Source: Usitatibacter palustris
GTDB taxonomy: Bacteria; Pseudomonadota; Gammaproteobacteria; Burkholderiales; Usitatibacteraceae
Direction: 5' to 3'
Assembly: GCF_013003985.1 (NCBI RefSeq)
Contig: NZ_CP053073.1
Location: 124,001-188,000 of the forward strand
DNA: 64,000 nucleotides
Shown here piece by piece: positions 1 through 64,000 of the stretch. The position numbers and the translations under genes were made by a program. The notes under the pieces were generated by a model. That model saw only the letters and a list, made by a program, of their open reading frames with translations, had not been told where the DNA came from and did no database searches. Within the stretch, counting starts at the first letter, position 1; each line of letters opens with the position of its first letter.

Positions 1-1
1 T

Positions 2-1039
2 TACTCGGTTCGCCTCTGGCCGCCCACCGGCATCAAGATCAGCGGCAACATCGCACTTGCGACGGAACAGACCGGCACACTCGTTTCTGGCACACCGGCC
101 GCGATCAGCGTGACCCGGCAGGGTCAGAACGTGCGCTTCTCGTTTGCAGGTACTGCGGGAGAGAGCACGGCGATCGAGCTTGCCGATCTCGTCACCAGTC
201 CGAGCGGCCAGTCGATCACGCTTCAGGTCTACAAACCCGATGGCGTGCTGCTCACGTCGACGAGCACGAACACGGCCGGAACGTTGCTCAATCTCCCGTC
301 TCTGCCAGTCACAGGGGCATACAGCCTCGTTGTTCGAGACTCGCAGTACGGCGTCGGATTCAGCGGTCGAGTCACGCTCGACCCAGGCGTTGCGCTGGCG
401 ATCGACGGCACCATGCCCACGCCGACCACTGTCTACGCCGGCGAAACCGTTCGCTACACGTTCGCTGGAACCGCCGGAGCACGCGTCGAGTTTGGACTCA
501 GCGGGCTGACCTATGCCAGCGCAAGTTCGTCGACGACGTGGATCAGCGTGCTTAAGCCCGACGGCTCCACCCAGACCTCGATGTCGTGCTCGCCCGCGCC
601 AAGCGCGTGTGAGGTGATTGTGGCGAGCCTTCCGATCACGGGAACGTATGTGGTCACGGTCGCCCCTCCGGGGACATCGCTGATTACGGGCGGCAGTCTC
701 GCGCTTTCAACGCCCCACGTGGCGGCACTCAACATCAACGGTGCGTCGGAGACGGCCAACCTCGCTCGTCCTGGCCAGACCGCTCGCTTCACGTTTGCCG
801 GCAGTGCGTCGCAGTTGCTGCGATTGAACTGGACGTCCGCCACGGTTGTGGGCGGTGGAAGCGTCCTGGTGTCTGTCCTCAAGCCCGATGGATCGACGCT
901 CACGAGCGTCTCGTATTCCAACGGCGCGACCGGTGGCATCGACGTGCCATCGCTGCCAACGACTGGAACCTACACAGTGGTCGTTGATCCGCCCGCGGCA
1001 TCGACGACGTCCGTACCTCTCACGCTGGTGACACGATAG
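2..1039 (+). CDS. Secreted-type protein with tandem beta-sandwich repeats (C-terminal part)
   Basis: The frame is open from the first base of the window, so the N-terminus and any signal peptide lie outside. About 346 residues are visible, in roughly three repeats of about 100-115 residues. Each repeat contains a G-Q/E-x-V/A-R-F/Y-x-F-A-G strand, an 'LKPDGS' or 'YKPDG' turn and an 'LPxTGxY' strand. This pattern is typical of extracellular pre-peptidase-C-like or Ig-like beta domains, but no catalytic motif is visible. The TAG stop overlaps the GTG start of the Rhs gene by one base, suggesting translational coupling. It may be a surface or secreted partner of the Rhs protein; that role is inferred from position only. 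Confidence 0.75.
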   Translation, partial: YSVRLWPPTGIKISGNIALATEQTGTLVSGTPAAISVTRQGQNVRFSFAGTAGESTAIELADLVTSPSGQSITLQVYKPDGVLLTSTSTNTAGTLLNLPSLPVTGAYSLVVRDSQYGVGFSGRVTLDPGVALAIDGTMPTPTTVYAGETVRYTFAGTAGARVEFGLSGLTYASASSSTTWISVLKPDGSTQTSMSCSPAPSACEVIVASLPITGTYVVTVAPPGTSLITGGSLALSTPHVAALNINGASETANLARPGQTARFTFAGSASQLLRLNWTSATVVGGGSVLVSVLKPDGSTLTSVSYSNGATGGIDVPSLPTTGTYTVVVDPPAASTTSVPLTLVTR

Positions 1040-4000
1040 TGAAGAACATGATCAAGCCTCTCATTCGAATTGCACTTGCCTCCCTGCTTATCTTCTCCGG
1101 CGAGGTGCTGGCCGCGTGCGCCGATCAAGGCGGCGGGACAAGTTGCCAGGAACCGATGCCAAAGGGCGGTTGGACGTTCGGCGCATGCAGTACCGGCGGC
1201 GACTTCCTCGCCTGGAGCGCTCAATGGTGCCTCGCACGCGGCGGCATCTGGGACACGGAAAACGTGTCGACAGGTCCGCGATGCATCGGCACTCCAGTCG
1301 AGGTGAGCGAGGGAAACTTCATGGGCATCGCCACGATCGCGGAGACCAATTTCCGCAATGCATGTTCCATGAGCCCGGTCATGGGACCTTGGGGAGACAC
1401 GATCGCGTCGGGAACGTGCGGCAATCACCAGAACACGTTCACGGGATCGGTGATGACCGCAACGTGGGCGCAGGCGAATTTCACATACAAGGTCGCCACC
1501 GAGTCAGGTTGCAATAGCGGGGAGCAGACGGCGAGCTATGTCCTGGGAAAGACTCGGCCCGCAGGATGTGCGCAGGGTTCCGGCGCGGCGGGCGCTCGCT
1601 GTGCCCTCCCGCCGCCGTGCGATACGTGCAGGGGAAATCCCACCGACGTGGGCAACGGCGCGAAACGCCAGCACGAGACCGACTATGAGTCGGGCGCGAC
1701 CGGCGGCCTTTCCTTCTCGCGCTACTACAACAGCTCCGGGACATTCGCCCAGACCGAAAGGATGGCGGAGAACACGGATTTCTGGCGTCACACATACGCG
1801 AGCCGCGTCGTTTCATACGTGGGCAACGCGTATCTGCTGGCCGCGATCCAGCGTGCCGACGGGTTCGTTGTCTACTTCAAGACCAACGGCAAGGAGCTGA
1901 ACAACAACCGAGGCGCCGCGGCGACCATCGAGCAGGTTGCCGGGCCGGGCGCAGCGGCCTGGCGCCACACGACCGCCGAGCGTGACGTCGAGCTTTACGA
2001 CGCTGCGGGAAAACTGCTGAGCATCACGTACCGCGCGGGTTTCGTGCATACGCTTACCTACAACGTTGGTGGCCAGCTGGAGACGATCACCGACTCGTTC
2101 GGAAGAACGATCACGCTGACCTACAACGCCGCAGGAGCCCTCAGCACGATGACAGACCCGGCAGGGCGCGCGCTTACACCTATGGATACGATGCGACGAC
2201 TGGCAGGCTCGTCACGGCAACATATCCCGGCAACAAGGTGCGGACCTACCTCTACGAGGACGCCAACTGGCCCTTCGGTCTCACCGGGATCGTCGATGAG
2301 CGAGACATGCGCCTTTCGACCTATACGTACGACTCCCTGGGGCGCGTAGCTTCGTCACAGCGAGCGGGAGGTGAGAACAAGTACACGTTCAGCTACTCGA
2401 CTTCTGGTGCTGTTTCAACGACCAGTTCCACCAACGCGTTCGGATACGCCGAGCAGTTCGAGTTCCAGATCGTGAACGACGTGCTCAAGCTCAAGAAAGA
2501 AATGGTGAGCGGGGCGGGCCAGAGCACAGCCACCTTCGACGGCAACGGAAATCCGACGTCGCGGACGGATCGCGCCGGCAATGTGACCAACTACGTCTAC
2601 GATGCGACGCGAAATCTAGAGACGTCCAGGACCGAGGGCTTCGGAACTGCGGTTGCGAGAACCATCACCACTACGTGGCACGCAACCCATCGCCTACCGG
2701 CCACGATCACCGAGCCCTCGGGAGTCGCGGGTGTGAACCTCGTAACGGAGTTCACTCACGATGCGTCGGGCAACGTGCTCAAAAAGAAGCTCACGGCAGG
2801 AGCGCTCACGCGCGAGTGGAACTACACGTACAACGCTTACGGCCAGGTGCTCACGATCGACGGCCCCCGCACCGACGTTTCTGACATCACGACGTTCACC
2901 TACTTCGCGGCGAGCGACACCTGCGTCAGTTGTCGCGGCCAGATTGCCACCGCGACCAACGCGATCGGACACGTGACGAGCTATGTGTACAACAACGATT
3001 CGCGTCCTAGCCAGATCACGGATTCGAACGGGCTGGTGACAACGCTTGCCTACACCAGCCGCGGCTGGCTCGAGTCGCGAACGGTCGGCGCGGATGTCAC
3101 GCAGTACACGTACGACGGCAACGGCAACCTGATCCGGGTGACGTTACCCGACGCATCATGGACGTCTTACGCCTACGACGAGGCCAATGGCCTCGTCGAG
3201 ATCGCGGATCGTGCAGGTAACAGGATCGAGTACGAGCTCGACGTCTACGGCAATCGCGTTCGCGAGAAGACCTTCGATCCGCAGAGCGTGCTTCGCGGGA
3301 CACTGCAGCGTCTTTACGACGCCGCGAACCGCCTTCACAAGGAAGTCGGCGCCTCTGGCCAGACCACGGAGTACATCTACAACAGCAATGGTCTCGCCAC
3401 CACGATCACGGATCCGAACTTCAATTCGACATTGAATCTCTACGATGCGCACAGCCGCTTGTCCTGGAGCCGCGATCCGCTGCAGAAGTACACCAACTAC
3501 ACGTACGACGCGAAGGACCACCTGAAGTCTGTGCAGGATCCTAAGGGCCTGACGACGTCGTACACCTATGATGGCCTCGGGAATCTCACGCAGCTGGCGT
3601 CCCCAGACACCGGGACGACAAATTACACGCCGGACTCAGCGGGCAATGTGGCAACACAAACCGATGCTCGCTCGGTAACGACGAGCTACGTCTACGATGC
3701 GCTGAACCGCGTGACCGCCGCGAACGTGACCGATGGCACTGTCACCTACGAGTACGACAACCTCACAACTGGTGGAGCGTACGCAAAGGGTCGCCTCACC
3801 AAGGTCACTGATCCGTCGGGTAGTACAGCGTGGACCTATGACATCCAGGGCCGCATCACTGCGAAGACCCAAACCGTGACGGCGACACCGACCAACAAAT
3901 CGTTTGCAGTCGGGTACGCCTTTGCGAGCGCGAGGCCTGCAACCATGACCTACCCGTCAGGGCGGGTTGTGACATACGCCTACGACGTGCAAGGTAGAGT

Positions 4001-5279
4001 GACAGGCCTGACCATCGACGGCTCAACGATTCTGAGCGGTGCGCTGTACGCGCCGTTCGGTCCCGCAATCAAGTGGAGCTGGGGCAATGCTCAAGCGTAT
4101 GAGCGCGAGCTCGACTTGGATGGGCGAGTCGCAAGCGTCACGCTTGGGCCTTCCACGGGGATCTATGCGGACATGAACCAGACGTTTGCCTACGATGTTC
4201 TCAGCCGCCTGAATGCCGCCAACTTGGCTGCCGGGCAAACTCAGAGCTACACGTACGACTTCAACGGCAACCGCACGAACGCCACCGTCAACGCGGCCTC
4301 GACGACATACACGTATCCCGGAACGAGCCACAAGCTCTCAAGTTTGTCAGGCGCCACAACTCGCAGCTTCACGTATGACAACGCGGGGAACCTCACTTCC
4401 AGCGCTGGCGTGACGTATGTCTACGATGGTCGCGGACGGATGAAATCGGCTGGGTCCACCGCTTACCTTGTGAATGGCCTGGGCCAGCGAGTGAAGAAGG
4501 TATCTGGGGCGGATCTGTTCTTTGTGTACGACGAGTCGGGACGTTTGATCGGCGAGTACAACGCTTCCGGAGCGCCTATTCAGGAAATCGTTTGGTTTGG
4601 CGATCTGCCGGTCGCCGTGCTAAAGCCCAACGGCGGCACATTCGACATCTACTACGTCTGGGCGGATCATTTAGGAAGTCCGCGGCTGATCAGCGATACG
4701 GCCAACGGCATTCGTTGGGAATGGGCTCAGGCAGACCCGTTCGGAAGCAATGCCGCCAACGAGAATCCGACCGGACTTGGAGCGTTCAACTTCAACCTGC
4801 GGTTCCCAGGGCAGTATTACGACGTGGAAACCGGCAACCACTACAACTACTTCAGGGACTATGACCCACGCATTGGGCGGTACGCGCAGAGCGATCCCAT
4901 TGGGTTGCGCGGTGGACCAAGTACATACGCATACGTAGACGGAAACGCTCTGGCGGTTGTGGACCCGTTCGGTTTGAAGGGGAGTGGCTGGGGCGTACTT
5001 GATTGGTTTAAGCGGCGTTTTCTGCCCGATCCTGCCGAGCTGCCTGGCATGGTCCTCGGCGAGGCCTGCGCCAAGTTCTGCATGGAATTGAACAACCGTC
5101 GACGCGATCGCCGCGAAGTGGCCACAGAGATCTGCAATCGGTTGATGCCGCCCAGTCTTCTCGCCACCCCCCCAGGACAGTCCGCGATGCTTGAGTGCAT
5201 CAACACCTGCGTTTCAATTTCGGAGTCAACTTGTGAGAAGAAGCTTGCCTTCAACTTCTGCCCCCTATCCGCCAGCTAG
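1039..5279 (+). CDS. Rhs/YD-repeat lipoprotein with variable C-terminal tip, interrupted by a frameshift
   Basis: About 1412 residues if the frame is repaired. Translation starts at GTG 1039 (or ATG 1048) with a Sec signal, a hydrophobic stretch ending V-L-A-A-C that fits a lipobox. An RHS N-terminal segment and many YD repeats (YTYDxxGR, YxYDGNGNL) follow, then the Rhs core-associated domain (FPGQYYD, HYNYFRDYD, SDPIGL, DPFGL). The last ~100 residues after DPFGL (about 4979-5279) form a Cys-rich variable tip of unknown activity. The frame breaks in a GC run at about 2165-2174: the upstream frame runs on to 2349, while the true continuation (AYTYGYDATTGR) is in another frame and needs two fewer bases. 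This could be a real lesion, phase variation or a sequencing error. Family knowledge: Rhs proteins form a beta-cage around a toxic tip. No PAAR or other type VI domain is seen, so Sec export is inferred. Confidence 0.85.
4842..4867 (+). repeat. Tip-junction site of the full-length rhs gene (copy A)
   Basis: The sequence begins TACAACTACTTCAGGGAC and encodes Y-N-Y-F-R-D at the core/tip boundary. The same start recurs at 5863 (+) and, on the minus strand, at 7888, 9064, 9935, 10865, 11808, 12768 and 13616. TACAACTACTTC is identical in all nine copies and the base before it is C in eight (G at 12769). In the minus-strand copies the sequence upstream of this point is unrelated. The next codon is AGG in seven of the nine. 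This is the candidate exchange point for tip swapping; no clear inverted recombinase arms could be recognised. Confidence 0.7.
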
Positions 5280-5784
5280 TAGATGGAACGTGGCGTTGGT
5301 GTTGGCGGTAGCGCTGATCACCATTGGTTATTTGCCGTCGCTTTGGCCGCTGCCATCGACTATTGCTGCCGATGCCATCCGCGAGGTGGGCACCCATGCT
5401 CCCGGTCTTTCGGCAGAGGCGACAGAACGCCTATTGGCTCAGACCGCCCACTCGCTATGGACGTGGTGGGCGATTCACCTTGTGATCTTCGTCGTCGGGG
5501 TAGCCGTTGTCTGGATCTACGTAAGACGCAAGTTGATATCCCTGCGCGCGACGATGGCCTTCTTCTTCATCGGCATCCTCGCGACCTGGGCGGCTGTGTT
5601 GGCAGGAGGCGCGGGGCCAATCGAGTTCGTTCGATTTCACGTTGGATTGATTGGAAAATTCATGGATGACGGCAATTTTCGGGAGCTAGTAGTTGTTACG
5701 CACAGGATTGTGGCCGGCGTCGCCTTTCATTTGGGTCTACTCGTCTTGGCAGCGTGCCGACTTGAGCGGCGAAGGAGCCACTGA
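5233..5784 (+). CDS. Four-helix membrane protein, putative immunity partner of the rhs tip
   Basis: The chosen GTG start at 5233 lies inside the end of the rhs gene (47-base overlap); a TTG at 5191 in the same frame is an alternative. The roughly 183-residue product has four predicted membrane segments (starting VALVLAVALITIGY, WAIHLVIFVVGVAVVW, MAFFFIGILATWAAVL and VAFHLGLLVLAA). No family is recognised. Position directly behind the toxin-like tip, with overlapping translation, is typical of Rhs immunity genes. A membrane location suggests that the cognate tip acts on, or is neutralised at, the inner membrane. Confidence 0.6.
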   Translation: MRRSLPSTSAPYPPASRWNVALVLAVALITIGYLPSLWPLPSTIAADAIREVGTHAPGLSAEATERLLAQTAHSLWTWWAIHLVIFVVGVAVVWIYVRRKLISLRATMAFFFIGILATWAAVLAGGAGPIEFVRFHVGLIGKFMDDGNFRELVVVTHRIVAGVAFHLGLLVLAACRLERRRSH

Positions 5785-5862
5785 AATACCTCTCCAGGGC
5801 ACGCAGTAATTGCACGCACTCCGACCCACGAGGGCAGTACTACGCATGAAACAGGCAATCAC

Positions 5863-6405
5863 TACAACTACTTCCGGGATTACGACCCGAGGATTGGGCG
5901 ATACGTTGAGAGCGACCCCATTGGCCTTGCGGGCGGTCCCAATACTTTTGGGTACGCGGGAGCCAACTCGCTTAAACACTCTGATCCCGAGGGCCTAGAT
6001 TATTGGATCGAGAACGCCGCTCGGACGGAACAGCAGTGCCCTCAACAAGGGTGTGGCGCGCATCAAAGCGTCTGCGTCGGCAAGCCGCATGGAAAGCGCT
6101 TCTGCATCAGCTTCGGTCGCCTTGGAGATCAGGGGTACTGCTTCGCAAACTGTGTAGGTACGGTGTATCAGGATCGCTCTCCTCCCGGGCCGATCGAACC
6201 GGGCAGCTATCGCCAGTCAAGCGGTGCAACCGACAAAGCCATTGAAGAAAACCTTCGGCCAGGACTAGGCGGCACGGGCCGATATGACTTTTTCGGGTAT
6301 CCGGCAGACAACTGCCGAACATGGTCGCAAGGCGTGTTTAACGGAATCGACAGACGATTCAGAGGCACGCCCTCGCGTCCGCCGACTCCGACGGGGAATC
6401 GTTGA
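5863..6405 (+). pseudogene. Orphan Rhs tip B (core fragment plus variable domain)
   Basis: A 181-codon fragment starting at the YNYF junction. It carries the core end (RIGRYVESDPIGLAGG, NSLKHSDPEGL) and a ~135-residue Cys-rich domain. No start codon or ribosome site precedes it; the frame is continuous with the stop of the preceding membrane gene. Homology to copy A begins about 15 bases earlier than in the other orphans, at the ETGNH codons (5848). The domain contains a YPADNCRTWSQG segment that recalls Asn-Cys motifs of NlpC/P60- or LRAT-like folds; this is a weak suggestion. It is probably silent unless fused to a full core. Confidence 0.7.
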
Positions 6406-6699
6406 ATGAAGAGGTTATCGATTGGCGTTGGTGCATTGACGGCGGCTGGCTACGTGGTCAGTCTCTTGGGCTGCCTCGGGACGACTGGACCATCTTTGCT
6501 CGGTCAAGGGTGTGCCGCCATTGGACCACTGCTTAGAGCCCCTTTTCTCTACTGGCTGCCATATGCAAGAAGCAACTACGTTGGCGTCGATGCTCTCTAC
6601 CTTGCAGTTCTCGGGAACGCATTGGCTTGGGCCATAGTCGCTGCCGCTGCATGCGAACTTACGCTACGCCTGCGCCGTAAGGGACGGAGTTCTGCCTAG
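6406..6699 (+). CDS. Small membrane protein, putative partner of orphan tip B
   Basis: 97 residues; the ATG directly follows the TGA of tip B. A hydrophobic N-terminal segment (IGVGALTAAGYVVSLLGC) could be a signal or anchor, and a second segment lies near the C-terminus (ALYLAVLGNALAWAIVAAAA), ahead of a basic tail. No family is recognised. It ends eight bases before the next, truncated, junction site at 6707, so the cassette boundary is clear. Immunity function is inferred from the tip-partner layout. Confidence 0.5.
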   Translation: MKRLSIGVGALTAAGYVVSLLGCLGTTGPSLLGQGCAAIGPLLRAPFLYWLPYARSNYVGVDALYLAVLGNALAWAIVAAAACELTLRLRRKGRSSA

Positions 6700-6706
6700 G
6701 TCAGGT

Positions 6707-6718
6707 CACTACAACTAC
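6707..6718 (+). repeat. Truncated junction site (half site) of a wrecked cassette
   Basis: CACTACAACTAC matches the first 12 bases of the junction in copies A and B, placed just after the partner gene of cassette B as expected for the next cassette. Rhs homology then stops abruptly and continues as GGCCGCAAGG. It looks like the scar of a deletion or an aberrant exchange that ended inside the conserved start of the site. Confidence 0.5.
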
Positions 6719-6849
6719 GGCCGCAAGGACCTTTGGATTCACGACAGGCGCGGATCGATTGGGTGCCTGCGCTGGACGACGACGTTCTAAAGAAGATTGC
6801 GGAGAGTCCTGACCGAGAACTGAGAGTGAGGAAGAAATGCTCAAACTGA
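6719..6849 (+). pseudogene. Remnant of a toxin-tip 3' end
   Basis: An open stretch of about 44 codons following the half site, ending ...DWVPALDDDVLKKI...VRKKCSN at TGA 6849. It is not in the YNYF frame, so it could not be expressed from an Rhs core without a further shift. Its end overlaps the next start codon (ATG 6837) by 13 bases, the same arrangement as in intact tip-partner pairs. I read it as the last piece of a deleted tip domain. Confidence 0.35.
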
Positions 6850-7037
6850 GAGCGGGCAAATCGAGTCTGCCGCTGCTGAGCCTCTTGCTGCTCGCAATTG
6901 GATCGGCCTTTGGGGCTTGGCTCGCCGCCGGCAGAAACGGGGCCTGCCAAGAACGAGATGGCGATAACCAACACCGCACGGGGAAGCCACGCCATATCTT
7001 TCTTCACCTCATCAACGGACCTAGAGTCCGCCGATGA
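6837..7037 (+). CDS. Short exported or membrane protein, probably truncated partner gene
   Basis: 66 residues with a strong N-terminal hydrophobic segment (SLPLLSLLLLAIGSAFGAWL) and a GAGG ribosome site just upstream. The rest is low in recognisable structure, and the end overlaps by 17 bases the oppositely oriented lipoprotein gene ending at 7021. This is where the plus-strand and minus-strand arrays meet, so the gene has probably been cut. The opposite strand also encodes a weak signal-peptide-like ORF here, so strand assignment is uncertain. Confidence 0.35.
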   Translation: MLKLRAGKSSLPLLSLLLLAIGSAFGAWLAAGRNGACQERDGDNQHRTGKPRHIFLHLINGPRVRR

Positions 7038-7359
7038 CTTCCAAGACGCGGCCCGATCTGCCCACAAGAATGTAGAGCTTGCCGCCGGGGCCGTGCACAA
7101 CAGGCCTTGCAATGACGGTCCAGGAACACATGTCTTCACTTTCCACGGCATCGAACGAAGCGAAGTCCTTTTCGATTCCCCTTCTGGCGAGCTCCCGCTT
7201 GGCGAGACTCTTCGCTTGATCCTCCGAGATATTGGCCTTCGCCACTTTGCACTCGGCCACACGCTCAGATTCCGTGACAGGCCTCTCTGCATGTGCACAG
7301 CCGGGAAGGACGACAAGGATGAAGATAAGCGAGAGCCGATTAGTCACGTCCACCCCCAT
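7021..7359 (-). CDS. Small lipoprotein, putative inhibitor partner of tip C
   Basis: 112 residues from ATG 7359, overlapping the end of tip C by 20 bases. The signal ends V-V-L-P-G-C, a good lipobox. The mature part has a helical segment (SEDQAKSLAKRELARRG) then beta-like strands with one Cys-Ser-Trp segment, ending GKLYILVGRSGRVLEVI. This helix-then-sheet layout, with matching spacing of RGI, a central Cys and a C-terminal strand pair, is shared with the partner of tip I (12791-13096). The two tips are also related, which supports a real toxin-inhibitor family acting in the periplasm. Confidence 0.6.
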   Translation of the reverse strand: MGVDVTNRLSLIFILVVLPGCAHAERPVTESERVAECKVAKANISEDQAKSLAKRELARRGIEKDFASFDAVESEDMCSWTVIARPVVHGPGGKLYILVGRSGRVLEVIGGL

Positions 7360-7888
7360 TGAGGCAATTCGACCTGGACTCGGCACCCCAGGCTTTCAAG
7401 ATGATTCTTACGCGCTCCCTGCACGCATTGTCCGAGCCACAGCGATCGACGCGCATGCACTTCTTGGTGTCAGCGTACGCCAGGCACTCGCTTGCATAGC
7501 CGTCAACGTTGCGCTTCCAGTCATTTTGGCGCTCTGGCGCAGGTTTGCAGCTCGGGCAGGGAGGAGTCTGCGGATGGTGTATGTCTTCATGACGCTTCCC
7601 ACATTCCTGCACCATCGCTCGAACCTTGTCGTTGTTTTCGTTTCGAGGTGAAACACATGAAACCTTCCTTCCCTCACAACAAATCACCCAGCCATAGTCC
7701 TTGCCGCCTTGTCCCTGTTGATCAGACATCTGGCAGCAAGCTCCGTCGCTCATCAATCCAGACCGGTCCGTGAAGCCGAGCGGATTGCCACTGACGTATG
7801 TGAACGTGTCGAGTCCTCCGCCGAGTCCTATTGGATCGCTCTCCAGGTATCGCCCGATCCTGGAGTCATAGTCCCTGAAGTAGTTGTA
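7340..7888 (-). pseudogene. Orphan Rhs tip C with HExxH metallopeptidase-like domain
   Basis: 183 codons (182 residues) beginning at the YNYF junction; an in-frame stop lies seven codons upstream and no start codon is present. The core end (RDYDSRIGRYLESDPIGL, NPLGFTDRSGL) is followed by a Cys-rich domain with VICCEGRKVSC, then a C-x3-H-E-D-I-H-H zinc-protease-like motif and a downstream S-E-C-L-A-Y that could give a third ligand. Tip I has the same order of motifs (VMCCGGRKVAC, HELAH, TECKAY). The activity is predicted, not shown. It is silent in its present place. Confidence 0.65.
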
Positions 7889-7895
7889 GTTGCAA

Positions 7896-8510
7896 TCACG
7901 GATCCTTCAAACATCGTCTGTTTTCATGGCGACCATCGAAGGCCAACGCGACTAGCGCTAGTTGTGGCTCGGGATGCTGGTCCTTCGCGAGCGATGCGGA
8001 GCCGTGCAGTCGAACCGTAGCCGTGTACCGAGCACCGTTTCGGGCGACGAAGTAGGTCCCGTATCCGTGGTCCACGCCTGAGTAGATCGGCTCGTTGCAA
8101 ACGTCGCCCGCTGAGCCAATTTGGACCGAACGCATTTGTCCGCGCAAGTACCCGAATGCGGGAACGCATTCATCCCTTCCGCGCGACCACTGGAAGTCCC
8201 TCATTGGACGGTCCTCATCAACGACAATCCTCCCGATCTCGTCCACAACTCGTACAGCGAGTCCTCGACCGGAGGAGAGGCTCTCGCAGCTACCGCTGGT
8301 TACATGAAGGCCCAATACGAATCTTGCGCCTGCGTCCAACGTGGGAATCTCGAAGTGACGCTCTTGGCTACGACCAAGGTCGATTTCGCCCAGGGCGATC
8401 ATTCCTCGCGGAGAGCCATCGCGTGACGCATCAGGCGACTCATCCTTACTAAGCTGCGCACATGACGACAACAGCGTGAGAGCAAGTGCAAGTGCGAGAC
8501 GTATGAGCAT
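7896..8510 (-). CDS. Lipoprotein, putative partner of tip D
   Basis: 204 residues from ATG 8510, two bases after the stop of tip D. The signal peptide ends L-L-S-S-C (lipobox). The mature part has beta-rich segments typical of bacterial pre-peptidase C-type domains (IDLGRSQERHFEIPTLDAG, RFVLGLHVTSGSC, YTATVRLHGSA). Its stop lies only eight bases before the TAC of the next tip (C), so one cassette ends where the next begins. No named family is assigned; a periplasm-facing immunity lipoprotein is the inferred role. Confidence 0.6.
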   Translation of the reverse strand: MLIRLALALALTLLSSCAQLSKDESPDASRDGSPRGMIALGEIDLGRSQERHFEIPTLDAGARFVLGLHVTSGSCESLSSGRGLAVRVVDEIGRIVVDEDRPMRDFQWSRGRDECVPAFGYLRGQMRSVQIGSAGDVCNEPIYSGVDHGYGTYFVARNGARYTATVRLHGSASLAKDQHPEPQLALVALAFDGRHENRRCLKDP

Positions 8511-8512
8511 GC

Positions 8513-9064
8513 TCAGCCACCCCCCATAGAGGGCACGGGCGCCGAGTACGGGCGGGGCGTGCTGTCCCATCCAGGAGCCCAGGGACCACGCGGCTTGGTC
8601 AGCTTGCAACCCCTAGCCACAGCGCCGGCGAAGGAATTGCTGTTCGGCCCACCAACAGCACTGTAGTCGCTGGGGTCGGGGTAGTTGGAGATCGCCTTTT
8701 GAACGCACTTATCCGTGTCGCAATCATCCGTCCAAGGACCGCATTCACTCTGACCGGGATCGTTGAAGCTTGCGTCGCCACGAATGCGGCCTTGACCCGG
8801 AACGCCCGATCCGGCCGGCGCTGGATCCATGTCGCCATGCAGGCCGAATTGCCTATTGGAGGTGTCAATGAAGCAATGCGAAGCCAAGTTGAAAGTCGCG
8901 GGGATGCTTCGGCAACAAACTCGCGCCTTCAATCCAAGGAAGTCTATCCAACGAAGCGGCGAACCATGGACGTACGCATATGTGCCAACGCCGCCCCTGA
9001 GCCCGATCGGATCGCTCTCGACGTATCGCCCAATCCTCGGGTCATAGTCCCTGAAGTAGTTGTA
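8513..9064 (-). pseudogene. Orphan Rhs tip D
   Basis: 184 codons from the YNYF junction: core end (RIGRYVESDPIGLRGG, SPLRWIDFLGL) and a ~138-residue domain. Visible elements are an early A-S-H-C-F-I-D segment and a later GGPNSNSFAGAVARGC segment. Paired H-x-F-I-D and GPNSN motifs are seen in some permuted NlpC/P60-like toxin domains, so a papain-like fold is possible but unproven. No proper translation start is attached to the fragment; the frame extends upstream into the 3' end of the neighbouring partner gene. Confidence 0.65.
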
Positions 9065-9096
9065 GTACGGCACTCCTGGTGATCTCACACGACTGT

Positions 9097-9462
9097 CTAT
9101 CGGTGAGCGGCCGACTGTTGGTCTCGCGCGAGCTCGTCCAACTCGGACTCCTCGAGACACATGAACGTGAGCTCGCCACCTGGCGTCTCTATCTGCGATG
9201 CATCCGTACCGCCTGCCACGGCACGCGCCACAACCCAAGCATTCCGCGGATTCCTGCCTCCAAATTTGGACTCGTCATCTTCAAGGTCCATGAGCAAGTG
9301 GCACTCAAAGTGCTCACCGGATGGGGAGCCGGCAAGCCACGCCATCCATTCGGCCAGCGACGCGAACGCCGCTCGATTGCCGTACACCTTTGCGCCGCCC
9401 TCTTCCAACACAAGACACACTCGTGCTCCCGGCTTCTTCGTCGGCATTCGAATCTCCGTCAT
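9097..9462 (-). CDS. Small soluble protein, putative partner of tip E
   Basis: 121 residues, ATGA overlap with the stop of tip E. No signal peptide or membrane segment is visible, making it the only apparently cytoplasmic partner in the array. The sequence has a beta-rich start (RVCLVLEEGGAKVYG), a helix (FASLAEWMAWLAG) and an ECHLLMDLEDDE strand, ending with a LTFMCLEESELDEL acidic helix. The layout resembles small Imm-type immunity proteins (Imm32-like is conceivable), but I cannot assign a family. Confidence 0.55.
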   Translation of the reverse strand: MTEIRMPTKKPGARVCLVLEEGGAKVYGNRAAFASLAEWMAWLAGSPSGEHFECHLLMDLEDDESKFGGRNPRNAWVVARAVAGGTDASQIETPGGELTFMCLEESELDELARDQQSAAHR

Positions 9463-9935
9463 TGAGCGGCGGCGCCCAGCCCAAGTCCCAAACCTAGACC
9501 AGCGCCCAGCGGACCGGCAAGGCAAGCGCCGCCGATAATCAGACCACCGATCACGATCCCTGCCATCGTCTGTTGGCATCTCGGCCCGCACATGTCCTTT
9601 GTCTCGGGATTCGGGATGCGACCCCAGTCCTTCAAACATTTCTCTACTCCGGGCGGCGGAGGCTTGGACCCGTCACACAACGATCCATCCTTCTTGACGC
9701 ACCCGCGAGGCTGTCCGGGGCACTCCCAGTGTGTGTGCGCTCCTTTGAACTGATCACTATCAAATGTGACCTTGCACCGTCCACACATCTTGGAGTAGAG
9801 CTTTCCTTCAGGGTCGATGTTTGCGAGTGGATTGGCCGTTACATACGCGAAGGTGTTTAGTCCTCCCTCCAAGCCTATCGGATCACTCTCGATATATCGT
9901 CCGATTCTTGGGTCGTAATCCCTGAAGTAGTTGTA
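9459..9935 (-). pseudogene. Orphan Rhs tip E with Gly-rich hydrophobic end
   Basis: 159 codons from the YNYF junction. The core end (RIGRYIESDPIGLEGG, NPLANIDPEGK) leads into a Cys-rich part with CGRC, a H-T-H-W-E-C segment and later CGPRCQQ, then a glycine-rich hydrophobic C-terminus (GIVIGGLIIGG, GAGLGLGLGLG). An in-frame ATG lies 17 codons upstream at 9986 but without a clear ribosome site. The hydrophobic end suggests membrane insertion; activity is unknown. Confidence 0.6.
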
Positions 9936-10041
9936 GACCTTGCGACGCCGATTTCGTTTGGTACGCCATATGCAGCCCGAATGCATGGGAGGTGCAGTTA
10001 GCTATCGGCATGCGGGCGCATGCTTACCGACCTCTGGGCAG

Positions 10042-10311
10042 CTATGACGCCTTACTCACAAGCTTCCACGCAATCACAATTGCCATGAGCGCCACAACTA
10101 CGAACCAGCCAACAGTCTCTCGTCGTGTGACCAATGAACTTCGCCCGAAGCGTCTCGAATACCACTTCAGTAGTGCGGGTGGCCCGATCACAAAGTGCCA
10201 CCACCACTGCACCGGCTCATCCAGGCGCCTGCCGTGTTTCTGAAGAAACACGAGGACCAACGCAAAGTAGACCAATGCTGCGGCTATACCTGCCAAGGCG
10301 AAGGCGTTCAT
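10042..10311 (-). CDS. Two-helix membrane protein, putative partner of tip F
   Basis: 89 residues with ATGA overlap to tip F. There are two membrane segments, ALAGIAAALVYFALVLVFL near the N-terminus and TVGWFVVVALMAIVIAW near the C-terminus, joined by a basic Trp-rich loop (PVQWWWHFVIGPPALLKW). No family is recognised. The role as immunity protein is inferred from the cassette arrangement. The following 105 bases to the next junction (E) contain no convincing gene. Confidence 0.5.
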   Translation of the reverse strand: MNAFALAGIAAALVYFALVLVFLQKHGRRLDEPVQWWWHFVIGPPALLKWYSRRFGRSSLVTRRETVGWFVVVALMAIVIAWKLVSKAS

Positions 10312-10865
10312 TTCAGGTCACATCCCCAGATAAACGTGTAGCACGTGATGAGGGCGAGGCCCCCACCCAGTCCAAGCCCGGCTCCCATACTCCCGCCGCC
10401 TGGACTGCCGATTGGCGCTTGGACTCCTAGCGGACCGGCTGACCCACTGACTTGCGTGTCTGACCACGAACCCCCAAGGCCGCTACAGCTCTCAATGCCG
10501 TTGATCGTTCCAAGAATATTCCAGCTCGCACCCCCACCAATAATCGCCCCTCCACCGAAACAGATTTGAGTGGTTCTGCATCGAAGGCGCTTGTTGCTGC
10601 GGCACACCACGTTCTGGCGAGACCCACCCATATACCCTCCGGCAGCAAGGCTCGCGCCGAAGTCACCCATCTCCTGGTCCCAAGTGCCGCCCGAGCACTT
10701 ACATTCTTTGGAATCGAGGGGGCACGAAGCGAGTCCGCGCGGATCATCGAACCGCAGCGGGCTGCCCTTCACATAGCCGTACGTGTTGAGTCCGCCGTTT
10801 AATCCAATCGGATCACTCTCAACGTACCGTCCAATCCTAGGGTCGTAATCCCTGAAGTAGTTGTA
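10308..10865 (-). pseudogene. Orphan Rhs tip F, Cys- and Gly-rich
   Basis: 186 codons from the YNYF junction: core end (RIGRYVESDPIGLNGG, SPLRFDDPRGL), then a domain beginning SCPLDSKECKCSGGTW with about ten cysteines and a glycine-rich hydrophobic second half (CFGGGAIIGGGASW, GAGLGLGGGLALITC). As in tip E, this suggests a membrane-active domain. Its flank upstream of the junction resembles that of tip G (CGCAGTGA then GC-rich bases), so these two cassettes may share a longer site or a recent origin. Confidence 0.6.
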
Positions 10866-10913
10866 GTGTGCCTCACTGCGATGCGGGGTAGCGCGCGGGC
10901 GAAGGCACGGCCG

Positions 10914-11315
10914 CTATTTCGTGCGACAGGAGTTCGGGATCGAATTGGACTTTGAACCCCCGCGAATGATGTAGAGTTCCGCCCGTGCCAAGTCGGCCCG
11001 GCATGCATCACCGGATTTGCTCGCAAGTTCGACGGCCCGCTCAAGCGTGCGCTCGGCGTCGGCGACTTGCCCCATTGCCGCATGCAGAATGCCGCGGCTC
11101 CTGAGCCTTTCCGAGCTCGCTGCACACTTTGCGATTGCTTGGTCCATCATCGCCGCAGCCTCAGCCAGCTTCTTGTGGCCCGCGAGCTCCGTAGCCGCCA
11201 GGTCTACCTCCTCACAAGACATACCTTTGACGCTCCCTTCATCGCGCTGAGCGCAGGACATCACGCAGAGTAGTGCGAGCGCCACGCTACTTATTGAGGG
11301 CCTTGCATTTCTCAT
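10914..11315 (-). CDS. TPR-like lipoprotein, putative partner of tip G
   Basis: 133 residues from ATG 11315, starting inside tip G (29-base overlap). The signal peptide ends L-C-V-M-S-C, compatible with a lipobox. The mature region is helical, with a tetratricopeptide-like pair (AEAAAMMDQAIAKC; LHAAMGQVADAERTLERAVE). No named family is assigned. An exported, lipid-anchored immunity protein is likely from context. Confidence 0.55.
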   Translation of the reverse strand: MRNARPSISSVALALLCVMSCAQRDEGSVKGMSCEEVDLAATELAGHKKLAEAAAMMDQAIAKCAASSERLRSRGILHAAMGQVADAERTLERAVELASKSGDACRADLARAELYIIRGGSKSNSIPNSCRTK

Positions 11316-11808
11316 CGCAGTCAAACTCCATAATGAGTTTCGCGTTCGACGAAAGGCCGCCATTGACCTTCTTGATTTCCCAGTCTCTGGTTTGCCTACC
11401 GTAATATGTCTTTGGCCCGACGGTATTCCACTCGGCAATGGTTGGCTTCTCGCACTCAAAGCAAATCGTTACGTTCCTCGTCACCCGTTGGAAGTAGCTG
11501 CGAACGTCCATCATCGTGTTTTCGCGAGCGCAAACGCAGGTATAGGCACTCCACGGAATCACACCCTCCGCCCCTTCAATCTGAACATCAAACACTTTCC
11601 AGCGGTTCCAGACGCCCGTAGGCCCCTCTTGGCCATATAGCAGTCCATTGGGCATCGTCATGTTCAGGCAAATAAGACCTTGCGGATCGATTGCGGTCAG
11701 CGGCTTGGAACCCGCATAGGTGAATGTCTGAGGTCCAGCCTGAAGTCCAATCGGATCGCTCTCAACGTACCTGCCGATTCGCGGGTCATAGTCCCTGAAG
11801 TAGTTGTA
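11287..11808 (-). pseudogene. Orphan Rhs tip G
   Basis: 174 codons from the YNYF junction: core end (RIGRYVESDPIGLQAG, KPLTAIDPQGL), then a ~128-residue domain with beta-rich segments, a Y-T-C-V-C-A-R-E motif, a CFECEKP segment and a C-terminal FDCDEKCKAL. No enzyme family is recognised. There is no start codon of its own directly upstream; the 35 bases up to the neighbouring gene end at 11843 hold nothing else. Confidence 0.6.
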
Positions 11809-11842
11809 GCGAGCGTCACTGCGGACTCGTCCGGGCGGGAGA

Positions 11843-12247
11843 CTACTCGCGCCGGTCCCGCTTTGCAGCCGAAGTTACAGCTGCCGCCACTATCCCAAGC
11901 ATGACTAGGACAGCTGCCTCAACAACGGGGAAGCTCAGCAGTACCGCTCCAAAGGTCCCTCTGAAATACCACCATGCGAGCGACACCACAGCAGACGAGA
12001 GGAGGCCAGCCACCATCCAGCTTCTTGACGGCATGGCGAGGCCGACTGCCATCCCGGGCAGTATGTGCATTAGGACTTTCCCCACCTGTGTGACTGCTTG
12101 TTGGAGGGTTGTCGAGCCGTACGTTAAGGGATTTCCATGCGCTTCTGCGGCAACAGAGTTGGTGACGACAATCGCGAGAAATGTCGTCGCGAATGCCGCG
12201 AGCCAGATGAATGCACCGCGAACCATTTTCAAGGTCATGTCGATCAC
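11843..12247 (-). CDS. Multi-helix membrane protein, putative partner of tip H
   Basis: 134 residues from GTG 12247 (GTGA overlap with tip H); ATG 12238 is an alternative. There are about four hydrophobic segments (FIWLAAFATTFLAIVVTN, LMHILPGMAVGLAM, MVAGLLSSAVVSLAWW, VVEAAVLVMLGIVAAA) and a charged tail. No family is recognised. Coupled translation with a toxin-like tip supports an immunity role in the inner membrane. Confidence 0.5.
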   Translation of the reverse strand: MIDMTLKMVRGAFIWLAAFATTFLAIVVTNSVAAEAHGNPLTYGSTTLQQAVTQVGKVLMHILPGMAVGLAMPSRSWMVAGLLSSAVVSLAWWYFRGTFGAVLLSFPVVEAAVLVMLGIVAAAVTSAAKRDRRE

Positions 12248-12768
12248 GTCCTACCGGGTGGCTTTTTCCGTACCTTGACGCAGTCAGAACCCGCACGCTC
12301 TTCAAAGGATGTGCGGCTCCGGAACCATGGACCGCTGGTCACTTCCTTTGCGTCGATCGGGGTGGGCTTGCTCCAGTCACTGCATGTCAGCGACCCCTCG
12401 CCGCCGCATGGCGTGCAAGTCGAGCAGGTTTTGGAGGTACGGTTGAGTTGCCAAAACTGCACGTTGCGATACATCTCGACGGTGAACACCGTGTCTCCAA
12501 CGTAGCGAACGCAAATGGACAGACCGTTCAATTCCCAACTCCACTTCGGAGTTCGCCACGATTTTTCGGTCATGATGTTCTGATCGCCCGCAGCATCCCA
12601 TTGGTCCCTGATCAAGATTGTCGTTCGACACGCGAGGCCGAACTCATCAAGAAAAACAAGCGGGCTAGCGCCAACGTATCCGTAGGTATTGAGACCCCCA
12701 TTCAATCCGACGGGGTCGCTCTCAACGTACCGCCCAATCCTCGGGTCATAGTCGCGGAAGTAGTTGTA
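12244..12768 (-). pseudogene. Orphan Rhs tip H
   Basis: 175 codons. The junction reads GTACAACTACTTCCGCGA, the most divergent copy at the nucleotide level. The core end (RIGRYVESDPVGLNGG, SPLVFLDEFGL) leads into a domain with two CxxC-type clusters (CSTCTPC) and several Trp residues, ending in a basic tail (KVRKKPPGRT). No family is recognised. No start codon lies close upstream in frame. Confidence 0.6.
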
Positions 12769-12790
12769 CTCAGACCGGGAAGTCGTGGTT

Positions 12791-13096
12791 CTAGTCCAGA
12801 TTTATCCTGCGGAGCTGGCCGTCAGGAGCGAGTTCCACGGACATTACGCCGCTCGGCTTCGGCGGATCATCGCGAATGACTACTCGATAACCGCATCCAT
12901 CACGCTCAAACCTGACGTAGAGGTTGTCGTAGGAAACCAAACCAATCCCTCGGGCCTTCAACGCCTCGAGGGCCTTGATCAACACCTCTGTCTTGGTCAG
13001 TTCTCGCTGAGGACAAACAGTCTGCGCTTCGGCGCAAGTCATCGCCATCAAGAGCGATGCCAGTAGGCAGCGTTGAATCACGTTAGCGACAGCCAT
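12791..13096 (-). CDS. Small exported protein, putative inhibitor partner of tip I
   Basis: 101 residues from ATG 13096, overlapping tip I by 14 bases. The N-terminal signal (NVIQRCLLASLLMAMTCAEAQ) is probably cleaved after AEA. The mature part has a helix (TKTEVLIKALEALKARGIG) followed by strands around a D-G-C-G-Y motif and a C-terminal SVELAPDGQLRRI strand. This matches the layout of the tip C partner (7021-7359). The paired similarity of tips C and I and of their partners suggests a PepSY-like inhibitor held in the periplasm; that is inference. Confidence 0.6.
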   Translation of the reverse strand: MAVANVIQRCLLASLLMAMTCAEAQTVCPQRELTKTEVLIKALEALKARGIGLVSYDNLYVRFERDGCGYRVVIRDDPPKPSGVMSVELAPDGQLRRINLD

Positions 13097-13616
13097 GATT
13101 GACTCCCTTTCCGACGACCAAGACGGACAATCGATCCTGCAGAGTGAACTGGCACGAGATGTCATTGCCGCAGTCGTCAAGACCCTTCACGAGGCAGTTC
13201 ATCTCGACGTCATACGCCTTGCACTCGGTGCTAGGGTACTTCCCTGAACTGATCGGAGCGCGATAGTTACCAGGGTTGTTGCACTCAACGTCCGGCATGT
13301 GCGCCAGCTCGTGCTTCATCTTGCACCCGCATCGTAGTTGACCGCCTTTCGATTTCTCGTCGTTGCAGTAGGTGCACGCAACCTTCCGCCCGCCACAGCA
13401 CATGACAGTTCCGCCAAATTCGGTTCCACCTCCCGGGACGCCCTTGCAGCAACCTTCATTCTGTCCGCAGTCGGAATCGACAAGACCAAGGCGATCGAGG
13501 CGTGTCAAGGAATTGCTGCGCACATAAACGAACGTATTGGCGCCCGCCTTCAGACCAATCGGATCGCTTTCAACGTACCGAGCAATCCGCGGGTCATAGT
13601 CCCTGAAGTAGTTGTA
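13083..13616 (-). pseudogene. Orphan Rhs tip I with HELAH metallopeptidase-like motif
   Basis: 178 codons from the YNYF junction; in-frame ATGs at 13676 and 13649 lie just upstream but without a convincing ribosome site. The core end (RIARYVESDPIGLKAG, NSLTRLDRLGL) is followed by a Cys-rich domain: VMCCGGRKVAC, then a K-H-E-L-A-H zinc-protease motif and S-T-E-C-K-A-Y, which could provide the third ligand. It is related to tip C. Its junction at 13617 is the cassette end nearest the recombinase gene. Confidence 0.65.
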
Positions 13617-13690
13617 GATTTGAGCGTTCTGGGACAACCGCAGTTGCATCGGTGCGAATCCGAAGTTTGAAGTCATCGCGTCAGAGAGCC

Positions 13691-14704
13691 ATGCTCAGGC
13701 CCAAGCGCTCAGTTCCACTAAGGATAATCCCGCCGGACCCGTCACGCGACAATCCGCTTCGCGAGCTGCAGGGACGCTTCCTCCGGTGGACCCTTGCCAT
13801 TGGATTGGCAGAGCAGACTGCAAACATTCGTCGCGCGGCCCTCGACTACTTCCTCCGGTGGTGCGATGCCCATGGGATACAGCAGGCCTCGCAGATCACG
13901 CGAGGGTTGCTCGAGGAATACCAGGCCAGTCTCCACGGCTTTCGGAAGCGCAATGGTCGGCCGCTCGCATTGAATACCCAGGCGACCAGGCTTCATCCCA
14001 TCCGCGCGTTCTGCAAGTGGCTGTCGCGTGAAGGTGTTGTCGAGTCCAATCCTGCAGCGGACCTGCAAATGCCGCGCCTCCCTCGCCGGCTGCCGCGTCA
14101 CGTTCCCTCCGTGGCGGAGGTTGCTCGCTTGCTGGCGGTGCCGGACGTTGCCACGGCATCTGGCGTTCGCGACCGGGCCATCCTCGAAGTGCTGTACTCC
14201 ACGGGGTTGCGTCGCATGGAGCTCGTACAGCTCCAGGTCTTTGACGTTCAGGTGAACGCCGGTGTCGTCATGGTGCGGGGAGGAAAGGGCGGCAACGACC
14301 GGGTCGTGCCGCTGGGACCTCGAGCCGGGCACTGGGTGAGTGCGTACCTGGCGAACGTGCGGTCCGGCCTGGCGGGTCCGATCGACCCCGGAAAGCTGTT
14401 CCTCACGGACTATGGCGAGCCCTTCGCCAAGAATCGGCTCGGCGACTTGGTGAAGCGCTACCTCGGGAGGGCCAGGATCGGCGCGCCGGGTGCGTGCCAC
14501 ATGTTGCGACACGCCTGCGCGACACACATGCTGGAGAACGGCGCGGATATCCGGTTCATCCAGGTACTGCTCGGGCATGCCGATCTCTCGACGACGCAGG
14601 TTTACACCCAGGTGTCGATATCGAAGCTGCGCGAGGTGCATGCGTGCACGCACCCCGGGTCAATGCGTGGAAACAAACAGGGCCCGCGGCTGCGGGCCCT
14701 GTGA
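13691..14704 (+). CDS. Tyrosine recombinase (XerC/D- or integrase-like)
   Basis: About 337 residues from ATG 13691; an in-frame GTG at 13652 would add 13. It has an N-terminal SAM-like DNA-binding domain (about residues 25-115) and a catalytic domain with all expected residues: Arg in STGLRRMEL, Lys in GGKGGND, H-M-L-R in the second box, the late His in LLGHADLSTT and the nucleophile Tyr in QVYTQV. It begins 74 bases from the junction of tip I and reads away from the cassettes. Shufflon recombinases (Rci) sit in the same relation to their invertible segments. The closest sequence style (HADLSTTQ, KLREVHACTHPG) is also common in lone integrases and in recombinases accompanying IS91-type elements, so a chance neighbour is possible. 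Confidence 0.9.
   Translation: MLRPKRSVPLRIIPPDPSRDNPLRELQGRFLRWTLAIGLAEQTANIRRAALDYFLRWCDAHGIQQASQITRGLLEEYQASLHGFRKRNGRPLALNTQATRLHPIRAFCKWLSREGVVESNPAADLQMPRLPRRLPRHVPSVAEVARLLAVPDVATASGVRDRAILEVLYSTGLRRMELVQLQVFDVQVNAGVVMVRGGKGGNDRVVPLGPRAGHWVSAYLANVRSGLAGPIDPGKLFLTDYGEPFAKNRLGDLVKRYLGRARIGAPGACHMLRHACATHMLENGADIRFIQVLLGHADLSTTQVYTQVSISKLREVHACTHPGSMRGNKQGPRLRAL
14678..14701 (+). terminator. GC-rich hairpin at the end of the recombinase gene
   Basis: CAGGGCCCGC and GCGGGCCCTG form a perfect 10-bp stem with a 4-base loop. The hairpin lies in the last codons of the recombinase gene. No T-tract follows, so it may work weakly or as an RNA end stabiliser. Confidence 0.45.
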
Positions 14705-14806
14705 GATGCGGAAGCTGCTTGATGTGAAGCCGAAAGCAGGTCCCTCGCAACACTCGGGATGACGACATTTCGGGAGGCGGTTGTCTCCCTCTATGTCGTC
14801 ACACCG

Positions 14807-15946
14807 TTACTTCACGATTTCCAAGTGCTCCAGTCCCGATCCGAGATCGCGGTTCTTCGCGTTCTTGGACTCCAGCTTGATCTTGAGACGGATGTCGTTC
14901 ACCGAGTCGGCATTCCGCAGCGCGTCTTCGTAGGTGATCATGTCGGCTTCGAAGAGATCGAAGAGCGCCTGGTCGAAGGTCTGCATGCCGAGCTCGCGCG
15001 AACGCGTCATCAGCGCCTTCATCTCGTGCACCTCGCCCTTGAAGATGAGGTCAGACATGAGCGGCGAGTTGAGCATGATCTCGATCGCGGCCACGCGGCC
15101 CTTCACGCCCTTCTTCGGGATGAGGCGCTGCGAGATGATGGCCTTCAGGTTCAGCGACAAGTCCATCAGCAGCTGGCCGCGGCGTTCTTCCGGGAAGAAG
15201 TTGATGATCCGGTCGAGCGCCTGGTTGGTGGAGTTCGCGTGCAGCGTGGACATGCACAAGTGGCCGGTTTCCGCGAAGGCGATGCCGTACTCCATCGTCT
15301 CGCGCTCGCGGATCTCACCGATGAGGATTACGTCGGGCGCCTGGCGCAGCGTGTTCTTCAGCGCCGCGAACCAGTTGTCCGTATCCACGCCGACTTCGCG
15401 CTGGCTCACGATGCAGTTGTTGTGCTCGTGCACGTACTCGACCGGGTCCTCGATCGTGATGATGTGGCCGTAGGAGTTCTCGTTGCGGTGGCCGATCATC
15501 GCGGCGAGCGAGGTCGATTTCCCCGAGCCCGTGCCGCCCACGAAGATCACGAGGCCGCGCTTGGTCATCGCGACGTCTTTGAGCACGTGCGGAAGGCCGA
15601 GATCGTCGAACTTCGGGATCGTGGTGGTGATGGTCCGCAGCACGAGGGCCACGCGGCCCTGCTGCACGAACGCGTTCACACGGAAGCGGCCGATGCCCGA
15701 CGGGCTGATCGCGAAGTTGCACTCGTTGGTGGCTTCGAATTCCGCCGCCTGCTTGTCCGTCATGATCGACCGGGCGAGCTCCTGCGTGTGCACGGGCGTC
15801 AGGCTCTGCTCCATCGCCTTGGTCACCTTGCCGTCGACCTTCATCGCCGGCGGGAAGCCCGCGGTGATGAAGAGGTCCGAGCCCCTGCGCGCGATCAGTG
15901 CGCGCAAGAGGTCGTGCATGAACTTCATTGACTGTTCGCGTTCCAT
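14807..15946 (-). CDS. pilU: Type IV pilus retraction ATPase PilU
   Basis: 379 residues. A PilT-type hexameric ATPase that works with PilT in pilus retraction at the inner membrane. It has a PAS-like N-terminal domain (to about 100), Walker A GGTGSGKST, Asp box and Walker B (ILIGEIRERET), and a His box (HLCMSTLHANS). The C-terminal part is longer than in PilT and ends LGSGLEHLEIVK, as is usual for PilU. The start ATG 15946 lies 10 bases after the pilT stop, so the two form an operon. Next to it, 14705-14806 is noncoding. Confidence 0.93.
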   Translation of the reverse strand: MEREQSMKFMHDLLRALIARRGSDLFITAGFPPAMKVDGKVTKAMEQSLTPVHTQELARSIMTDKQAAEFEATNECNFAISPSGIGRFRVNAFVQQGRVALVLRTITTTIPKFDDLGLPHVLKDVAMTKRGLVIFVGGTGSGKSTSLAAMIGHRNENSYGHIITIEDPVEYVHEHNNCIVSQREVGVDTDNWFAALKNTLRQAPDVILIGEIRERETMEYGIAFAETGHLCMSTLHANSTNQALDRIINFFPEERRGQLLMDLSLNLKAIISQRLIPKKGVKGRVAAIEIMLNSPLMSDLIFKGEVHEMKALMTRSRELGMQTFDQALFDLFEADMITYEDALRNADSVNDIRLKIKLESKNAKNRDLGSGLEHLEIVK

Positions 15947-15956
15947 GGCTACTCCT

Positions 15957-17000
15957 TCAACCGAGGAAGAGGTCCTTGTTCATCGCCTTGTTCCGGGCCT
16001 CGGGGGCCGCGACAAGATTGCGCTTCACAAGGTCGAGCAGGTTCTGGTCGAGTGTCTGCATGCCCAGCGCCTGGCCGGTCTGGATGGATGAATACATCTG
16101 TGCGACCTTCGCCTCGCGGATGAGGTTCCGGATGGCGGGCGTGCCGATCATGATTTCGTGGGCGGCGACGCGGCCCGTGCCGTCCTTGGTCTTGCACAGT
16201 GTCTGCGAGATCACGGAGCGCAGGGACTCCGACAACATCGCGCGGATCATTTCCTTTTCCGCCGCGGGGAACACGTCGATGATGCGGTCCACGGTCTTCG
16301 CCGCGGACGACGTATGCAGCGTGCCGAACACCAGGTGGCCCGTTTCCGCGGCCGTCATCGCGAGGCGAATGGTTTCCAGGTCGCGCATTTCGCCCACGAG
16401 GATGATGTCCGGGTCCTCGCGAAGCGCGCTGCGCAGCGCGTTCGAGAACGAGAGCGTGTGGGGTCCGACCTCGCGCTGGTTCATCAGGCACTTCTTGGAT
16501 TCGTGCACGAACTCGATCGGGTCCTCGACCGTGAGGATGTGGCCGTACTCGTGTTCGTTCACGTGGTTCACCATCGCCGCGAGCGTCGTCGACTTGCCCG
16601 AGCCCGTCGGGCCCGTGACGAGCACGAGGCCGCGCGGCTGGTTCGCGATTTCCGCGAAGATCTTCGGCGCGTTGAGCTCCTCGAGCGTCAGCACCTTGGA
16701 AGGAATCGTCCGGAACACAGCACCCGCGCCGCGGTTCTGGTTGAACGCGTTGACGCGGAAGCGCGCGAGGTTCGGGATCTCGAACGAGAAGTCCACTTCC
16801 AGCGTCTCTTCGTAAACCTTGCGCTGGGAGTCGTTCATGATGTCGTAGACCATCCCGTGCACGTCCTTGTGCTCGAGCGCGGGGATGTTGATGCGCCGCA
16901 CGTCGCCGTGCACGCGGATCATGGGAGGCAGGCCCGCGGAAAGGTGCAGGTCCGAGGCTTTGTTCTTGACCGAAAAGGCGAGCAGTTCAGCAATGTCCAT
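15957..17000 (-). CDS. pilT: Type IV pilus twitching motility ATPase PilT
   Basis: 347 residues, the normal PilT length. It powers pilus retraction in twitching, DNA uptake and surface sensing. The start MDIAELLAFSVKNKASDLHLSAG is typical. Walker A is GPTGSGKST, with an IILVGEMRDLET Walker B region, GHLVFGTLHTSSA His box and the AIRNLIRE motif needed for retraction. It is transcribed divergently from yggS across 46 bases and is followed by pilU. Confidence 0.96.
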   Translation of the reverse strand: MDIAELLAFSVKNKASDLHLSAGLPPMIRVHGDVRRINIPALEHKDVHGMVYDIMNDSQRKVYEETLEVDFSFEIPNLARFRVNAFNQNRGAGAVFRTIPSKVLTLEELNAPKIFAEIANQPRGLVLVTGPTGSGKSTTLAAMVNHVNEHEYGHILTVEDPIEFVHESKKCLMNQREVGPHTLSFSNALRSALREDPDIILVGEMRDLETIRLAMTAAETGHLVFGTLHTSSAAKTVDRIIDVFPAAEKEMIRAMLSESLRSVISQTLCKTKDGTGRVAAHEIMIGTPAIRNLIREAKVAQMYSSIQTGQALGMQTLDQNLLDLVKRNLVAAPEARNKAMNKDLFLG

Positions 17001-17046
17001 GGGGATCGCTCAGGTAGAATTTGCACCTCGAAAAACCGAGTCGATT

Positions 17047-17760
17047 ATGTCCCCAATCGCCGCGAACCTGCAAGTTGTGAAACGGCGCATTTCCGAGGCG
17101 TTACAAGGGGATAGGCGCGCGATCACGTTGGTCGCGGTATCGAAGACGCGCCCGGCGGGCGATGTTCGCGTGGCATTCGATGCCGGGTGCCGCGATTTCG
17201 GCGAGAACTACGTGCAGGACGCGCTTCCGAAGATCGCGGCGCTGGCGGGCCTGCCGCTCGCGTGGCACTTCATCGGTTCGCTGCAGACCAACAAGGCAAA
17301 GGACGTGGCCGAGCATTTCGACTGGTTCCATGCGGTGGACCGCGCGAAGATCGCGCAGGCGCTTTCGCGCCATCGCCCCGCGTCGCAAGCGCCCCTGCAG
17401 GTGTGCATCCAGGTGAACATCAGCCGCGAGGCGACCAAGAGCGGCGTGACGGGCGAGGAAGTCGTGCCGCTCGCGCGCGAGGTTGCGTCACTTCCGAGGC
17501 TGGCACTCCGCGGGCTCATGGGCATGGCGAGCCCGACGGACGATGTCGCCAAACAACGCCGCGAGTTCGCGCAACTGCGCGGCGCCTTCGAGAACCTGCG
17601 CGCCGAGGGATTCGATGTCGACACGCTTTCGATGGGCATGACGCAGGATTTCGAGGCCGCGCTGGCCGAGGGTTCGACGATGGTTCGCATCGGCACCGCG
17701 ATCTTCGGGAAGCGAGACCCTCTCCCTGGCCCTCTCCCAAGGGAGAGGGAACAAGCATGA
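17047..17760 (+). CDS. yggS: YggS-family pyridoxal phosphate homeostasis protein
   Basis: 237 residues from ATG 17047. PLP-binding single-domain barrel protein that controls PLP and amino/keto-acid balance. It shows the LVAVSKTRP segment with the PLP lysine, FGENYVQD, WHFIGSLQTNK and the phosphate-binding SMGMTQDFEAA end. The last ~15 codons (about 17716-17757) are a palindromic repeat read as coding (DPLPGPLPREREQA), so the natural C-terminus has been replaced or extended by a repeat. The TGA overlaps the proC ATG. Confidence 0.93.
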   Translation: MSPIAANLQVVKRRISEALQGDRRAITLVAVSKTRPAGDVRVAFDAGCRDFGENYVQDALPKIAALAGLPLAWHFIGSLQTNKAKDVAEHFDWFHAVDRAKIAQALSRHRPASQAPLQVCIQVNISREATKSGVTGEEVVPLAREVASLPRLALRGLMGMASPTDDVAKQRREFAQLRGAFENLRAEGFDVDTLSMGMTQDFEAALAEGSTMVRIGTAIFGKRDPLPGPLPREREQA

Positions 17761-18578
17761 AGCTCGCATTCATCGGCGGCGGCAACATGGCGACCGCGAT
17801 CCTCGGTGGCCTGATGGCCAAGGGCTTTCGCGGCGCGGATGCGGTGGTGGCCGAGATCGACGCGGCGGCGCGCGCGCGGCTCGCCTCCGAGCTCGGCGTG
17901 AGCACCGTGGAGGCGCCTGGCGCGGAAATGGCGCGGGTGGACGTGATCGTGCTCGCTGTGAAACCGCAGAACATGCGCGAGGTGGCGAAGTCGCTGGCAC
18001 CGCATCTTTCGAAGCAGCTCGTGGTGTCGATCGCCGCGGGCATTCGCATTGCCGACCTCACCCGCTGGCTGGGCGGTCACTCGCGCATCGTGCGCGCCAT
18101 GCCCAATACGCCGGCACTCGTGCAGGCGGGCATCACGGGGCTCTATGCGACGGACGCGGTGACTCTGTCCGATCGCGAGAAGGTGAATGAACTTCTCGCC
18201 GCCATCGGCGCCACGGTCTGGCTCGATAGCGAAGGCGATATCGATATCGTCACCGCGATCTCGGGCAGCGGCCCGGCGTATGTCTTCTACGTGATGGAAG
18301 CGCTGGAAGCCGCGGCGAAGGATCTGGGCCTCGCGCCCGACAAGGCGCGCACGCTCGCCCTCTGGACGTTCGCGGGGGGTGCCAAGCTCGCGGCTGAGCG
18401 CGGGCTCGATCCTGCGGTGCTGCGCGCGCAGGTGACATCGAAGGGCGGCACGACACAGGCGGCCATTTCAGTGCTGGATGCCGCGCAGGTGAAAGCCATG
18501 TTCGTGGCCGCGATCAAGGCCGCGCACACGCGGTCGCAACAGTTGGGTGACGAGTTCGGAAAGGACCCGCAGTCGTGA
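17757..18578 (+). CDS. proC: Pyrroline-5-carboxylate reductase ProC
   Basis: 273 residues, normal length. It catalyses the last step of proline synthesis with NAD(P)H in the cytoplasm. The Rossmann start is FIGGGNMATAILGG, with the family motifs SGSGPAYVFYVMEAL, FAGGAKL and VTSKGGTTQAA near the C-terminus. ATGA coupling to yggS upstream and GTGA coupling to yggT downstream; the yggS-proC-yggT order is widespread in proteobacteria. It works together with ProA encoded at 45.9-47.2 kb. Confidence 0.96.
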   Translation: MKLAFIGGGNMATAILGGLMAKGFRGADAVVAEIDAAARARLASELGVSTVEAPGAEMARVDVIVLAVKPQNMREVAKSLAPHLSKQLVVSIAAGIRIADLTRWLGGHSRIVRAMPNTPALVQAGITGLYATDAVTLSDREKVNELLAAIGATVWLDSEGDIDIVTAISGSGPAYVFYVMEALEAAAKDLGLAPDKARTLALWTFAGGAKLAAERGLDPAVLRAQVTSKGGTTQAAISVLDAAQVKAMFVAAIKAAHTRSQQLGDEFGKDPQS

Positions 18579-19162
18579 TCAACCAGGCGCTCATCTTCGT
18601 CGTCGACACGCTCTTCCACCTGTTCATCCTCGCGGTGCTGGTGCGATTCTGGATGCAGGTGCTGCGCGCGCCGATGAGAAACCCCATCGCGCAATTCACG
18701 ATGGCGCTCAGCGACTGGGCCGTGAAGCCGCTGCGCCGCATCATCCCCGGCTTCTTCGGCCTCGACCTCGCCTCGCTCCTTGTCGCCTGGGCGGCGGAGT
18801 TCGTGCTCCAGGTGATCCTGCTTTACATCATGGACAGGCCGATCACCGAGAACCCTGGAGTGCTTTCGGTGGTGCTGTTCTTCGCGTTCGTGAAGCTGAT
18901 CCGGCTGTCGATCTACGTCTTCATCGGCGCACTGATCCTCCAGGCCGTGCTCTCGTGGGTGAATCCCCACCACCCGGTCGCGCCGTTCTTCGATGCGCTC
19001 ACGCGTCCGTTCATGAAGCCCGTGCGGAAGATCATTCCGCTGATCGGCGGCGTGGACATCTCGCCGATCTTCGTCCTCATTGCCTTCCAGCTCGTGCTGA
19101 TGCTGCCGGTCGCGTGGCTCGAGGGGCAGGCGATGATGATGATCGTTCGGGCGCTGGTGTAA
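18575..19162 (+). CDS. yggT: YggT family membrane protein
   Basis: 195 residues with two YggT modules. It has hydrophobic segments at each half start (FHLFILAVLVRFWMQVL; FVLQVILLYIMD; LSIYVFIGALILQAVLSWV; FVLIAFQLVLML). The repeat signature NP..TxPxxKPxRRIIP appears as PMRNPIAQ...LRRIIPG and LTRPFMKPVRKIIPLIGG. Inner-membrane protein of poorly defined function, linked in other species to osmotic or cell-envelope roles. Last gene of the yggS-proC-yggT operon. Confidence 0.9.
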   Translation: MINQALIFVVDTLFHLFILAVLVRFWMQVLRAPMRNPIAQFTMALSDWAVKPLRRIIPGFFGLDLASLLVAWAAEFVLQVILLYIMDRPITENPGVLSVVLFFAFVKLIRLSIYVFIGALILQAVLSWVNPHHPVAPFFDALTRPFMKPVRKIIPLIGGVDISPIFVLIAFQLVLMLPVAWLEGQAMMMIVRALV

Positions 19163-19167
19163 GCCCC

Positions 19168-19273
19168 TGTCATCCTGAGGGCCGCAGTGCCCGAAGGACC
19201 TGCTGTAGAGCGGTAGCGCCGCGCTTGCGCTGTAAAGCAGGTCCTTCGGTCGCTGGCGCTCCTCAGGATGACA
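19168..19273. repeat. Dispersed palindromic repeat, copy R1
   Basis: Outer arms TGTCATCCTGAGG and CCTCAGGATGACA and inner arms with AAGGACCTGCT and AGCAGGTCCTT form a long imperfect palindrome of about 106 bases. It lies between two convergent genes and probably folds as a bidirectional terminator-like hairpin. The last codons and stop of the acyl-CoA synthetase lie inside its right arm. Confidence 0.85.
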
Positions 19274-20945
19274 GTTGTTCTTTTTCCTGCAGTACACGCC
19301 ACTGGATCTTCCCGGTAGCGGTCTTTGGCAGCGATTCGACGAACTCGATGATGCGCGGCACCTTGTAGGCCGCCATCTTGCCGCGCGCCCACTCGGTGAT
19401 CTCCTCGGGCGTGACGCTGCCCCGGCTCGCGGGCTTCAACACCACAACGGCTTTCACCGTCTCGCCCCGATGCGTGTCCTTCGCGGCGATCACGCACGCT
19501 TCCTGGATGGCAGGGTGGCCGTAGAGGAGGGATTCGACTTCCGCGGGCCAGACCTTCATGCCCGAGGCATTGATCATTCGCTTCAGGCGGTCGACGAGGA
19601 AGAAGTAGCCCTCCTCGTCCATGCGGCCGAGGTCACCGGTGCGGAAAAACTTCTTGCCGTCGCGCTCGAAGAAGCACTCCTTCGTCGCTTCGGGGTTGTC
19701 CCAGTAGCCGAGGAAGATCTGCGGGCCGGCGCTGACGATTTCGCCCACTTCGCCCTGGGGCAACTCCTCGAGCGTCGCGGGATCGACGACCATCGAGGTC
19801 GTGTCGAACACGGGAATGCCCAGGCACTGCTTCTTCGGGCGGTCGGGCGGATTGATGTGCGTGGGCGCCATCGTTTCGCTCAGCCCGTAGCCTTCGACGA
19901 ACGAAAGCCCGCAAAGCTCCTTCAACTTCGTGGCAACGGCTTCGGGCATCGCCGCGCCGCCGCCCGACATGCGCTGCACCGTGGAGAGGTCCCAGCTCGC
20001 GGCGTTCGGGCTCGCGAGGAGATCGACCACCATCGTCGGGATCAGCGTCCACGCGCTCACCTTGTGGCGTTGGATGAGCACGCCGGCGACTTCACGATCC
20101 CAGCGCGGCAGCAGCACCACCGTGCAGCCGTTGAGGATCGGCGTGTTCATGCTGTTTTGCATGCCGGTCACGTGGAAGTACGGCAGCACGCCGAGGTAGA
20201 TCACCTCGGATGAAATCTTGAACCACTCGAAGGGCATCACGATCGTCGACATCACGGTCGCGTGCGTATGCATGCAGCCCTTGGGCTTGCCCGTCGTCCC
20301 CGACGTGTAGGGCATCACGGCGAGGTCGTTGGGGCCCGCGGTCGTCGGACCGGGTGCGAGGTCCTGTGCGATCGCATCCGACCACAGCGTCACGTTCGGC
20401 CCGGCGATCGGCTGGCGCGGAAGCTTGAACGCATCGGGCACCTTCAGATCCGTGGGATTCACGAGGTGATTCGCATACGCCGCGACGATCGCATGCTGCA
20501 GCGTTCCATCCGCGGCGAGCGGGCCGGCCGCGGGCCACAGCTCCTGCGCCACGATCGCAACCTTCGCGCCCGAGTCCTTCACGTAACCGCGCAGCTCCTC
20601 GGTGAGGTTCATCGGATTGATCGGCACGACGACCGCATCGGCGCGCAGGATCGCGTAGTAGGCGATGACGAACTCGAAGCTGTTCTGCGCGAAGAGCAGC
20701 ACGCGGTCGCCCTTCGCGACGCCGCACTTCTTCTGCAGGAAGCCCGCGAGCTTCAGCGCTTCGGCTTCCAGCGCCTTGAAGGTGATCGCGTTGTCGTAGC
20801 AGATGAACGCGGGCTTGTCGGGATAGCGGCGCGCGGAGACTTCGAGGTTGTACCAGACGCTCGTCGCGGGGTACGTCAGCGACTTGGGGGCTTCCCGGGG
20901 CCAGTAGGCGTAGTGACGCGGCTGCTGCATGGCGGCGTTATCCAT
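19263..20945 (-). CDS. Long- or medium-chain acyl-CoA synthetase (AMP-forming)
   Basis: 560 residues from ATG 20945 (ATG 20930 also possible). It activates fatty or hydroxy fatty acids to CoA thioesters with ATP. The P-loop is [11 protein letters not shown]; adenylate motifs are [25 protein letters not shown] and [11 protein letters not shown]; the catalytic Lys lies in [11 protein letters not shown]. It is the last gene of a six-gene minus-strand operon and overlaps the preceding dehydrogenase gene by 8 bases. In lva-type operons an LvaE-like synthetase holds the same place. The C-terminal LSS and stop come from repeat R1. Confidence 0.9.
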
Positions 20946-22155
20946 GGCGTGCGAGTTCGAGCTTTCCGATCTGGTTGCGGTGCACTTCATCGGGACCATC
21001 GGCCAGGCGCAGCGTGCGCGCCTTCGCGTACATCGCGGCGAGCGGGAAGTCTTCCGAAACGCCGGCGGCCCCGCAGGCCTGGATCGCCCAGTCGATCACG
21101 GTGAGCGCCATGTTGGGCGCGGCGACCTTGATCATCGCGATTTCCTTCCGCGCAACCTTGTTGCCGGCGGTGTCCATCATCCACGCGGCGTTGAGCACGA
21201 GAAGCCGCGCCTGGTCGATCAGGATGCGGGCGTTGGCGATGCGCTCGAGCGTCACCGTCTGCTCGGAGATGGGCTTGCCGAAAGCAACACGCGCCTTCGT
21301 GCGGCGGCACATCACTTCGAGCGCGCGTTCGGCCACACCGATGACGCGCATGCAGTGGTGGATGCGGCCCGGACCCAGGCGGCCCTGCGCGATCTCGAAG
21401 CCGCGGCCCTCGCCGAGCAGCATGTTGGTCGCGGGCACTCGCACGTCCTTGAAGTCGATCTCGCCGTGGCCGTGCGGCGCGTCGTCGTCGCCGAACACCG
21501 GCAGCGCGCGCACGATCTTCACGCCGGGCGCATCCATCGGCACGAGGATCATCGACTGCTGCTGGTGCCGGTTCGCATTCGTCGGATCGGACTTGCCCAT
21601 GAAGATGAGGATCTTGCAGCGCGGATCGGGCGCGCCGGTCGTCCACCACTTGCGGCCGTTGATCACGTAGTCGTTGCCATCCCGCACGATGCTCGACGCA
21701 ATGTTGGTCGCATCCGACGAAGCGACCGCGGGCTCGGTCATCGCGAACGCGGAGCGGATCTTGCCGGCGAGGAGGGGTTCCAGCCACTGCTTCTTCTGCT
21801 CGGGCGTGCCGTAGCGCTCGAGCACTTCCATGTTTCCGGTGTCGGGCGCGTTGCAATTGAACGACTCGGGACCGATCTCGGAGCGGCCCATGATTTCGCA
21901 CAGCGGCGCGTACTCGAGGTTCGTGAGGCCGGCGCCGAGCGCGGAGGCGGGCAGGAAGAGGTTCCACAGCCCCTGCGCGCGCGCCTTCTCCTTGAGCGAC
22001 TCCATCACCTTCGTCGCCTGCCACGGGTTGCCCGCCTTGCGGTTGGCGCGCACCTCGTCGGCAAAGGGGACCTCTGCGGGATAGACATGGGCTTCCATGA
22101 AGGCGGTGACGCGTTCCTGGAGCGCGCGGGTTTTTTCCGAGTAGCCGAATTGCAT
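20938..22155 (-). CDS. Acyl-CoA dehydrogenase, ACAD10/11 type
   Basis: 405 residues, start ATG 22155. FAD enzyme of beta-oxidation. Features matching the ACAD10/11 branch are [40 protein letters not shown] and [11 protein letters not shown]. In that branch the substrate is often a 4-hydroxyacyl-CoA first phosphorylated by an APH-like kinase, which is the next gene upstream here (12-base gap). It is therefore likely to act on phospho- or hydroxyacyl-CoA rather than plain fatty acyl-CoA; this is inferred from family and context. Confidence 0.9.
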
Positions 22156-22166
22156 GTGTTTCTCCT

Positions 22167-23228
22167 TCAGGACTGCAGCTTGAGGGCCTGCTTCCAGCCT
22201 TCCTCCGCGATCGGCCGGGCCCTCTTGCCGGCTTCGATCGCTTCCGCGCTCGCCGCATTGCCTTGCAGCGCGCGCGACATCACGCCCTGCAGGATCGCCG
22301 CGAGGCGGAACATGTTGAATGCGAGGTAGTACTCCCAGTTCGCGATTCCGTCGCGCCCGGTTCTCCGGCAATACGCCGCGAGGTATTCCTTCTCGTCGGG
22401 AATGCCCAGCGCAGTGAAATCCGCGCCCAGCAGGCCGCGCGCGTGCGCGCCACCCGGAAGACGCCAGGTCATGCAGTGGTACGCAAAGTCCGCGAGCGGA
22501 TGACCGAGGGTGGAGAGCTCCCAGTCGAGGACGCCCAGGATGCGCGGCTCGCGCGGATGGAAGATCACGTTGTCGATGCGGTAGTCGCCGTGCACCACCG
22601 AGGTTTCGTCGCCCACGGGCAGGTTCTTCGGGAGCCACTCGATGAGGCTATCCATCGCCTCGATCTTCTCGGTCTCGGAAGCGCGGTACTGCTTGGTCCA
22701 GCGGTCGATCTGGCGCGCGAGATAGTTGCCGGTCTTGCCGTAGGTCTCGAGGCCCGCGGCGCGATAGTCCACGCTGTGCAACGCGGCAATCACGCGGTTC
22801 ATCTCGCTGTAGAGCGCGCGGCGTTCGGTGGGCGTGACGCCGGGCAGCTGCGGGTCCCAGAAGATTCGACCCTCGAGGTAGTCCATGACGAAGAACGAAG
22901 TGCCGATGACTTCCGGGTCCTCGCACAGCGCGTAGGTCTTCGGAACCGGCACGTCGGTTTTCGCGAGCGCGGTCATCACCTGGTACTCGCGATCCACGGC
23001 GTGCGCGGAGGGGAGAAGCTTGCCCGGCGGCTTGCGGCGCAGCGCGTACCGCTTCGTGCCGGCGGTGACCAGATACGTGGGATTCGACTGCCCGCCCTTG
23101 AACTGCACGATCTCGAGCGCGCCGACGTTCGAATCCACGTGCTCGCGCATCCACGCGGCAAGCTTCTCCGCGTCGAACGCGTGCTGCGGGGCGACCGGGC
23201 GCGTGCCCGAGAACTTCTCGAAGCTCAT
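22167..23228 (-). CDS. APH-family phosphotransferase (LvaA/ACAD10-kinase-like)
   Basis: 353 residues. The fold is aminoglycoside-phosphotransferase/choline-kinase-like: a G-G-Q-S-N-P-T-Y-L nucleotide loop, a [16 protein letters not shown] lysine region, the catalytic [13 protein letters not shown] loop and [17 protein letters not shown] metal motif. Relatives act as 4-hydroxyacyl-CoA kinases with a partner dehydrogenase; it is very unlikely to be a drug-resistance gene. Its start overlaps the SDR stop by four bases (ATGA), giving tight coupling. Confidence 0.88.
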
Positions 23229-23998
23229 GTGACGCTGTTGCCTCCGTCGACGGCGATGTACTGGCCGGTGATGTGGCGCGAGGCTTCGGAGGCGAGGAAC
23301 GCGGCCACGCCCTTCAGGTCCTCCTCACCGCCGATGCGCCCGAGCGGGGTCGCCGCAATGACGCGCGCGCCGATCTTCTCGAGGATCCCGCTCGCCATCT
23401 TCGACGGGAAGAATCCCGGGCAAATCGCGTTCACGTTGATGTTGTACTTGCCCCACTCGGTGGCGAGAGCCCGCGTGAAGTTCACCGCCGCGCCCTTCGA
23501 GGTGTTGTAGGCAATCGTCGTCATGTCGGGCGGATTGCCCGAGAGCCCGGCGACCGACGCGATGTTGATGATCTTCCCGGACTTCCGATCGATCATGCAG
23601 CGCCGTCCCACCTCGCGCGACAGGAAAAACATCGCGTTGATGTTGAGGTTCATCACCTTGTGCCACGCCTCGTCCGGATACTGCTCGGCGGGCGCGCCCC
23701 ACGACGCGCCGGCGTTGTTCACGAGGATGTCGATCGTGCCGAACTTCTTCACGACTTCGTCGACCATCGCGGGGATGGCTTCGAACTTCGAGAGATCGTT
23801 CACGATCGTGTGCACTTCGATGCCGCGCGCTTCCAGATGCTTCTTCGCTTCGACAAGTTCGTCTGCCTTGCGCGCGGTGATCGCGACCTTGGCGCCCATG
23901 TCGCCCAGGCCCTCGGCGATCTGCAGCCCCAGCCCGCGCGAACCACCCGTGACGAGCGCCACCTTGCCCTTGAGGTTGAAGAGATCGGCGGTCTTCAT
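23225..23998 (-). CDS. SDR family oxidoreductase, probable 3-hydroxyacyl-CoA dehydrogenase
   Basis: 257 residues from ATG 23998, which overlaps the thiolase stop by one base. Classical SDR: TGGSRGLG cofactor loop, NNAG at about residue 92, catalytic Ser in NIASVAG and Y-N-T-S-K. The end ([16 protein letters not shown]) is typical of FabG-like enzymes. In lva-type pathways an SDR (LvaD) oxidises the 3-hydroxyacyl-CoA made by the kinase/dehydrogenase pair, which fits this neighbourhood. Confidence 0.87.
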   Translation of the reverse strand: MKTADLFNLKGKVALVTGGSRGLGLQIAEGLGDMGAKVAITARKADELVEAKKHLEARGIEVHTIVNDLSKFEAIPAMVDEVVKKFGTIDILVNNAGASWGAPAEQYPDEAWHKVMNLNINAMFFLSREVGRRCMIDRKSGKIINIASVAGLSGNPPDMTTIAYNTSKGAAVNFTRALATEWGKYNINVNAICPGFFPSKMASGILEKIGARVIAATPLGRIGGEEDLKGVAAFLASEASRHITGQYIAVDGGNSVT

Positions 23999-25176
23999 CA
24001 CGCCACCTCGAACAGGCCGGCCGCGCCGATGCCGCCGGCCACGCACATCGTGACCACGACGTACTTCACCTTGCGGCGCTTGCCTTCGATCAGCGCATGG
24101 CCTACGAGACGCGCGCCCGTCATGCCGAAGGGATGGCCCACGGCGATGGAGCCGCCGTTCACGTTGAGGCGATCATCGGGAATGCCCAGCTTGTCGCGGC
24201 AGTAGATCACCTGCACCGCGAAGGCTTCATTCAATTCCCACAGGCCGATGTCGCCCACCTTGAGGCCGGCGCGCTCCAGCAGGCGCGGGACGGCGAACAC
24301 AGGGCCGATGCCCATCTCGTCGGGCTCGCAGCCGGCGACCGCGAAGCCGCGGAAGATGCCGAGCGGCTCGATGCCGCGCTTCTCGGCGAGCTTCGCATCC
24401 ATCACTACGCAGGCCGACGCGCCATCCGAGAACTGGCTCGCGTTGCCCGCGGCAACGACACCGCCGGGCATCGCGGATTTGATCTTCGCAACACCTTCGA
24501 GCGTGGTGTCCGCGCGAATGCCTTCGTCGGAATCGAGCGTCACTTCCTTCGAGAAGATGCGGCCCGAATCCTTGTCGGCCATGCCCATCGTCGTCGTGAA
24601 CGGCGCGATCTCGTCCTTGAACTTGCCGGCCGCGACACCCGCTGCAGCACGCTGCTGGCTGCGAACGCCGTATTCGTCCTGCTGCTGGCGCGAGATCCCG
24701 TAGCGCTTCGCGACGTTCTCCGCCGTGTCCAGCATCGAGAGGTAGAGCTCGGGCTTGTTCTTCGCGATCCAGCCTTCGGTGCGCATGTGCTGGTTCGAGT
24801 TCTGCTGGACGCAGGAAATGGACTCGACGCCGCCGGCGATCATGATCGGCGAGCGATCGACGATCACCGAGTGCGCGGCCATCGCGATGGCCTGCAGGCC
24901 CGAGGAGCAGAAGCGGTTCACGGTCACGCCGGTCGCGGTGACCGGCAGGCCCGCGCGAATGCCCGACTGGCGCGCGATGTTCACGCCCGTCGCACCTTCG
25001 GGATAGCCGCAACCCATGATGATGTCCTCGACTTCGGCCGGATCGATCTTCGCGCGCTCGACGGCGGCCTTCACGACGTGGCCTCCCATCGTCGCGCCAT
25101 GGGTCATGTTGAGGGCGCCCTTCCAGCTCTTGGCGAGTCCGGTCCTGGCAGTGGAAACAATGACGGCTTCGTTCAT
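23998..25176 (-). CDS. Acetyl-CoA acyltransferase (thiolase)
   Basis: 392 residues, normal thiolase length. It cleaves 3-ketoacyl-CoA to acetyl-CoA plus a shortened acyl-CoA. The active-site Cys is in NRFCSSGLQ, the His in [16 protein letters not shown] and the second Cys in [11 protein letters not shown]. It is 9 bases behind the multifunctional hydratase/dehydrogenase gene and directly coupled to the SDR, making a complete beta-oxidation set. Confidence 0.93.
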
Positions 25177-25185
25177 GGCGTGCTC

Positions 25186-27300
25186 CTAATTGAAGTTCTT
25201 GCCTTCGGCGGCGAGCTTGGAAAGGATCGCGGCGGGTTTCCAGAACGCGTCGCCGGTCTGCTTCTCGTATTTCTTCATCGCGCGCTCGACGTTGGGCAGC
25301 CCCACCTGGTCGGCGTAAAGCATCGGGCCGCCGCGGTGCAGCGGGAAACCGTAGCCGGTGAGGTAAACCATGTCCACGTCGGAAGCGCGAGCGGCGATGC
25401 ATTCCTCCACGATACGCGCGCCTTCGTTCACCAGCGCATAGATGCAGCGCTCCACGATTTCCTCGTCGCTGATCTTGCGCGGGGTCACACCGTTGGCCTT
25501 GCGTACTTCCTCGATCACCTTGTCGACGACCGGATCGGGAATCGCATCGCGCTTGCCCGGTTCGTAGCGATACCAGCCGGCCCCCGTCTTCTGTCCGAAG
25601 CGGCCCATCTCGCAGATCTTGTCGGCGATGGGCTGCTTGGGTGTGTTCGCGTTCTCCGCATAGAGGCGCTTGCGAATCGACCAGCCGATGTCGTTGCCGG
25701 CGAGGTCGGCCACGCGGAAGGGGCCCATTGCGAAACCGAACTTCTCCATCGCGCGGTCAACCTGCTGGGGGGAAGCGCCTTCCTCGACAAGGTCGTTCGC
25801 CTGGCGGCCGTAGAACTTGAGCATCCGGTTGCCGATGAAGCCGTCGCACACGCCCGACACCACAGCGGTCTTCTTGATCTTCTTCCCGACCTGCATCACG
25901 GTGGCCATCACGTCGGGCGCGCTCTTCTTGCCGCGCACGACTTCGAGCAGCTTCATCACGTTGGCCGGACTGAAGAAGTGCATGCCCACCACGTCGCCGG
26001 GGCGCTTGGTGAAGGACGCGATCTTGTCCACGTCGAGCGTGGACGTGTTCGAGGCGAGAATGGCGCCGGGCTTGGCGACTTCATCGAGCTTCTTGAAGAC
26101 CTGCTCCTTCACGCCGATCTCCTCGAACACCGCCTCGATGATGAGATCCGCGTCCTTGAGGTCGTCGTAGGAGAGCGTGGGCTTCAGCAGCGCCATGCGG
26201 CTTTCCATCTTGTCGGCGGTGAGCTTGCCCTTCTTCACCGTGCCCTCGTAGTTCTTGCGGATCGTCGCTAGCCCGCGGTCGAGCGCCTCCTGCTTGGTCT
26301 CGAGGATCGTCACGGGAATGCCCGCGTTGAGGAAGTTCATCGCGATCCCGCCGCCCATCGTGCCCGCGCCGATCACGCCGACCTTCTCGATCTTGCGCGG
26401 CTTGGTGTCTTCGGGAATGTCGGGGATCTTGGAGGCGGCGCGCTCGGCGAAGAACGCGTGGCGCAGGGCGCGCGACTCGGGCGTCATCATGAGTGCCAGG
26501 AACGTCTCGCGTTCGAGGCGCATGCCCGCCTCGAACGGCATGGTGAGCGAGGCGGCAACGACCTCCACGCATTTGAGCGGCGCGGGGAAGTTCTTCGCGA
26601 CCGCGGTCACGCTGTTCTTCGCGAACTGCACGAAGGCTTCGGCGTTCGGGTGCGTGACCTTGAGGTCGCGCACGAGCTTCAGCGGCCGCTTCTCGGCGAC
26701 CACCTTGCGTGCGAAGGCCAGGGCGCCCTCGATCAGGTCGCCCTCGATGATTTCGTCGAAGAGCGCCGTGGGCCGTTCCTTGGTGGGCACTCCCAGTTGT
26801 TCAGACGCAACCGGTGCGCCCGACGCAATCATGTTGAGCGCCGTCTCCAGGCCCACGACGCGCGGCAGCCGCTGCGTGCCGCCCGCGCCGGGGATGAGAC
26901 CGAGCTTCACTTCCGGCAGCGCGATCTGCGCACCGGGGGAGGCCACGCGGAAGTGGCAGCCGAGCGAGAACTCGAGGCCGCCGCCCATGCACACCGTGTG
27001 GATCGCGACGATCACGGGCTTGGTCGCCGTCTCGGCGACACGGATCATTGTGTGCAGCGTGGGCTCGGCGAGCGCCTTCGGTCCGCCGAACTCCTTGATG
27101 TCGGCGCCGCCCGAGAACGCCTTGCCCGCTCCCGTCACGACGATCGCCGTGACCTTCGGATCGGCCAGCGCCTTCTCGATGCCCGCGACCACGGCGGTGC
27201 GGACCGGATGGCCCAGGCCGTTGACGGGCGGGTTGTCAAAGGTGATCAGGGCGATGTCGCCCCGGACTTCATAGTGCGCGGTGTTCGATTTCGTTTCCAA
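25186..27300 (-). CDS. Bifunctional enoyl-CoA hydratase / 3-hydroxyacyl-CoA dehydrogenase (FadB/FadJ-like)
   Basis: 704 residues. The N-terminal crotonase domain (about 1-190) has GAGKAFSGGADIKEF and an oxyanion-hole segment MGGGLEFSLGCHFRVA, with PEVKLGLIPGAGGTQRLPR following. The NAD domain starts at GVIGAGTMGGGIAM (about residue 300), followed by SNTSTLDVDKIA and HFFSPANVMKLLEV, and then the C-terminal dehydrogenase domain (GFIGNRML). It resembles peroxisomal-type bifunctional enzymes in length. First gene of the operon; its promoter must lie in 27301-27324 or within repeat R2. Confidence 0.93.
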   Translation of the reverse strand: METKSNTAHYEVRGDIALITFDNPPVNGLGHPVRTAVVAGIEKALADPKVTAIVVTGAGKAFSGGADIKEFGGPKALAEPTLHTMIRVAETATKPVIVAIHTVCMGGGLEFSLGCHFRVASPGAQIALPEVKLGLIPGAGGTQRLPRVVGLETALNMIASGAPVASEQLGVPTKERPTALFDEIIEGDLIEGALAFARKVVAEKRPLKLVRDLKVTHPNAEAFVQFAKNSVTAVAKNFPAPLKCVEVVAASLTMPFEAGMRLERETFLALMMTPESRALRHAFFAERAASKIPDIPEDTKPRKIEKVGVIGAGTMGGGIAMNFLNAGIPVTILETKQEALDRGLATIRKNYEGTVKKGKLTADKMESRMALLKPTLSYDDLKDADLIIEAVFEEIGVKEQVFKKLDEVAKPGAILASNTSTLDVDKIASFTKRPGDVVGMHFFSPANVMKLLEVVRGKKSAPDVMATVMQVGKKIKKTAVVSGVCDGFIGNRMLKFYGRQANDLVEEGASPQQVDRAMEKFGFAMGPFRVADLAGNDIGWSIRKRLYAENANTPKQPIADKICEMGRFGQKTGAGWYRYEPGKRDAIPDPVVDKVIEEVRKANGVTPRKISDEEIVERCIYALVNEGARIVEECIAARASDVDMVYLTGYGFPLHRGGPMLYADQVGLPNVERAMKKYEKQTGDAFWKPAAILSKLAAEGKNFN

Positions 27301-27324
27301 AATGCTCTCCTAGAAAAACCAAAT

Positions 27325-27423
27325 TGTCATCCTGAGGAGCGAAGCGACGAAGGACCTGTTTTAGGGGTTTAACAGTTAAAACACTCAAGCAGGTCCTTCG
27401 TCGCTTCGCTCCTCAGGATGACA
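27325..27423. repeat. Dispersed palindromic repeat, copy R2
   Basis: Nearly perfect palindrome with outer arms TGTCATCCTGAGGAGCGAAG / CTTCGCTCCTCAGGATGACA and inner AAGGACCTG / CAGGTCCTT around an AT-rich centre (TTTAACAGTTAAA). It fills the gap between two minus-strand operons. Confidence 0.9.
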
Positions 27424-27429
27424 ATCTCT

Positions 27430-28125
27430 TTAGACCTCCAGCCATTCCCTTCTCACAGCCTCGTTCGCCCTGAGATCCGCGGGCGATCCCTCGAAAACTA
27501 CCTTCCCGTGCCCGAGGACATAAACCCGTTCCGAAATATCCAGCGCGATATCCAGCTTCTGCTCCACCAGCAATATCGGAATGCCGCGCTTGCGTACTGC
27601 ATCGAGAAACCCCGCGACCAGCTCGACGATCTTGGGTGCGAGGCCTTCCGTGGGTTCGTCGATCATCACCAGCCGCGGCTCGCCCATCAGCGTGCGGCAA
27701 AGGGTCAGCATCTGTTGTTCACCGCCCGAGAGGACACCGGCAGCGGTATCGGCGCGTTCCTCGAGACGGGGGAAGAGATCAAACGCATCTTCCTCCGTGA
27801 AGCTGGTCCCCGCGCGCGTGCCCTTCATGCCGAGGACAAGATTTTCGCGCACGGTGAGCTCCGCGAAGATCGCGCGGTCCTCGGGCACGTAGCCCAGTCC
27901 CCGGCGCGCAATCTCGAAAGGCTTGAGGCCCGCGATGTCGTTGCCGCAGAAGCGAACGGTGCCGCGTGAGCGTACCTGGCCCATGATCGCCTTCACCGTC
28001 GTCGAGCGACCGACACCATTGCGGCCGAGCAGGCTCACGATCTCGCCGTCGCGCACATCGAGGTCCACGCCATGCAGGATGTGGCTCTTGCCGTACCAGG
28101 CATTGAGGCCGCGCACTTCAAGCAT
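27430..28125 (-). CDS. livF: LivF-type branched-chain/acyl substrate ABC transporter ATPase, Walker A Lys replaced by Arg
   Basis: 231 residues from ATG 28125, normal LivF length. ATP-binding subunit of a Liv/HAAT-type importer. Signature VLSGGEQQM, Walker B RLVMIDEPTEGL and the LivF-type LVEQKLDIAL switch are intact. The Walker A is GRNGVGRST where GRNGVGKST/TT is expected: the codon (CGC on the minus strand, about 27998-28000) gives Arg instead of the nucleotide-contacting Lys. If real, ATP hydrolysis at this site should be impaired. It overlaps livG by 8 bases. Confidence 0.9.
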   Translation of the reverse strand: MLEVRGLNAWYGKSHILHGVDLDVRDGEIVSLLGRNGVGRSTTVKAIMGQVRSRGTVRFCGNDIAGLKPFEIARRGLGYVPEDRAIFAELTVRENLVLGMKGTRAGTSFTEEDAFDLFPRLEERADTAAGVLSGGEQQMLTLCRTLMGEPRLVMIDEPTEGLAPKIVELVAGFLDAVRKRGIPILLVEQKLDIALDISERVYVLGHGKVVFEGSPADLRANEAVRREWLEV

Positions 28126-28870
28126 GGGCCGCACTCCCGAGGTAGGCCTCGCGCACGGCGGGGTTCGCGCGGATCTCGTCGGGCGTTCCGGTCGCGATGA
28201 CTTCGCCGTACACGAGCACCGAAATGCGATCGGCGAGCCCGAACACGACACTCATGTCGTGCTCGACAACGAGCAGCGTGCGGCCCTCGGTCACGCGGCG
28301 GATGAGCGCCATCGCGGTGGCGGTCTCCGTGCGACTCATGCCGGCCGTGGGTTCGTCGAGCAGGATCACGCTCGCACCGCTGGCAATCGTGATGCCGATC
28401 TCGAGCGCGCGCTGCTCGGCATAGGAAAGGATTCCGGCGGGCACTTCGGACCGCGCGGTGAGGCCGACCTCTGCAACCACCTCGCGGGCTCGGTCGTTGG
28501 CGTCCTTCGCGCGCGCGACCGACTGCCAGAACGAATACTTGTAGCCCAGCGACCAGAGCACGGCGCAGCGAATGTTCTCGTGCACCGTGAGGCGATGAAA
28601 AAGGTTGTTCACCTGGAAGCTGCGCGCGAGCCCCAGGCGGTTGATCTCGTGCGGGCGGCGGCCGGAGATCGTCTCGCCGTGCAATGCGACGCGGCCCTCG
28701 TCGATCGGGAAGCGCGCGCTGATCAAATGAAATAGCACCGACTTCCCCGCGCCGTTGGGTCCGATGATCGCGTGGCGTTCCCCCTTCTCCACGCGTAGGT
28801 TCACGCCGCGCACGATCGCCGTCCGTCCGAAGCTCTTCTTCACGCCGGTGAGCTCGAGGGCGGCGTTCAT
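28118..28870 (-). CDS. livG: LivG-type ABC transporter ATPase
   Basis: 250 residues from ATG 28870. Walker A GPNGAGKSVLFHL is intact; LivG hallmark loops follow (ARSFQVNNLFHRLTVHENI). The signature is degenerate, GILSYAEQRALEIG, as is normal for LivG, with Walker B VILLDEPTAGM and H-loop VVEHDMSVVF. ATGA overlap with livM. It pairs with the LivF above; only this subunit retains a canonical Walker A. Confidence 0.92.
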   Translation of the reverse strand: MNAALELTGVKKSFGRTAIVRGVNLRVEKGERHAIIGPNGAGKSVLFHLISARFPIDEGRVALHGETISGRRPHEINRLGLARSFQVNNLFHRLTVHENIRCAVLWSLGYKYSFWQSVARAKDANDRAREVVAEVGLTARSEVPAGILSYAEQRALEIGITIASGASVILLDEPTAGMSRTETATAMALIRRVTEGRTLLVVEHDMSVVFGLADRISVLVYGEVIATGTPDEIRANPAVREAYLGSAAHA

Positions 28871-30072
28871 GGCGCGCGGTCTCCCGCCAGCAGTGCCGTC
28901 GCCCGCGACCAGCCTTCGCGTTCGCGCTGCCAGAGCCAGCGGCACGTCGTCGTGCCCAATGCGAGCAGCGCCGCGGAGCCGAACCACGCAGCCATCGACG
29001 CGCCGCGCCCATCGGAAGCACGATAGGCGAGCTCGATCAGCAGCACGACCGCCACGAACACCATCGCCACGGGAATCGCCATGCGTGCGTAGATGGGTGC
29101 CACCGAACGCATGAGCCCCGCGTCCCACAGCCGCTTCTGTGTGGCGATCACGCTCGCGATCCCGCCCGGGACGAAGAGCACGGTCGCGAGGAACACGAGT
29201 CCGAAGTAGAACGGCCAGGCCTTGGTGAGCGAGGCGAGCACCGTTTGCATGAGCGTCACCGCGACTGCTCCGGCCACGGGACCGAAGAAGAATCCGATGC
29301 CGCCCAGGTACGTTGCGAGGAGCACGAGGCCCGACGTGAGAGACGAGAGCGACTCCGCGGTAACGATCTCGTAGTTGAGCGCGGCAAGGCCGCCCGCGAT
29401 GCCGGCGAAGAACCCGGAGAGAGCCACCATCAGGAAGCGCACACGCTGCGGGTCGTAGCCCACGAACTGCGCGCGCTCGGGGTTGTCGCGCACAGCGTTC
29501 GCCATGCGGCCCAGCGGCGTGCGCGTGAGTGCGAACATGCCGGCCACGCAGGCGCACAGCCACAGCGCGATCAAATAGAACATCTGGATCTGCGGCCCGT
29601 AGCTGAGTCCCGCGATCGGCTCGCGCGCGGCGCGGTTGCCGGGGATCCCGGCCTCGCCACCGAAGAACACCGGGAACATGAGCGAGCACGCCGCGACCAT
29701 CTCGCCCACCCCGAGCGAAATCATCGCGAACGTCGTTCCCGCGCGCCGCGTCGTGATGTAGCCGAAGATCAATCCGAACGTGAGACCCGCGAGCCCGCCC
29801 ACGAGCGGCATGAATGTCACTGCGATCACCGGCGCGCCCTGCACCATGTTCAGCGCATGCACGGTGAAGAAGGCGCCGATGCCGTAGTACACCGCGTGCC
29901 CGAACGAGAGCAGCCCCGTGTGGCCCAGGAGCATGTTGTACGAGAGCGCGAAGATCACGAGGATGCCCATCTGGCAGAAGAGCGAGATCGCGAAGCCGCT
30001 GCTGAAGACGAGTGGCGCCACGACCACGATGACCGCGGCGAGGGCGAGCGAGATCTTCGCGGCGCGGGTCAT
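28867..30072 (-). CDS. livM: LivM-type ABC transporter permease with C-terminal extension
   Basis: 401 residues. Inner-membrane permease with the LivM signature (LLGHTGLLSFGHAVYYGIGA) and a series of hydrophobic helices; the last family motif lies near FVPGGIASVI (about residue 305). A further ~90 residues add two hydrophobic segments (IPVAMVFVAVVLLIEL; AWFGSAALLALG) and a Trp/Arg-rich tail, longer than usual for LivM. ATGA overlaps link it to livH and livG. Confidence 0.9.
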   Translation of the reverse strand: MTRAAKISLALAAVIVVVAPLVFSSGFAISLFCQMGILVIFALSYNMLLGHTGLLSFGHAVYYGIGAFFTVHALNMVQGAPVIAVTFMPLVGGLAGLTFGLIFGYITTRRAGTTFAMISLGVGEMVAACSLMFPVFFGGEAGIPGNRAAREPIAGLSYGPQIQMFYLIALWLCACVAGMFALTRTPLGRMANAVRDNPERAQFVGYDPQRVRFLMVALSGFFAGIAGGLAALNYEIVTAESLSSLTSGLVLLATYLGGIGFFFGPVAGAVAVTLMQTVLASLTKAWPFYFGLVFLATVLFVPGGIASVIATQKRLWDAGLMRSVAPIYARMAIPVAMVFVAVVLLIELAYRASDGRGASMAAWFGSAALLALGTTTCRWLWQREREGWSRATALLAGDRAP

Positions 30073-30965
30073 GTCTCGCGTGTGCCCATGAGGCCGCGCG
30101 GCCGCGCGATGAGGATCAGCACCATGAGAAGGTAGGGCAGTACCGGTGCGAGCTGCGATACCGTGAGCCGCGCGAAGCCGGGAATCTTGTAGTCGATCGC
30201 CACCGCGAACGTCTGCAGGATGCCGATCGCGAGCGAGGCGATGAATGCTCCGGTGAGCGAACCCAGGCCACCGACTACGACGACGACGAACACGATCGAA
30301 CCGACGGCCGCCGCCATTCCCGGCTCGGTCACGAACGCATTGCCGCCGATTACGCCTGCAAGTCCCGCGAGCGCGACGCCACCGCCGAACACCAGCATGA
30401 AGATGCGTGGCACGTCATGGCCGAGCGCCTCGACCATGTCGGGTTTGGTGAGCGCGGCGCGAATCACGAGCCCCAGGCGCGTGCGCGTGAGCAGCGCGTA
30501 GAGGGCAACGAGCATCCCCACTGACACCAGCATCATGAAACCCTTGTAGATCGGGAAGGTCGCCGAATAGAGCGTGAAGAGCGGGCCGTCGAGCGAGGCG
30601 GGCACCTTGTAGGGCACCGGCGTCTTGCCCCAGATGAGGTGCACGACTTCCTCGATGAGGAACGCGAGCCCGAACGTGAAGAGCAGTTCCGCGACGTGGC
30701 CACGGGCGCGCGCCGTGCGCAGCGCGAAGCGCTCGATCAGCGCGCCGATCACGCCGACCGCGAGCGGCGCGATCACCAGCGCCGGGTAGAAGCCCACCTT
30801 CGTGCTCACCACGTAACCGAAGTACGCACCGAGCATGTAGAAGCTCGCATGCGCGAAATTCAGCATGCCCATCATGCTGAAGATCAGCGTGAGGCCGGAC
30901 GACAGCATGAACAGGAGCAACCCGTAGGTCACTCCGTTCAGCAGCGAAGTGAGGAAAAGCTCCAA
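30069..30965 (-). CDS. livH: LivH-type ABC transporter permease
   Basis: 298 residues with about eight membrane helices. Typical LivH start (LLNGVTYGLLLFMLSSGLTLIFSMMGM), the FAHASFYMLGAYFGY loop and GGLGSLTGAFIASLAIG near the C-terminus. It forms the membrane channel with LivM. It starts 15 bases after the binding-protein gene and overlaps livM by four bases. Confidence 0.92.
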   Translation of the reverse strand: MELFLTSLLNGVTYGLLLFMLSSGLTLIFSMMGMLNFAHASFYMLGAYFGYVVSTKVGFYPALVIAPLAVGVIGALIERFALRTARARGHVAELLFTFGLAFLIEEVVHLIWGKTPVPYKVPASLDGPLFTLYSATFPIYKGFMMLVSVGMLVALYALLTRTRLGLVIRAALTKPDMVEALGHDVPRIFMLVFGGGVALAGLAGVIGGNAFVTEPGMAAAVGSIVFVVVVVGGLGSLTGAFIASLAIGILQTFAVAIDYKIPGFARLTVSQLAPVLPYLLMVLILIARPRGLMGTRET

Positions 30966-30980
30966 GGCGAGGCGACCGCC

Positions 30981-32222
30981 TTACGGGCGGCGCATCTTGC
31001 AGGTCGTCGCGGGCGCCGTGGCGGCGGCGGGAAACTTCGCTTCCTCGCGGAAGGCAAAGCCCGTCACGCCGTCGGCGGTGTACTTGTACTTGCCGGGCGG
31101 GTCGGCCTTCACGAACGTCCCGACAAAAATGGGCTGGATGAGCTGGTGGTCGGAATCACGCATCGTGACCTCGCCCCACGGGCCTTCGTGCTTCAAGTTC
31201 TCCAGCGCGCGGGCCACCTTCACCGGCTCCGTGGACTTCGCGGCCGTCATGGCCTTCGCGAGCATCTCGATCGAATAGCGTGCCGACTGCGAGTAGGGAT
31301 CGTCGAGCGCGTTGTGCTTCTTCTTGTACGCATCGAACATCGCCTGCGCGGCGGGTGAGGCGGCATTCGCATTCCAGATGGAAACGACCTTCACGCGTTC
31401 CACACCCGCATCGCCCAGAGCGGGAGGCGTGCCGATCACGCCCGCATAGAAGGTATAGAAGTCCGCCTTGAGGCCCGCGTCCTTCGCGGCCTTCACGAGC
31501 AGCGCGAGATCACTGCCCCAGTTGCCGGTCACGACGGAGTCCGCGCCCGAGGCGATGATCTTCGCGATGTAGGGCGCGAAGTCCTTCACGCGCGCGAGCG
31601 GATGCAGCTCGTCGCCCACGATCTGCACGTCGGGCCGCTTGGCGTTGAGCATCGCGCGCGCCGACTTCGCCACCTGGTGGCCGAACGAGTAATCCTGGTT
31701 GAAGAGGTAGACCTTCTTGATCTTCGACTGGCCCTTCATGTACGTCGTCAGCGCTTCGAGCTTCATGTCGCTGTTCGCGTCGAAGCGGAAATGCCAGAAC
31801 GAGCACTTGTCGTTGGTGAACTCGGGATCGACCGCGGCGTAGTTGAGGAAGACGACTTCCTTGCCGGGGTTTCGCTCGTTGTGCTTGTTGACCGCATCGA
31901 TGAGCGCCGCGGCCACGCTCGAGCCATTGCCCTGCGCGATGTAGCGCGCGCCCTTGTCGATCGCGCTCTTGAGCAGGATCAGGCTCTCCTGCGCGGAGAG
32001 CTTGTTGTCCATCGGCAGGATCTCGATCTTCTGGCCGAGCACGCCGCCCTTCGCGTTGATCAGCTCGGCGGCGAACTCCAGTTCCTTCAAGCCGCGCTCG
32101 CCGGTCGCGCCCATGAAGCCCGAGAGCGGATCGATGTATGCGACGCGAACCTGTGCCGCGGCGAATGGCGAGGCAAGGCTACCCGCGGCCAGCAGGGCGG
32201 CCGTCAAAAGACGCGTTTTCAC
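30981..32222 (-). CDS. Periplasmic substrate-binding protein of the Liv-type ABC transporter
   Basis: 413 residues with a cleavable signal (LLTAALLAAGSLASPFAAAQ). Type I periplasmic binding fold (Peripl_BP_6): VRVAYIDPLSGFMGATGERG start, GARYIAQGNGSSVAAAL, IKKVYLFNQDYSFGHQVAK and SADSVVTGNWGSDLALLVK-like segments. The ligand is unknown; the surrounding acyl-CoA genes suggest a carboxylic or aromatic acid rather than leucine. First gene of the importer operon, divergent from the acyl-CoA dehydrogenase operon across 123 bases. Confidence 0.9.
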   Translation of the reverse strand: MKTRLLTAALLAAGSLASPFAAAQVRVAYIDPLSGFMGATGERGLKELEFAAELINAKGGVLGQKIEILPMDNKLSAQESLILLKSAIDKGARYIAQGNGSSVAAALIDAVNKHNERNPGKEVVFLNYAAVDPEFTNDKCSFWHFRFDANSDMKLEALTTYMKGQSKIKKVYLFNQDYSFGHQVAKSARAMLNAKRPDVQIVGDELHPLARVKDFAPYIAKIIASGADSVVTGNWGSDLALLVKAAKDAGLKADFYTFYAGVIGTPPALGDAGVERVKVVSIWNANAASPAAQAMFDAYKKKHNALDDPYSQSARYSIEMLAKAMTAAKSTEPVKVARALENLKHEGPWGEVTMRDSDHQLIQPIFVGTFVKADPPGKYKYTADGVTGFAFREEAKFPAAATAPATTCKMRRP

Positions 32223-32303
32223 TTTCCCCTCCGTTATGGGCTGCTGCTTTGCTGAAGTTTATCTTCCGCTGGTAAGCTCCTGCAATCGCGACGCAGAATA
32301 GAC

Positions 32304-32318
32304 TTCCGCATCGCGGAA
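32304..32318. promoter_or_regulatory. Candidate IclR-type operator
   Basis: TTCCGCATCGCGGAA is a perfect 6-bp inverted repeat with a 3-base centre, in the divergent region between the importer operon and the acyl-CoA dehydrogenase operon, 28 bases before the first start codon. IclR-family regulators bind short palindromes of this kind, and an IclR gene ends the right-hand operon. Binding is inferred. Confidence 0.5.
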
Positions 32319-32345
32319 CTACGAACTTTCGTACGGAGAATCCCC

Positions 32346-33542
32346 GTGGACCTCGAATACACCGCGAGCGAACGCGCCTTCCGCGATGAAGTGCGCGCCT
32401 TCGTCACCGCCAACCTTCCCGCCGACCTGAGCGCGAAAGTGCTCGAAGCCAAGCGCCTGACGCGTGACGATTTCATGCGCTGGCACAAGATCCTCGCCGC
32501 GAAGGGCTGGGTGGCCGCCGGTTGGCCCCAGCAATACGGCGGCCCGGGTTGGACCCCGGTCCAGCAGCACCTCTTCGACGAAGAGTGCGCCGCCGCCGGC
32601 GCGCCCGTGATCCTCCCGTTCGGCGTGCGCATGGTCGCCCCGGTGATCATGGCCTTCGGCAGCCAGGCGCAGAAGGACTACTTCCTGCCGCGGATTCTTT
32701 CCGGCGAGGACTGGTGGTGCCAGGGGTATTCGGAGCCGGGCTCGGGTTCGGATCTCGCGTCACTGAAGACGCGCGCCGAGCGCCAGGGCGATCACTACAT
32801 CGTGAACGGGCAGAAGACGTGGAACACGCTCGGCCAGTACGCCGACTGGATCTTCTGCCTCGTGCGCACCGCGACCGAGGGCCGCCCGCAGGAGGGCATT
32901 TCGTTTCTCCTCATCGACATGAAGACGCCGGGCGTGACCGTTCGGCCGATCCGCATGCTCGATGGCGAAGAGGAGATCAACGAAGTCTGGTTCGAGAACG
33001 TGAAGGTGCCGGTGGACCAGCGCGTGGGCGAGGAGAACAAGGGCTGGACGTACGCCAAGTTCCTGCTCGGCCACGAGCGTACGGGCATCGCCGGTGTTGG
33101 CAAGTCCAAGCGTGAGCTGCAGAAGCTGAAGGGCATTGCGCGGAAGGAACGCGCGAGCGGCCGCCCGCTGATCGAGGACGCGCGCTTCCGTGATCGCATC
33201 GCGCAGATCGAGATCGAGCTGCTCGCACTCGAAGTCACGAATCTGCGCGTGCTCTCCGAGGAAGGCACGCGCAAGGGTCCCGGCCCCGAAGCCTCCATCC
33301 TCAAAGTGCGTGGCTCCGAGATCCAGCAGTCGCTCTCCGAGCTGATGATGCAAGCCGTCGGCCACTACGGTGTTCCGTATGTGCGCGAGGCGCTCGATGC
33401 CGACTACAAGGGTGAGACGGTCGGTGGCGATTACGCCGCGCCGCTCGCGGGCGTGTACTTCAACATGCGCAAGACCTCGATCTACTCGGGGTCGAACGAA
33501 ATCCAGAAGAACATCATTTCGCAAATGGTCTTGGGACTTTAG
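32346..33542 (+). CDS. Acyl-CoA dehydrogenase (first of a pair)
   Basis: 398 residues from GTG 32346. FAD-dependent dehydrogenase: WPQQYGGPGWTPVQQHLF near residue 60, the WWCQGYSEPGSGSDLAS flavin loop, VNGQKTWNT and a C-terminal IYSGSNEIQKNIISQMVLGL. The next gene, 3 bases on, is a second, smaller ACAD paralogue. Such adjacent pairs often form heteromers acting on bulky acyl-CoAs (steroid side chains, aromatics), which makes a hetero-oligomer likely here. Confidence 0.9.
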   Translation: MDLEYTASERAFRDEVRAFVTANLPADLSAKVLEAKRLTRDDFMRWHKILAAKGWVAAGWPQQYGGPGWTPVQQHLFDEECAAAGAPVILPFGVRMVAPVIMAFGSQAQKDYFLPRILSGEDWWCQGYSEPGSGSDLASLKTRAERQGDHYIVNGQKTWNTLGQYADWIFCLVRTATEGRPQEGISFLLIDMKTPGVTVRPIRMLDGEEEINEVWFENVKVPVDQRVGEENKGWTYAKFLLGHERTGIAGVGKSKRELQKLKGIARKERASGRPLIEDARFRDRIAQIEIELLALEVTNLRVLSEEGTRKGPGPEASILKVRGSEIQQSLSELMMQAVGHYGVPYVREALDADYKGETVGGDYAAPLAGVYFNMRKTSIYSGSNEIQKNIISQMVLGL

Positions 33543-33545
33543 ACA

Positions 33546-34694
33546 ATGGACTTCTCTCTCGCCGAAGAACGGCGCCTCCTCCAGGATTCGATCTCCCGCT
33601 ACCTCGGCCGCGAATACGCATTCGATGCACGCCGCAAGCACGCCGCCTCGCCCGAGGGTTTCTCGCGCGAGGCGTGGAACCAGTTCGCGGAGCTCGGATT
33701 GCTGGGTCTCACCATTTCCGACGCCGACGGTGGCATGGGCGGCACGCCTTTCGACACGATGATCGTGATGGAGGCGTTCGGCCGTGCGCTCGTCGTTGAA
33801 CCCTATGTCGCCACCGTAGTGCTCGGCGCCGGGATCCTCAGCGACGCCGGATCGCCCGCGCAGAAGGAACAGTGGCTGCCGGCGGTCGCGACGGGCGAGA
33901 AGCTCCTCGCGTTCGCGCACTCGGAAGCCGCGGCACGCTACGACACGCGCCACGTGGAAGCCCGCGCGAAGAAGGACGGCGCGGGCTGGAAGCTCGACGG
34001 CGCGAAGGCCGTGGTATTGAACGGCGGCTCCGCGGATGCGCTCATCGTGAGCGCGCGTACGTCTGGCGACGCCGGCGACGAGCGCGGCATCTCGCTCTTC
34101 CTCGTCGATCCGAAGGCGAAAGGTGTCACCGTTCGCGCGTATCCGACGCAGGATGGCAGCCGCGCGGCGGACGTGAAGCTCAACGGTGTTGCCGTCGGCG
34201 CCGATGCGCTCATCGGCCATGCGGACGACGCGCTGCCCGTCATCGAGCGCGCCCTCGACCGCGGCTGCGCGGCGCTGTGTGCCGAAGCGCTCGGCGTCAT
34301 CGATGCGCTGAACGCCGCAACGCTTGAGTACCTGAAGACCCGCAAACAGTTCGGCCAGCCGATCGGCCGCTTCCAGGCGCTGCAGCACCGGATGGTCGAG
34401 ATGACGATCCGCGCCGTCGAAGCACGCTCGATGGCGATCGTCGCGGCCTCGGGCATCACGCAAACCGATGCACGCGAGCGTTCGCGCCTCGTGAGCGCCG
34501 CCAAGGCTTACGTCGGCCAGTGCTCGCGCTTCGTGGGCCAGCAGGCGATCCAGCTGCACGGCGCCATTGGCGTCACGGACGAGCTGATCGTGAGCCACTG
34601 GTTCAAGCGCCTCACGATGATCAACGCGACCTTCGGGGATGCCGATCATCACCTCGCGCGCGTGAGCGACCTCATGCTCTCCGAACGCGAGTGA
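33546..34694 (+). CDS. Acyl-CoA dehydrogenase (second of a pair)
   Basis: 382 residues. The fold markers are ELGLLGLTISDADGGMGG, FAHSEAAARYD in place of the usual T-E-P-x-x-G-S-D flavin loop, LKTRKQFGQPIGRFQALQHR and VGQQAIQLHGAIGVTDE. The changed flavin loop and Ala-rich substitutions are common in the partner subunit of heteromeric ACADs. It is coupled to the next gene by a four-base overlap (GTGA). Confidence 0.88.
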   Translation: MDFSLAEERRLLQDSISRYLGREYAFDARRKHAASPEGFSREAWNQFAELGLLGLTISDADGGMGGTPFDTMIVMEAFGRALVVEPYVATVVLGAGILSDAGSPAQKEQWLPAVATGEKLLAFAHSEAAARYDTRHVEARAKKDGAGWKLDGAKAVVLNGGSADALIVSARTSGDAGDERGISLFLVDPKAKGVTVRAYPTQDGSRAADVKLNGVAVGADALIGHADDALPVIERALDRGCAALCAEALGVIDALNAATLEYLKTRKQFGQPIGRFQALQHRMVEMTIRAVEARSMAIVAASGITQTDARERSRLVSAAKAYVGQCSRFVGQQAIQLHGAIGVTDELIVSHWFKRLTMINATFGDADHHLARVSDLMLSERE

Positions 34695-35425
34695 GCCTGC
34701 ACGTCATATTCCGCAAGGAAGACCTCGACCGCGAACGACTGGAAGGCAAGGTCGTGATCGTGCTCGATGTCCTCTTCGCGACGACGACGATCGCCGCGGC
34801 ACTCGCCAACGGCGCGACGGACGTCGTGCCGGTGGTTGATGCCGAGGCCGCGCGCACCGCAGCCTGCGGGCGTGACCCGCGCGGTTACGTGATGGCGGGT
34901 GAGTTGAACGCCGTCACGCTGCCGGGCTTCGCGCATCCCACGCCGCTCGCGCTCCTTTCCGAAGCGCCGCCCGACGGCAAGACGCTCATCTATTCGACGA
35001 CCAACGGCACGGTGGCGCTCGCGAAATCCGCGGGTGCCGCGCACGTCTACGCAGCCGCGCTCGTGAACGCCCGCGCAACCGTGGAGCACGTCCTGCGCCA
35101 TCACCCGGGCCTCACGGTGCTCATCGTCTGCTCGGGCTCGGTCGAGAACTTCAATCTCGAGGATTTCTACGGCGCGGGCTACTTCGTGTCGCTGTTCGCG
35201 CAGCGGGGCGTGACGGAAGGTGCGACGGACGCGGCACTCGCCGCGCAGCGCATGCACGACGCCTCGCCCGCCGTCGATTGCCTCAACGCTTCGCGCGTGG
35301 GCCGCATGATGCTCGCCCGCGGCCTCGACGCCGAAGTGGCGTATGCCGCCGCGAAGGATCAACTCGATGTTGTCGCGCGCCTGGACGACGGGCGCCTCAC
35401 CGCCGTACGGAGCGCACAAGCATGA
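34691..35425 (+). CDS. ComB-like 2-phosphosulfolactate phosphatase family protein
   Basis: 244 residues from GTG 34691. The family signature is visible: VIVLDVLFATTTIAAALANGA, GYVMAGELNAVTLPGF and LIYSTTNGTVALAKSAGA, then VLIVCSGSVENFNLEDFYGAGYF. ComB in coenzyme M synthesis removes phosphate from phosphosulfolactate, but bacterial homologues have broader or unknown substrates. Location in an acyl-CoA catabolic operon is unusual; a phosphatase acting on a pathway intermediate is possible but unproven. Confidence 0.8.
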   Translation: MSLHVIFRKEDLDRERLEGKVVIVLDVLFATTTIAAALANGATDVVPVVDAEAARTAACGRDPRGYVMAGELNAVTLPGFAHPTPLALLSEAPPDGKTLIYSTTNGTVALAKSAGAAHVYAAALVNARATVEHVLRHHPGLTVLIVCSGSVENFNLEDFYGAGYFVSLFAQRGVTEGATDAALAAQRMHDASPAVDCLNASRVGRMMLARGLDAEVAYAAAKDQLDVVARLDDGRLTAVRSAQA

Positions 35426-36255
35426 AAGACCTGCGCGGCAAGACCGCCGTCATCACCGGCGCGGCCAGCGGCCTGGGCCTCGCCTTCGCCAAACACGCCG
35501 CGGGCGAGGGCATGCGCCTCGTACTCGCCGACCTCGACGCACCGGGCCTCGCCGTTGCGGCGAAGGAGATCGGCGGCGACCCCGCCACGATGAAATGCGA
35601 TGTCAGCGTGGCCGCGGATATCCAGAAGCTCGCCGACACCGCGTTCGACCGCTTCGGCAACGTGCATCTTCTTTTCAACAACGCCGGCGTCGCGCTCTCG
35701 CGGCGCATGTGGGAATTCTCGGAAGCCGACTGGAACTGGGTGATGGACGTGAACACGACCAGTGTCGCCTCCGCCGTTCGCTCGTTCGTGCCGCGCATGA
35801 TCGAGAAGGGCGAGCCGGGCTGGATCGTGAACACGGCATCCGCCGCGGGTCTCGTGTCGGTGGGAGCCTCGGGTGCCTACAACGCGAGCAAGCACGCGGT
35901 GGTGACGATCTCGGAAACGCTGCGCGAGGACCTCACTGGCGTCACCGACAAGATCGGTGTGTCCGTGCTGTGCCCCGCGTGGGTGCCCACGCGCATCCAC
36001 GAAGCCGATCGCGCGCGGCCCGATCGCTTCGGTGCAGCCGCGCCCGCCTCGGCGGAGATCCAGGCGATCATCGACAACGTGGGCCAGGCCGTTCGCTCCG
36101 GGCGCCTCTCGCCCGACGATATCGCGCGCATCGTGTTCGAAGCGATCGCCGCGAAGCGCTTCTACATCGTTCCCCACGGCAAGATCGGCAAGATGATCCG
36201 CGCGCGCATGGAAGCGATCCTCGAGGCGTGCGAGTTCTCCGAGAGCCAGCGATGA
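35422..36255 (+). CDS. SDR family oxidoreductase
   Basis: 277 residues from ATG 35422 (ATGA overlap upstream). Cofactor loop TGAASGLGLAF, acidic switch ADLDAPG suggesting NAD preference, NNAGVAL, catalytic Ser in NTASAAGL and Y-N-A-S-K. The C-terminal part has an extended helix (PDDIARIVFEAI) and HGKIGKMIRARMEAIL, typical of the class of SDRs found with acyl-CoA or steroid-type catabolism. The substrate is unknown. Confidence 0.88.
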   Translation: MKDLRGKTAVITGAASGLGLAFAKHAAGEGMRLVLADLDAPGLAVAAKEIGGDPATMKCDVSVAADIQKLADTAFDRFGNVHLLFNNAGVALSRRMWEFSEADWNWVMDVNTTSVASAVRSFVPRMIEKGEPGWIVNTASAAGLVSVGASGAYNASKHAVVTISETLREDLTGVTDKIGVSVLCPAWVPTRIHEADRARPDRFGAAAPASAEIQAIIDNVGQAVRSGRLSPDDIARIVFEAIAAKRFYIVPHGKIGKMIRARMEAILEACEFSESQR

Positions 36256-37226
36256 AAGCCGTGATCTGCTCGAAGCTCGAGGGCCCGGGCGCGCTCACGG
36301 TGGGCGAGCTTCCCGATCCGGTCGCGGGTCCCGGGCAAGTGCTCATCGAAGTGCGGGCGACCTCGCTCAACTTTCCCGACGCGCTGATGGTGCAGGGCCT
36401 CTACCAGGTGAAGCCGCCGCTGCCGTTCTCGCCGGGTGCTGAGCTCTCGGGGGTCGTGCGAGCGGTGGGCGAGGGCGTCACGAAACCGAAGGTCGGCGAT
36501 TCCGTCGTCGCGTTCGCGGGCCACGGCGGTTGCGCGCAACTCGTCGCTGTCGATGTTGCGCGCGTAGCACCCATGCCCGAGGGGCTCGACTTCGACGTGG
36601 CCGCGGCGTTCGGCCTCACTTACGGAACGGCACTGCACGCGCTGCGCGACTGCGGTCACCTGCAGAAGGGCGAAACGCTCGCGGTCCTCGGGGCTTCCGG
36701 CGGAACGGGCATTGCCGCCATCGAATGCGGCAAGGTGATGGGTGCGCGCGTCATCGCCTGCGCGTCCAGCGTCGAGAAGCTTTCGCTGTGCCGCGCGCAC
36801 GGCGCGGACGAGACGATCGACTATTCCACTGAAGACCTGCGCGCGCAGCTCGACGCCCTCACGCAGAAGAAGGGTGTGGACGTGGTGTTCGACGCGGTGG
36901 GTGGCTCATACACGGAGCCGGCGCTGCGGGCACTCGCCTGGCGCGGGCGCCACCTCGTGATCGGCTTCGCCGCGGGCGAGATCCCGCGCCCGCCGCTGAA
37001 CCTCGCACTCCTCAAGGAGCGCGCGATCCTCGGCGTCTACTGGGGCGACTGGACGCGCAAGGATCCCGCCGGCCACGCACGCAACATGGCCGATCTCGTC
37101 GCGTGGATCCGCAACGGAACGCTCAAGCCCGCCATCACCGAGCGCATCGGGCTCGACAAGGTGGCCGATGCGATCGCACGAATGATCAACCGCCGCGTCA
37201 TGGGCAAAGTCGTGGTGCTGCCATGA
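36252..37226 (+). CDS. NADPH:quinone oxidoreductase-like MDR enzyme
   Basis: 324 residues from ATG 36252 (ATGA overlap). Zinc-free medium-chain dehydrogenase of the quinone-oxidoreductase or enoyl reductase branch: LNFPDALMVQGLYQVKPPLP near residue 45, GAELSGVV, and nucleotide loop AVLGASGGTGIAAIE. No catalytic zinc cysteines are seen. It probably reduces an enone or 2-enoyl-CoA in the pathway encoded by the operon. Confidence 0.88.
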   Translation: MKAVICSKLEGPGALTVGELPDPVAGPGQVLIEVRATSLNFPDALMVQGLYQVKPPLPFSPGAELSGVVRAVGEGVTKPKVGDSVVAFAGHGGCAQLVAVDVARVAPMPEGLDFDVAAAFGLTYGTALHALRDCGHLQKGETLAVLGASGGTGIAAIECGKVMGARVIACASSVEKLSLCRAHGADETIDYSTEDLRAQLDALTQKKGVDVVFDAVGGSYTEPALRALAWRGRHLVIGFAAGEIPRPPLNLALLKERAILGVYWGDWTRKDPAGHARNMADLVAWIRNGTLKPAITERIGLDKVADAIARMINRRVMGKVVVLP

Positions 37227-38011
37227 AGGGTTCTTCCGACCGCCGTTTCGTCACCGCGCTCGCGCGCGGCCTGGGAATACTCCGCTGCTTCTCGCGCAAG
37301 GACCGCGAACTCGGCAACACCGAGATCGCCAAGCGCACGCGCCTGCCCAAACCCACCGTCACGCGGCTCACATTTACGCTCACCCAGCTGGGCTACCTCA
37401 CGTACTCGCCCGACACCGGCCGCTACGCGCTCTCGGCGGGAGTGATGAGCTTCGGCCACGCGTATCTCGGCAACCTCGACGTGCGCAACGTCGCGCGCCC
37501 GCTCATGCAACAGCTCGCCGACGACATTCGCGCCACCGTGTCGCTGGGCGCGCCCGATCCCAGCGGCCAGCATCTCGTCTATCTCGAGATCTGCCGCAGC
37601 GCCCAGCAGATGTTCCACATCAGCCTCGACGTGGGCTCGCGCGTGCCGCACGGCTCGACCGCCATGGGCCGCGCACTGCTCGCCGCGATGCCGCAGGAGT
37701 TGCGCGAAGAGAAGATCGCGGGCTATCGCAAGAACACGCCCAAGCCGCAGTGGGACGAAATCGAGGCCGGCATCGAGCGCGCCGTGCGCGACTTCGAGCG
37801 CTACGGCTTCTGCCTGTCGGTGGGGGAGTGGAACAAGGACGTCTGGGCGGTCGGCGTGCCGATGACTTCCCGGGAAGGCAACCGCACCCTGGCCTTCAAC
37901 TGCAGCGGTCCGATCTTCGACATCACCCGCCAGAAGATCATTGCTGAAGTAGGCCCGCGGTTGTTGTCGCTCAGGGACAGGGTGGTGGCGGCGACCGGGG
38001 GCGTGTTCTAG
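37223..38011 (+). CDS. IclR family transcriptional regulator
   Basis: 262 residues from ATG 37223. Winged helix-turn-helix at about 20-75 (ALARGLGILRCFSRKD, NTEIAKRTRLPKPTVTRL), then the IclR ligand domain with DIRATVSLGAPD, PHGSTAMGRALLAAMP and GFCLSVGEWNKDVWAVGVPM. It is the last gene of the six-gene operon (four-base overlap). It probably controls this operon and perhaps the divergent importer, through the palindrome at 32304. Confidence 0.9.
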   Translation: MKGSSDRRFVTALARGLGILRCFSRKDRELGNTEIAKRTRLPKPTVTRLTFTLTQLGYLTYSPDTGRYALSAGVMSFGHAYLGNLDVRNVARPLMQQLADDIRATVSLGAPDPSGQHLVYLEICRSAQQMFHISLDVGSRVPHGSTAMGRALLAAMPQELREEKIAGYRKNTPKPQWDEIEAGIERAVRDFERYGFCLSVGEWNKDVWAVGVPMTSREGNRTLAFNCSGPIFDITRQKIIAEVGPRLLSLRDRVVAATGGVF

Positions 38012-38017
38012 CCGCAC

Positions 38018-38537
38018 TGTCATCCTGAGGGCCGCAGTTGCCCGAAGGACCTGCTTTCACGTTGGGGCCATCGACGAAGGGTTGATCCCGAGCCGGCCCC
38101 AACCTCTCCATCACAGGCCGCCGATCTCGCTACCCAAACTTGCGCTCGAGATTCCTGGCGCACCGGCGATCCTGCAGCAAGCGGTGGGGGGCCTCTCGTG
38201 ATCAACCCTTCGTCGATGGCTCAGCGCCGGAACCATCGGGGCGTCTCCAACAGCGGGGCGGCGCTGATCGAGACTTGAAGCCGCGTGCTCACAGCGTTGA
38301 TCGTCACCGGAGCGGTGATGCCAGCAGCCGCCCGCGACCTTCGACAGCGATGGGTGTGGGTCGAGAGGGGGTGTCACCTAGTGCTGCAGAACGGCGGTGC
38401 GCAAGGAATCTCGAGCGACATATGAAGTAGCGAGATCGATCCTCTTCCCGACGTAGTGGGCTCCCCCGGTTCGACCCCACCCATCGATGGCGAAGGTCGC
38501 GGGAGGAGAAGCAGGTCCTTCGCACGCTCAGGATGAC
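38018..38537. repeat. Mosaic of nested inverted repeats bounded by the dispersed repeat arms (R3)
   Basis: The 674 bases between the IclR gene and the next small gene (38012-38685) hold no convincing gene. Outer arms TGTCATCCTGAGGGCCGCAG (38018) and CTCAGGATGAC (to 38537) are those of the dispersed repeat, but the spacing is over 500 bases. Inside are at least three more inverted pairs: CATCGACGAAGGGTTGATC with GATCAACCCTTCGTCGATG; CTCGAGATTCCTGGCGCACC with its near complement downstream; and CGCGACCTTCGACAGCGATG with a near complement. It looks like other repeats inserted between the two halves of one palindrome. Confidence 0.75.
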
Positions 38538-38685
38538 CCCGCCGACGCCGGGTCATGTGTAATTCCGCACAAATCCGCGTCCACTATTTCATCCGTAGTC
38601 CGCTGATCCCTCCACCGAGAATGTCACGGTGGATGCGTACATTGGTCTCCAGCAGCAAACGCAACGAAACACCTGGGAGACACAT

Positions 38686-38916
38686 ATGTATACGCACGAA
38701 GCAGCCCTGATTCTCGTAGTCGCGATTCCCGTCCTCGCCATCGCCGGCATGAACCTGGCGCTAATGATCGGCGGAGAGCGCGGCACCCTCTTGATGCCGA
38801 CGAACACCGAGTTCGAAGCGCACGAATGCCCCGCCCTCGTCGTGGGTGCGATGGCCAAGGCGCGCGCGATCTCGATGCCCGCCGCCAACGACGTCGAAAT
38901 CCAGGAAGTGGCCTAA
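38686..38916 (+). CDS. Small single-pass membrane protein, GMNLxLM-GERGTL family (copy 1)
   Basis: 76 residues from ATG 38686, preceded by GGGAGA. One hydrophobic segment (AALILVVAIPVLAIAGMNLA) runs into L-M-I-G-G-E-R-G-T-L and a soluble acidic tail. The gene at 39375 encodes a clear paralogue with the same layout (GMNLMLMFEGERGTLIFP). No known family is recognised. The conserved E-R-G-T-L just behind the membrane segment is the most notable feature. Confidence 0.65.
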   Translation: MYTHEAALILVVAIPVLAIAGMNLALMIGGERGTLLMPTNTEFEAHECPALVVGAMAKARAISMPAANDVEIQEVA

Positions 38917-38926
38917 GCCGCCCGCC

Positions 38927-39139
38927 ATGGAAACCTTCGTCCTGCTCTACGGCCTGTCCTGCGCGTTCGTCTCCCTCCTGGGCGCCGGCGCCTGGCTGGC
39001 CGACCGCCGGGCCGCCGCCCGCCGGTCCGCTGCGGCCGAGCCGCACTCGCCGGTCTGGGTGTTCAACAACATGCCCGCCGGGGCGCTCGTGGATACCGAA
39101 CGGTCGGTCCGGGAATCGTCCAAGCGGAGTTTTGCGTGA
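38927..39139 (+). CDS. Small single-pass membrane protein
   Basis: 70 residues from ATG 38927, 10 bases after the previous stop. An N-terminal hydrophobic segment (FVLLYGLSCAFVSLLGAGAWLA) is followed by a basic Arg/Ala stretch (DRRAAARRSAAAEP) and a polar tail (VWVFNNMPAGALVDTE). No family is recognised. Translationally coupled by GTGA to a tiny downstream ORF, it is part of a small-protein operon. Confidence 0.5.
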   Translation: METFVLLYGLSCAFVSLLGAGAWLADRRAAARRSAAAEPHSPVWVFNNMPAGALVDTERSVRESSKRSFA

Positions 39140-39291
39140 AGATCATGATTAAACAGCCTTTTTCGCGCCGCCGCCCCTCCTGGCGCCAGGGTTTCGTGGC
39201 CTTGGCGCGCCAGGCGGAAGCCGAAAAGGGGCCCGAAAGGGCACTTCGTCCCCGGCTTTCGCCAGTTCGTCGCATGGCGCTGGTTGGCTAA
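39136..39291 (+). CDS. Tiny basic hypothetical protein
   Basis: 51 residues from GTG 39136, overlapping the previous stop by four bases (GTGA). It is strongly basic (FSRRRPSWRQGF; RPRLSPVRRM) with no membrane segment. Only coupling and codon pattern support it; it could equally be a noncoding spacer. Confidence 0.3.
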   Translation: MKIMIKQPFSRRRPSWRQGFVALARQAEAEKGPERALRPRLSPVRRMALVG

Positions 39292-39374
39292 CAGGGGGAC
39301 GCCTAAATTGGCGTCCATGCGCTGCATCTGAAACAGCGCCGAACCCAAAACCAGCCAAGCCAAGGAGCCCGAAA

Positions 39375-39602
39375 ATGAACCTGATCCAAGAATTTGCCCT
39401 GCTGTTTGCCGTCGCCGCCCCCGTCCTGACCATCCTCGGGATGAACCTGATGCTGATGTTCGAAGGCGAGCGCGGCACCCTGATCTTCCCGAGCCTGTCC
39501 GCCGAGATGCTCTCCGCTCCCCAGGGCGAGACGCCGGTGGCCCCGGTCCGGAACGTCCCCGCGAACGACCCGCACTACCCCGACTTCCGCCACGCGGCGT
39601 AA
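39375..39602 (+). CDS. Small single-pass membrane protein, GMNLxLM-GERGTL family (copy 2)
   Basis: 75 residues, ATG 39375 with a purine-rich site (AAGGAGCCCG) upstream. The hydrophobic segment FALLFAVAAPVLTILGMNLM is followed by L-M-F-E-G-E-R-G-T-L and a Pro-rich tail. Paralogue of the protein at 38686, sharing the P-V-L-x-I-x-G-M-N-L and G-E-R-G-T-L blocks. A 16-base GC palindrome (39613-39628) and a strong terminator (39663) follow it. Confidence 0.65.
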   Translation: MNLIQEFALLFAVAAPVLTILGMNLMLMFEGERGTLIFPSLSAEMLSAPQGETPVAPVRNVPANDPHYPDFRHAA

Positions 39603-39662
39603 GGGCAGCGCCGGGGCCGCGGCCCCGAACAAAGGTCTCCTTCGCACGACGGCAACACCTTG

Positions 39663-39692
39663 AAAGGCCGGACAAATGTCCGGCCTTTTTTT
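39663..39692 (+). terminator. Rho-independent terminator
   Basis: AAAGGCCGGAC, loop AAAT, GTCCGGCCTTT, followed by more Ts. An 11-bp stem with a T-tract, ending the small membrane-protein unit just before the dynamin-like gene. Confidence 0.88.
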
Positions 39693-39713
39693 CGCCTCCG
39701 GTATAGTGCGGGG

Positions 39714-41996
39714 ATGAGCGCCGTACCTGCCTCGACGACCCGTTTCGAAGCCGAGATCGCCCGGTACAACCGCTGGCGCGACGAGCTCACGCAATCGGTC
39801 CACGCGTACCACGACTGGCTCGAGGGCAATGGCCACCTCGACGTCCAGCAATCCATCCGTTTCTACGACCTGCTCGAGAACCTGAACAAGGGCCGGTTGA
39901 TGCTCGCCTTCCTCGCGGAGTTCTCGCGCGGCAAGTCCGAGCTCATCAACGCGCTCTTCTTCTCGAACTTCAAGGAACGGCTCCTGCCTTCCGACGTGGG
40001 CCGCACGACGATGTGCCCCACGGAGATCTTCCACGACCCGAACGAGGAGCCGTACCTCAAGCTCCTGTCGGTCGAGACGCGCTACCGCGACGAATCGATC
40101 ACGCAGCTGAAGAACCACGCGGTCGAGTGGAGCAAGATCCGCCTCAACACCAACTCCGCGGCCGACATGCAGAAGGCGTTGAAGGCGCTCGCGGATACCA
40201 AGAAGGTCTATGCGCTCGAGGCCCGGATGCTCGGCCTCGCGCCGATGTTGAACGAGAAGGGCGAGCTGCCCGGCGAAGAGGAGCTGGTCGAGGTCCCCGC
40301 GTGGCGCTACGCGATGATCAACTACCCGCATCCGCTGCTCAGCAACGGCCTCTCGATCCTCGATACCCCGGGCCTCAACGCGCTCGGCATGGAGCCCGAG
40401 CTCACGGTGAGCACGATCCCCAGCGCCCACGCGGTTCTCTTCCTGCTGTCGATCGACACCGGTGTCACGAAGAGCGACCTCGAGATCTGGGACCGCTACG
40501 TGCGCCCGGGCCTGCCGCAGAAGATCGCGGTACTGAACAAGATCGACCTCATGTGGGACGAGCTGAAGACGCCGACGGATGTCGACCGCGCGATCAACCG
40601 CATGATCGAGACCACCGGCCAGCAGCTGAACCTCCCGAAGGAGCGCATCTTCGCGCTCTCGGCGCAGAAGGCGTTGCTCGGGAAGATCCGCGAGGACGCG
40701 GGGCTCGTAAAGCGAAGCGGCATCGAGAACCTCGAGCGCTTTCTCGCCGATGAAGTCGTGCCGCTGCGCCGCTCGATCCTGTGCAAGGCCGTGGTGAGCG
40801 AGATCGGCGGGATGATGGCCTCGTCGCGCGCCTCCGTCGGCAAGCAGCAGGAAGCCAACCAGATGGCGGTCGCCGAGCTCCAGGGCCTGCAGGGCAAGAG
40901 CCGCGACGTCGTCACCAAGCTCTGGCAGAAGATCACGTCGGAGAAGAACGCGTACAACTCGGCGCTCGCCGAGTACAAGGTGAACAACGCGCAGTTCAAC
41001 GCCAAGCGCTCGGCGCTCATGGACATGTTGAACCCGCAGAAGCTCGACATGGCGCTCGCGAAGAGCGCGCAGTCGATCGAGGATTCGTGGACCACCGTCA
41101 CGCTCCAGCGCGGCATGCGCGAGCTCACGCGCGCGATGAGCGAGGACTTCGACACGGTCTACAAGGGCAGCGAGGACATCAAGAAGCTGATGCAGAGCGT
41201 GTACAACACGTTCATCCAGAAATTCGGCTTCCAGAAGATGCAGATTCCCTCGCTGGATCTCGAGTTGCACAGCACGAAGCTGAAGCTCCTCGTGGTCGAC
41301 ACCGACGCCTTCGCCAGCGACCCGGTGAACGTCCTGGGCCTCGAGAAGAGCTTCCTCGTGAAGAAGTTCTACCGCACGCTCGTGAACCAGGCGCGCGCGA
41401 TCTTCACCGACGCGAAGATCCAGACCGAACGCTGGATCCAGGCGGTGACGCTACCGCTGGAAACGCAGATCAAGGACCACAAGCAGCAGCTGCAGTCGCG
41501 CCTGGACAACCTCGCGAAGATCAACGAGAAGACCTCGTCGATCAACGAGCAGATGACCAAGCTGAGGGAAATCGAGGCCGATCTCCTCAAGCAGCGGCAG
41601 ATGATCGAGGGGCTGATCGCTCGCGTCTCCGCCCAGGAAGAGCGCACGCCGATTCCCGATACGGTGAACACCTCGTCGGTTCGTCCGCCCAATCCCTCGG
41701 TTCCGCCCGAGATGATGCAGACGACGAGGCTCGCCAGCTTCGAAGCACCCAAGCCCAAGGCGGCCGCGCCCGCCGCGCCCGCGAAGCCGCTCATCTCGGA
41801 TGACCTCATGTCGGAGATCGGTCAGGCGAAGCCGGCCGCTTCTGCTCCTGCTCCAGCTCCCGCACCTGCCGCCGCGAAGCCTTCGGACCTCGAGAAGACC
41901 CAGCAAGTCCCGGCGCTCGATCCCAACTGGCACCCCGAGGCCACGCAGCGCCTCGACGTCACGCCCAGCGACAAGACGCAGCGACTGCCGTCCTGA
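39714..41996 (+). CDS. Dynamin-like GTPase
   Basis: 760 residues from ATG 39714. Large bacterial GTPase that probably acts on membranes. G1 is F-S-R-G-K-S-E-L at about residue 74, G2 in SDVGRTTMCPT, G3 SILDTPGLNALG and G4 VLNKIDLMWD. A long helical stalk region with coiled-coil character follows (about 330-650), then a Pro/Ala-rich low-complexity tail (PAPAPAPAAAKP) ending in acidic and polar repeats (TQQVPALDPNWHPEATQRLD). No transmembrane segment is obvious. Independent transcription unit between a terminator and repeat R4. Confidence 0.85.
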   Translation: MSAVPASTTRFEAEIARYNRWRDELTQSVHAYHDWLEGNGHLDVQQSIRFYDLLENLNKGRLMLAFLAEFSRGKSELINALFFSNFKERLLPSDVGRTTMCPTEIFHDPNEEPYLKLLSVETRYRDESITQLKNHAVEWSKIRLNTNSAADMQKALKALADTKKVYALEARMLGLAPMLNEKGELPGEEELVEVPAWRYAMINYPHPLLSNGLSILDTPGLNALGMEPELTVSTIPSAHAVLFLLSIDTGVTKSDLEIWDRYVRPGLPQKIAVLNKIDLMWDELKTPTDVDRAINRMIETTGQQLNLPKERIFALSAQKALLGKIREDAGLVKRSGIENLERFLADEVVPLRRSILCKAVVSEIGGMMASSRASVGKQQEANQMAVAELQGLQGKSRDVVTKLWQKITSEKNAYNSALAEYKVNNAQFNAKRSALMDMLNPQKLDMALAKSAQSIEDSWTTVTLQRGMRELTRAMSEDFDTVYKGSEDIKKLMQSVYNTFIQKFGFQKMQIPSLDLELHSTKLKLLVVDTDAFASDPVNVLGLEKSFLVKKFYRTLVNQARAIFTDAKIQTERWIQAVTLPLETQIKDHKQQLQSRLDNLAKINEKTSSINEQMTKLREIEADLLKQRQMIEGLIARVSAQEERTPIPDTVNTSSVRPPNPSVPPEMMQTTRLASFEAPKPKAAAPAAPAKPLISDDLMSEIGQAKPAASAPAPAPAPAAAKPSDLEKTQQVPALDPNWHPEATQRLDVTPSDKTQRLPS

Positions 41997-41997
41997 T

Positions 41998-42102
41998 TGT
42001 CATCCTGAGGGGCGAATGCCCCGAAGGACCTGCTGGAACAGCGCCGCGGATTTGTTAACCCCCTAAAGCAGGTCCTTCGTCGCTGCGCTCCTCAGGATGA
42101 CA
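41998..42102. repeat. Dispersed palindromic repeat, copy R4
   Basis: Outer arms TGTCATCCTGAGG / CTCAGGATGACA and inner AAGGACCTGCT / AGCAGGTCCTT around TTTGTTAACCCCCT. It fills the space between the convergent dynamin-like and rng genes and probably serves both as a terminator. Confidence 0.88.
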
Positions 42103-42106
42103 GTGG

Positions 42107-43561
42107 CTAGACGAGAATCACGTCGAACTGCTCCTGCGTGTACGCCGTCTCCACCTGCATCGAAATCGGCTTCTTGATGAAGTCGCCGAGCATCGTGAGC
42201 GCCTGCGATTCCTCGTCGAGGAAGAGGTCGATCACCTTCTGCGAAGCGAGGATGCGGTATTCCTTCGCGCCGAACTGGCGATCGGCCCGCATGATCTCGC
42301 GCAGGATCTCGTAGCCGATCGTCTGGGCGGTCTTCAGCTCGCCGCGGCCTTCGCAGACCGGGCATGGCTCGCACAGCACGTGCGCGAGCGATTCGCGCGT
42401 GCGCTTGCGCGTCATCTCCACGAGCCCGAGTTGTGAAAAGCCGTTCACGGTGACGCGCGTGCGGTCCTTCGAGAGCGCCTTGCGGAACTCCGCGATCACG
42501 GCGTCGCGGTGCTCGGCGGTGTCCATGTCGATGAAGTCGACGATGATGATGCCGCCGAGGTTCCGCAGCCGCAGCTGGCGCGCGATCGCCTGCGTGGCCT
42601 CGAGGTTGGTCTTGAAGATCGTGTCGTCGAACGAGCGCCCGGAAACGAAGCCGCCGGTGTTCACGTCGACCGTCGTGAGCGCTTCGGTTTGGTCGATGAT
42701 CACGTAGCCGCCGCTCTTCAGGTCCACGCGCCGTCCGAGCGCCTTCTCGATCTCCTCCTCGACGGCGAAGAGATCGAAGAGCGGGCGCTCGCCCGAGTAG
42801 TGCTCGAGCAGCGGCAGCGCCTTCTGCGTGTAGCGCGCCGCGAAGTCGCTCAACTTCTGGAAGTTCTCGCGCGAGTCGCAGATGATGCGGCCGGTGTTGC
42901 TGGTGACCAGATCGCGCAGCACGCGGGTGGCGAGCGCGAGATCCTGGTAGAGCAGGGCCTGGGGGGCGGCCGTCGTCGCCGATTCCTGGATCTGTTTCCA
43001 GAGCATCACGAGATACTCGACGTCGGCTTTCAACTCGACTTCCGTCGCGGTCTCCGCGACCGTGCGCACGATGAAGCCACCCGATTCGCCCTCGGGAATG
43101 AGCGCGTGGAGTTTCTCGCGCAGGTGCTCGCGCTCGACTTCGTCCTCGATGCGCTGGGAGATGCCGATGTGCGGATCCTGCGGGAGGTACACGAGCAGGC
43201 GCCCTGCGAGCGAAACCTGCGTGGAAAGCCGCGCGCCCTTCGAGCCGATCGGATCCTTCACCACTTGCACAAGGAGCGTCTGGCCTTCGGAGAGGATGCG
43301 CTCGATGGGCCGCGGCTCGCCGCCGTTGGTGCGCGCCGACCAGATGTCGGCCACGTGCAGGAAGGCCGCGCGGGCAAGACCGATTTCCACGAAGGCACTC
43401 TGCATGCCCGGAAGCACGCGGCACACCCGCCCCAGGTAGACGTTGCCCACGATCCCGCGGCTGGAGTCGCGCTCGACGTGCAGCTCCTGCACGGCGCCCA
43501 GCTCCGTGACCGCGACCCGCGTCTCCTGCGGGGTGACGTTGATGAGGATTTGCTCGTTCAT
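42107..43561 (-). CDS. rng: Ribonuclease G
   Basis: 484 residues from ATG 43561, normal RNase G length. Endoribonuclease for 16S rRNA 5' maturation and mRNA decay. It begins MNEQILINVTPQETRVAV, has the S1 domain (GNVYLGRVCRVLPGMQSAFVE-type segment), the catalytic IIIVDFIDMD motif and the zinc-link C-E-P-C-P-V-C. The region between its start and maf carries a 30-bp inverted repeat. Last gene of the minus-strand housekeeping run. Confidence 0.95.
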   Translation of the reverse strand: MNEQILINVTPQETRVAVTELGAVQELHVERDSSRGIVGNVYLGRVCRVLPGMQSAFVEIGLARAAFLHVADIWSARTNGGEPRPIERILSEGQTLLVQVVKDPIGSKGARLSTQVSLAGRLLVYLPQDPHIGISQRIEDEVEREHLREKLHALIPEGESGGFIVRTVAETATEVELKADVEYLVMLWKQIQESATTAAPQALLYQDLALATRVLRDLVTSNTGRIICDSRENFQKLSDFAARYTQKALPLLEHYSGERPLFDLFAVEEEIEKALGRRVDLKSGGYVIIDQTEALTTVDVNTGGFVSGRSFDDTIFKTNLEATQAIARQLRLRNLGGIIIVDFIDMDTAEHRDAVIAEFRKALSKDRTRVTVNGFSQLGLVEMTRKRTRESLAHVLCEPCPVCEGRGELKTAQTIGYEILREIMRADRQFGAKEYRILASQKVIDLFLDEESQALTMLGDFIKKPISMQVETAYTQEQFDVILV

Positions 43562-43590
43562 CTGGAACCCCCAGCGTGAAACCAGGTTAG

Positions 43591-43738
43591 TCCGCAGATA
43601 AACGCAGATAAACGCAGATGAAGGGCAAGGTGGTCGGCCCGTGGCATGCACCTCGCAATTCGAAAATGGGTCGCTATCCTCTAGCCTCTTCCTCCATCAC
43701 GAAATTTCCATCTGCGTTTATCTGCGTTTATCTGCGGA
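43591..43738. repeat. Perfect 30-bp inverted repeat (TTTATCTGCG family)
   Basis: The left arm 43591-43620 (TCCGCAGATAAACGCAG...) is exactly complementary to the right arm 43709-43738 (...CTGCGTTTATCTGCGGA), with an 88-base loop. Each arm contains the 10-mer AGATAAACGC twice. Located upstream of rng, between rng and maf. A typical dispersed intergenic repeat; a regulatory role is unknown. Confidence 0.9.
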
Positions 43739-43755
43739 TACAAAGATTTTCGGTC

Positions 43756-44361
43756 TCAGGGGACCGTTACCCCGAATTCTCTCAGGAGCCGGGCGGTTTC
43801 GCACAACGGCAGTCCCATGACACCGGTGTAGCTTCCTTCGAGGCGCTCGACGAAGGCGCCGGCGCGGCCCTGGATCGCGTACGAGCCGGCGCGGTCGAAA
43901 GGCTCGCCGGTGGCCACGTACGACTCGATCTGCTCGGGCGTGAGGGTGACGAAGGTGACGAATGATTCGCTGACCACGATCTCGAAGCGGCTCTCGAAGA
44001 TCATCGCGACCGCAGTGAGTACGCGGTGGCGCGTGCCCGAGAGGAGCTTCAACATCCGCTCGGCGTCGTCGCGATCGAAGGGCTTGCCGAGGATCTCGCT
44101 GCCGAGTGCGACGGTGGTGTCGGCGGAGAGCACGGGTTTGCGCTGCAGCCCGCGGCGCATCGTGACGCGCTGCCATCCCGCTTCGGCCTTGAGGCGCGTC
44201 ACCCGGCGCACGTAGTCATCGGGCTGTTCGCCCGTCAGCACGGCCTCGCTCGTCTCGGTATCGGCGCGCATGCCCTCGCGAAAGAGCAGCGGCTCGAATT
44301 TCACCCCGATCTGCTGGAGAAGCTCCCTCCGGCGCGGGCTCCGGGAAGCAAGGTAGATCAT
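43756..44361 (-). CDS. maf: Maf-family nucleoside triphosphate pyrophosphatase
   Basis: 201 residues. House-cleaning dTTP/UTP or modified-nucleotide pyrophosphatase. It begins IYLASRSPRRRELLQQIG, has SADTTVALGSEILGKP and the family end QGRAGAFVERLEGSYTGVMG. It starts directly after the rlmH stop. The conserved genomic order rlmH-maf-rng supports the call. Confidence 0.94.
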   Translation of the reverse strand: MIYLASRSPRRRELLQQIGVKFEPLLFREGMRADTETSEAVLTGEQPDDYVRRVTRLKAEAGWQRVTMRRGLQRKPVLSADTTVALGSEILGKPFDRDDAERMLKLLSGTRHRVLTAVAMIFESRFEIVVSESFVTFVTLTPEQIESYVATGEPFDRAGSYAIQGRAGAFVERLEGSYTGVMGLPLCETARLLREFGVTVP

Positions 44362-44832
44362 CTACTCGCGATGATACGGATGTTTGGCGAGGATCGACCA
44401 GGCGCGGTAAAGCTGCTCGGCGAGGAGCACGCGCGCGAGCGCGTGCGGGAGCGTCATGACGGAGAGCGAGATGAGCTTGTTGGCGCGTTCCTTCACGGCC
44501 TCCGAGAGGCCATCCGCGCCGCCGATCACGAAGGCGGGGGCCGTTCCGTCGCGCATCCACTCGGACAGCATCACCGACAAGCCCTGCGTCGTGACGCTGC
44601 GGCCGCGCTCGTCGAGCGCAATGAGGGTCGCGCCATCGGGGACCGCCGCGAGGATGCGCTCGCCTTCGAGGGCCTTTGCCTTCTCGACTGTCTTTCCGGA
44701 ACCGCGATCGTCGGGCTTCAATTCGGTGAGCTCCACGCGCAACTCCGGCGGCATCCGGCGCGTGTACTCGTTGAAGCCTTCCTGGATCCAGCCGGGCATC
44801 TTGTGGCCCACGGCGATGATCGCCAGCCGCAT
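44362..44832 (-). CDS. rlmH: 23S rRNA (pseudouridine1915-N3)-methyltransferase RlmH
   Basis: 156 residues from ATG 44832, normal RlmH size. A SPOUT methyltransferase with the trefoil knot: [41 protein letters not shown] and the C-terminal HPYHRE that completes the active site. The start overlaps the rsfS stop by one base. Confidence 0.96.
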
Positions 44833-45224
44833 CAGCGCCTCGAGCGGATCTTGGCGACGGGCACGCTGGAATTGATCGGCTTGTCGAACTTGCCCTCGTT
44901 CCAGAGCTCTTCGAGGTTGTAGTACTCGCGCACCGCAGGCTGCATGACATGCGCGACGACGTCGCCCGAATCGACCAGCACCCACTCGCCCGAATCCTCG
45001 CCTTCCGTGCCGATGATCATGCAGCCGGCCTCGCGCAGCTCGTCGGCGACGTTGCGCGCGAGCGCCTTCGTCTGGCGCGCGGACTCCGCCGTGGCGATCA
45101 CGATCCAGTCGAACATCGCGGTGACCTTGCGCACGTCGATGGCGATGATGTCGCGCGCCTTGATGTCTTCGAGCGCGGCGATGACGAGCTTCTTCTTGGC
45201 GAGGGTGGTGAGCTTGCGCGGCAT
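44832..45224 (-). CDS. rsfS: Ribosomal silencing factor RsfS
   Basis: 130 residues from ATG 45224. It binds uL14 and blocks subunit joining when nutrients are low. DUF143 motifs: [57 protein letters not shown] and [10 protein letters not shown]. Start and stop overlap the flanking nadD and rlmH genes by one base each. Confidence 0.95.
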
Positions 45225-45910
45225 CAGGCGTAGAGCTTGTGGGAGCGGATGTATTCGACCACGGGGTCGGGCGAGAGGTAGCGGATCGACGAACCGTCCT
45301 TCACCTGCGCGCGAATGGAGGTCGAGGACATCGCGAGCGGCGTCATGGCGAAGGTGATGATCTTGCCCGCCGGCTCCGACGTGAGCTCGCGGGCGTTGAG
45401 CGTGATGCGTGGCCAGATTTCCTTGGGATACGCGCCCGGGCCCTTCGAATTCCACTCGGCGTCGTCGGCGCGGATGGCGACCGCGAAATGCGCGAGCTCG
45501 AACATCTCCGTCCACCGGTGCCATTCGTTCACCTTCGCGAACGTGTCGGAGCCGACGAGGAACACGAGTGGCACGTCGGGGCCGCGCTCGGCGCGGATCT
45601 CGCTGAGCGTGTCGAAGGTGTACGTGGGGCCCGCGCGCTCGAGCTCGCGGTTGTCCACGTCGAAGCGCGCGTCGCGCTGGATCGCGAGCTTCACCATCGC
45701 CAGGCGCTGTTCGGCACTCGCGTGCGCGTCGCGGCCGCGGTGGTAGGGAAGCCCGGCGGGAATGAACACGACCTTCTCGAGGCGGAAAGCCTCCGCGATC
45801 TCCGTGGCGAGCCGCAGGTGTCCGAAGTGGATCGGGTCGAACGTGCCCCCGAAGAGTCCGATGGCGGCCAACTTCAGCTGCGCACGTGCCCGTCGCCGAG
45901 CACGATCCAT
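45224..45910 (-). CDS. nadD: Nicotinate-nucleotide adenylyltransferase NadD
   Basis: 228 residues from ATG 45910. NAD synthesis from nicotinate mononucleotide. [18 protein letters not shown] near the start and [12 protein letters not shown] near the C-terminus. The first 13 residues are very basic and overlap proA by 37 bases; a TTG at 45871 would give the more usual start two bases after the proA stop. Confidence 0.93.
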
Positions 45911-47172
45911 TTCTGCGACGTGAGGCCTTCGAGCCCCACCGGACCGCGCGCGTGCAGCTTGTTCGTGGAGATTCCGATCTCCGCACCCAGGCCGAACTCG
46001 TAGCCATCGGCAAAACGCGTGGAGGCATTCACCATCACGCTCGCCGAATCGACCTCTCGCAGGAACCGCTGGCCGTGCGACCAGTTCTCAGTGACGATCG
46101 CATCGGTGTGGGCGGAGCCGTACTTCGCGATGTGCGCGATCGCTTCGTCGAGGCCCGGGAGCGTCGAGATCGCGATGACGGGTGCGAGGAACTCCGCGTA
46201 GAAATCGGCTTCGGTCGCGTCCTTCAATCCCTTGATGCCGGCCTTCGCGAGGATCGCCTTCGACTCCGGGCAGCAGCGCATCTGCACGCGCTTCTCGGCG
46301 TAGATCTTGCCGATCAGCGGCAGGAAGCGCGGCGCGATCGATTGCGCGACGAGCAGCGTTTCCATCGTGTTGCAGGTGGCGTAGCGCTGGGTCTTCGCGT
46401 TGTCGGAGATGCGCACGGCCTTGTCGAGGTCGGCGGAGTCGTCCACGTAGACGTGGCACACGCCATCGAGGTGCTTGATCACCGGAACGCGCGCTTCGCT
46501 CGCGACGCGCTCGATGAGGCTCTTGCCGCCGCGCGGCACGATGACGTCGATGTACTTTTCCATCGCGATCAGCGCGCCGACGGCCGCACGGTCGGCGGTG
46601 GCGACGAACTGCACGGCCTCCTCGGGAAGGCCCGCGGCCTTGAGGCCCACCGCGAGGCATGCGGCGATCGCCTGGTTGGAGTTCAGCGCTTCGCTGCCGC
46701 CGCGCAGGATGCACGCGTTGCCCGACTTGAGGCACAGCGCGCCAGCGTCCGCCGTCACATCGGGGCGCGATTCGTAAATGATGGCGACGACACCCAGCGG
46801 CACGCGCATGCGGCCGACCTGGATGCCCGACGGGCGGGAGGTGAGGCCGGTGACTTCACCGATGGGATCCGGGAGGCGCGCGATCTGGCGCAGCCCGTCG
46901 GCCATCTCCTCGATCGCCTTGCCGGTGAGTGTCAGCCGCTCGATGAAGGCGTCGTCGTTGTTCTTGTCGGCGCGGGCGGCTTTCACGTCGCGCGCGTTCT
47001 CCGCGAGGATCGTCTTCTCGCGATCGATCAGTGCCTGCGCGGCCGCTTCGAGCGCATGGTTCTTGGCGGCACTGCTCGCGCGCGCAAGCTGCGCGGAAGC
47101 CGAGCGCGCGGCGACGCCGAAGGCCGTCATCGCGGCTTGCAGGCTCTCTTGCGGGCTCAGATCGTTGGGCAT
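45874..47172 (-). CDS. proA: Glutamate-5-semialdehyde dehydrogenase ProA
   Basis: 432 residues, normal length. Second step of proline synthesis (gamma-glutamyl phosphate to semialdehyde). The catalytic Cys lies in [14 protein letters not shown], with [13 protein letters not shown] and an [20 protein letters not shown]-type segment before it. It works upstream of ProC, encoded at 17757. Confidence 0.95.
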
Positions 47173-47175
47173 GTC

Positions 47176-48173
47176 CTACGCGGCTTCCTTCGCGAGCACG
47201 GGACGACCGGAAAGCCCGAGCGCCATTTCCAGCATGTTGCCCCAGGGGTCACCCGTCTCGACGCCTTTCATCATGCGGTCGATCCGGTGGGCTCGCAAGA
47301 GTTCGCGCGCGAAGCTCGCGGCGTCGTGGCGACGGGCGGTTTTCGCGACACGCGCCTGGCGATCGGGCGTGAGGTAGCGGCGCGGGCGCTGGCCGGCGGC
47401 GACGGTCATGAGGGTGCGCAGCTCGTCGCAGAGCTGCCACAGGAGCAGCGGCAGCGGCTCGCCCTCGGCTTCGAGCGATTGCAGCACGCGCGCCATGCGC
47501 GCGCCGTCCTGCGCGTGGATCGCGTCGATCAGCGCGTCGCGCTCGAAGCGCGAGACATCGGTCACGGCCTCGCCGATCGCCTCCAGCGTGATCTCGCCTT
47601 CGGGCAGCAGCAGCGCGAGTTTTTCCACTTCCTGTTTCGCAGCGAGGAGATTGCCTTCGACGCGGTCGGCAAGACCCTCGAGCACTTCGGCCGAGCCGCG
47701 CTGCTTGCCGAGCGCAAGCCGCTCCGCGAGCCACTCGGGCAGCTCTTCGCGCGTGACGGCCTTCGCCTCCACGCCCACACCCGCACCTTCGAGCGCGGTG
47801 AACCACACGCTCTTCGCCTGCTGCCAGTCGATCTCGGGAAGCATCACCATCGTCATGGTGTCGGGGATCTGCTTCCCGGCCCACGCGGTGAGCGCCTTGG
47901 CGCCTTCGACGCCGGGCTTGCCCGTCGGAATGCGAATCTCGAACAGGCGCTTGGTCGAGAAGAGCGAAAGATTCGAAGCCGATGCACCCAGGCGATTCCA
48001 GTCGCAGCCGGGCTCCGCGAAGAACACTTCGCGCTCGGTGTAGCCATCGGCGCGCGCGGCATCGCGGATGCGGTCGGCCGCTTCGAGGGCGAGCAGCGTC
48101 TCGGGTCCGTAGAGAACGTAGAGGGATGACAGCCCCTTGCGAAGCGCACCCGGGAGCTGCCGCGTGGAAATCT

Positions 48174-48177
<4 letters not shown>
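47176..48177 (-). CDS. holA: DNA polymerase III delta subunit HolA
   Basis: 333 residues. Clamp-loader wrench subunit. It begins LPGALRKGLSSLYVLYGPETLL, contains the AAA-like fold parts DWNRLGASASNLSLFSTKRL and VEGNLLAAKQEVEKLALL, and ends with a helical collar domain. ATGA overlap with lptE; 3 bases before proA. The lptE-holA order is conserved in beta- and gammaproteobacteria. Confidence 0.94.
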
Positions 48178-52255
<4,078 letters not shown>

Positions 52256-52278
52256 TCGGCCACGATATAATCTGCACC

Positions 52279-52309
52279 GGGCGCAAGGCCGAGGCCTTGC
52301 GCCCTTTTT
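52279..52309 (+). terminator. Rho-independent terminator after the FecR/SPOR gene
   Basis: GGGCGCAAGGCC and GGCCTTGCGCCC form a 10-12 bp stem followed by TTTTTC. A TATAAT at 52266-52271 just upstream is a possible -10 box, so an attenuator for the next gene cannot be excluded. Confidence 0.85.
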
Positions 52310-52331
52310 CTTTGTCGGGACGAACAAGAAC

Positions 52332-55300
52332 ATGAATGTGGGCACCCTTCGACGCATCTGCGGCGGCCTCCTGCTTTCGGCCGCGCAGCTCGTCCATGCG
52401 ATCCCCGGCTATCTCGATACGTCCTTTGGAGCCTTCGGCTTCGCGCAGGTCCTCGCGGGCCCCTCGTACGACGAAATCCATGCCGTGCGCATCCAGCCCG
52501 ACGGCAAGATCGTGGTCGCAGGCCAGAGCGCTCAAGGTCGCGGCCGGGCCTCGTTCGCCCTGGCGCGCTACAACGTCGATGGTTCGCTCGATGCGACGTT
52601 CGGCACGAATGGCGTCGTCGCGGCTTCGGTCAGCGGCGCCGACAGCCGGGCGTACGCGATGGTGCTGCAGGCCGACGGCAAGATCGTCGTTGCGGGCGCC
52701 GCCAACAACTCCAGCCCGCAATGGCTGGTCACGCGATTCAACGCCAACGGATCGCCGGATACCGGCTTCGGGAACGGCGGAAAGACCCTCGTTGCCACCG
52801 TGGCCGGCGCCGGAAGCGTGCAGGGCCTGGCGCTGCAGTCCGATGGACGCATCGTCATGACCGGCACCACGAACAGCGAGTTCGCCGTTGCGCGCCTCAC
52901 CACCAGCGGCCTCCTCGATGCGACCTTCGGGTCGGGTGGCGTCACGGTCACTGCGCTGCCCGGCGACAATTGGGCCTATGCGCTCGCCGTGCAGGCCGAC
53001 GACAGGATCGTCGTGGCCGGCACTGTCGGCCTCTCCGGGAATTTCGACTTCCTCCTGATGCGCTACACGGCGAGCGGCGTGCTCGACGCGAGCTTCGGCG
53101 GCACCGGCTACGTGGTCACGTCGCTGCAGGCGTCGTGGGACTGGGCCCGCGCGCTGCTGATCCAACCCGACGGCAAGATTGTGGCAGGCGGCTATAGCAG
53201 CAGCGGCAGCGACGAGGACTTCGGTCTCGTGCGCTATCAAGCCGACGGCACCCTCGATGCCACCTTCGGCAACGCCGGCCGCGTCACGAGCGGGTTCACC
53301 GCGGGCCACCACGACCGGATCCTCGGCCTCGCGCTCGCCGGCGACGGGAAGATCGTCGCCACCGGCTTCACGCGCAATGGCAGCGCGGCGACCGCGGATT
53401 TCGCGACGGCGCGCTACAACATCGACGGCTCGCTCGACACCTCGTTCGGTACCGGCGGCAAGGTCGTGACGCCGTTCGCTGGCGGTTGCAACATCGCGAA
53501 CGCGCTCGCCATCCAGTCAAATGGCGCGATCGTGGTCACCGGCACCGCGCCGATGGTCGATGGCAATTCCGCGTTTGCGCTGGTGCGCTATTCGCAAACC
53601 GGGACGCTCGACGCGTCCTTCGGCAGCGGCGGCATCGTGCTCACGCCGGACGTGATGCACGCCGTCCCGAAGTTGAGCGGCGTGGCCGCATTGCCGGACG
53701 GACGAATCGTCGTTGCGGGCTCGGCAGGCGCCAGCGGCTCCGACGTCGTGCTGATCGGGCTGACCGCGAGCGGCGCCATGGATTCCACGTTCGGGCAGGC
53801 AGGCCGCGTGGTGACGGGTGGGGTTGGTAACCAGGTCGCGAATGCCATGACGGTGCGGCCCGACGGCAGGATCGTCGTCGTCGGCGGGGCGGCCGGCTCC
53901 AGCAATTTCCTCGTCGGGCAATTCAATCCGGGCGGATCGCCCGATGGCTCGTTCGGCACCGGAGGGCTGGTCACGCACGCCACGGGCAACGCGTCCAACC
54001 TGCGCGCCGTGGCCCTGCAGCCGGACGGCAAGATCGTCGGCGGTGGCTCGGTCGAGTATCTGGGCCGGCAGGCCTTCGCACTCGTGCGCTACCTTGCCAG
54101 CGGGCCGCTCGACGTGAGTTTCGGCAACGGGGGCCTCGCCATCGTGCCCTTCGGCAGCCTCGACGAAGGCATCTACGCGATCGCGATCCAGCCCGACGGC
54201 AAGATCGTCGCCGGGGGCGCCGAGCATGGCGCTTCGAATGAGTTCGCGCTCGCGCGCTACAACACCAACGGCTCTCCGGATGCGAGCTTCGGCGCCGGCG
54301 GCAAGGTCGCGGGCATCATGAACGGCGTCATCCGCTCGATCGTCGTGCAACCCGACGGAAAGATCGTCGTCGCGGGCGATTCCAAGCAACCGCTCGGCGC
54401 GCGGCGGGACTTCGGTATCGCGCGCTTCAATTCCAACGGCACCCTCGATGCGTCGTTCGGATCGAGCGGCCGCGTCTGGACGGAGTTCGGCGCGGACGCG
54501 CAGCCCGTTTCGGTCCTGATCAACGACGGGAAGCTCATCGTCGGCGGCTACAACGCCACCGCCACGAACTATTCACTCGCGCGCTACCTCGCAAACGGCA
54601 CGCTCGATGTGGCGTTCGGGATCAGCGGGAAGATCTCGCATTTCGTCGGCACCGTGCCCGACTTCGCAGCGGCAATGACACTGCAGGATGACGGCCACAT
54701 CCTGCTGGTCGGCAACAGTCCCTCCGCCGGGGTCGTCGCGCGCTTCCTGAACCCGGATTCGATTCCCTCGCCCTTTGCCTTCGCGCCGCTCGCGGGGCAG
54801 GCGCGCTCGACGCTGGTGCAGTCGGCGGCGATCACGCTCCGTGGATTCAACGAGTGGACGCCCATCTCGATTGTAGGTGGCGAGTACTCGATCGGTTGCA
54901 CCGGCACCTTCACCGCGTCGACCGCCACGATCAGCTACGGCCAGACAGTGTGCGTGCGCCACACGTCGTCGGCTTCTTACGCGACGGTGACCACCACGAC
55001 GCTCACCATCGGCGGCGTGTCCGCGGTCTTCACCAGTACGACGGCGGCGACCCCCCACTTGCTCACAGTCGCCAAGGCCGGGAGCGGCGGCGGCATCGTT
55101 ACCGGCGACCTTGGCGGCGGCCCGACGATCATCAACTGCGGATCGGATTGCACGGAATCCGTACTGACAGGATCGATCGTGACGCTCACCGCGACGCCGG
55201 CCAGCGGCTCGAGTGTCGCGGGCTGGAGCCACTGCAGCGGCACGGCACCGGTTTGCGAAGTGCCGGTCAGCGCGGCGACCACCGTGACGGTCACCTTCGC

Positions 55301-56105
55301 CAGCAACCTGCCGCGGCTCGCGAACATCTCGACGCGCGGGCAGGTGCTGACCGGCAATGACGTGATGATCGCGGGCTTCATCATCGGCGGCCCCGAGGCC
55401 AAGACGGTGGTCGTCACCGTCGCAGGGCCGTCGCTCGTTGCCGCGGGCATCCCGAACGCGCTGGCAAATCCCACGCTCACGCTCGTGCGATCCTCCGATG
55501 GCGTCGTCGTCGCCACCAACGACAACTGGCTGGCGCAGCCGAATCACGCGGATGTGGCCGCGATACAAAACGCGGGCTTCGCGCCCGCCAATGCGCTCGA
55601 GCCGGCGATCATCGCAACCCTGGCACCCGGTGCGTACACGGCGATCGTGCAGGGCTCAGGCGGCACGGGCGTGGGATTGGTCGGCGTGTTCGAAGTCGAT
55701 CACGCCGAGGCGCCGCTCATCAACATCTCGACGCGCGGCCAGGTACTCACCGGCAACGACGTGATGATCGCGGGCTTCATCATCCAGGGCAGCGGCACGA
55801 AGAGCGTCGTGGTGACGGTCGCGGGACCCTCGCTCACGGCCGCGGGCGTGCCGGGTGCGCTCCAGAATCCGACGCTCACGATCGTGCGTGCCTCCGACGG
55901 CGCGGTGATTGCGAGCAACGACGACTGGCAGGCGCAAACCAATCCGGCGCATGTGGCGGCGATCCAGAACGCGGGGTTCGCACCCGCGCATGTGAACGAA
56001 CCGGCGGTCTTCCTCACGCTGCCGCCAGGCGCGTACACCGCCATCGTCCAGGGTGCGGGTGGCCGGACCGGTGTGGGCCTCGTTGCGGTGTACGCCGTCC
56101 CGTAG
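52332..56105 (+). CDS. Secreted delta-60 repeat protein with tandem C-terminal domains
   Basis: 1257 residues with an N-terminal export signal (RICGGLLLSAAQLVHAIPG). About 14 delta-60 repeats (about residues 24-785) of the type QPDGKIVVAGxxx...FALARYNxDGSLDxTFGxxG, predicted to make beta-propeller blades. Next come a Cys-containing beta domain (EYSIGCTGTFTASTATI) and a divergent repeat-type module (GSSVAGWSHCSGTAP). Two copies of a ~125-residue domain starting ISTRGQVLTGNDVMIAGFII end the protein. The neighbouring gene carries the same two-domain end. Function is unknown; extracellular adhesion or display is likely. Confidence 0.85.
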   Translation: MNVGTLRRICGGLLLSAAQLVHAIPGYLDTSFGAFGFAQVLAGPSYDEIHAVRIQPDGKIVVAGQSAQGRGRASFALARYNVDGSLDATFGTNGVVAASVSGADSRAYAMVLQADGKIVVAGAANNSSPQWLVTRFNANGSPDTGFGNGGKTLVATVAGAGSVQGLALQSDGRIVMTGTTNSEFAVARLTTSGLLDATFGSGGVTVTALPGDNWAYALAVQADDRIVVAGTVGLSGNFDFLLMRYTASGVLDASFGGTGYVVTSLQASWDWARALLIQPDGKIVAGGYSSSGSDEDFGLVRYQADGTLDATFGNAGRVTSGFTAGHHDRILGLALAGDGKIVATGFTRNGSAATADFATARYNIDGSLDTSFGTGGKVVTPFAGGCNIANALAIQSNGAIVVTGTAPMVDGNSAFALVRYSQTGTLDASFGSGGIVLTPDVMHAVPKLSGVAALPDGRIVVAGSAGASGSDVVLIGLTASGAMDSTFGQAGRVVTGGVGNQVANAMTVRPDGRIVVVGGAAGSSNFLVGQFNPGGSPDGSFGTGGLVTHATGNASNLRAVALQPDGKIVGGGSVEYLGRQAFALVRYLASGPLDVSFGNGGLAIVPFGSLDEGIYAIAIQPDGKIVAGGAEHGASNEFALARYNTNGSPDASFGAGGKVAGIMNGVIRSIVVQPDGKIVVAGDSKQPLGARRDFGIARFNSNGTLDASFGSSGRVWTEFGADAQPVSVLINDGKLIVGGYNATATNYSLARYLANGTLDVAFGISGKISHFVGTVPDFAAAMTLQDDGHILLVGNSPSAGVVARFLNPDSIPSPFAFAPLAGQARSTLVQSAAITLRGFNEWTPISIVGGEYSIGCTGTFTASTATISYGQTVCVRHTSSASYATVTTTTLTIGGVSAVFTSTTAATPHLLTVAKAGSGGGIVTGDLGGGPTIINCGSDCTESVLTGSIVTLTATPASGSSVAGWSHCSGTAPVCEVPVSAATTVTVTFASNLPRLANISTRGQVLTGNDVMIAGFIIGGPEAKTVVVTVAGPSLVAAGIPNALANPTLTLVRSSDGVVVATNDNWLAQPNHADVAAIQNAGFAPANALEPAIIATLAPGAYTAIVQGSGGTGVGLVGVFEVDHAEAPLINISTRGQVLTGNDVMIAGFIIQGSGTKSVVVTVAGPSLTAAGVPGALQNPTLTIVRASDGAVIASNDDWQAQTNPAHVAAIQNAGFAPAHVNEPAVFLTLPPGAYTAIVQGAGGRTGVGLVAVYAVP

Positions 56106-56227
56106 CCACCAGGAGCCTTAATCGGCTCGCTAGTTGTCGAATATTCCTGAATCCGGGAATCGTTCCCGCTGGTATGGTTATCGTCACGGCACGCACGCCG
56201 TAAGAACGCAATAAGAAGAGGGTAATC

Positions 56228-59200
56228 ATGCGCACGCTGTCCTCGATCTTCGGCGCGGTGGCCGTTGTGGTCACCGCCATGTCCCTGGCGCCGGTTCCGG
56301 CCCTTGCCCACGACAAGCTGGGCGCCAACCTCAACTTCATTGGCGACTTCCGGCGCAACCACGAGTTCGTGGACGTCGTGAAGCAGTCGCGGCGATTCCT
56401 CCAGATCGGGCAGTTCGACGACTCGTCCCCGACGAACCTCGCGCCCATCGGCGCCGACGGCTGGCCCACCACGGACTTCCGCCTGTTCGCGATGGCCGCG
56501 CAGCAGAACACGCTGAGCCTCGCGGGTACCTACAAGATCGAATTCACGGGCCAGGCGACCCTCTCGACGGCCAGTGCCGGCGGGGGATCGACGATCGCGA
56601 ACAAGGTGTACACCCCCGGCACGAACACCACGACCGCCGACCTCGTGGTGACCGCGGGTGCGGAGAACATGCTGATCGATTTCACCGCGACGGGCGGCAC
56701 CGTGAAGAACGTGCGCGTGCTGCGACCGGGCTATCCGCTCGCGGGCACGCCGCTCCTGCACGCGCCGTGGAAGAGCCACACCGAACGCTTCGCGGTGCTT
56801 CGCTTCCTCGACTGGACGCGCACCAACGGCAACCGCGACACCACGTGGCTCGACCGCACCACGCCCGAGAAACGGCGCACCGAGGCCTACATCGCGCAAT
56901 GGGAGACGGTGATCGCCGCAGCCAACGCGATGAATCGCGACGCGTGGATCAACATCCCGGTGCAGGCGAACGACGAGTACGTGACCAACCTCGCGACCCT
57001 CTTCCGCGACGGGCTGAATCCGAACCTCAACCTGTACGTCGAGTACGGCAACGAGCTTTGGAACTTTGCGATCCGCGACGTGGACCTCGACAACTTCGCG
57101 GGCAGCGTCTTCAACGGCGCGACCGTGAACCGCAACCTCGCGATCGCCTCGCTCGGCGGTTCGCCGCTGCGCCAGGCCTATCCGAGCGAGGGCGTGCCCG
57201 ATGACACGACCATGGGCTTTCGCCGGGTGGCGATGCGGCTCATGGAGATCAGCAACATCTTCAAGACGGTATGGGGCACGCCCGCGCTCAACACGCGCGT
57301 GCGTCCCGTGCTCGCCGGGCAGATGGCCAACAGCTTCATCGTGAGCGAGGGCCTGCGCTTCATCGACGAGATCATGAACGTGCGGCCGAATACGGTCTTC
57401 TATGCGTTGAGCGGCGCGCCGTACATCTTCGCCGCCGCGATTCCCGACGGAAATGCCGACGAGACGCCGACGAACCTGACGGTGCAGGCGATCCTCGATG
57501 GGCTGGCCGCGGGTGTCGCGAACGCGCCGAGCGACGCGAACGCCTACCAGTACCTCTCGCACGCAGGGCTCGGCGCCTGGTACGGCCTGAAGGTCGTGGC
57601 GTACGAGGCGGGCTTCGACAACTTCGGCAACCAGAACATCGCCAACAAGCGGCTCGCGAACCTCGATCCGCAGATCCGCACGATCTGCGCGAACATGATC
57701 AACCAGTGGCACGGCTTCGGCTTCGACGTGATGCTGTGGTTCAACGGCGGCGCGGACAGCTACAACACGCAGTTCGGCATGTGGCCGCTGGTCGAGGATC
57801 TCGCGGTGCCTGCGACGCCGAAGAACCAGTGCATGGATGACATTCTCGCGGCGGCACTGCCGGCCGTCACCACGGGCACGTCGGTGGGCGCGCCCATTGC
57901 GGGCGGGAATTTCCGCGGCTCCGCGAGTCCGGCGGGAACGGTGACCGGCACCAATGGCGCGTTCGGCTTCCCCGGCTTCGTCGAATTCATGTTGCGCGCG
58001 GACACTGAAGGCACCTACCAGCTCGTCTTCACCGGCAGCGCTCCGCCCGGGGAGTTCTTCACGGTGCGGCTCAACAACGCGACGGTGACGACGAACGCGA
58101 CGCTGCCCGCTGCCACCGGAGCCGGGGCACCGATCAGCGTCACGCTGCGCCGCGGCCTCAACGCGCTGCGCATCGCGCGCTCGACAGGTGGAGGCGCATC
58201 GTGGGCCATCCAGTCGTTCGCATTCACGCTCGTGGGCGATGCCACGCCCGACGCGTTCACATTCGCCTCGCAGACGGGCGTCACGCCCTCGAGCGTGGTC
58301 GTGTCTGCGCCGGCGACGATCGCGGGCATCACGATGGCGACCTCGATTTCCGTCGCTGGCGGCGAATACTCGATCGGTTGCACCGCCACCTTCACCGCCT
58401 CGACCGCGACGATCACCAACGGCCAGACGGTGTGCGTGCGCCACACGGCGTCGGCGAACTTCAACGCGGGCACGACGACCACGCTCACCATCGGTGGCAT
58501 CTCCGCGTCGTTCACGTCCACCACCGGTCCGCCGCCCAATCCGCCGCGGCTCGCCAACATCTCGACGCGCGGCCAGGTGCTGACCGGCAACGACGTGATG
58601 ATCGCCGGCTTCATCATCGGTGGGCCCACGGCGAAGACCGTCATTGTCACCGTCGCGGGTCCGTCGCTCGTGAACGCTGGAATCCCGAACGCGCTCGCCA
58701 ATCCGCACCTCACGCTCATTCGCTCCTCCGACGGCGCGGTGATGGGCTCGAGCGACAACTGGCAGGACAACGCGAATGCCGCGGCGATCCAGGCGGCGGG
58801 CTTCGCGCCGGCGCATGTGGCCGAGCCGGCGGTCATGATGACGCTTGCCCCGGGGGCCTACACCGCGATCGTGCAGGCCTCCGGTGGCGTCGGCACGGGC
58901 GTGGGATTGGTCGGCGTGTTCGAAGTCGATCACCCCGAGGTGCCGCTCATCAACATCTCGACGCGCGGCCAGGTGCTTACCGGCAATGACGTGATGATCG
59001 CGGGCTTCATCATCCAGGGCACGGGCACGCAAAGCGTCGTGGTGACGGTCGCGGGACCCTCGCTTGTCAACGCGGGCATTCCCAATCCGCTCAGCAATCC
59101 GATGATCACGATCGTCCGCGCGTCCGACGGCGCGGTGATCGCATCCAACGACAACTGGCAGACGCAGACCAACCCCGGAGATGTCGCGCTGATCCAGAAC

Positions 59201-59335
59201 GCGGGCTTCGCGCCCGCGAGCACCCTGGAGCCGGCCGTGTTCCTGACGCTGCCGCCGGGGGCGTATACCGCCGTCGTCCAGGGCGTGGGCAACGTCACGG
59301 GCGTCGGACTCGTCGGCGTGTTCCGGGTTCCCTGA
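56228..59335 (+). CDS. Secreted glycosidase-like protein with shared tandem C-terminal domains
   Basis: 1035 residues with a signal peptide ending ALA (about residue 27). The N-terminal ~540 residues look like a TIM-barrel glycoside hydrolase: a DAWINIPVQANDEYV strand, NLNLYVEYGNELWNF carrying a candidate acid/base Glu, and LKVVAYEAGFDNFG with a candidate nucleophile. A beta-sandwich region follows (about 550-690), then the Cys beta domain (EYSIGCTATFTASTATI). Two ISTRGQVLTGNDVMIAGFII domains complete it, as in the upstream protein. The substrate is unknown; exported polysaccharide hydrolysis or binding is inferred. Confidence 0.75.
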   Translation: MRTLSSIFGAVAVVVTAMSLAPVPALAHDKLGANLNFIGDFRRNHEFVDVVKQSRRFLQIGQFDDSSPTNLAPIGADGWPTTDFRLFAMAAQQNTLSLAGTYKIEFTGQATLSTASAGGGSTIANKVYTPGTNTTTADLVVTAGAENMLIDFTATGGTVKNVRVLRPGYPLAGTPLLHAPWKSHTERFAVLRFLDWTRTNGNRDTTWLDRTTPEKRRTEAYIAQWETVIAAANAMNRDAWINIPVQANDEYVTNLATLFRDGLNPNLNLYVEYGNELWNFAIRDVDLDNFAGSVFNGATVNRNLAIASLGGSPLRQAYPSEGVPDDTTMGFRRVAMRLMEISNIFKTVWGTPALNTRVRPVLAGQMANSFIVSEGLRFIDEIMNVRPNTVFYALSGAPYIFAAAIPDGNADETPTNLTVQAILDGLAAGVANAPSDANAYQYLSHAGLGAWYGLKVVAYEAGFDNFGNQNIANKRLANLDPQIRTICANMINQWHGFGFDVMLWFNGGADSYNTQFGMWPLVEDLAVPATPKNQCMDDILAAALPAVTTGTSVGAPIAGGNFRGSASPAGTVTGTNGAFGFPGFVEFMLRADTEGTYQLVFTGSAPPGEFFTVRLNNATVTTNATLPAATGAGAPISVTLRRGLNALRIARSTGGGASWAIQSFAFTLVGDATPDAFTFASQTGVTPSSVVVSAPATIAGITMATSISVAGGEYSIGCTATFTASTATITNGQTVCVRHTASANFNAGTTTTLTIGGISASFTSTTGPPPNPPRLANISTRGQVLTGNDVMIAGFIIGGPTAKTVIVTVAGPSLVNAGIPNALANPHLTLIRSSDGAVMGSSDNWQDNANAAAIQAAGFAPAHVAEPAVMMTLAPGAYTAIVQASGGVGTGVGLVGVFEVDHPEVPLINISTRGQVLTGNDVMIAGFIIQGTGTQSVVVTVAGPSLVNAGIPNPLSNPMITIVRASDGAVIASNDNWQTQTNPGDVALIQNAGFAPASTLEPAVFLTLPPGAYTAVVQGVGNVTGVGLVGVFRVP

Positions 59336-59347
59336 TCGTGTGAACGC

Positions 59348-59806
59348 GTGAAGCGCATCCTCGTGATCGGCTGCAACGGTTCGGGGAAGACTGTGCTCGC
59401 GCGCTGGCTCGCGGAGCAACTGAAGCTCCCGCTCGTCGTCCTCGATGCGCCGGCGGATCAGCCGGAGGCCGCGCCGCCCGAGGAAGCGTGGCGCAAGACC
59501 GTGCGCACGCTGGCCGATCGCGACGCCTGGGTCATGGACGGCACCTACTACGCGATGGCCATCGACCGGCTGCCTCCGGCCGATGGCGTCGTGTGGCTCG
59601 ACTTCCCGCGCTGGCGCTGCGTCTTCAACCTCGCAACGCGCGAGCACGCCAGGATGCCGTACCTGCGCCACGCGTGGGGCCACCACAACGAGACCCGGGC
59701 GCGAATCGGCGCCGCGCTGCAGGGCGCGCGCTACCCCACGGTGGTGATCCTGCGATCGTCCGCGGAAGTTTCTCGATTTCGTTCGGAATTCGGGCTCCCG
59801 GCATGA
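59348..59806 (+). CDS. Small P-loop kinase-like protein (adenylate-kinase-like topology modulator type)
   Basis: 152 residues from GTG 59348, 12 bases after the previous stop. P-loop VIGCNGSGKTVLA at the start, then VVLDAPADQPE, an aspartate-rich WVMDGTYYAMAIDRLP, and a lid-like WLDFPRWRCVFNLATR with several arginines. This pattern matches the small FlaR-like adenylate kinase group. The substrate is unknown. Confidence 0.75.
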   Translation: MKRILVIGCNGSGKTVLARWLAEQLKLPLVVLDAPADQPEAAPPEEAWRKTVRTLADRDAWVMDGTYYAMAIDRLPPADGVVWLDFPRWRCVFNLATREHARMPYLRHAWGHHNETRARIGAALQGARYPTVVILRSSAEVSRFRSEFGLPA

Positions 59807-59846
59807 AATAATCGATCCTCCGAAGTGGCCGGTCCGCCTTTCCCGC

Positions 59847-60923
59847 ATGAGAACTATGAACACGAACGGCAGTACGGGTCGGCCTGCGAGCATCCTCCTC
59901 CTCCTCCTGCTGTTACTGGTTCCGGAACGCGCCTTTGCGCAGGCCTGGACTGGCAACGGGCCCAACGACAACTGGAGCACAGGCGCCAACTGGGCCGGCG
60001 GAGTCGCTCCGGCGAGCAGCAGTGGGACGGTCGTGACGTTCCTTATATCGCCGCGTATGTCGCCCATCGTCGACGTGCCATGGACGATCAATCGCATGGA
60101 CCTGTTTTCCGGTGTGTACACCGTGACCGGCCAGGCGATCACCTTCGCTGGCGCGTCGCCCTTGCTGATTTCCAGTGCCCAGAATCACGTGGTCTCTGCC
60201 CCGCTGGTCATTCCGACTTCCCTGGAAATCTTCACCAACGTGAGCCTGCTGACCGTCTCGGGAGGGATCAGCGGAACGGGCGCACTGAGCGTCAATGGAA
60301 TCGGCGCAGTGCGGATCGAAGGGGTCAATACTTTCTCGGGTGGAGTCAGTGTCGTTGGGGGCACGGCCCTCCTCGTGGTCGGGTCGATCCCGGGGCCGGT
60401 TACTGTTGGTATCGCTGCAAGGGTGTCTGGCGCTTTCGGCACTGTGGGCGGCGACGTCATCGTGCAGTCAACCGGCTACATCGCTTCCACGTCCTCTTAC
60501 CTGGCGCTCAGCACCGGCAATCTCACGATCGCCGGGACGGCCCTGGTGCATATCGGTGGCCCGGCACCGGGCACGCAGTACGGGATCATCAACGTCACGG
60601 GTACCGTCAACCTCACCGGCGGGACGCTTGTGCTCACCGGTGGACATTCGCCGTCGCCGGGTCAGGTCTTCACCATCATCACCAACGACGGCGGCGAGCC
60701 GGTCACAAGTACGTTCGCGGGACTCCCGGAGGGCGGGACGGTTCTTCTCAACGGCGTGCCGCTGCGCATCTCCTACCTCGGGGGTACCGGCAACGACGTG
60801 ACGTTGACCGCGTTGGGCGGCGCGCCTCCCGTCTCGGTGCCCACGCTTTCGCAATGGTCGCTCCTGCTACTGGCTACGTTCGTGCTGGGTATCGGATCGC
60901 TCGCCTCGAAGCGCAAGAGGTAA
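59847..60923 (+). CDS. Autotransporter-repeat-like protein with IPTL-CTERM sorting signal
   Basis: 358 residues from ATG 59847. Signal sequence (LLLLLLLLVPERAFAQ), then Gly/Thr/Val-rich beta-strand repeats (VSGGISGTGALSVNG, VEGVNTFSGGVSVVGG-like) typical of beta-helix passenger regions. The C-terminus is V-P-T-L-S-Q-W-S followed by a hydrophobic helix and S-K-R-K-R, a classic IPTL-CTERM tail for exosortase-type processing. It should be a surface or matrix protein; its sortase must be encoded elsewhere. Confidence 0.88.
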   Translation: MRTMNTNGSTGRPASILLLLLLLLVPERAFAQAWTGNGPNDNWSTGANWAGGVAPASSSGTVVTFLISPRMSPIVDVPWTINRMDLFSGVYTVTGQAITFAGASPLLISSAQNHVVSAPLVIPTSLEIFTNVSLLTVSGGISGTGALSVNGIGAVRIEGVNTFSGGVSVVGGTALLVVGSIPGPVTVGIAARVSGAFGTVGGDVIVQSTGYIASTSSYLALSTGNLTIAGTALVHIGGPAPGTQYGIINVTGTVNLTGGTLVLTGGHSPSPGQVFTIITNDGGEPVTSTFAGLPEGGTVLLNGVPLRISYLGGTGNDVTLTALGGAPPVSVPTLSQWSLLLLATFVLGIGSLASKRKR

Positions 60924-60933
60924 CGCGATCACG

Positions 60934-63204
60934 ATGGGCGATTACCTGGCGAACCTGAACCCGGAGCAACTGAAGGCCGTCACGCTTCCCCGCGAGTCCG
61001 CGCTGATCCTCGCGGGCGCCGGGAGCGGGAAGACGCGCGTGCTCACCACGCGCATCGCGCACCTCATCCAGTCGGGGCAGGCGAGCCCCGCGGGCATCCT
61101 CGCGGTGACGTTCACCAACAAGGCCGCGAAGGAAATGCTCACGCGGCTCTCGGCGATGCTGCCGATCAACGTGCGCGGCATGTGGGTCGGCACCTTTCAC
61201 GGCATCTGCAACCGGCTGCTGCGCACGCACCACCGCGATGCCGCCTTGCCGCAGCTCTTCCAGATCCTCGATTCGGGCGACCAGCAGTCGCTGATCAAGC
61301 GGCTGGCGAAGTCGCAGGGCATGGACGACGAGAAATTCCCGCCGCGCCAGATGCAGAACTTCATCAACAACTGCAAGGAAGCGGGCCTGCGCGCCAACGC
61401 GGTGGAGGCGGGCGACGATTTCACGCGCCGCATGGTCGCGTTCTACGCGGACTACGACGCGCAGTGCAACCGCGAGGGCGTGGTCGATTTCGCGGAGCTG
61501 CTGCTGCGCACCTTCGAGCTGCTCGCGAAGAACCTGAACCTCCTCACGCACTACCAGGAGCGCTTCAAGTACATCCTGGTCGACGAGTTCCAGGACACGA
61601 ACAAGCTCCAGTACAAGTGGATCAAGATGCTCGCGGGCTCCAACGGCTGCGTTTTTGCGGTGGGGGACGATGATCAGTCCATATACCGCTTTCGAGGAGC
61701 TGAAGTCGGCAACATGAACGACTTCGTGCGCGACTTCGCCGTCGAGCACGTGGTGAAGCTCGAGCAGAACTACCGCTCGCAGGGCCACATCCTCGATGCG
61801 GCCAACGCGATCATCGCGAAGAACAAGGCGCGCCTCGGGAAGAACCTCTGGACCTCCGAGGGCAAGGGCGAGCAGCTGCGCGTGTTCGCGGCTGCCACCG
61901 ACTCCGAAGAGGCGCAATACATCGTCGATGAGGTGAAGCAGCTGCACCGCGAAGGCATGCCGATGAACGAGATCGCGCTGCTGTATCGCTCGAATGCGCA
62001 GTCGCGAGTGCTCGAGCACGCGTTGTTCCGCGCGCGTCTCCCGTACAAGGTCTACGGCGGCCTGCGCTTCTTCGAGCGCATGGAGGTGAAGCACGCGCTC
62101 GCCTACCTGCGCCTCGCGGGCAACCCGGACGACGACTCGGCCTTCACGCGCGTGGTGAACTTCCCCGCGCGCGGCGTGGGCGCGCGTTCCGTCGAGCAGC
62201 TGCAGGAAGCCGTCGAGCAAGGCATCAAGCCCAGCCTCATGTCGGCGGCGCGCGCCGGTGTCGTGAGTGGTCGGAGCGGCACCGCGATCGCCCAGTTCAT
62301 CGCGATCATCGACCTGCTGCGCACGGCCTCGGAAAACCTGCGCCTTCCCGAGCTCATTGAAGAGGTGCTCGAACGCTCCAACCTCGCGGCGCACTACGCC
62401 GCCGAGCGCGATGGCCAGGACCGCGTGGAGAACCTGCACGAGCTGGTGAACGCGGCGACACTCTTCGCCGAGGAGTTCGAGCACGGCGAAACGCCCGCGG
62501 GCGAAGCGGAAGCCGATGTTGCGCCGGTCGGCACGCACCAGCAGCAGGTGCTCGCCGCATTCCTTTCGCACGCGAGCCTCGAAGCCGGCGAGCACGAAGC
62601 GGCGGCGGGCGCGGATGCGCTGCAACTCATGACCGTGCACTCCTCCAAGGGTCTCGAGTTCCACGCGGTGTTCGTTTCGGGTCTCGAGGAAGGCCTCTTC
62701 CCGCACGACAACAGCATGAACGAGGACGGCGGCCTCGAAGAGGAGCGCCGCCTGATGTACGTCGCGATCACGCGCGCGAGGAAACGCCTCTACGTCACCT
62801 ACGCCGGCACGCGCATGCTCCACGGCCAACCGCGCTACGGGATGGTCTCGCGCTTCGTCGACGAGATCCCGGCCGAGCTGTGCAAATGGATCGTGCTGCC
62901 CGAGCGCGCGCAGACGCGCTGGAACTCGGGCGCGTCATCGAACTCCTCATGGGGCTCGGGCGGAGGGCGCGCGCCGCAGGCTGATCCCGATCGCTACGCC
63001 ACCGCACCGCGCGCGAAGTTCGAGCTCGAGCGCCCCGACGCGCATCCCTTCGCCATCGGCCAGAACGTGCAGCACGCGAAGTTCGGCGAAGGCGTGGTGC
63101 TCAACTTCGAAGGCCGCGGCCTGGACGCGCGCATCCAGGTGCGCTTCAAGACCGACGGCACGAAGTGGCTGGCACTGCAGTACGCGAAGCTGACCGCTGC
63201 TTGA
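60934..63204 (+). CDS. uvrD: DNA helicase II (UvrD/PcrA family)
   Basis: 756 residues. SF1 3'-5' helicase for mismatch and excision repair. Walker A LAGAGSGKTRVLTTRI, GTFHGICNRLLR (Ic), DEFQDTNKLQY (II), DDDQSIYRFRGA (III), LEQNYRSQGHIL (IV) and LMTVHSSKGLEFHAVF (V), with ITRARKRLYV (VI). The C-terminal Tudor-like RNA polymerase-binding domain is present (HAKFGEGVVLNFEG). It starts 10 bases after the IPTL-CTERM gene. Confidence 0.95.
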   Translation: MGDYLANLNPEQLKAVTLPRESALILAGAGSGKTRVLTTRIAHLIQSGQASPAGILAVTFTNKAAKEMLTRLSAMLPINVRGMWVGTFHGICNRLLRTHHRDAALPQLFQILDSGDQQSLIKRLAKSQGMDDEKFPPRQMQNFINNCKEAGLRANAVEAGDDFTRRMVAFYADYDAQCNREGVVDFAELLLRTFELLAKNLNLLTHYQERFKYILVDEFQDTNKLQYKWIKMLAGSNGCVFAVGDDDQSIYRFRGAEVGNMNDFVRDFAVEHVVKLEQNYRSQGHILDAANAIIAKNKARLGKNLWTSEGKGEQLRVFAAATDSEEAQYIVDEVKQLHREGMPMNEIALLYRSNAQSRVLEHALFRARLPYKVYGGLRFFERMEVKHALAYLRLAGNPDDDSAFTRVVNFPARGVGARSVEQLQEAVEQGIKPSLMSAARAGVVSGRSGTAIAQFIAIIDLLRTASENLRLPELIEEVLERSNLAAHYAAERDGQDRVENLHELVNAATLFAEEFEHGETPAGEAEADVAPVGTHQQQVLAAFLSHASLEAGEHEAAAGADALQLMTVHSSKGLEFHAVFVSGLEEGLFPHDNSMNEDGGLEEERRLMYVAITRARKRLYVTYAGTRMLHGQPRYGMVSRFVDEIPAELCKWIVLPERAQTRWNSGASSNSSWGSGGGRAPQADPDRYATAPRAKFELERPDAHPFAIGQNVQHAKFGEGVVLNFEGRGLDARIQVRFKTDGTKWLALQYAKLTAA

Positions 63205-63265
63205 CCGGCGGTTTGCCGGTCGGTGCGCTGCGGTCATCCTGAGCGCCACGAAGGATCTGCTTTTC
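63203..63265 (+). repeat. Hairpin plus half copy of the dispersed repeat (R5)
   Basis: GACCGGC / GCCGGTC (63203-63221) forms a short hairpin without a T-tract at the uvrD stop. From 63233 GTCATCCTGAGCGCCACGAA runs on to GGATCTGCTTTT, matching one arm of the dispersed repeat; no complementary arm follows. It is a degenerate half copy. Confidence 0.65.
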
Positions 63266-63352
63266 GCGGGTGGACTTAGCCGCCCTCGAGGTTCATCCTG
63301 ACGGCAGCAAAAGAATGGGGATCAACCCCATCCCTCTATCAGGGGAGGGAAC

Positions 63353-63787
63353 GTGGCGCACCGCTCGTTACGCTGGTTCATCACCGCGGCCATCCTTGCG
63401 GCCGCCACCGCCTGCGCCCTCCTGGCGCTCGACGCCTACCAAGGCCTCGCCGATGCCCGCGAGCTGGTCGCGAAGGGCGGCGAGATCGAGGGAATCATCA
63501 CCGATGTGGACGTCGCGGGAAGGCACCTTTCCTCGCGCATCTCCTACATCTACACCGTGGCGAGTGGCGCCCACACCCGCGTCAACCGGCCGATCCCGTA
63601 CGCCGAGGTCGAGCGCCTGCGCCGGGGCGCGAAGATCAAGGTCTGGGTGGATCCGGCCAAGCCCGAGCAGGCCGTGACGGCCGCTGAAGTGGCCGAGCAC
63701 GAGTCGGTGGTGAACCGGATGCTCTACCCGCTCGCGTGCCTCACGCTTTTCGCGTGGGCGATCGCGCGGATCATGGGGGGGCGGTAG
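63353..63787 (+). CDS. Small membrane protein of the DUF3592-like type
   Basis: 144 residues from GTG 63353. Two hydrophobic segments (FITAAILAAATACALLAL near the start; YPLACLTLFAWAIARIM at the end) enclose a soluble domain with GEIEGIITDVDVAG, YIYTVASGAHTR and a Gly-x-x-I-x-V-W-V-D-P-A-K-P-E-Q motif, characteristic of DUF3592. Function unknown. The 3' end overlaps the convergent gene at the window end by 17 bases. Confidence 0.8.
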   Translation: MAHRSLRWFITAAILAAATACALLALDAYQGLADARELVAKGGEIEGIITDVDVAGRHLSSRISYIYTVASGAHTRVNRPIPYAEVERLRRGAKIKVWVDPAKPEQAVTAAEVAEHESVVNRMLYPLACLTLFAWAIARIMGGR

Positions 63788-64000
63788 GCGCGGGAGCGGC
63801 GGGAGGCGGCGTCTCGAAGACGTTGCGATACGCCACGTAGGTGCTGGCGAAGAGCGTGGGCAGCGCGACCAGCAGGCCCAGGCCCCACGGAATGAAGGCC
63901 ACGATGAACATCAGGAAGATCGCGAGGAAGTAGACCGCGAGCGCACCCGGGTTGGAGACCATCGCATAGAGGCTCCAGCGCAGCGCGTGCGACGTGGACA
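63771..64000 (-). CDS. BPSS1780-type membrane protein (C-terminal part)
   Basis: The frame is open to the end of the window, so the N-terminus is missing. About 75 residues: ALRWSLYAMVSNPGALAVYF, a long hydrophobic segment (LAIFLMFIVAFIPWGLGLLVAL) and LFASTYVAYRNVFE, ending in a Pro/Ala tail. These features match the last helix of the betaproteobacterial BPSS1780 membrane family. Function unknown. Confidence 0.7.
   Translation of the reverse strand, partial: STSHALRWSLYAMVSNPGALAVYFLAIFLMFIVAFIPWGLGLLVALPTLFASTYVAYRNVFETPPPAAPAPTAPP

Follow-up and report, generated by a model that had tools for sequence, protein, structure and literature searches.

A C-terminal domain pair on varied predicted exported proteins of Usitatibacter palustris, with different tails on matching proteins of relatives and a possible role in docking on the cell's own glycan

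Two neighbouring, predicted secreted proteins in the stretch of U. palustris DNA analysed here (64,000 nucleotides, the window) end in the same pair of domains, which recurs at the extreme C-terminus of diverse proteins of this genome, and relatives bear different tails on the orthologues of the second protein and on homologues of other carriers; these differing tails are what is new here. The arrangement points to an exchangeable tag by which exported proteins are positioned on the cell surface or within the surrounding matrix. The reading that we favour from the sequences, tentatively and with somewhat less than even confidence, is that the pair may be a lectin-like C-terminal localisation tail that docks on the species' own surface glycan.

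Results

The open reading frame of carrier 2 follows that of carrier 1 on the + strand (Table 1), and each protein ends in two copies of a domain of about 126 residues, in agreement with the first-pass annotation, which had described a domain of ~125 residues twice at the end of each. The naming of the first protein as a delta-60 protein also stands, carrier 1 containing 14 delta-60 stretches (NCBIfam TIGR02608), as does the high DNA identity reported between copies: a 300-nt stretch is present at four places in the window, 66-85% identical to the reference copy (85% between 55661-55960 and 58891-59190), and the best match of one tail copy elsewhere in the genome (E = 1.5e-60) is far above chance. 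The Cys-containing region said to precede the pair in both proteins does recur, but in carrier 1 the InlB-like repeat lies between this region and the pair. Full-length carrier 2 matched neither Pfam nor NCBIfam families at E <= 1, leaving its earlier description as glycosidase-like unsupported here.

Table 1. Features of the two tail-bearing genes, in window coordinates
Feature	Position	Strand	Basis or remark
Carrier 1, predicted secreted delta-60 repeat protein, 1257 aa	52332..56105	+	ORF, Pfam/NCBIfam scans; signal-peptide-like start by loose pattern
Cys-containing region, carrier 1	54780..54973	+	73% DNA identity with 58262-58455
InlB-like repeat (Flg_new_2), carrier 1, aa 940-992	55149..55307	+	Pfam; carrier 2 has no such match
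Tail domain N copy, carrier 1	55323..55700	+	Sequence comparison
Tail domain C copy, carrier 1, ends at stop	55722..56102	+	Sequence comparison
Carrier 2, predicted secreted protein, no family assigned, 1035 aa	56228..59335	+	ORF, Pfam/NCBIfam scans, loose signal-peptide pattern
Carrier 2 N-terminal part, common to differently tailed G004, G010 and G002 proteins; homology stops at aa 667-675	56309..58252	+	
Cys-containing region, carrier 2	58262..58455	+	DNA match to carrier 1 region
Tail domain N copy, carrier 2	58556..58930	+	Sequence comparison
Tail domain C copy, carrier 2, ends at stop	58952..59332	+	Sequence comparison and structure models

Across the genome holding the window (G000), 35 tail copies were found in 18 proteins, 17 of which carry the pair, and in all 18 the last copy ends 0-4 residues from the stop. 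The N-terminal parts of these carriers differ. A Pfam scan of 12 of the 18 N-terminal parts returned delta-60/DUF5122, RCC1 (two proteins), NHL, GSDH, DUF1565, an M12 metallopeptidase with Calx-beta, Flg_new_2 alone, and four proteins without a family; a CAP/SCP fold named by eye for two carriers (3465580 and 3478207) was dropped, as no Pfam family was matched. No partner gene stood out between the carriers of this genome when a longest-ORF listing containing spurious ORFs was inspected by eye. The same placement was seen in other genomes, where, among ORFs whose 3' end was visible, the tail lies 0-5 residues before the stop in 92 of 98 and is present in two copies in 89 of 98. Either form of the earlier suggestion, an anchor or a secretion module, would fit this position at the end of varied proteins.

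The tail domain was found in none of the 60 relatives searched. The best 80 of 542 loci outside G000, a selection leaning toward close relatives, belong mostly to Verrucomicrobiota, and the highest profile-match count in a single genome is 141. Twelve columns are invariant across 68 tail pairs from several phyla. In a tree of the copies, N and C copies are mostly separate. The 17 G000 pairs form a single clade (SH-aLRT 98) adjoining a Competibacteraceae member and an uncultured betaproteobacterium (support 97). Because of these proteobacterial neighbours, direct origin from Verrucomicrobiota was rejected, and a proteobacterial source appears likelier.

The first-pass annotation had further proposed recent duplication or gene conversion. 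Tail pairs differ at a median of 45% of fourfold sites, against 59% expected for unrelated sequence of such composition, and the window pair at 38%; the DNA identity of tails is 0.723 for neighbouring genes (n = 11) and 0.721 for others (n = 125). A longest-run test gave only a small excess (7 of 136 pairs at p <= 0.005), which may reflect conserved motifs. Neither recent duplication nor recent conversion involving the two genes of the window is thus supported, the fourfold divergence being high and neighbours no more alike than other pairs. Dating of the tail against the species split was abandoned: the N-terminal part of carrier 2 differs by 36-38% at fourfold sites from each of G004, G010 and G002, irrespective of how similar the proteins are, and these sites are therefore near saturation.

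AlphaFold modelled one C copy alone as a confident PPC-like jelly roll (pLDDT 94.4, pTM 0.88), and a fold search with this single copy retrieved the Tk-SP C-domain (Z 10.2; 96 residues aligned, 3.0 A), the ColG collagen-binding domain (Z 9.6; 91 aligned, 2.4 A) and the PPC domain 5sv5 (Z 9.4; 94 aligned, 2.5 A), from which we assign the tail domain, on the model, to the PPC-type jelly-roll fold. Close behind stand PliG (Z 8.8), a GOLD domain (8.7) and LipL32 (8.4), which are not of PPC type and count against the docking reading, and TM-scores for the pair in Foldseek were low (0.19-0.34 for 27 rows with E <= 0.001, and for LipL32). A domain-swapped pair, prompted by pair-level alignments spanning both domains, was rejected, since swapping is not needed when one C copy folds alone.

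Both window pairs score above the curated cut-off of 29 bits for NCBIfam NF038127 (34.9 and 35.8 bits), whereas single tail domains fall below it (15.0, 17.3 and 20.3 bits, with one giving no match) and neither window protein was matched over its full length at E <= 1. This profile matches 58 of 68 pairs at E <= 0.1 (best 1.3e-15). The earlier remark that the domain was not described under a name is therefore nearly right: no Pfam family exceeded its cut-off on the tail in the scans with scores shown, but NF038127 does name the pairs. PPC (Pfam PF04151, gathering score 25.9) had no match in the window proteins, was named in two of 10 pairs scanned singly with at most 13.2 bits, and across the 68 pairs gave 14 matches at E <= 1 (best 0.0014). 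A galactose-binding family, GBD_IRG7_N, matched 29 of 68 pairs at E <= 1 (best 3.9e-5), and was set aside with a maximum of 18.0 bits against 27 in 10 pairs scanned singly. We know of no function for the NF038127 (DVUA0089) family, and a literature search for its name, mostly outside subscription journals, returned one paper containing it. The regulon of its namesake, DVUA0089, is labelled exopolysaccharide and biofilm synthesis (PMC4641369).

Carrier 2 has a single match each in G004 (70.6% identity), G010 (67.8%) and G002 (50.2%). The orthologues in G004 and G010 terminate in FG-GAP repeats, and the G002 match has a third, distinct tail. Homologues of other carriers, sought for G004 and G010 in fetched stretches, also bear different tails in relatives; orthology is good for carrier 2 only, the other carriers representing homology, partly of repeats, with reciprocal best hits for only six carriers at 29-49% identity (fetched G000 and G004 stretches). 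The FG-GAP tails are likewise terminal, 48 of 50 FG-tailed ORFs in the fetched stretches of G004 and 27 of 27 in those of G010 ending within 3 aa of the tail. Among the 28 genomes of the family that were searched, the PPC-like tail occurs in just one, and its exclusion of the FG-GAP tail is therefore a single case. Partial matches to the N-terminal part of carrier 2 were also seen in G026 and G058.

In G004 tails, GW stands at most 11 residues before the motif in 235 of 265 Asp-motif blades. According to PMC8023676, GW between blades helps to shape the sugar pocket of PVL and tachylectin-2. In G010 tails GW is nearly absent (9 of 103 blades), which counts against the docking reading.

Within 3410-3484 kb of the genome lie 13 of the 18 carriers together with 7 of its 16 Glycos_transf_2 matches (in 6 ORFs) and Wzt_C, ABC2_membrane, GDP-mannose dehydratase and MBOAT genes; the other five carriers, including both in the window, lie outside this glycan locus. 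The main G004 cluster, with 30 of 50 FG tails, is flanked by Capsule_synth, Poly_export, ABC2_membrane, glycosyltransferase and APS-kinase genes, whereas inspection by eye of the flanks of a second G004 cluster (15 of 50) revealed no glycan genes; this cluster and the five outlying carriers count against the docking reading. For two species, then, the main tail clusters lie within or between surface-polysaccharide genes, a descriptive observation from two genomes. By eye, G010 flanks hold epimerase-like and methyltransferase-like genes at one contig end and fatty-acid genes at another. Adjoining the main G000 cluster, at 3394-3405 kb, is a type II secretion operon (T2SSE, F, G, M and a secretin). 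GspD scores above cut-off in G000; a GspD-type match was present in 12 of 12 genomes checked, above cut-off in five, and GspD therefore does not discriminate. Exosortase_EpsH (PF09721) gave no match in G000 at E <= 1e-5 and is present in all seven verrucomicrobial genomes checked alongside.

Discussion

Under the reading that we favour, carriers would exit the cytoplasm via a signal peptide and cross the outer membrane probably by type II secretion. The two PPC-like jelly-roll domains would then keep them on the cell surface or within the extracellular matrix, the likeliest ligand being surface polysaccharide made by the organism itself. On the same proteins, relatives would use an unrelated but equivalent FG-GAP/VCBS tail, from a propeller group with lectins among its members; the reason, we propose, is that the docking partner is not the same from species to species. 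Collagen is the ligand of some PPC-type domains, which counts against an own-glycan partner. A precedent for the location is Myxococcus xanthus FibA, in which, according to PMC3236237, a fragment consisting of two C-terminal PPC domains is found in spore coat and matrix.

The strict C-terminal position, the varied cargo, the adjoining type II operon and the large number of profile matches in some genomes would also suit an export signal, that is, a folded address for an outer-membrane translocon (type II or another), comparable to the type IX C-terminal domain, with the relatives' tails as alternative addresses. We consider this unlikely, as sequence-unrelated tails on orthologues would be difficult for one translocon to read, the type IX profile TIGR04183 matches only 3 of 68 members (best E 0.081), and we know of no tail-specific translocon, the genomes having been searched for GspD and exosortase. 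Binding of insoluble material of foreign origin (polymers from plants, fungi or soil), in the manner of carbohydrate- or collagen-binding modules of secreted enzymes, seems rather unlikely: the fold class is that of collagen-binding domains and two of the 12 carriers scanned contain an enzyme family (the metallopeptidase and GSDH), but the other ten, four of them without any family, do not, and one tail on many proteins with another in relatives would better fit a self ligand.

The fold also recalls the PPC domains of proteases, and the pair might be a maturation or stability domain removed after export; according to PMC3236237, PPC repeats are presumed to undergo cleavage and are required for localisation, activity or stability. 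With a peptidase family in one of 12 carriers scanned, this appears improbable. Even less credible to us is a recombination-spread cassette of no common function, tolerated at protein ends: carriers do share other modules (the Cys region, Flg_new_2), but the invariant columns over several phyla, the two copies in 17 of 18 carriers and the separation of N and C copies all argue against it.

An extension of the docking reading, which we regard as on the unlikely side, is that the tail is a "house tag", each species equipping unrelated exported proteins by the dozen with a single lectin-like tail that suits its own surface polysaccharide, and that polysaccharide locus and tail would be exchanged together, the exported set switching its tail when the glycan changes. 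If the docking reading is true, a folded tail would account for how Gram-negative bacteria of more than one phylum retain a large exported proteome on their surface with no need of type IX secretion, and the tail would serve as a sequence mark for listing that proteome. The tails that differ on one protein within a family offer a natural experiment into the purpose of C-terminal modules. A literature search, mostly outside subscription journals, returned no paper on this tail or on tail exchange.

Comparison with known systems

The closest described family is NF038127 (DVUA0089 family, FDP_fam), which resembles the tail in sequence but is a model of 150 positions that describes no terminal pair. 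PPC (PF04151), known from FibA and collagenases, shares the modelled fold class and, in FibA, the arrangement of two C-terminal domains; it differs in length (70 model positions against 126 residues), in scoring nowhere above its gathering score (window proteins and 10 pairs), and in the scarcity of peptidase carriers. The type IX C-terminal domain would be comparable in action if the tail were an export signal, with a single kind of terminal beta domain serving many cargoes; the tail differs from it in giving only the few TIGR04183 matches stated above, and no Bacteroidota appear among the best 80 of the 542 tail loci. In the PEP-CTERM/exosortase system a common C-terminal sorting element, a short helix, is carried by many cargoes and is linked to exopolysaccharide; the tail is instead a folded pair of 260 residues, in a genome without an Exosortase_EpsH match. 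In the "choice-of-anchor" naming of NCBI, one protein family has lineage-dependent C-terminal anchors, and a literature search on this concept, mostly outside subscription journals, found no paper. Anchors that differ by lineage are common to that scheme and to ours, but the name refers to single families, whereas in the present genome a tail missing in its relatives is common to many different proteins.

A terminal domain pair used across one genome

Each of the two neighbouring carrier proteins closes with two copies of a roughly 126-residue domain (the tail pair), as the first-pass annotation had seen, and the observation proves larger than first reported, being that of a genome-wide tail. 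Across the single-contig genome of U. palustris (G000, 3.96 Mb), 35 copies are spread over 18 proteins; 17 of these hold two copies and one a single copy, and the last copy lies 0-4 residues before the stop in all 18. Within the pair the copies are joined by a linker of seven residues that resembles HPEVPLI in sequence. A loose signal-peptide pattern matched all 18 carriers, 16 of them at the first start codon considered, and 14 of the 65 ORFs called in the G000 stretches examined, a set that includes some carriers; in two of those 16 (3055862 and 3469327, named by genome start coordinate) the start is probably wrong, and a plausible signal peptide was seen by eye further in.

Features at the window locus
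Feature	Position	Strand	Remark
Protein with FecR and SPOR domains	51398-52255	+	
Carrier 1, delta-60 repeat protein	52332-56105	+	14 stretches of NCBIfam TIGR02608
Tail domain, N copy of carrier 1	55323-55700		
Tail domain, C copy of carrier 1	55722-56102		
Carrier 2	56228-59335	+	adjoins carrier 1; two tail domains at end
Tail domain, N copy of carrier 2	58556-58930		
Tail domain, C copy of carrier 2	58952-59332		
Secreted protein with IPTL-CTERM motif	59847-60923	+	downstream; Pfam PF18203, 21 bits (cut-off 20.8)

Pfam scans of the N-terminal parts of 12 of the 18 carriers returned delta-60/DUF5122, RCC1 (two), NHL, a reprolysin-like metallopeptidase with Calx-beta, glucose/sorbosone dehydrogenase (GSDH), DUF1565 and, as an only match, Flg_new_2, with no Pfam family in four of the 12. 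Carrier 2 as a whole protein had no Pfam or NCBIfam match at E <= 1, so that its earlier description as glycosidase-like is unproved. N and C copies mostly fall in separate parts of the tree, with 4 changes where shuffling gave 11.5, so that the two domains have spread as one unit. The N copy of the carrier at 3469327-3471759 is far more diverged than the other N copies: it sits on a branch of 1.44 and shares 41% identity with the query, and its motif VVIRAMGPSL resembles verrucomicrobial copies.

Relatives carry other tails on the same protein

The N-terminal part of carrier 2 has one match each in two members of the genus (G004, 70.6% identity; G002, 50.2%) and one in a member of the family (G010, 67.8%), with partial matches in G026 and G058. 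Identity breaks off at residue 667-675 in G004, G002 and G010 alike. Beyond this point G004 and G010 carry FG-GAP repeats, the G004 tail matching Pfam FG-GAP_3 at E 2.9e-47, and the G002 orthologue a third tandem tail, of MWFDPAESGWGLNLNHQ type (locus L144). Ten of 12 genomes checked hold this third module, which has no Pfam match at E <= 0.01; G002 has 43 matches to it, G004 29 and G000 19.

The FG-GAP tail is likewise a house tail. In the stretches examined it lies within 3 residues of the ORF end in 48 of 50 cases in G004 and 27 of 27 in G010, an ORF truncated at the edge of a stretch being left out, and the tails of the two genomes are about 40% identical. At E <= 1e-25 it was found in 5 of 61 genomes (G003, G004, G010, G023, G027), and at 1e-10, among 11 genomes, weakly also in G006, G008 and G009; neither search found it in G000. 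Two FG-GAP ORFs at G004 3037349-3043410 (L220) have 161-162 residues beyond the tail, with similar ends (RYEHNGCAYGA...), unlike the other 48.

Within selected stretches of the relatives' genomes, 12 of the 18 carriers have, by our reading of the match table, an FG-tailed homologue across about 65% or more of the N-terminal part, seven of them matching by non-repeat sequence (coverage of 3453460 being counted from its likely start, residue 179). Identities are 54% for the metallopeptidase (G010), 54% and 50% for 3458109 (G004 and G010), and, in G004, 49% for 3453460, 46% for the GSDH carrier, and 41% and 38% for 3465580 and 3478207; the delta-60 and RCC1 carriers match through repeats or at lower identity. 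The other six have a partial match or none in these stretches. Reciprocal best hits between G000 (window left out) and G004 stretches comprised seven genes at 29-49% identity, six of them carriers, and a single G004 ORF contains the homologues of both 3458109 and the GSDH carrier. Orthology is claimed for carrier 2 alone, homology for the others.

Age and distribution

Recent duplication, proposed in the first-pass annotation, is not borne out: any two tail pairs of G000 differ, at the median, at 45% of fourfold sites, and the two window pairs, fourth of 136 by DNA identity, at 38%. The tail pairs are thus not recent copies; fourfold sites, being near saturation, give no date for them relative to the species split. 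FG-GAP is weakly favoured as the older state on the carrier-2 protein in this group, because two genera share it there.

A search at E <= 1e-5 found the domain in none of 60 relatives, of which 5 belong to the genus, 22 to the family and 33 to the order. A class-level search matched 5 of 369 genomes, G000 among them; two of the other four matched weakly, one of these two with internal stops. When bacterial and archaeal genomes at large were searched, the best 80 of 542 confirmed loci comprised 74 with verrucomicrobial titles, four Pseudomonadota and two 'bacterium'. These 80 hold 105 ORFs with the domain, 98 of which were counted, the 3' end of the other seven being out of view: 92 end 0-5 residues past the last copy, and the six exceptions run 25 to 585 residues past it (one with a run of X; some look broken). 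Copies number two in 89, one in eight and four in one. Sixteen genomes behind such loci have from 1 to at least 141 matches to the pair profile; the richest, with 150 of 178 candidates scored, is a 4.4 Mb Spartobacteria genome (G428, source of locus L053). The 17 G000 pairs group together in a single clade (SH-aLRT 98), whose neighbours are one member of the Competibacteraceae and an uncultured betaproteobacterium (97).

Gene neighbourhood and proposed role

Thirteen of the 18 carriers lie at G000 3433-3480 kb, with GDP-mannose dehydratase-type enzymes, an ABC-2 transporter, an ATPase with Wzt_C, GT2 enzymes, an MBOAT acyltransferase and a nucleotidyl transferase among and around them (Pfam). 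Seven of the 16 GT2 matches in G000, in six ORFs, fall within 3410-3484 kb. A G004 cluster at 3005-3112 kb, which carries 30 of the 50 FG tails, has Capsule_synth, Poly_export/SLBB, ABC2_membrane, glycosyltransferase and APS-kinase genes on its flanks; no such glycan genes were seen by eye at a second G004 cluster (15 of 50) or at the window's own locus. These are plain counts and gene listings from two genomes. At G000 3050-3065 kb (L034), two carriers adjoin genes that by eye resemble a protein kinase and a sigma factor.

Its terminal position, the variety of its cargo and the finding of unrelated tails on one orthologue argue that the pair is a docking tail and not part of any enzyme. We infer its mechanism to be binding of the organism's own glycan, to which exported proteins would thereby dock, a reading held tentatively, at somewhat below even chances. 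It is proposed because of tail position, cargo and exchange, and of two further points. A passage of PMC8023676 places PVL lectins in the VCBS/FG-GAP group and describes a GW between blades as contributing to the sugar pocket of PVL and tachylectin-2; GW stands at most 11 residues before the Asp motif in 235 of 265 blades of G004 tails, probably in the same loop, and in only 9 of 103 blades of G010 tails. In FibA, as a passage of PMC3236237 describes it, what was recovered from the spore coat and the matrix was a part made up of two C-terminal PPC domains.

The same pair might instead serve as an export address, which we consider unlikely; a T2SS operon lies at G000 3394-3405 kb, and exosortase PF09721 had no match in G000 at E <= 1e-5, despite the IPTL-CTERM protein downstream of the carriers. 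That the pair binds foreign polymers seems rather improbable, and a maturation domain would be a distinctly poor bet. The literature searched yielded no published account of a terminal pair of this kind whose carrier proteins end in other tails in relatives.

Fold and relation to known families

With 68 pairs as input, AlphaFold2 gave a model at pLDDT 95.2 and pTM 0.89, and a C copy alone reached 94.4 and 0.88. The nearest solved structures to a modelled single copy are the Tk-SP C-terminal domain (Z 10.2), the ColG collagen-binding domain (9.6) and a PPC domain (9.4), aligned over 91-96 residues at 2.4-3.0 A; non-PPC-type folds start at Z 8.8. The earlier view that the domain lacked a known name is nearly right. 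The tail sequence misses the Pfam PPC cut-off in the scans with scores shown; both window tail pairs pass the cut-off of 29 for NCBIfam NF038127 (DVUA0089 family), with 34.9 and 35.8 bits, a model not among the matches when the two carrier proteins were scanned whole. PMC4641369 places D. vulgaris DVUA0089 with a regulator whose label reads 'Exopolysaccharide and biofilm synthesis'. The terminal pair consists of two copies of a divergent relative of the DVUA0089 and PPC-like domains.
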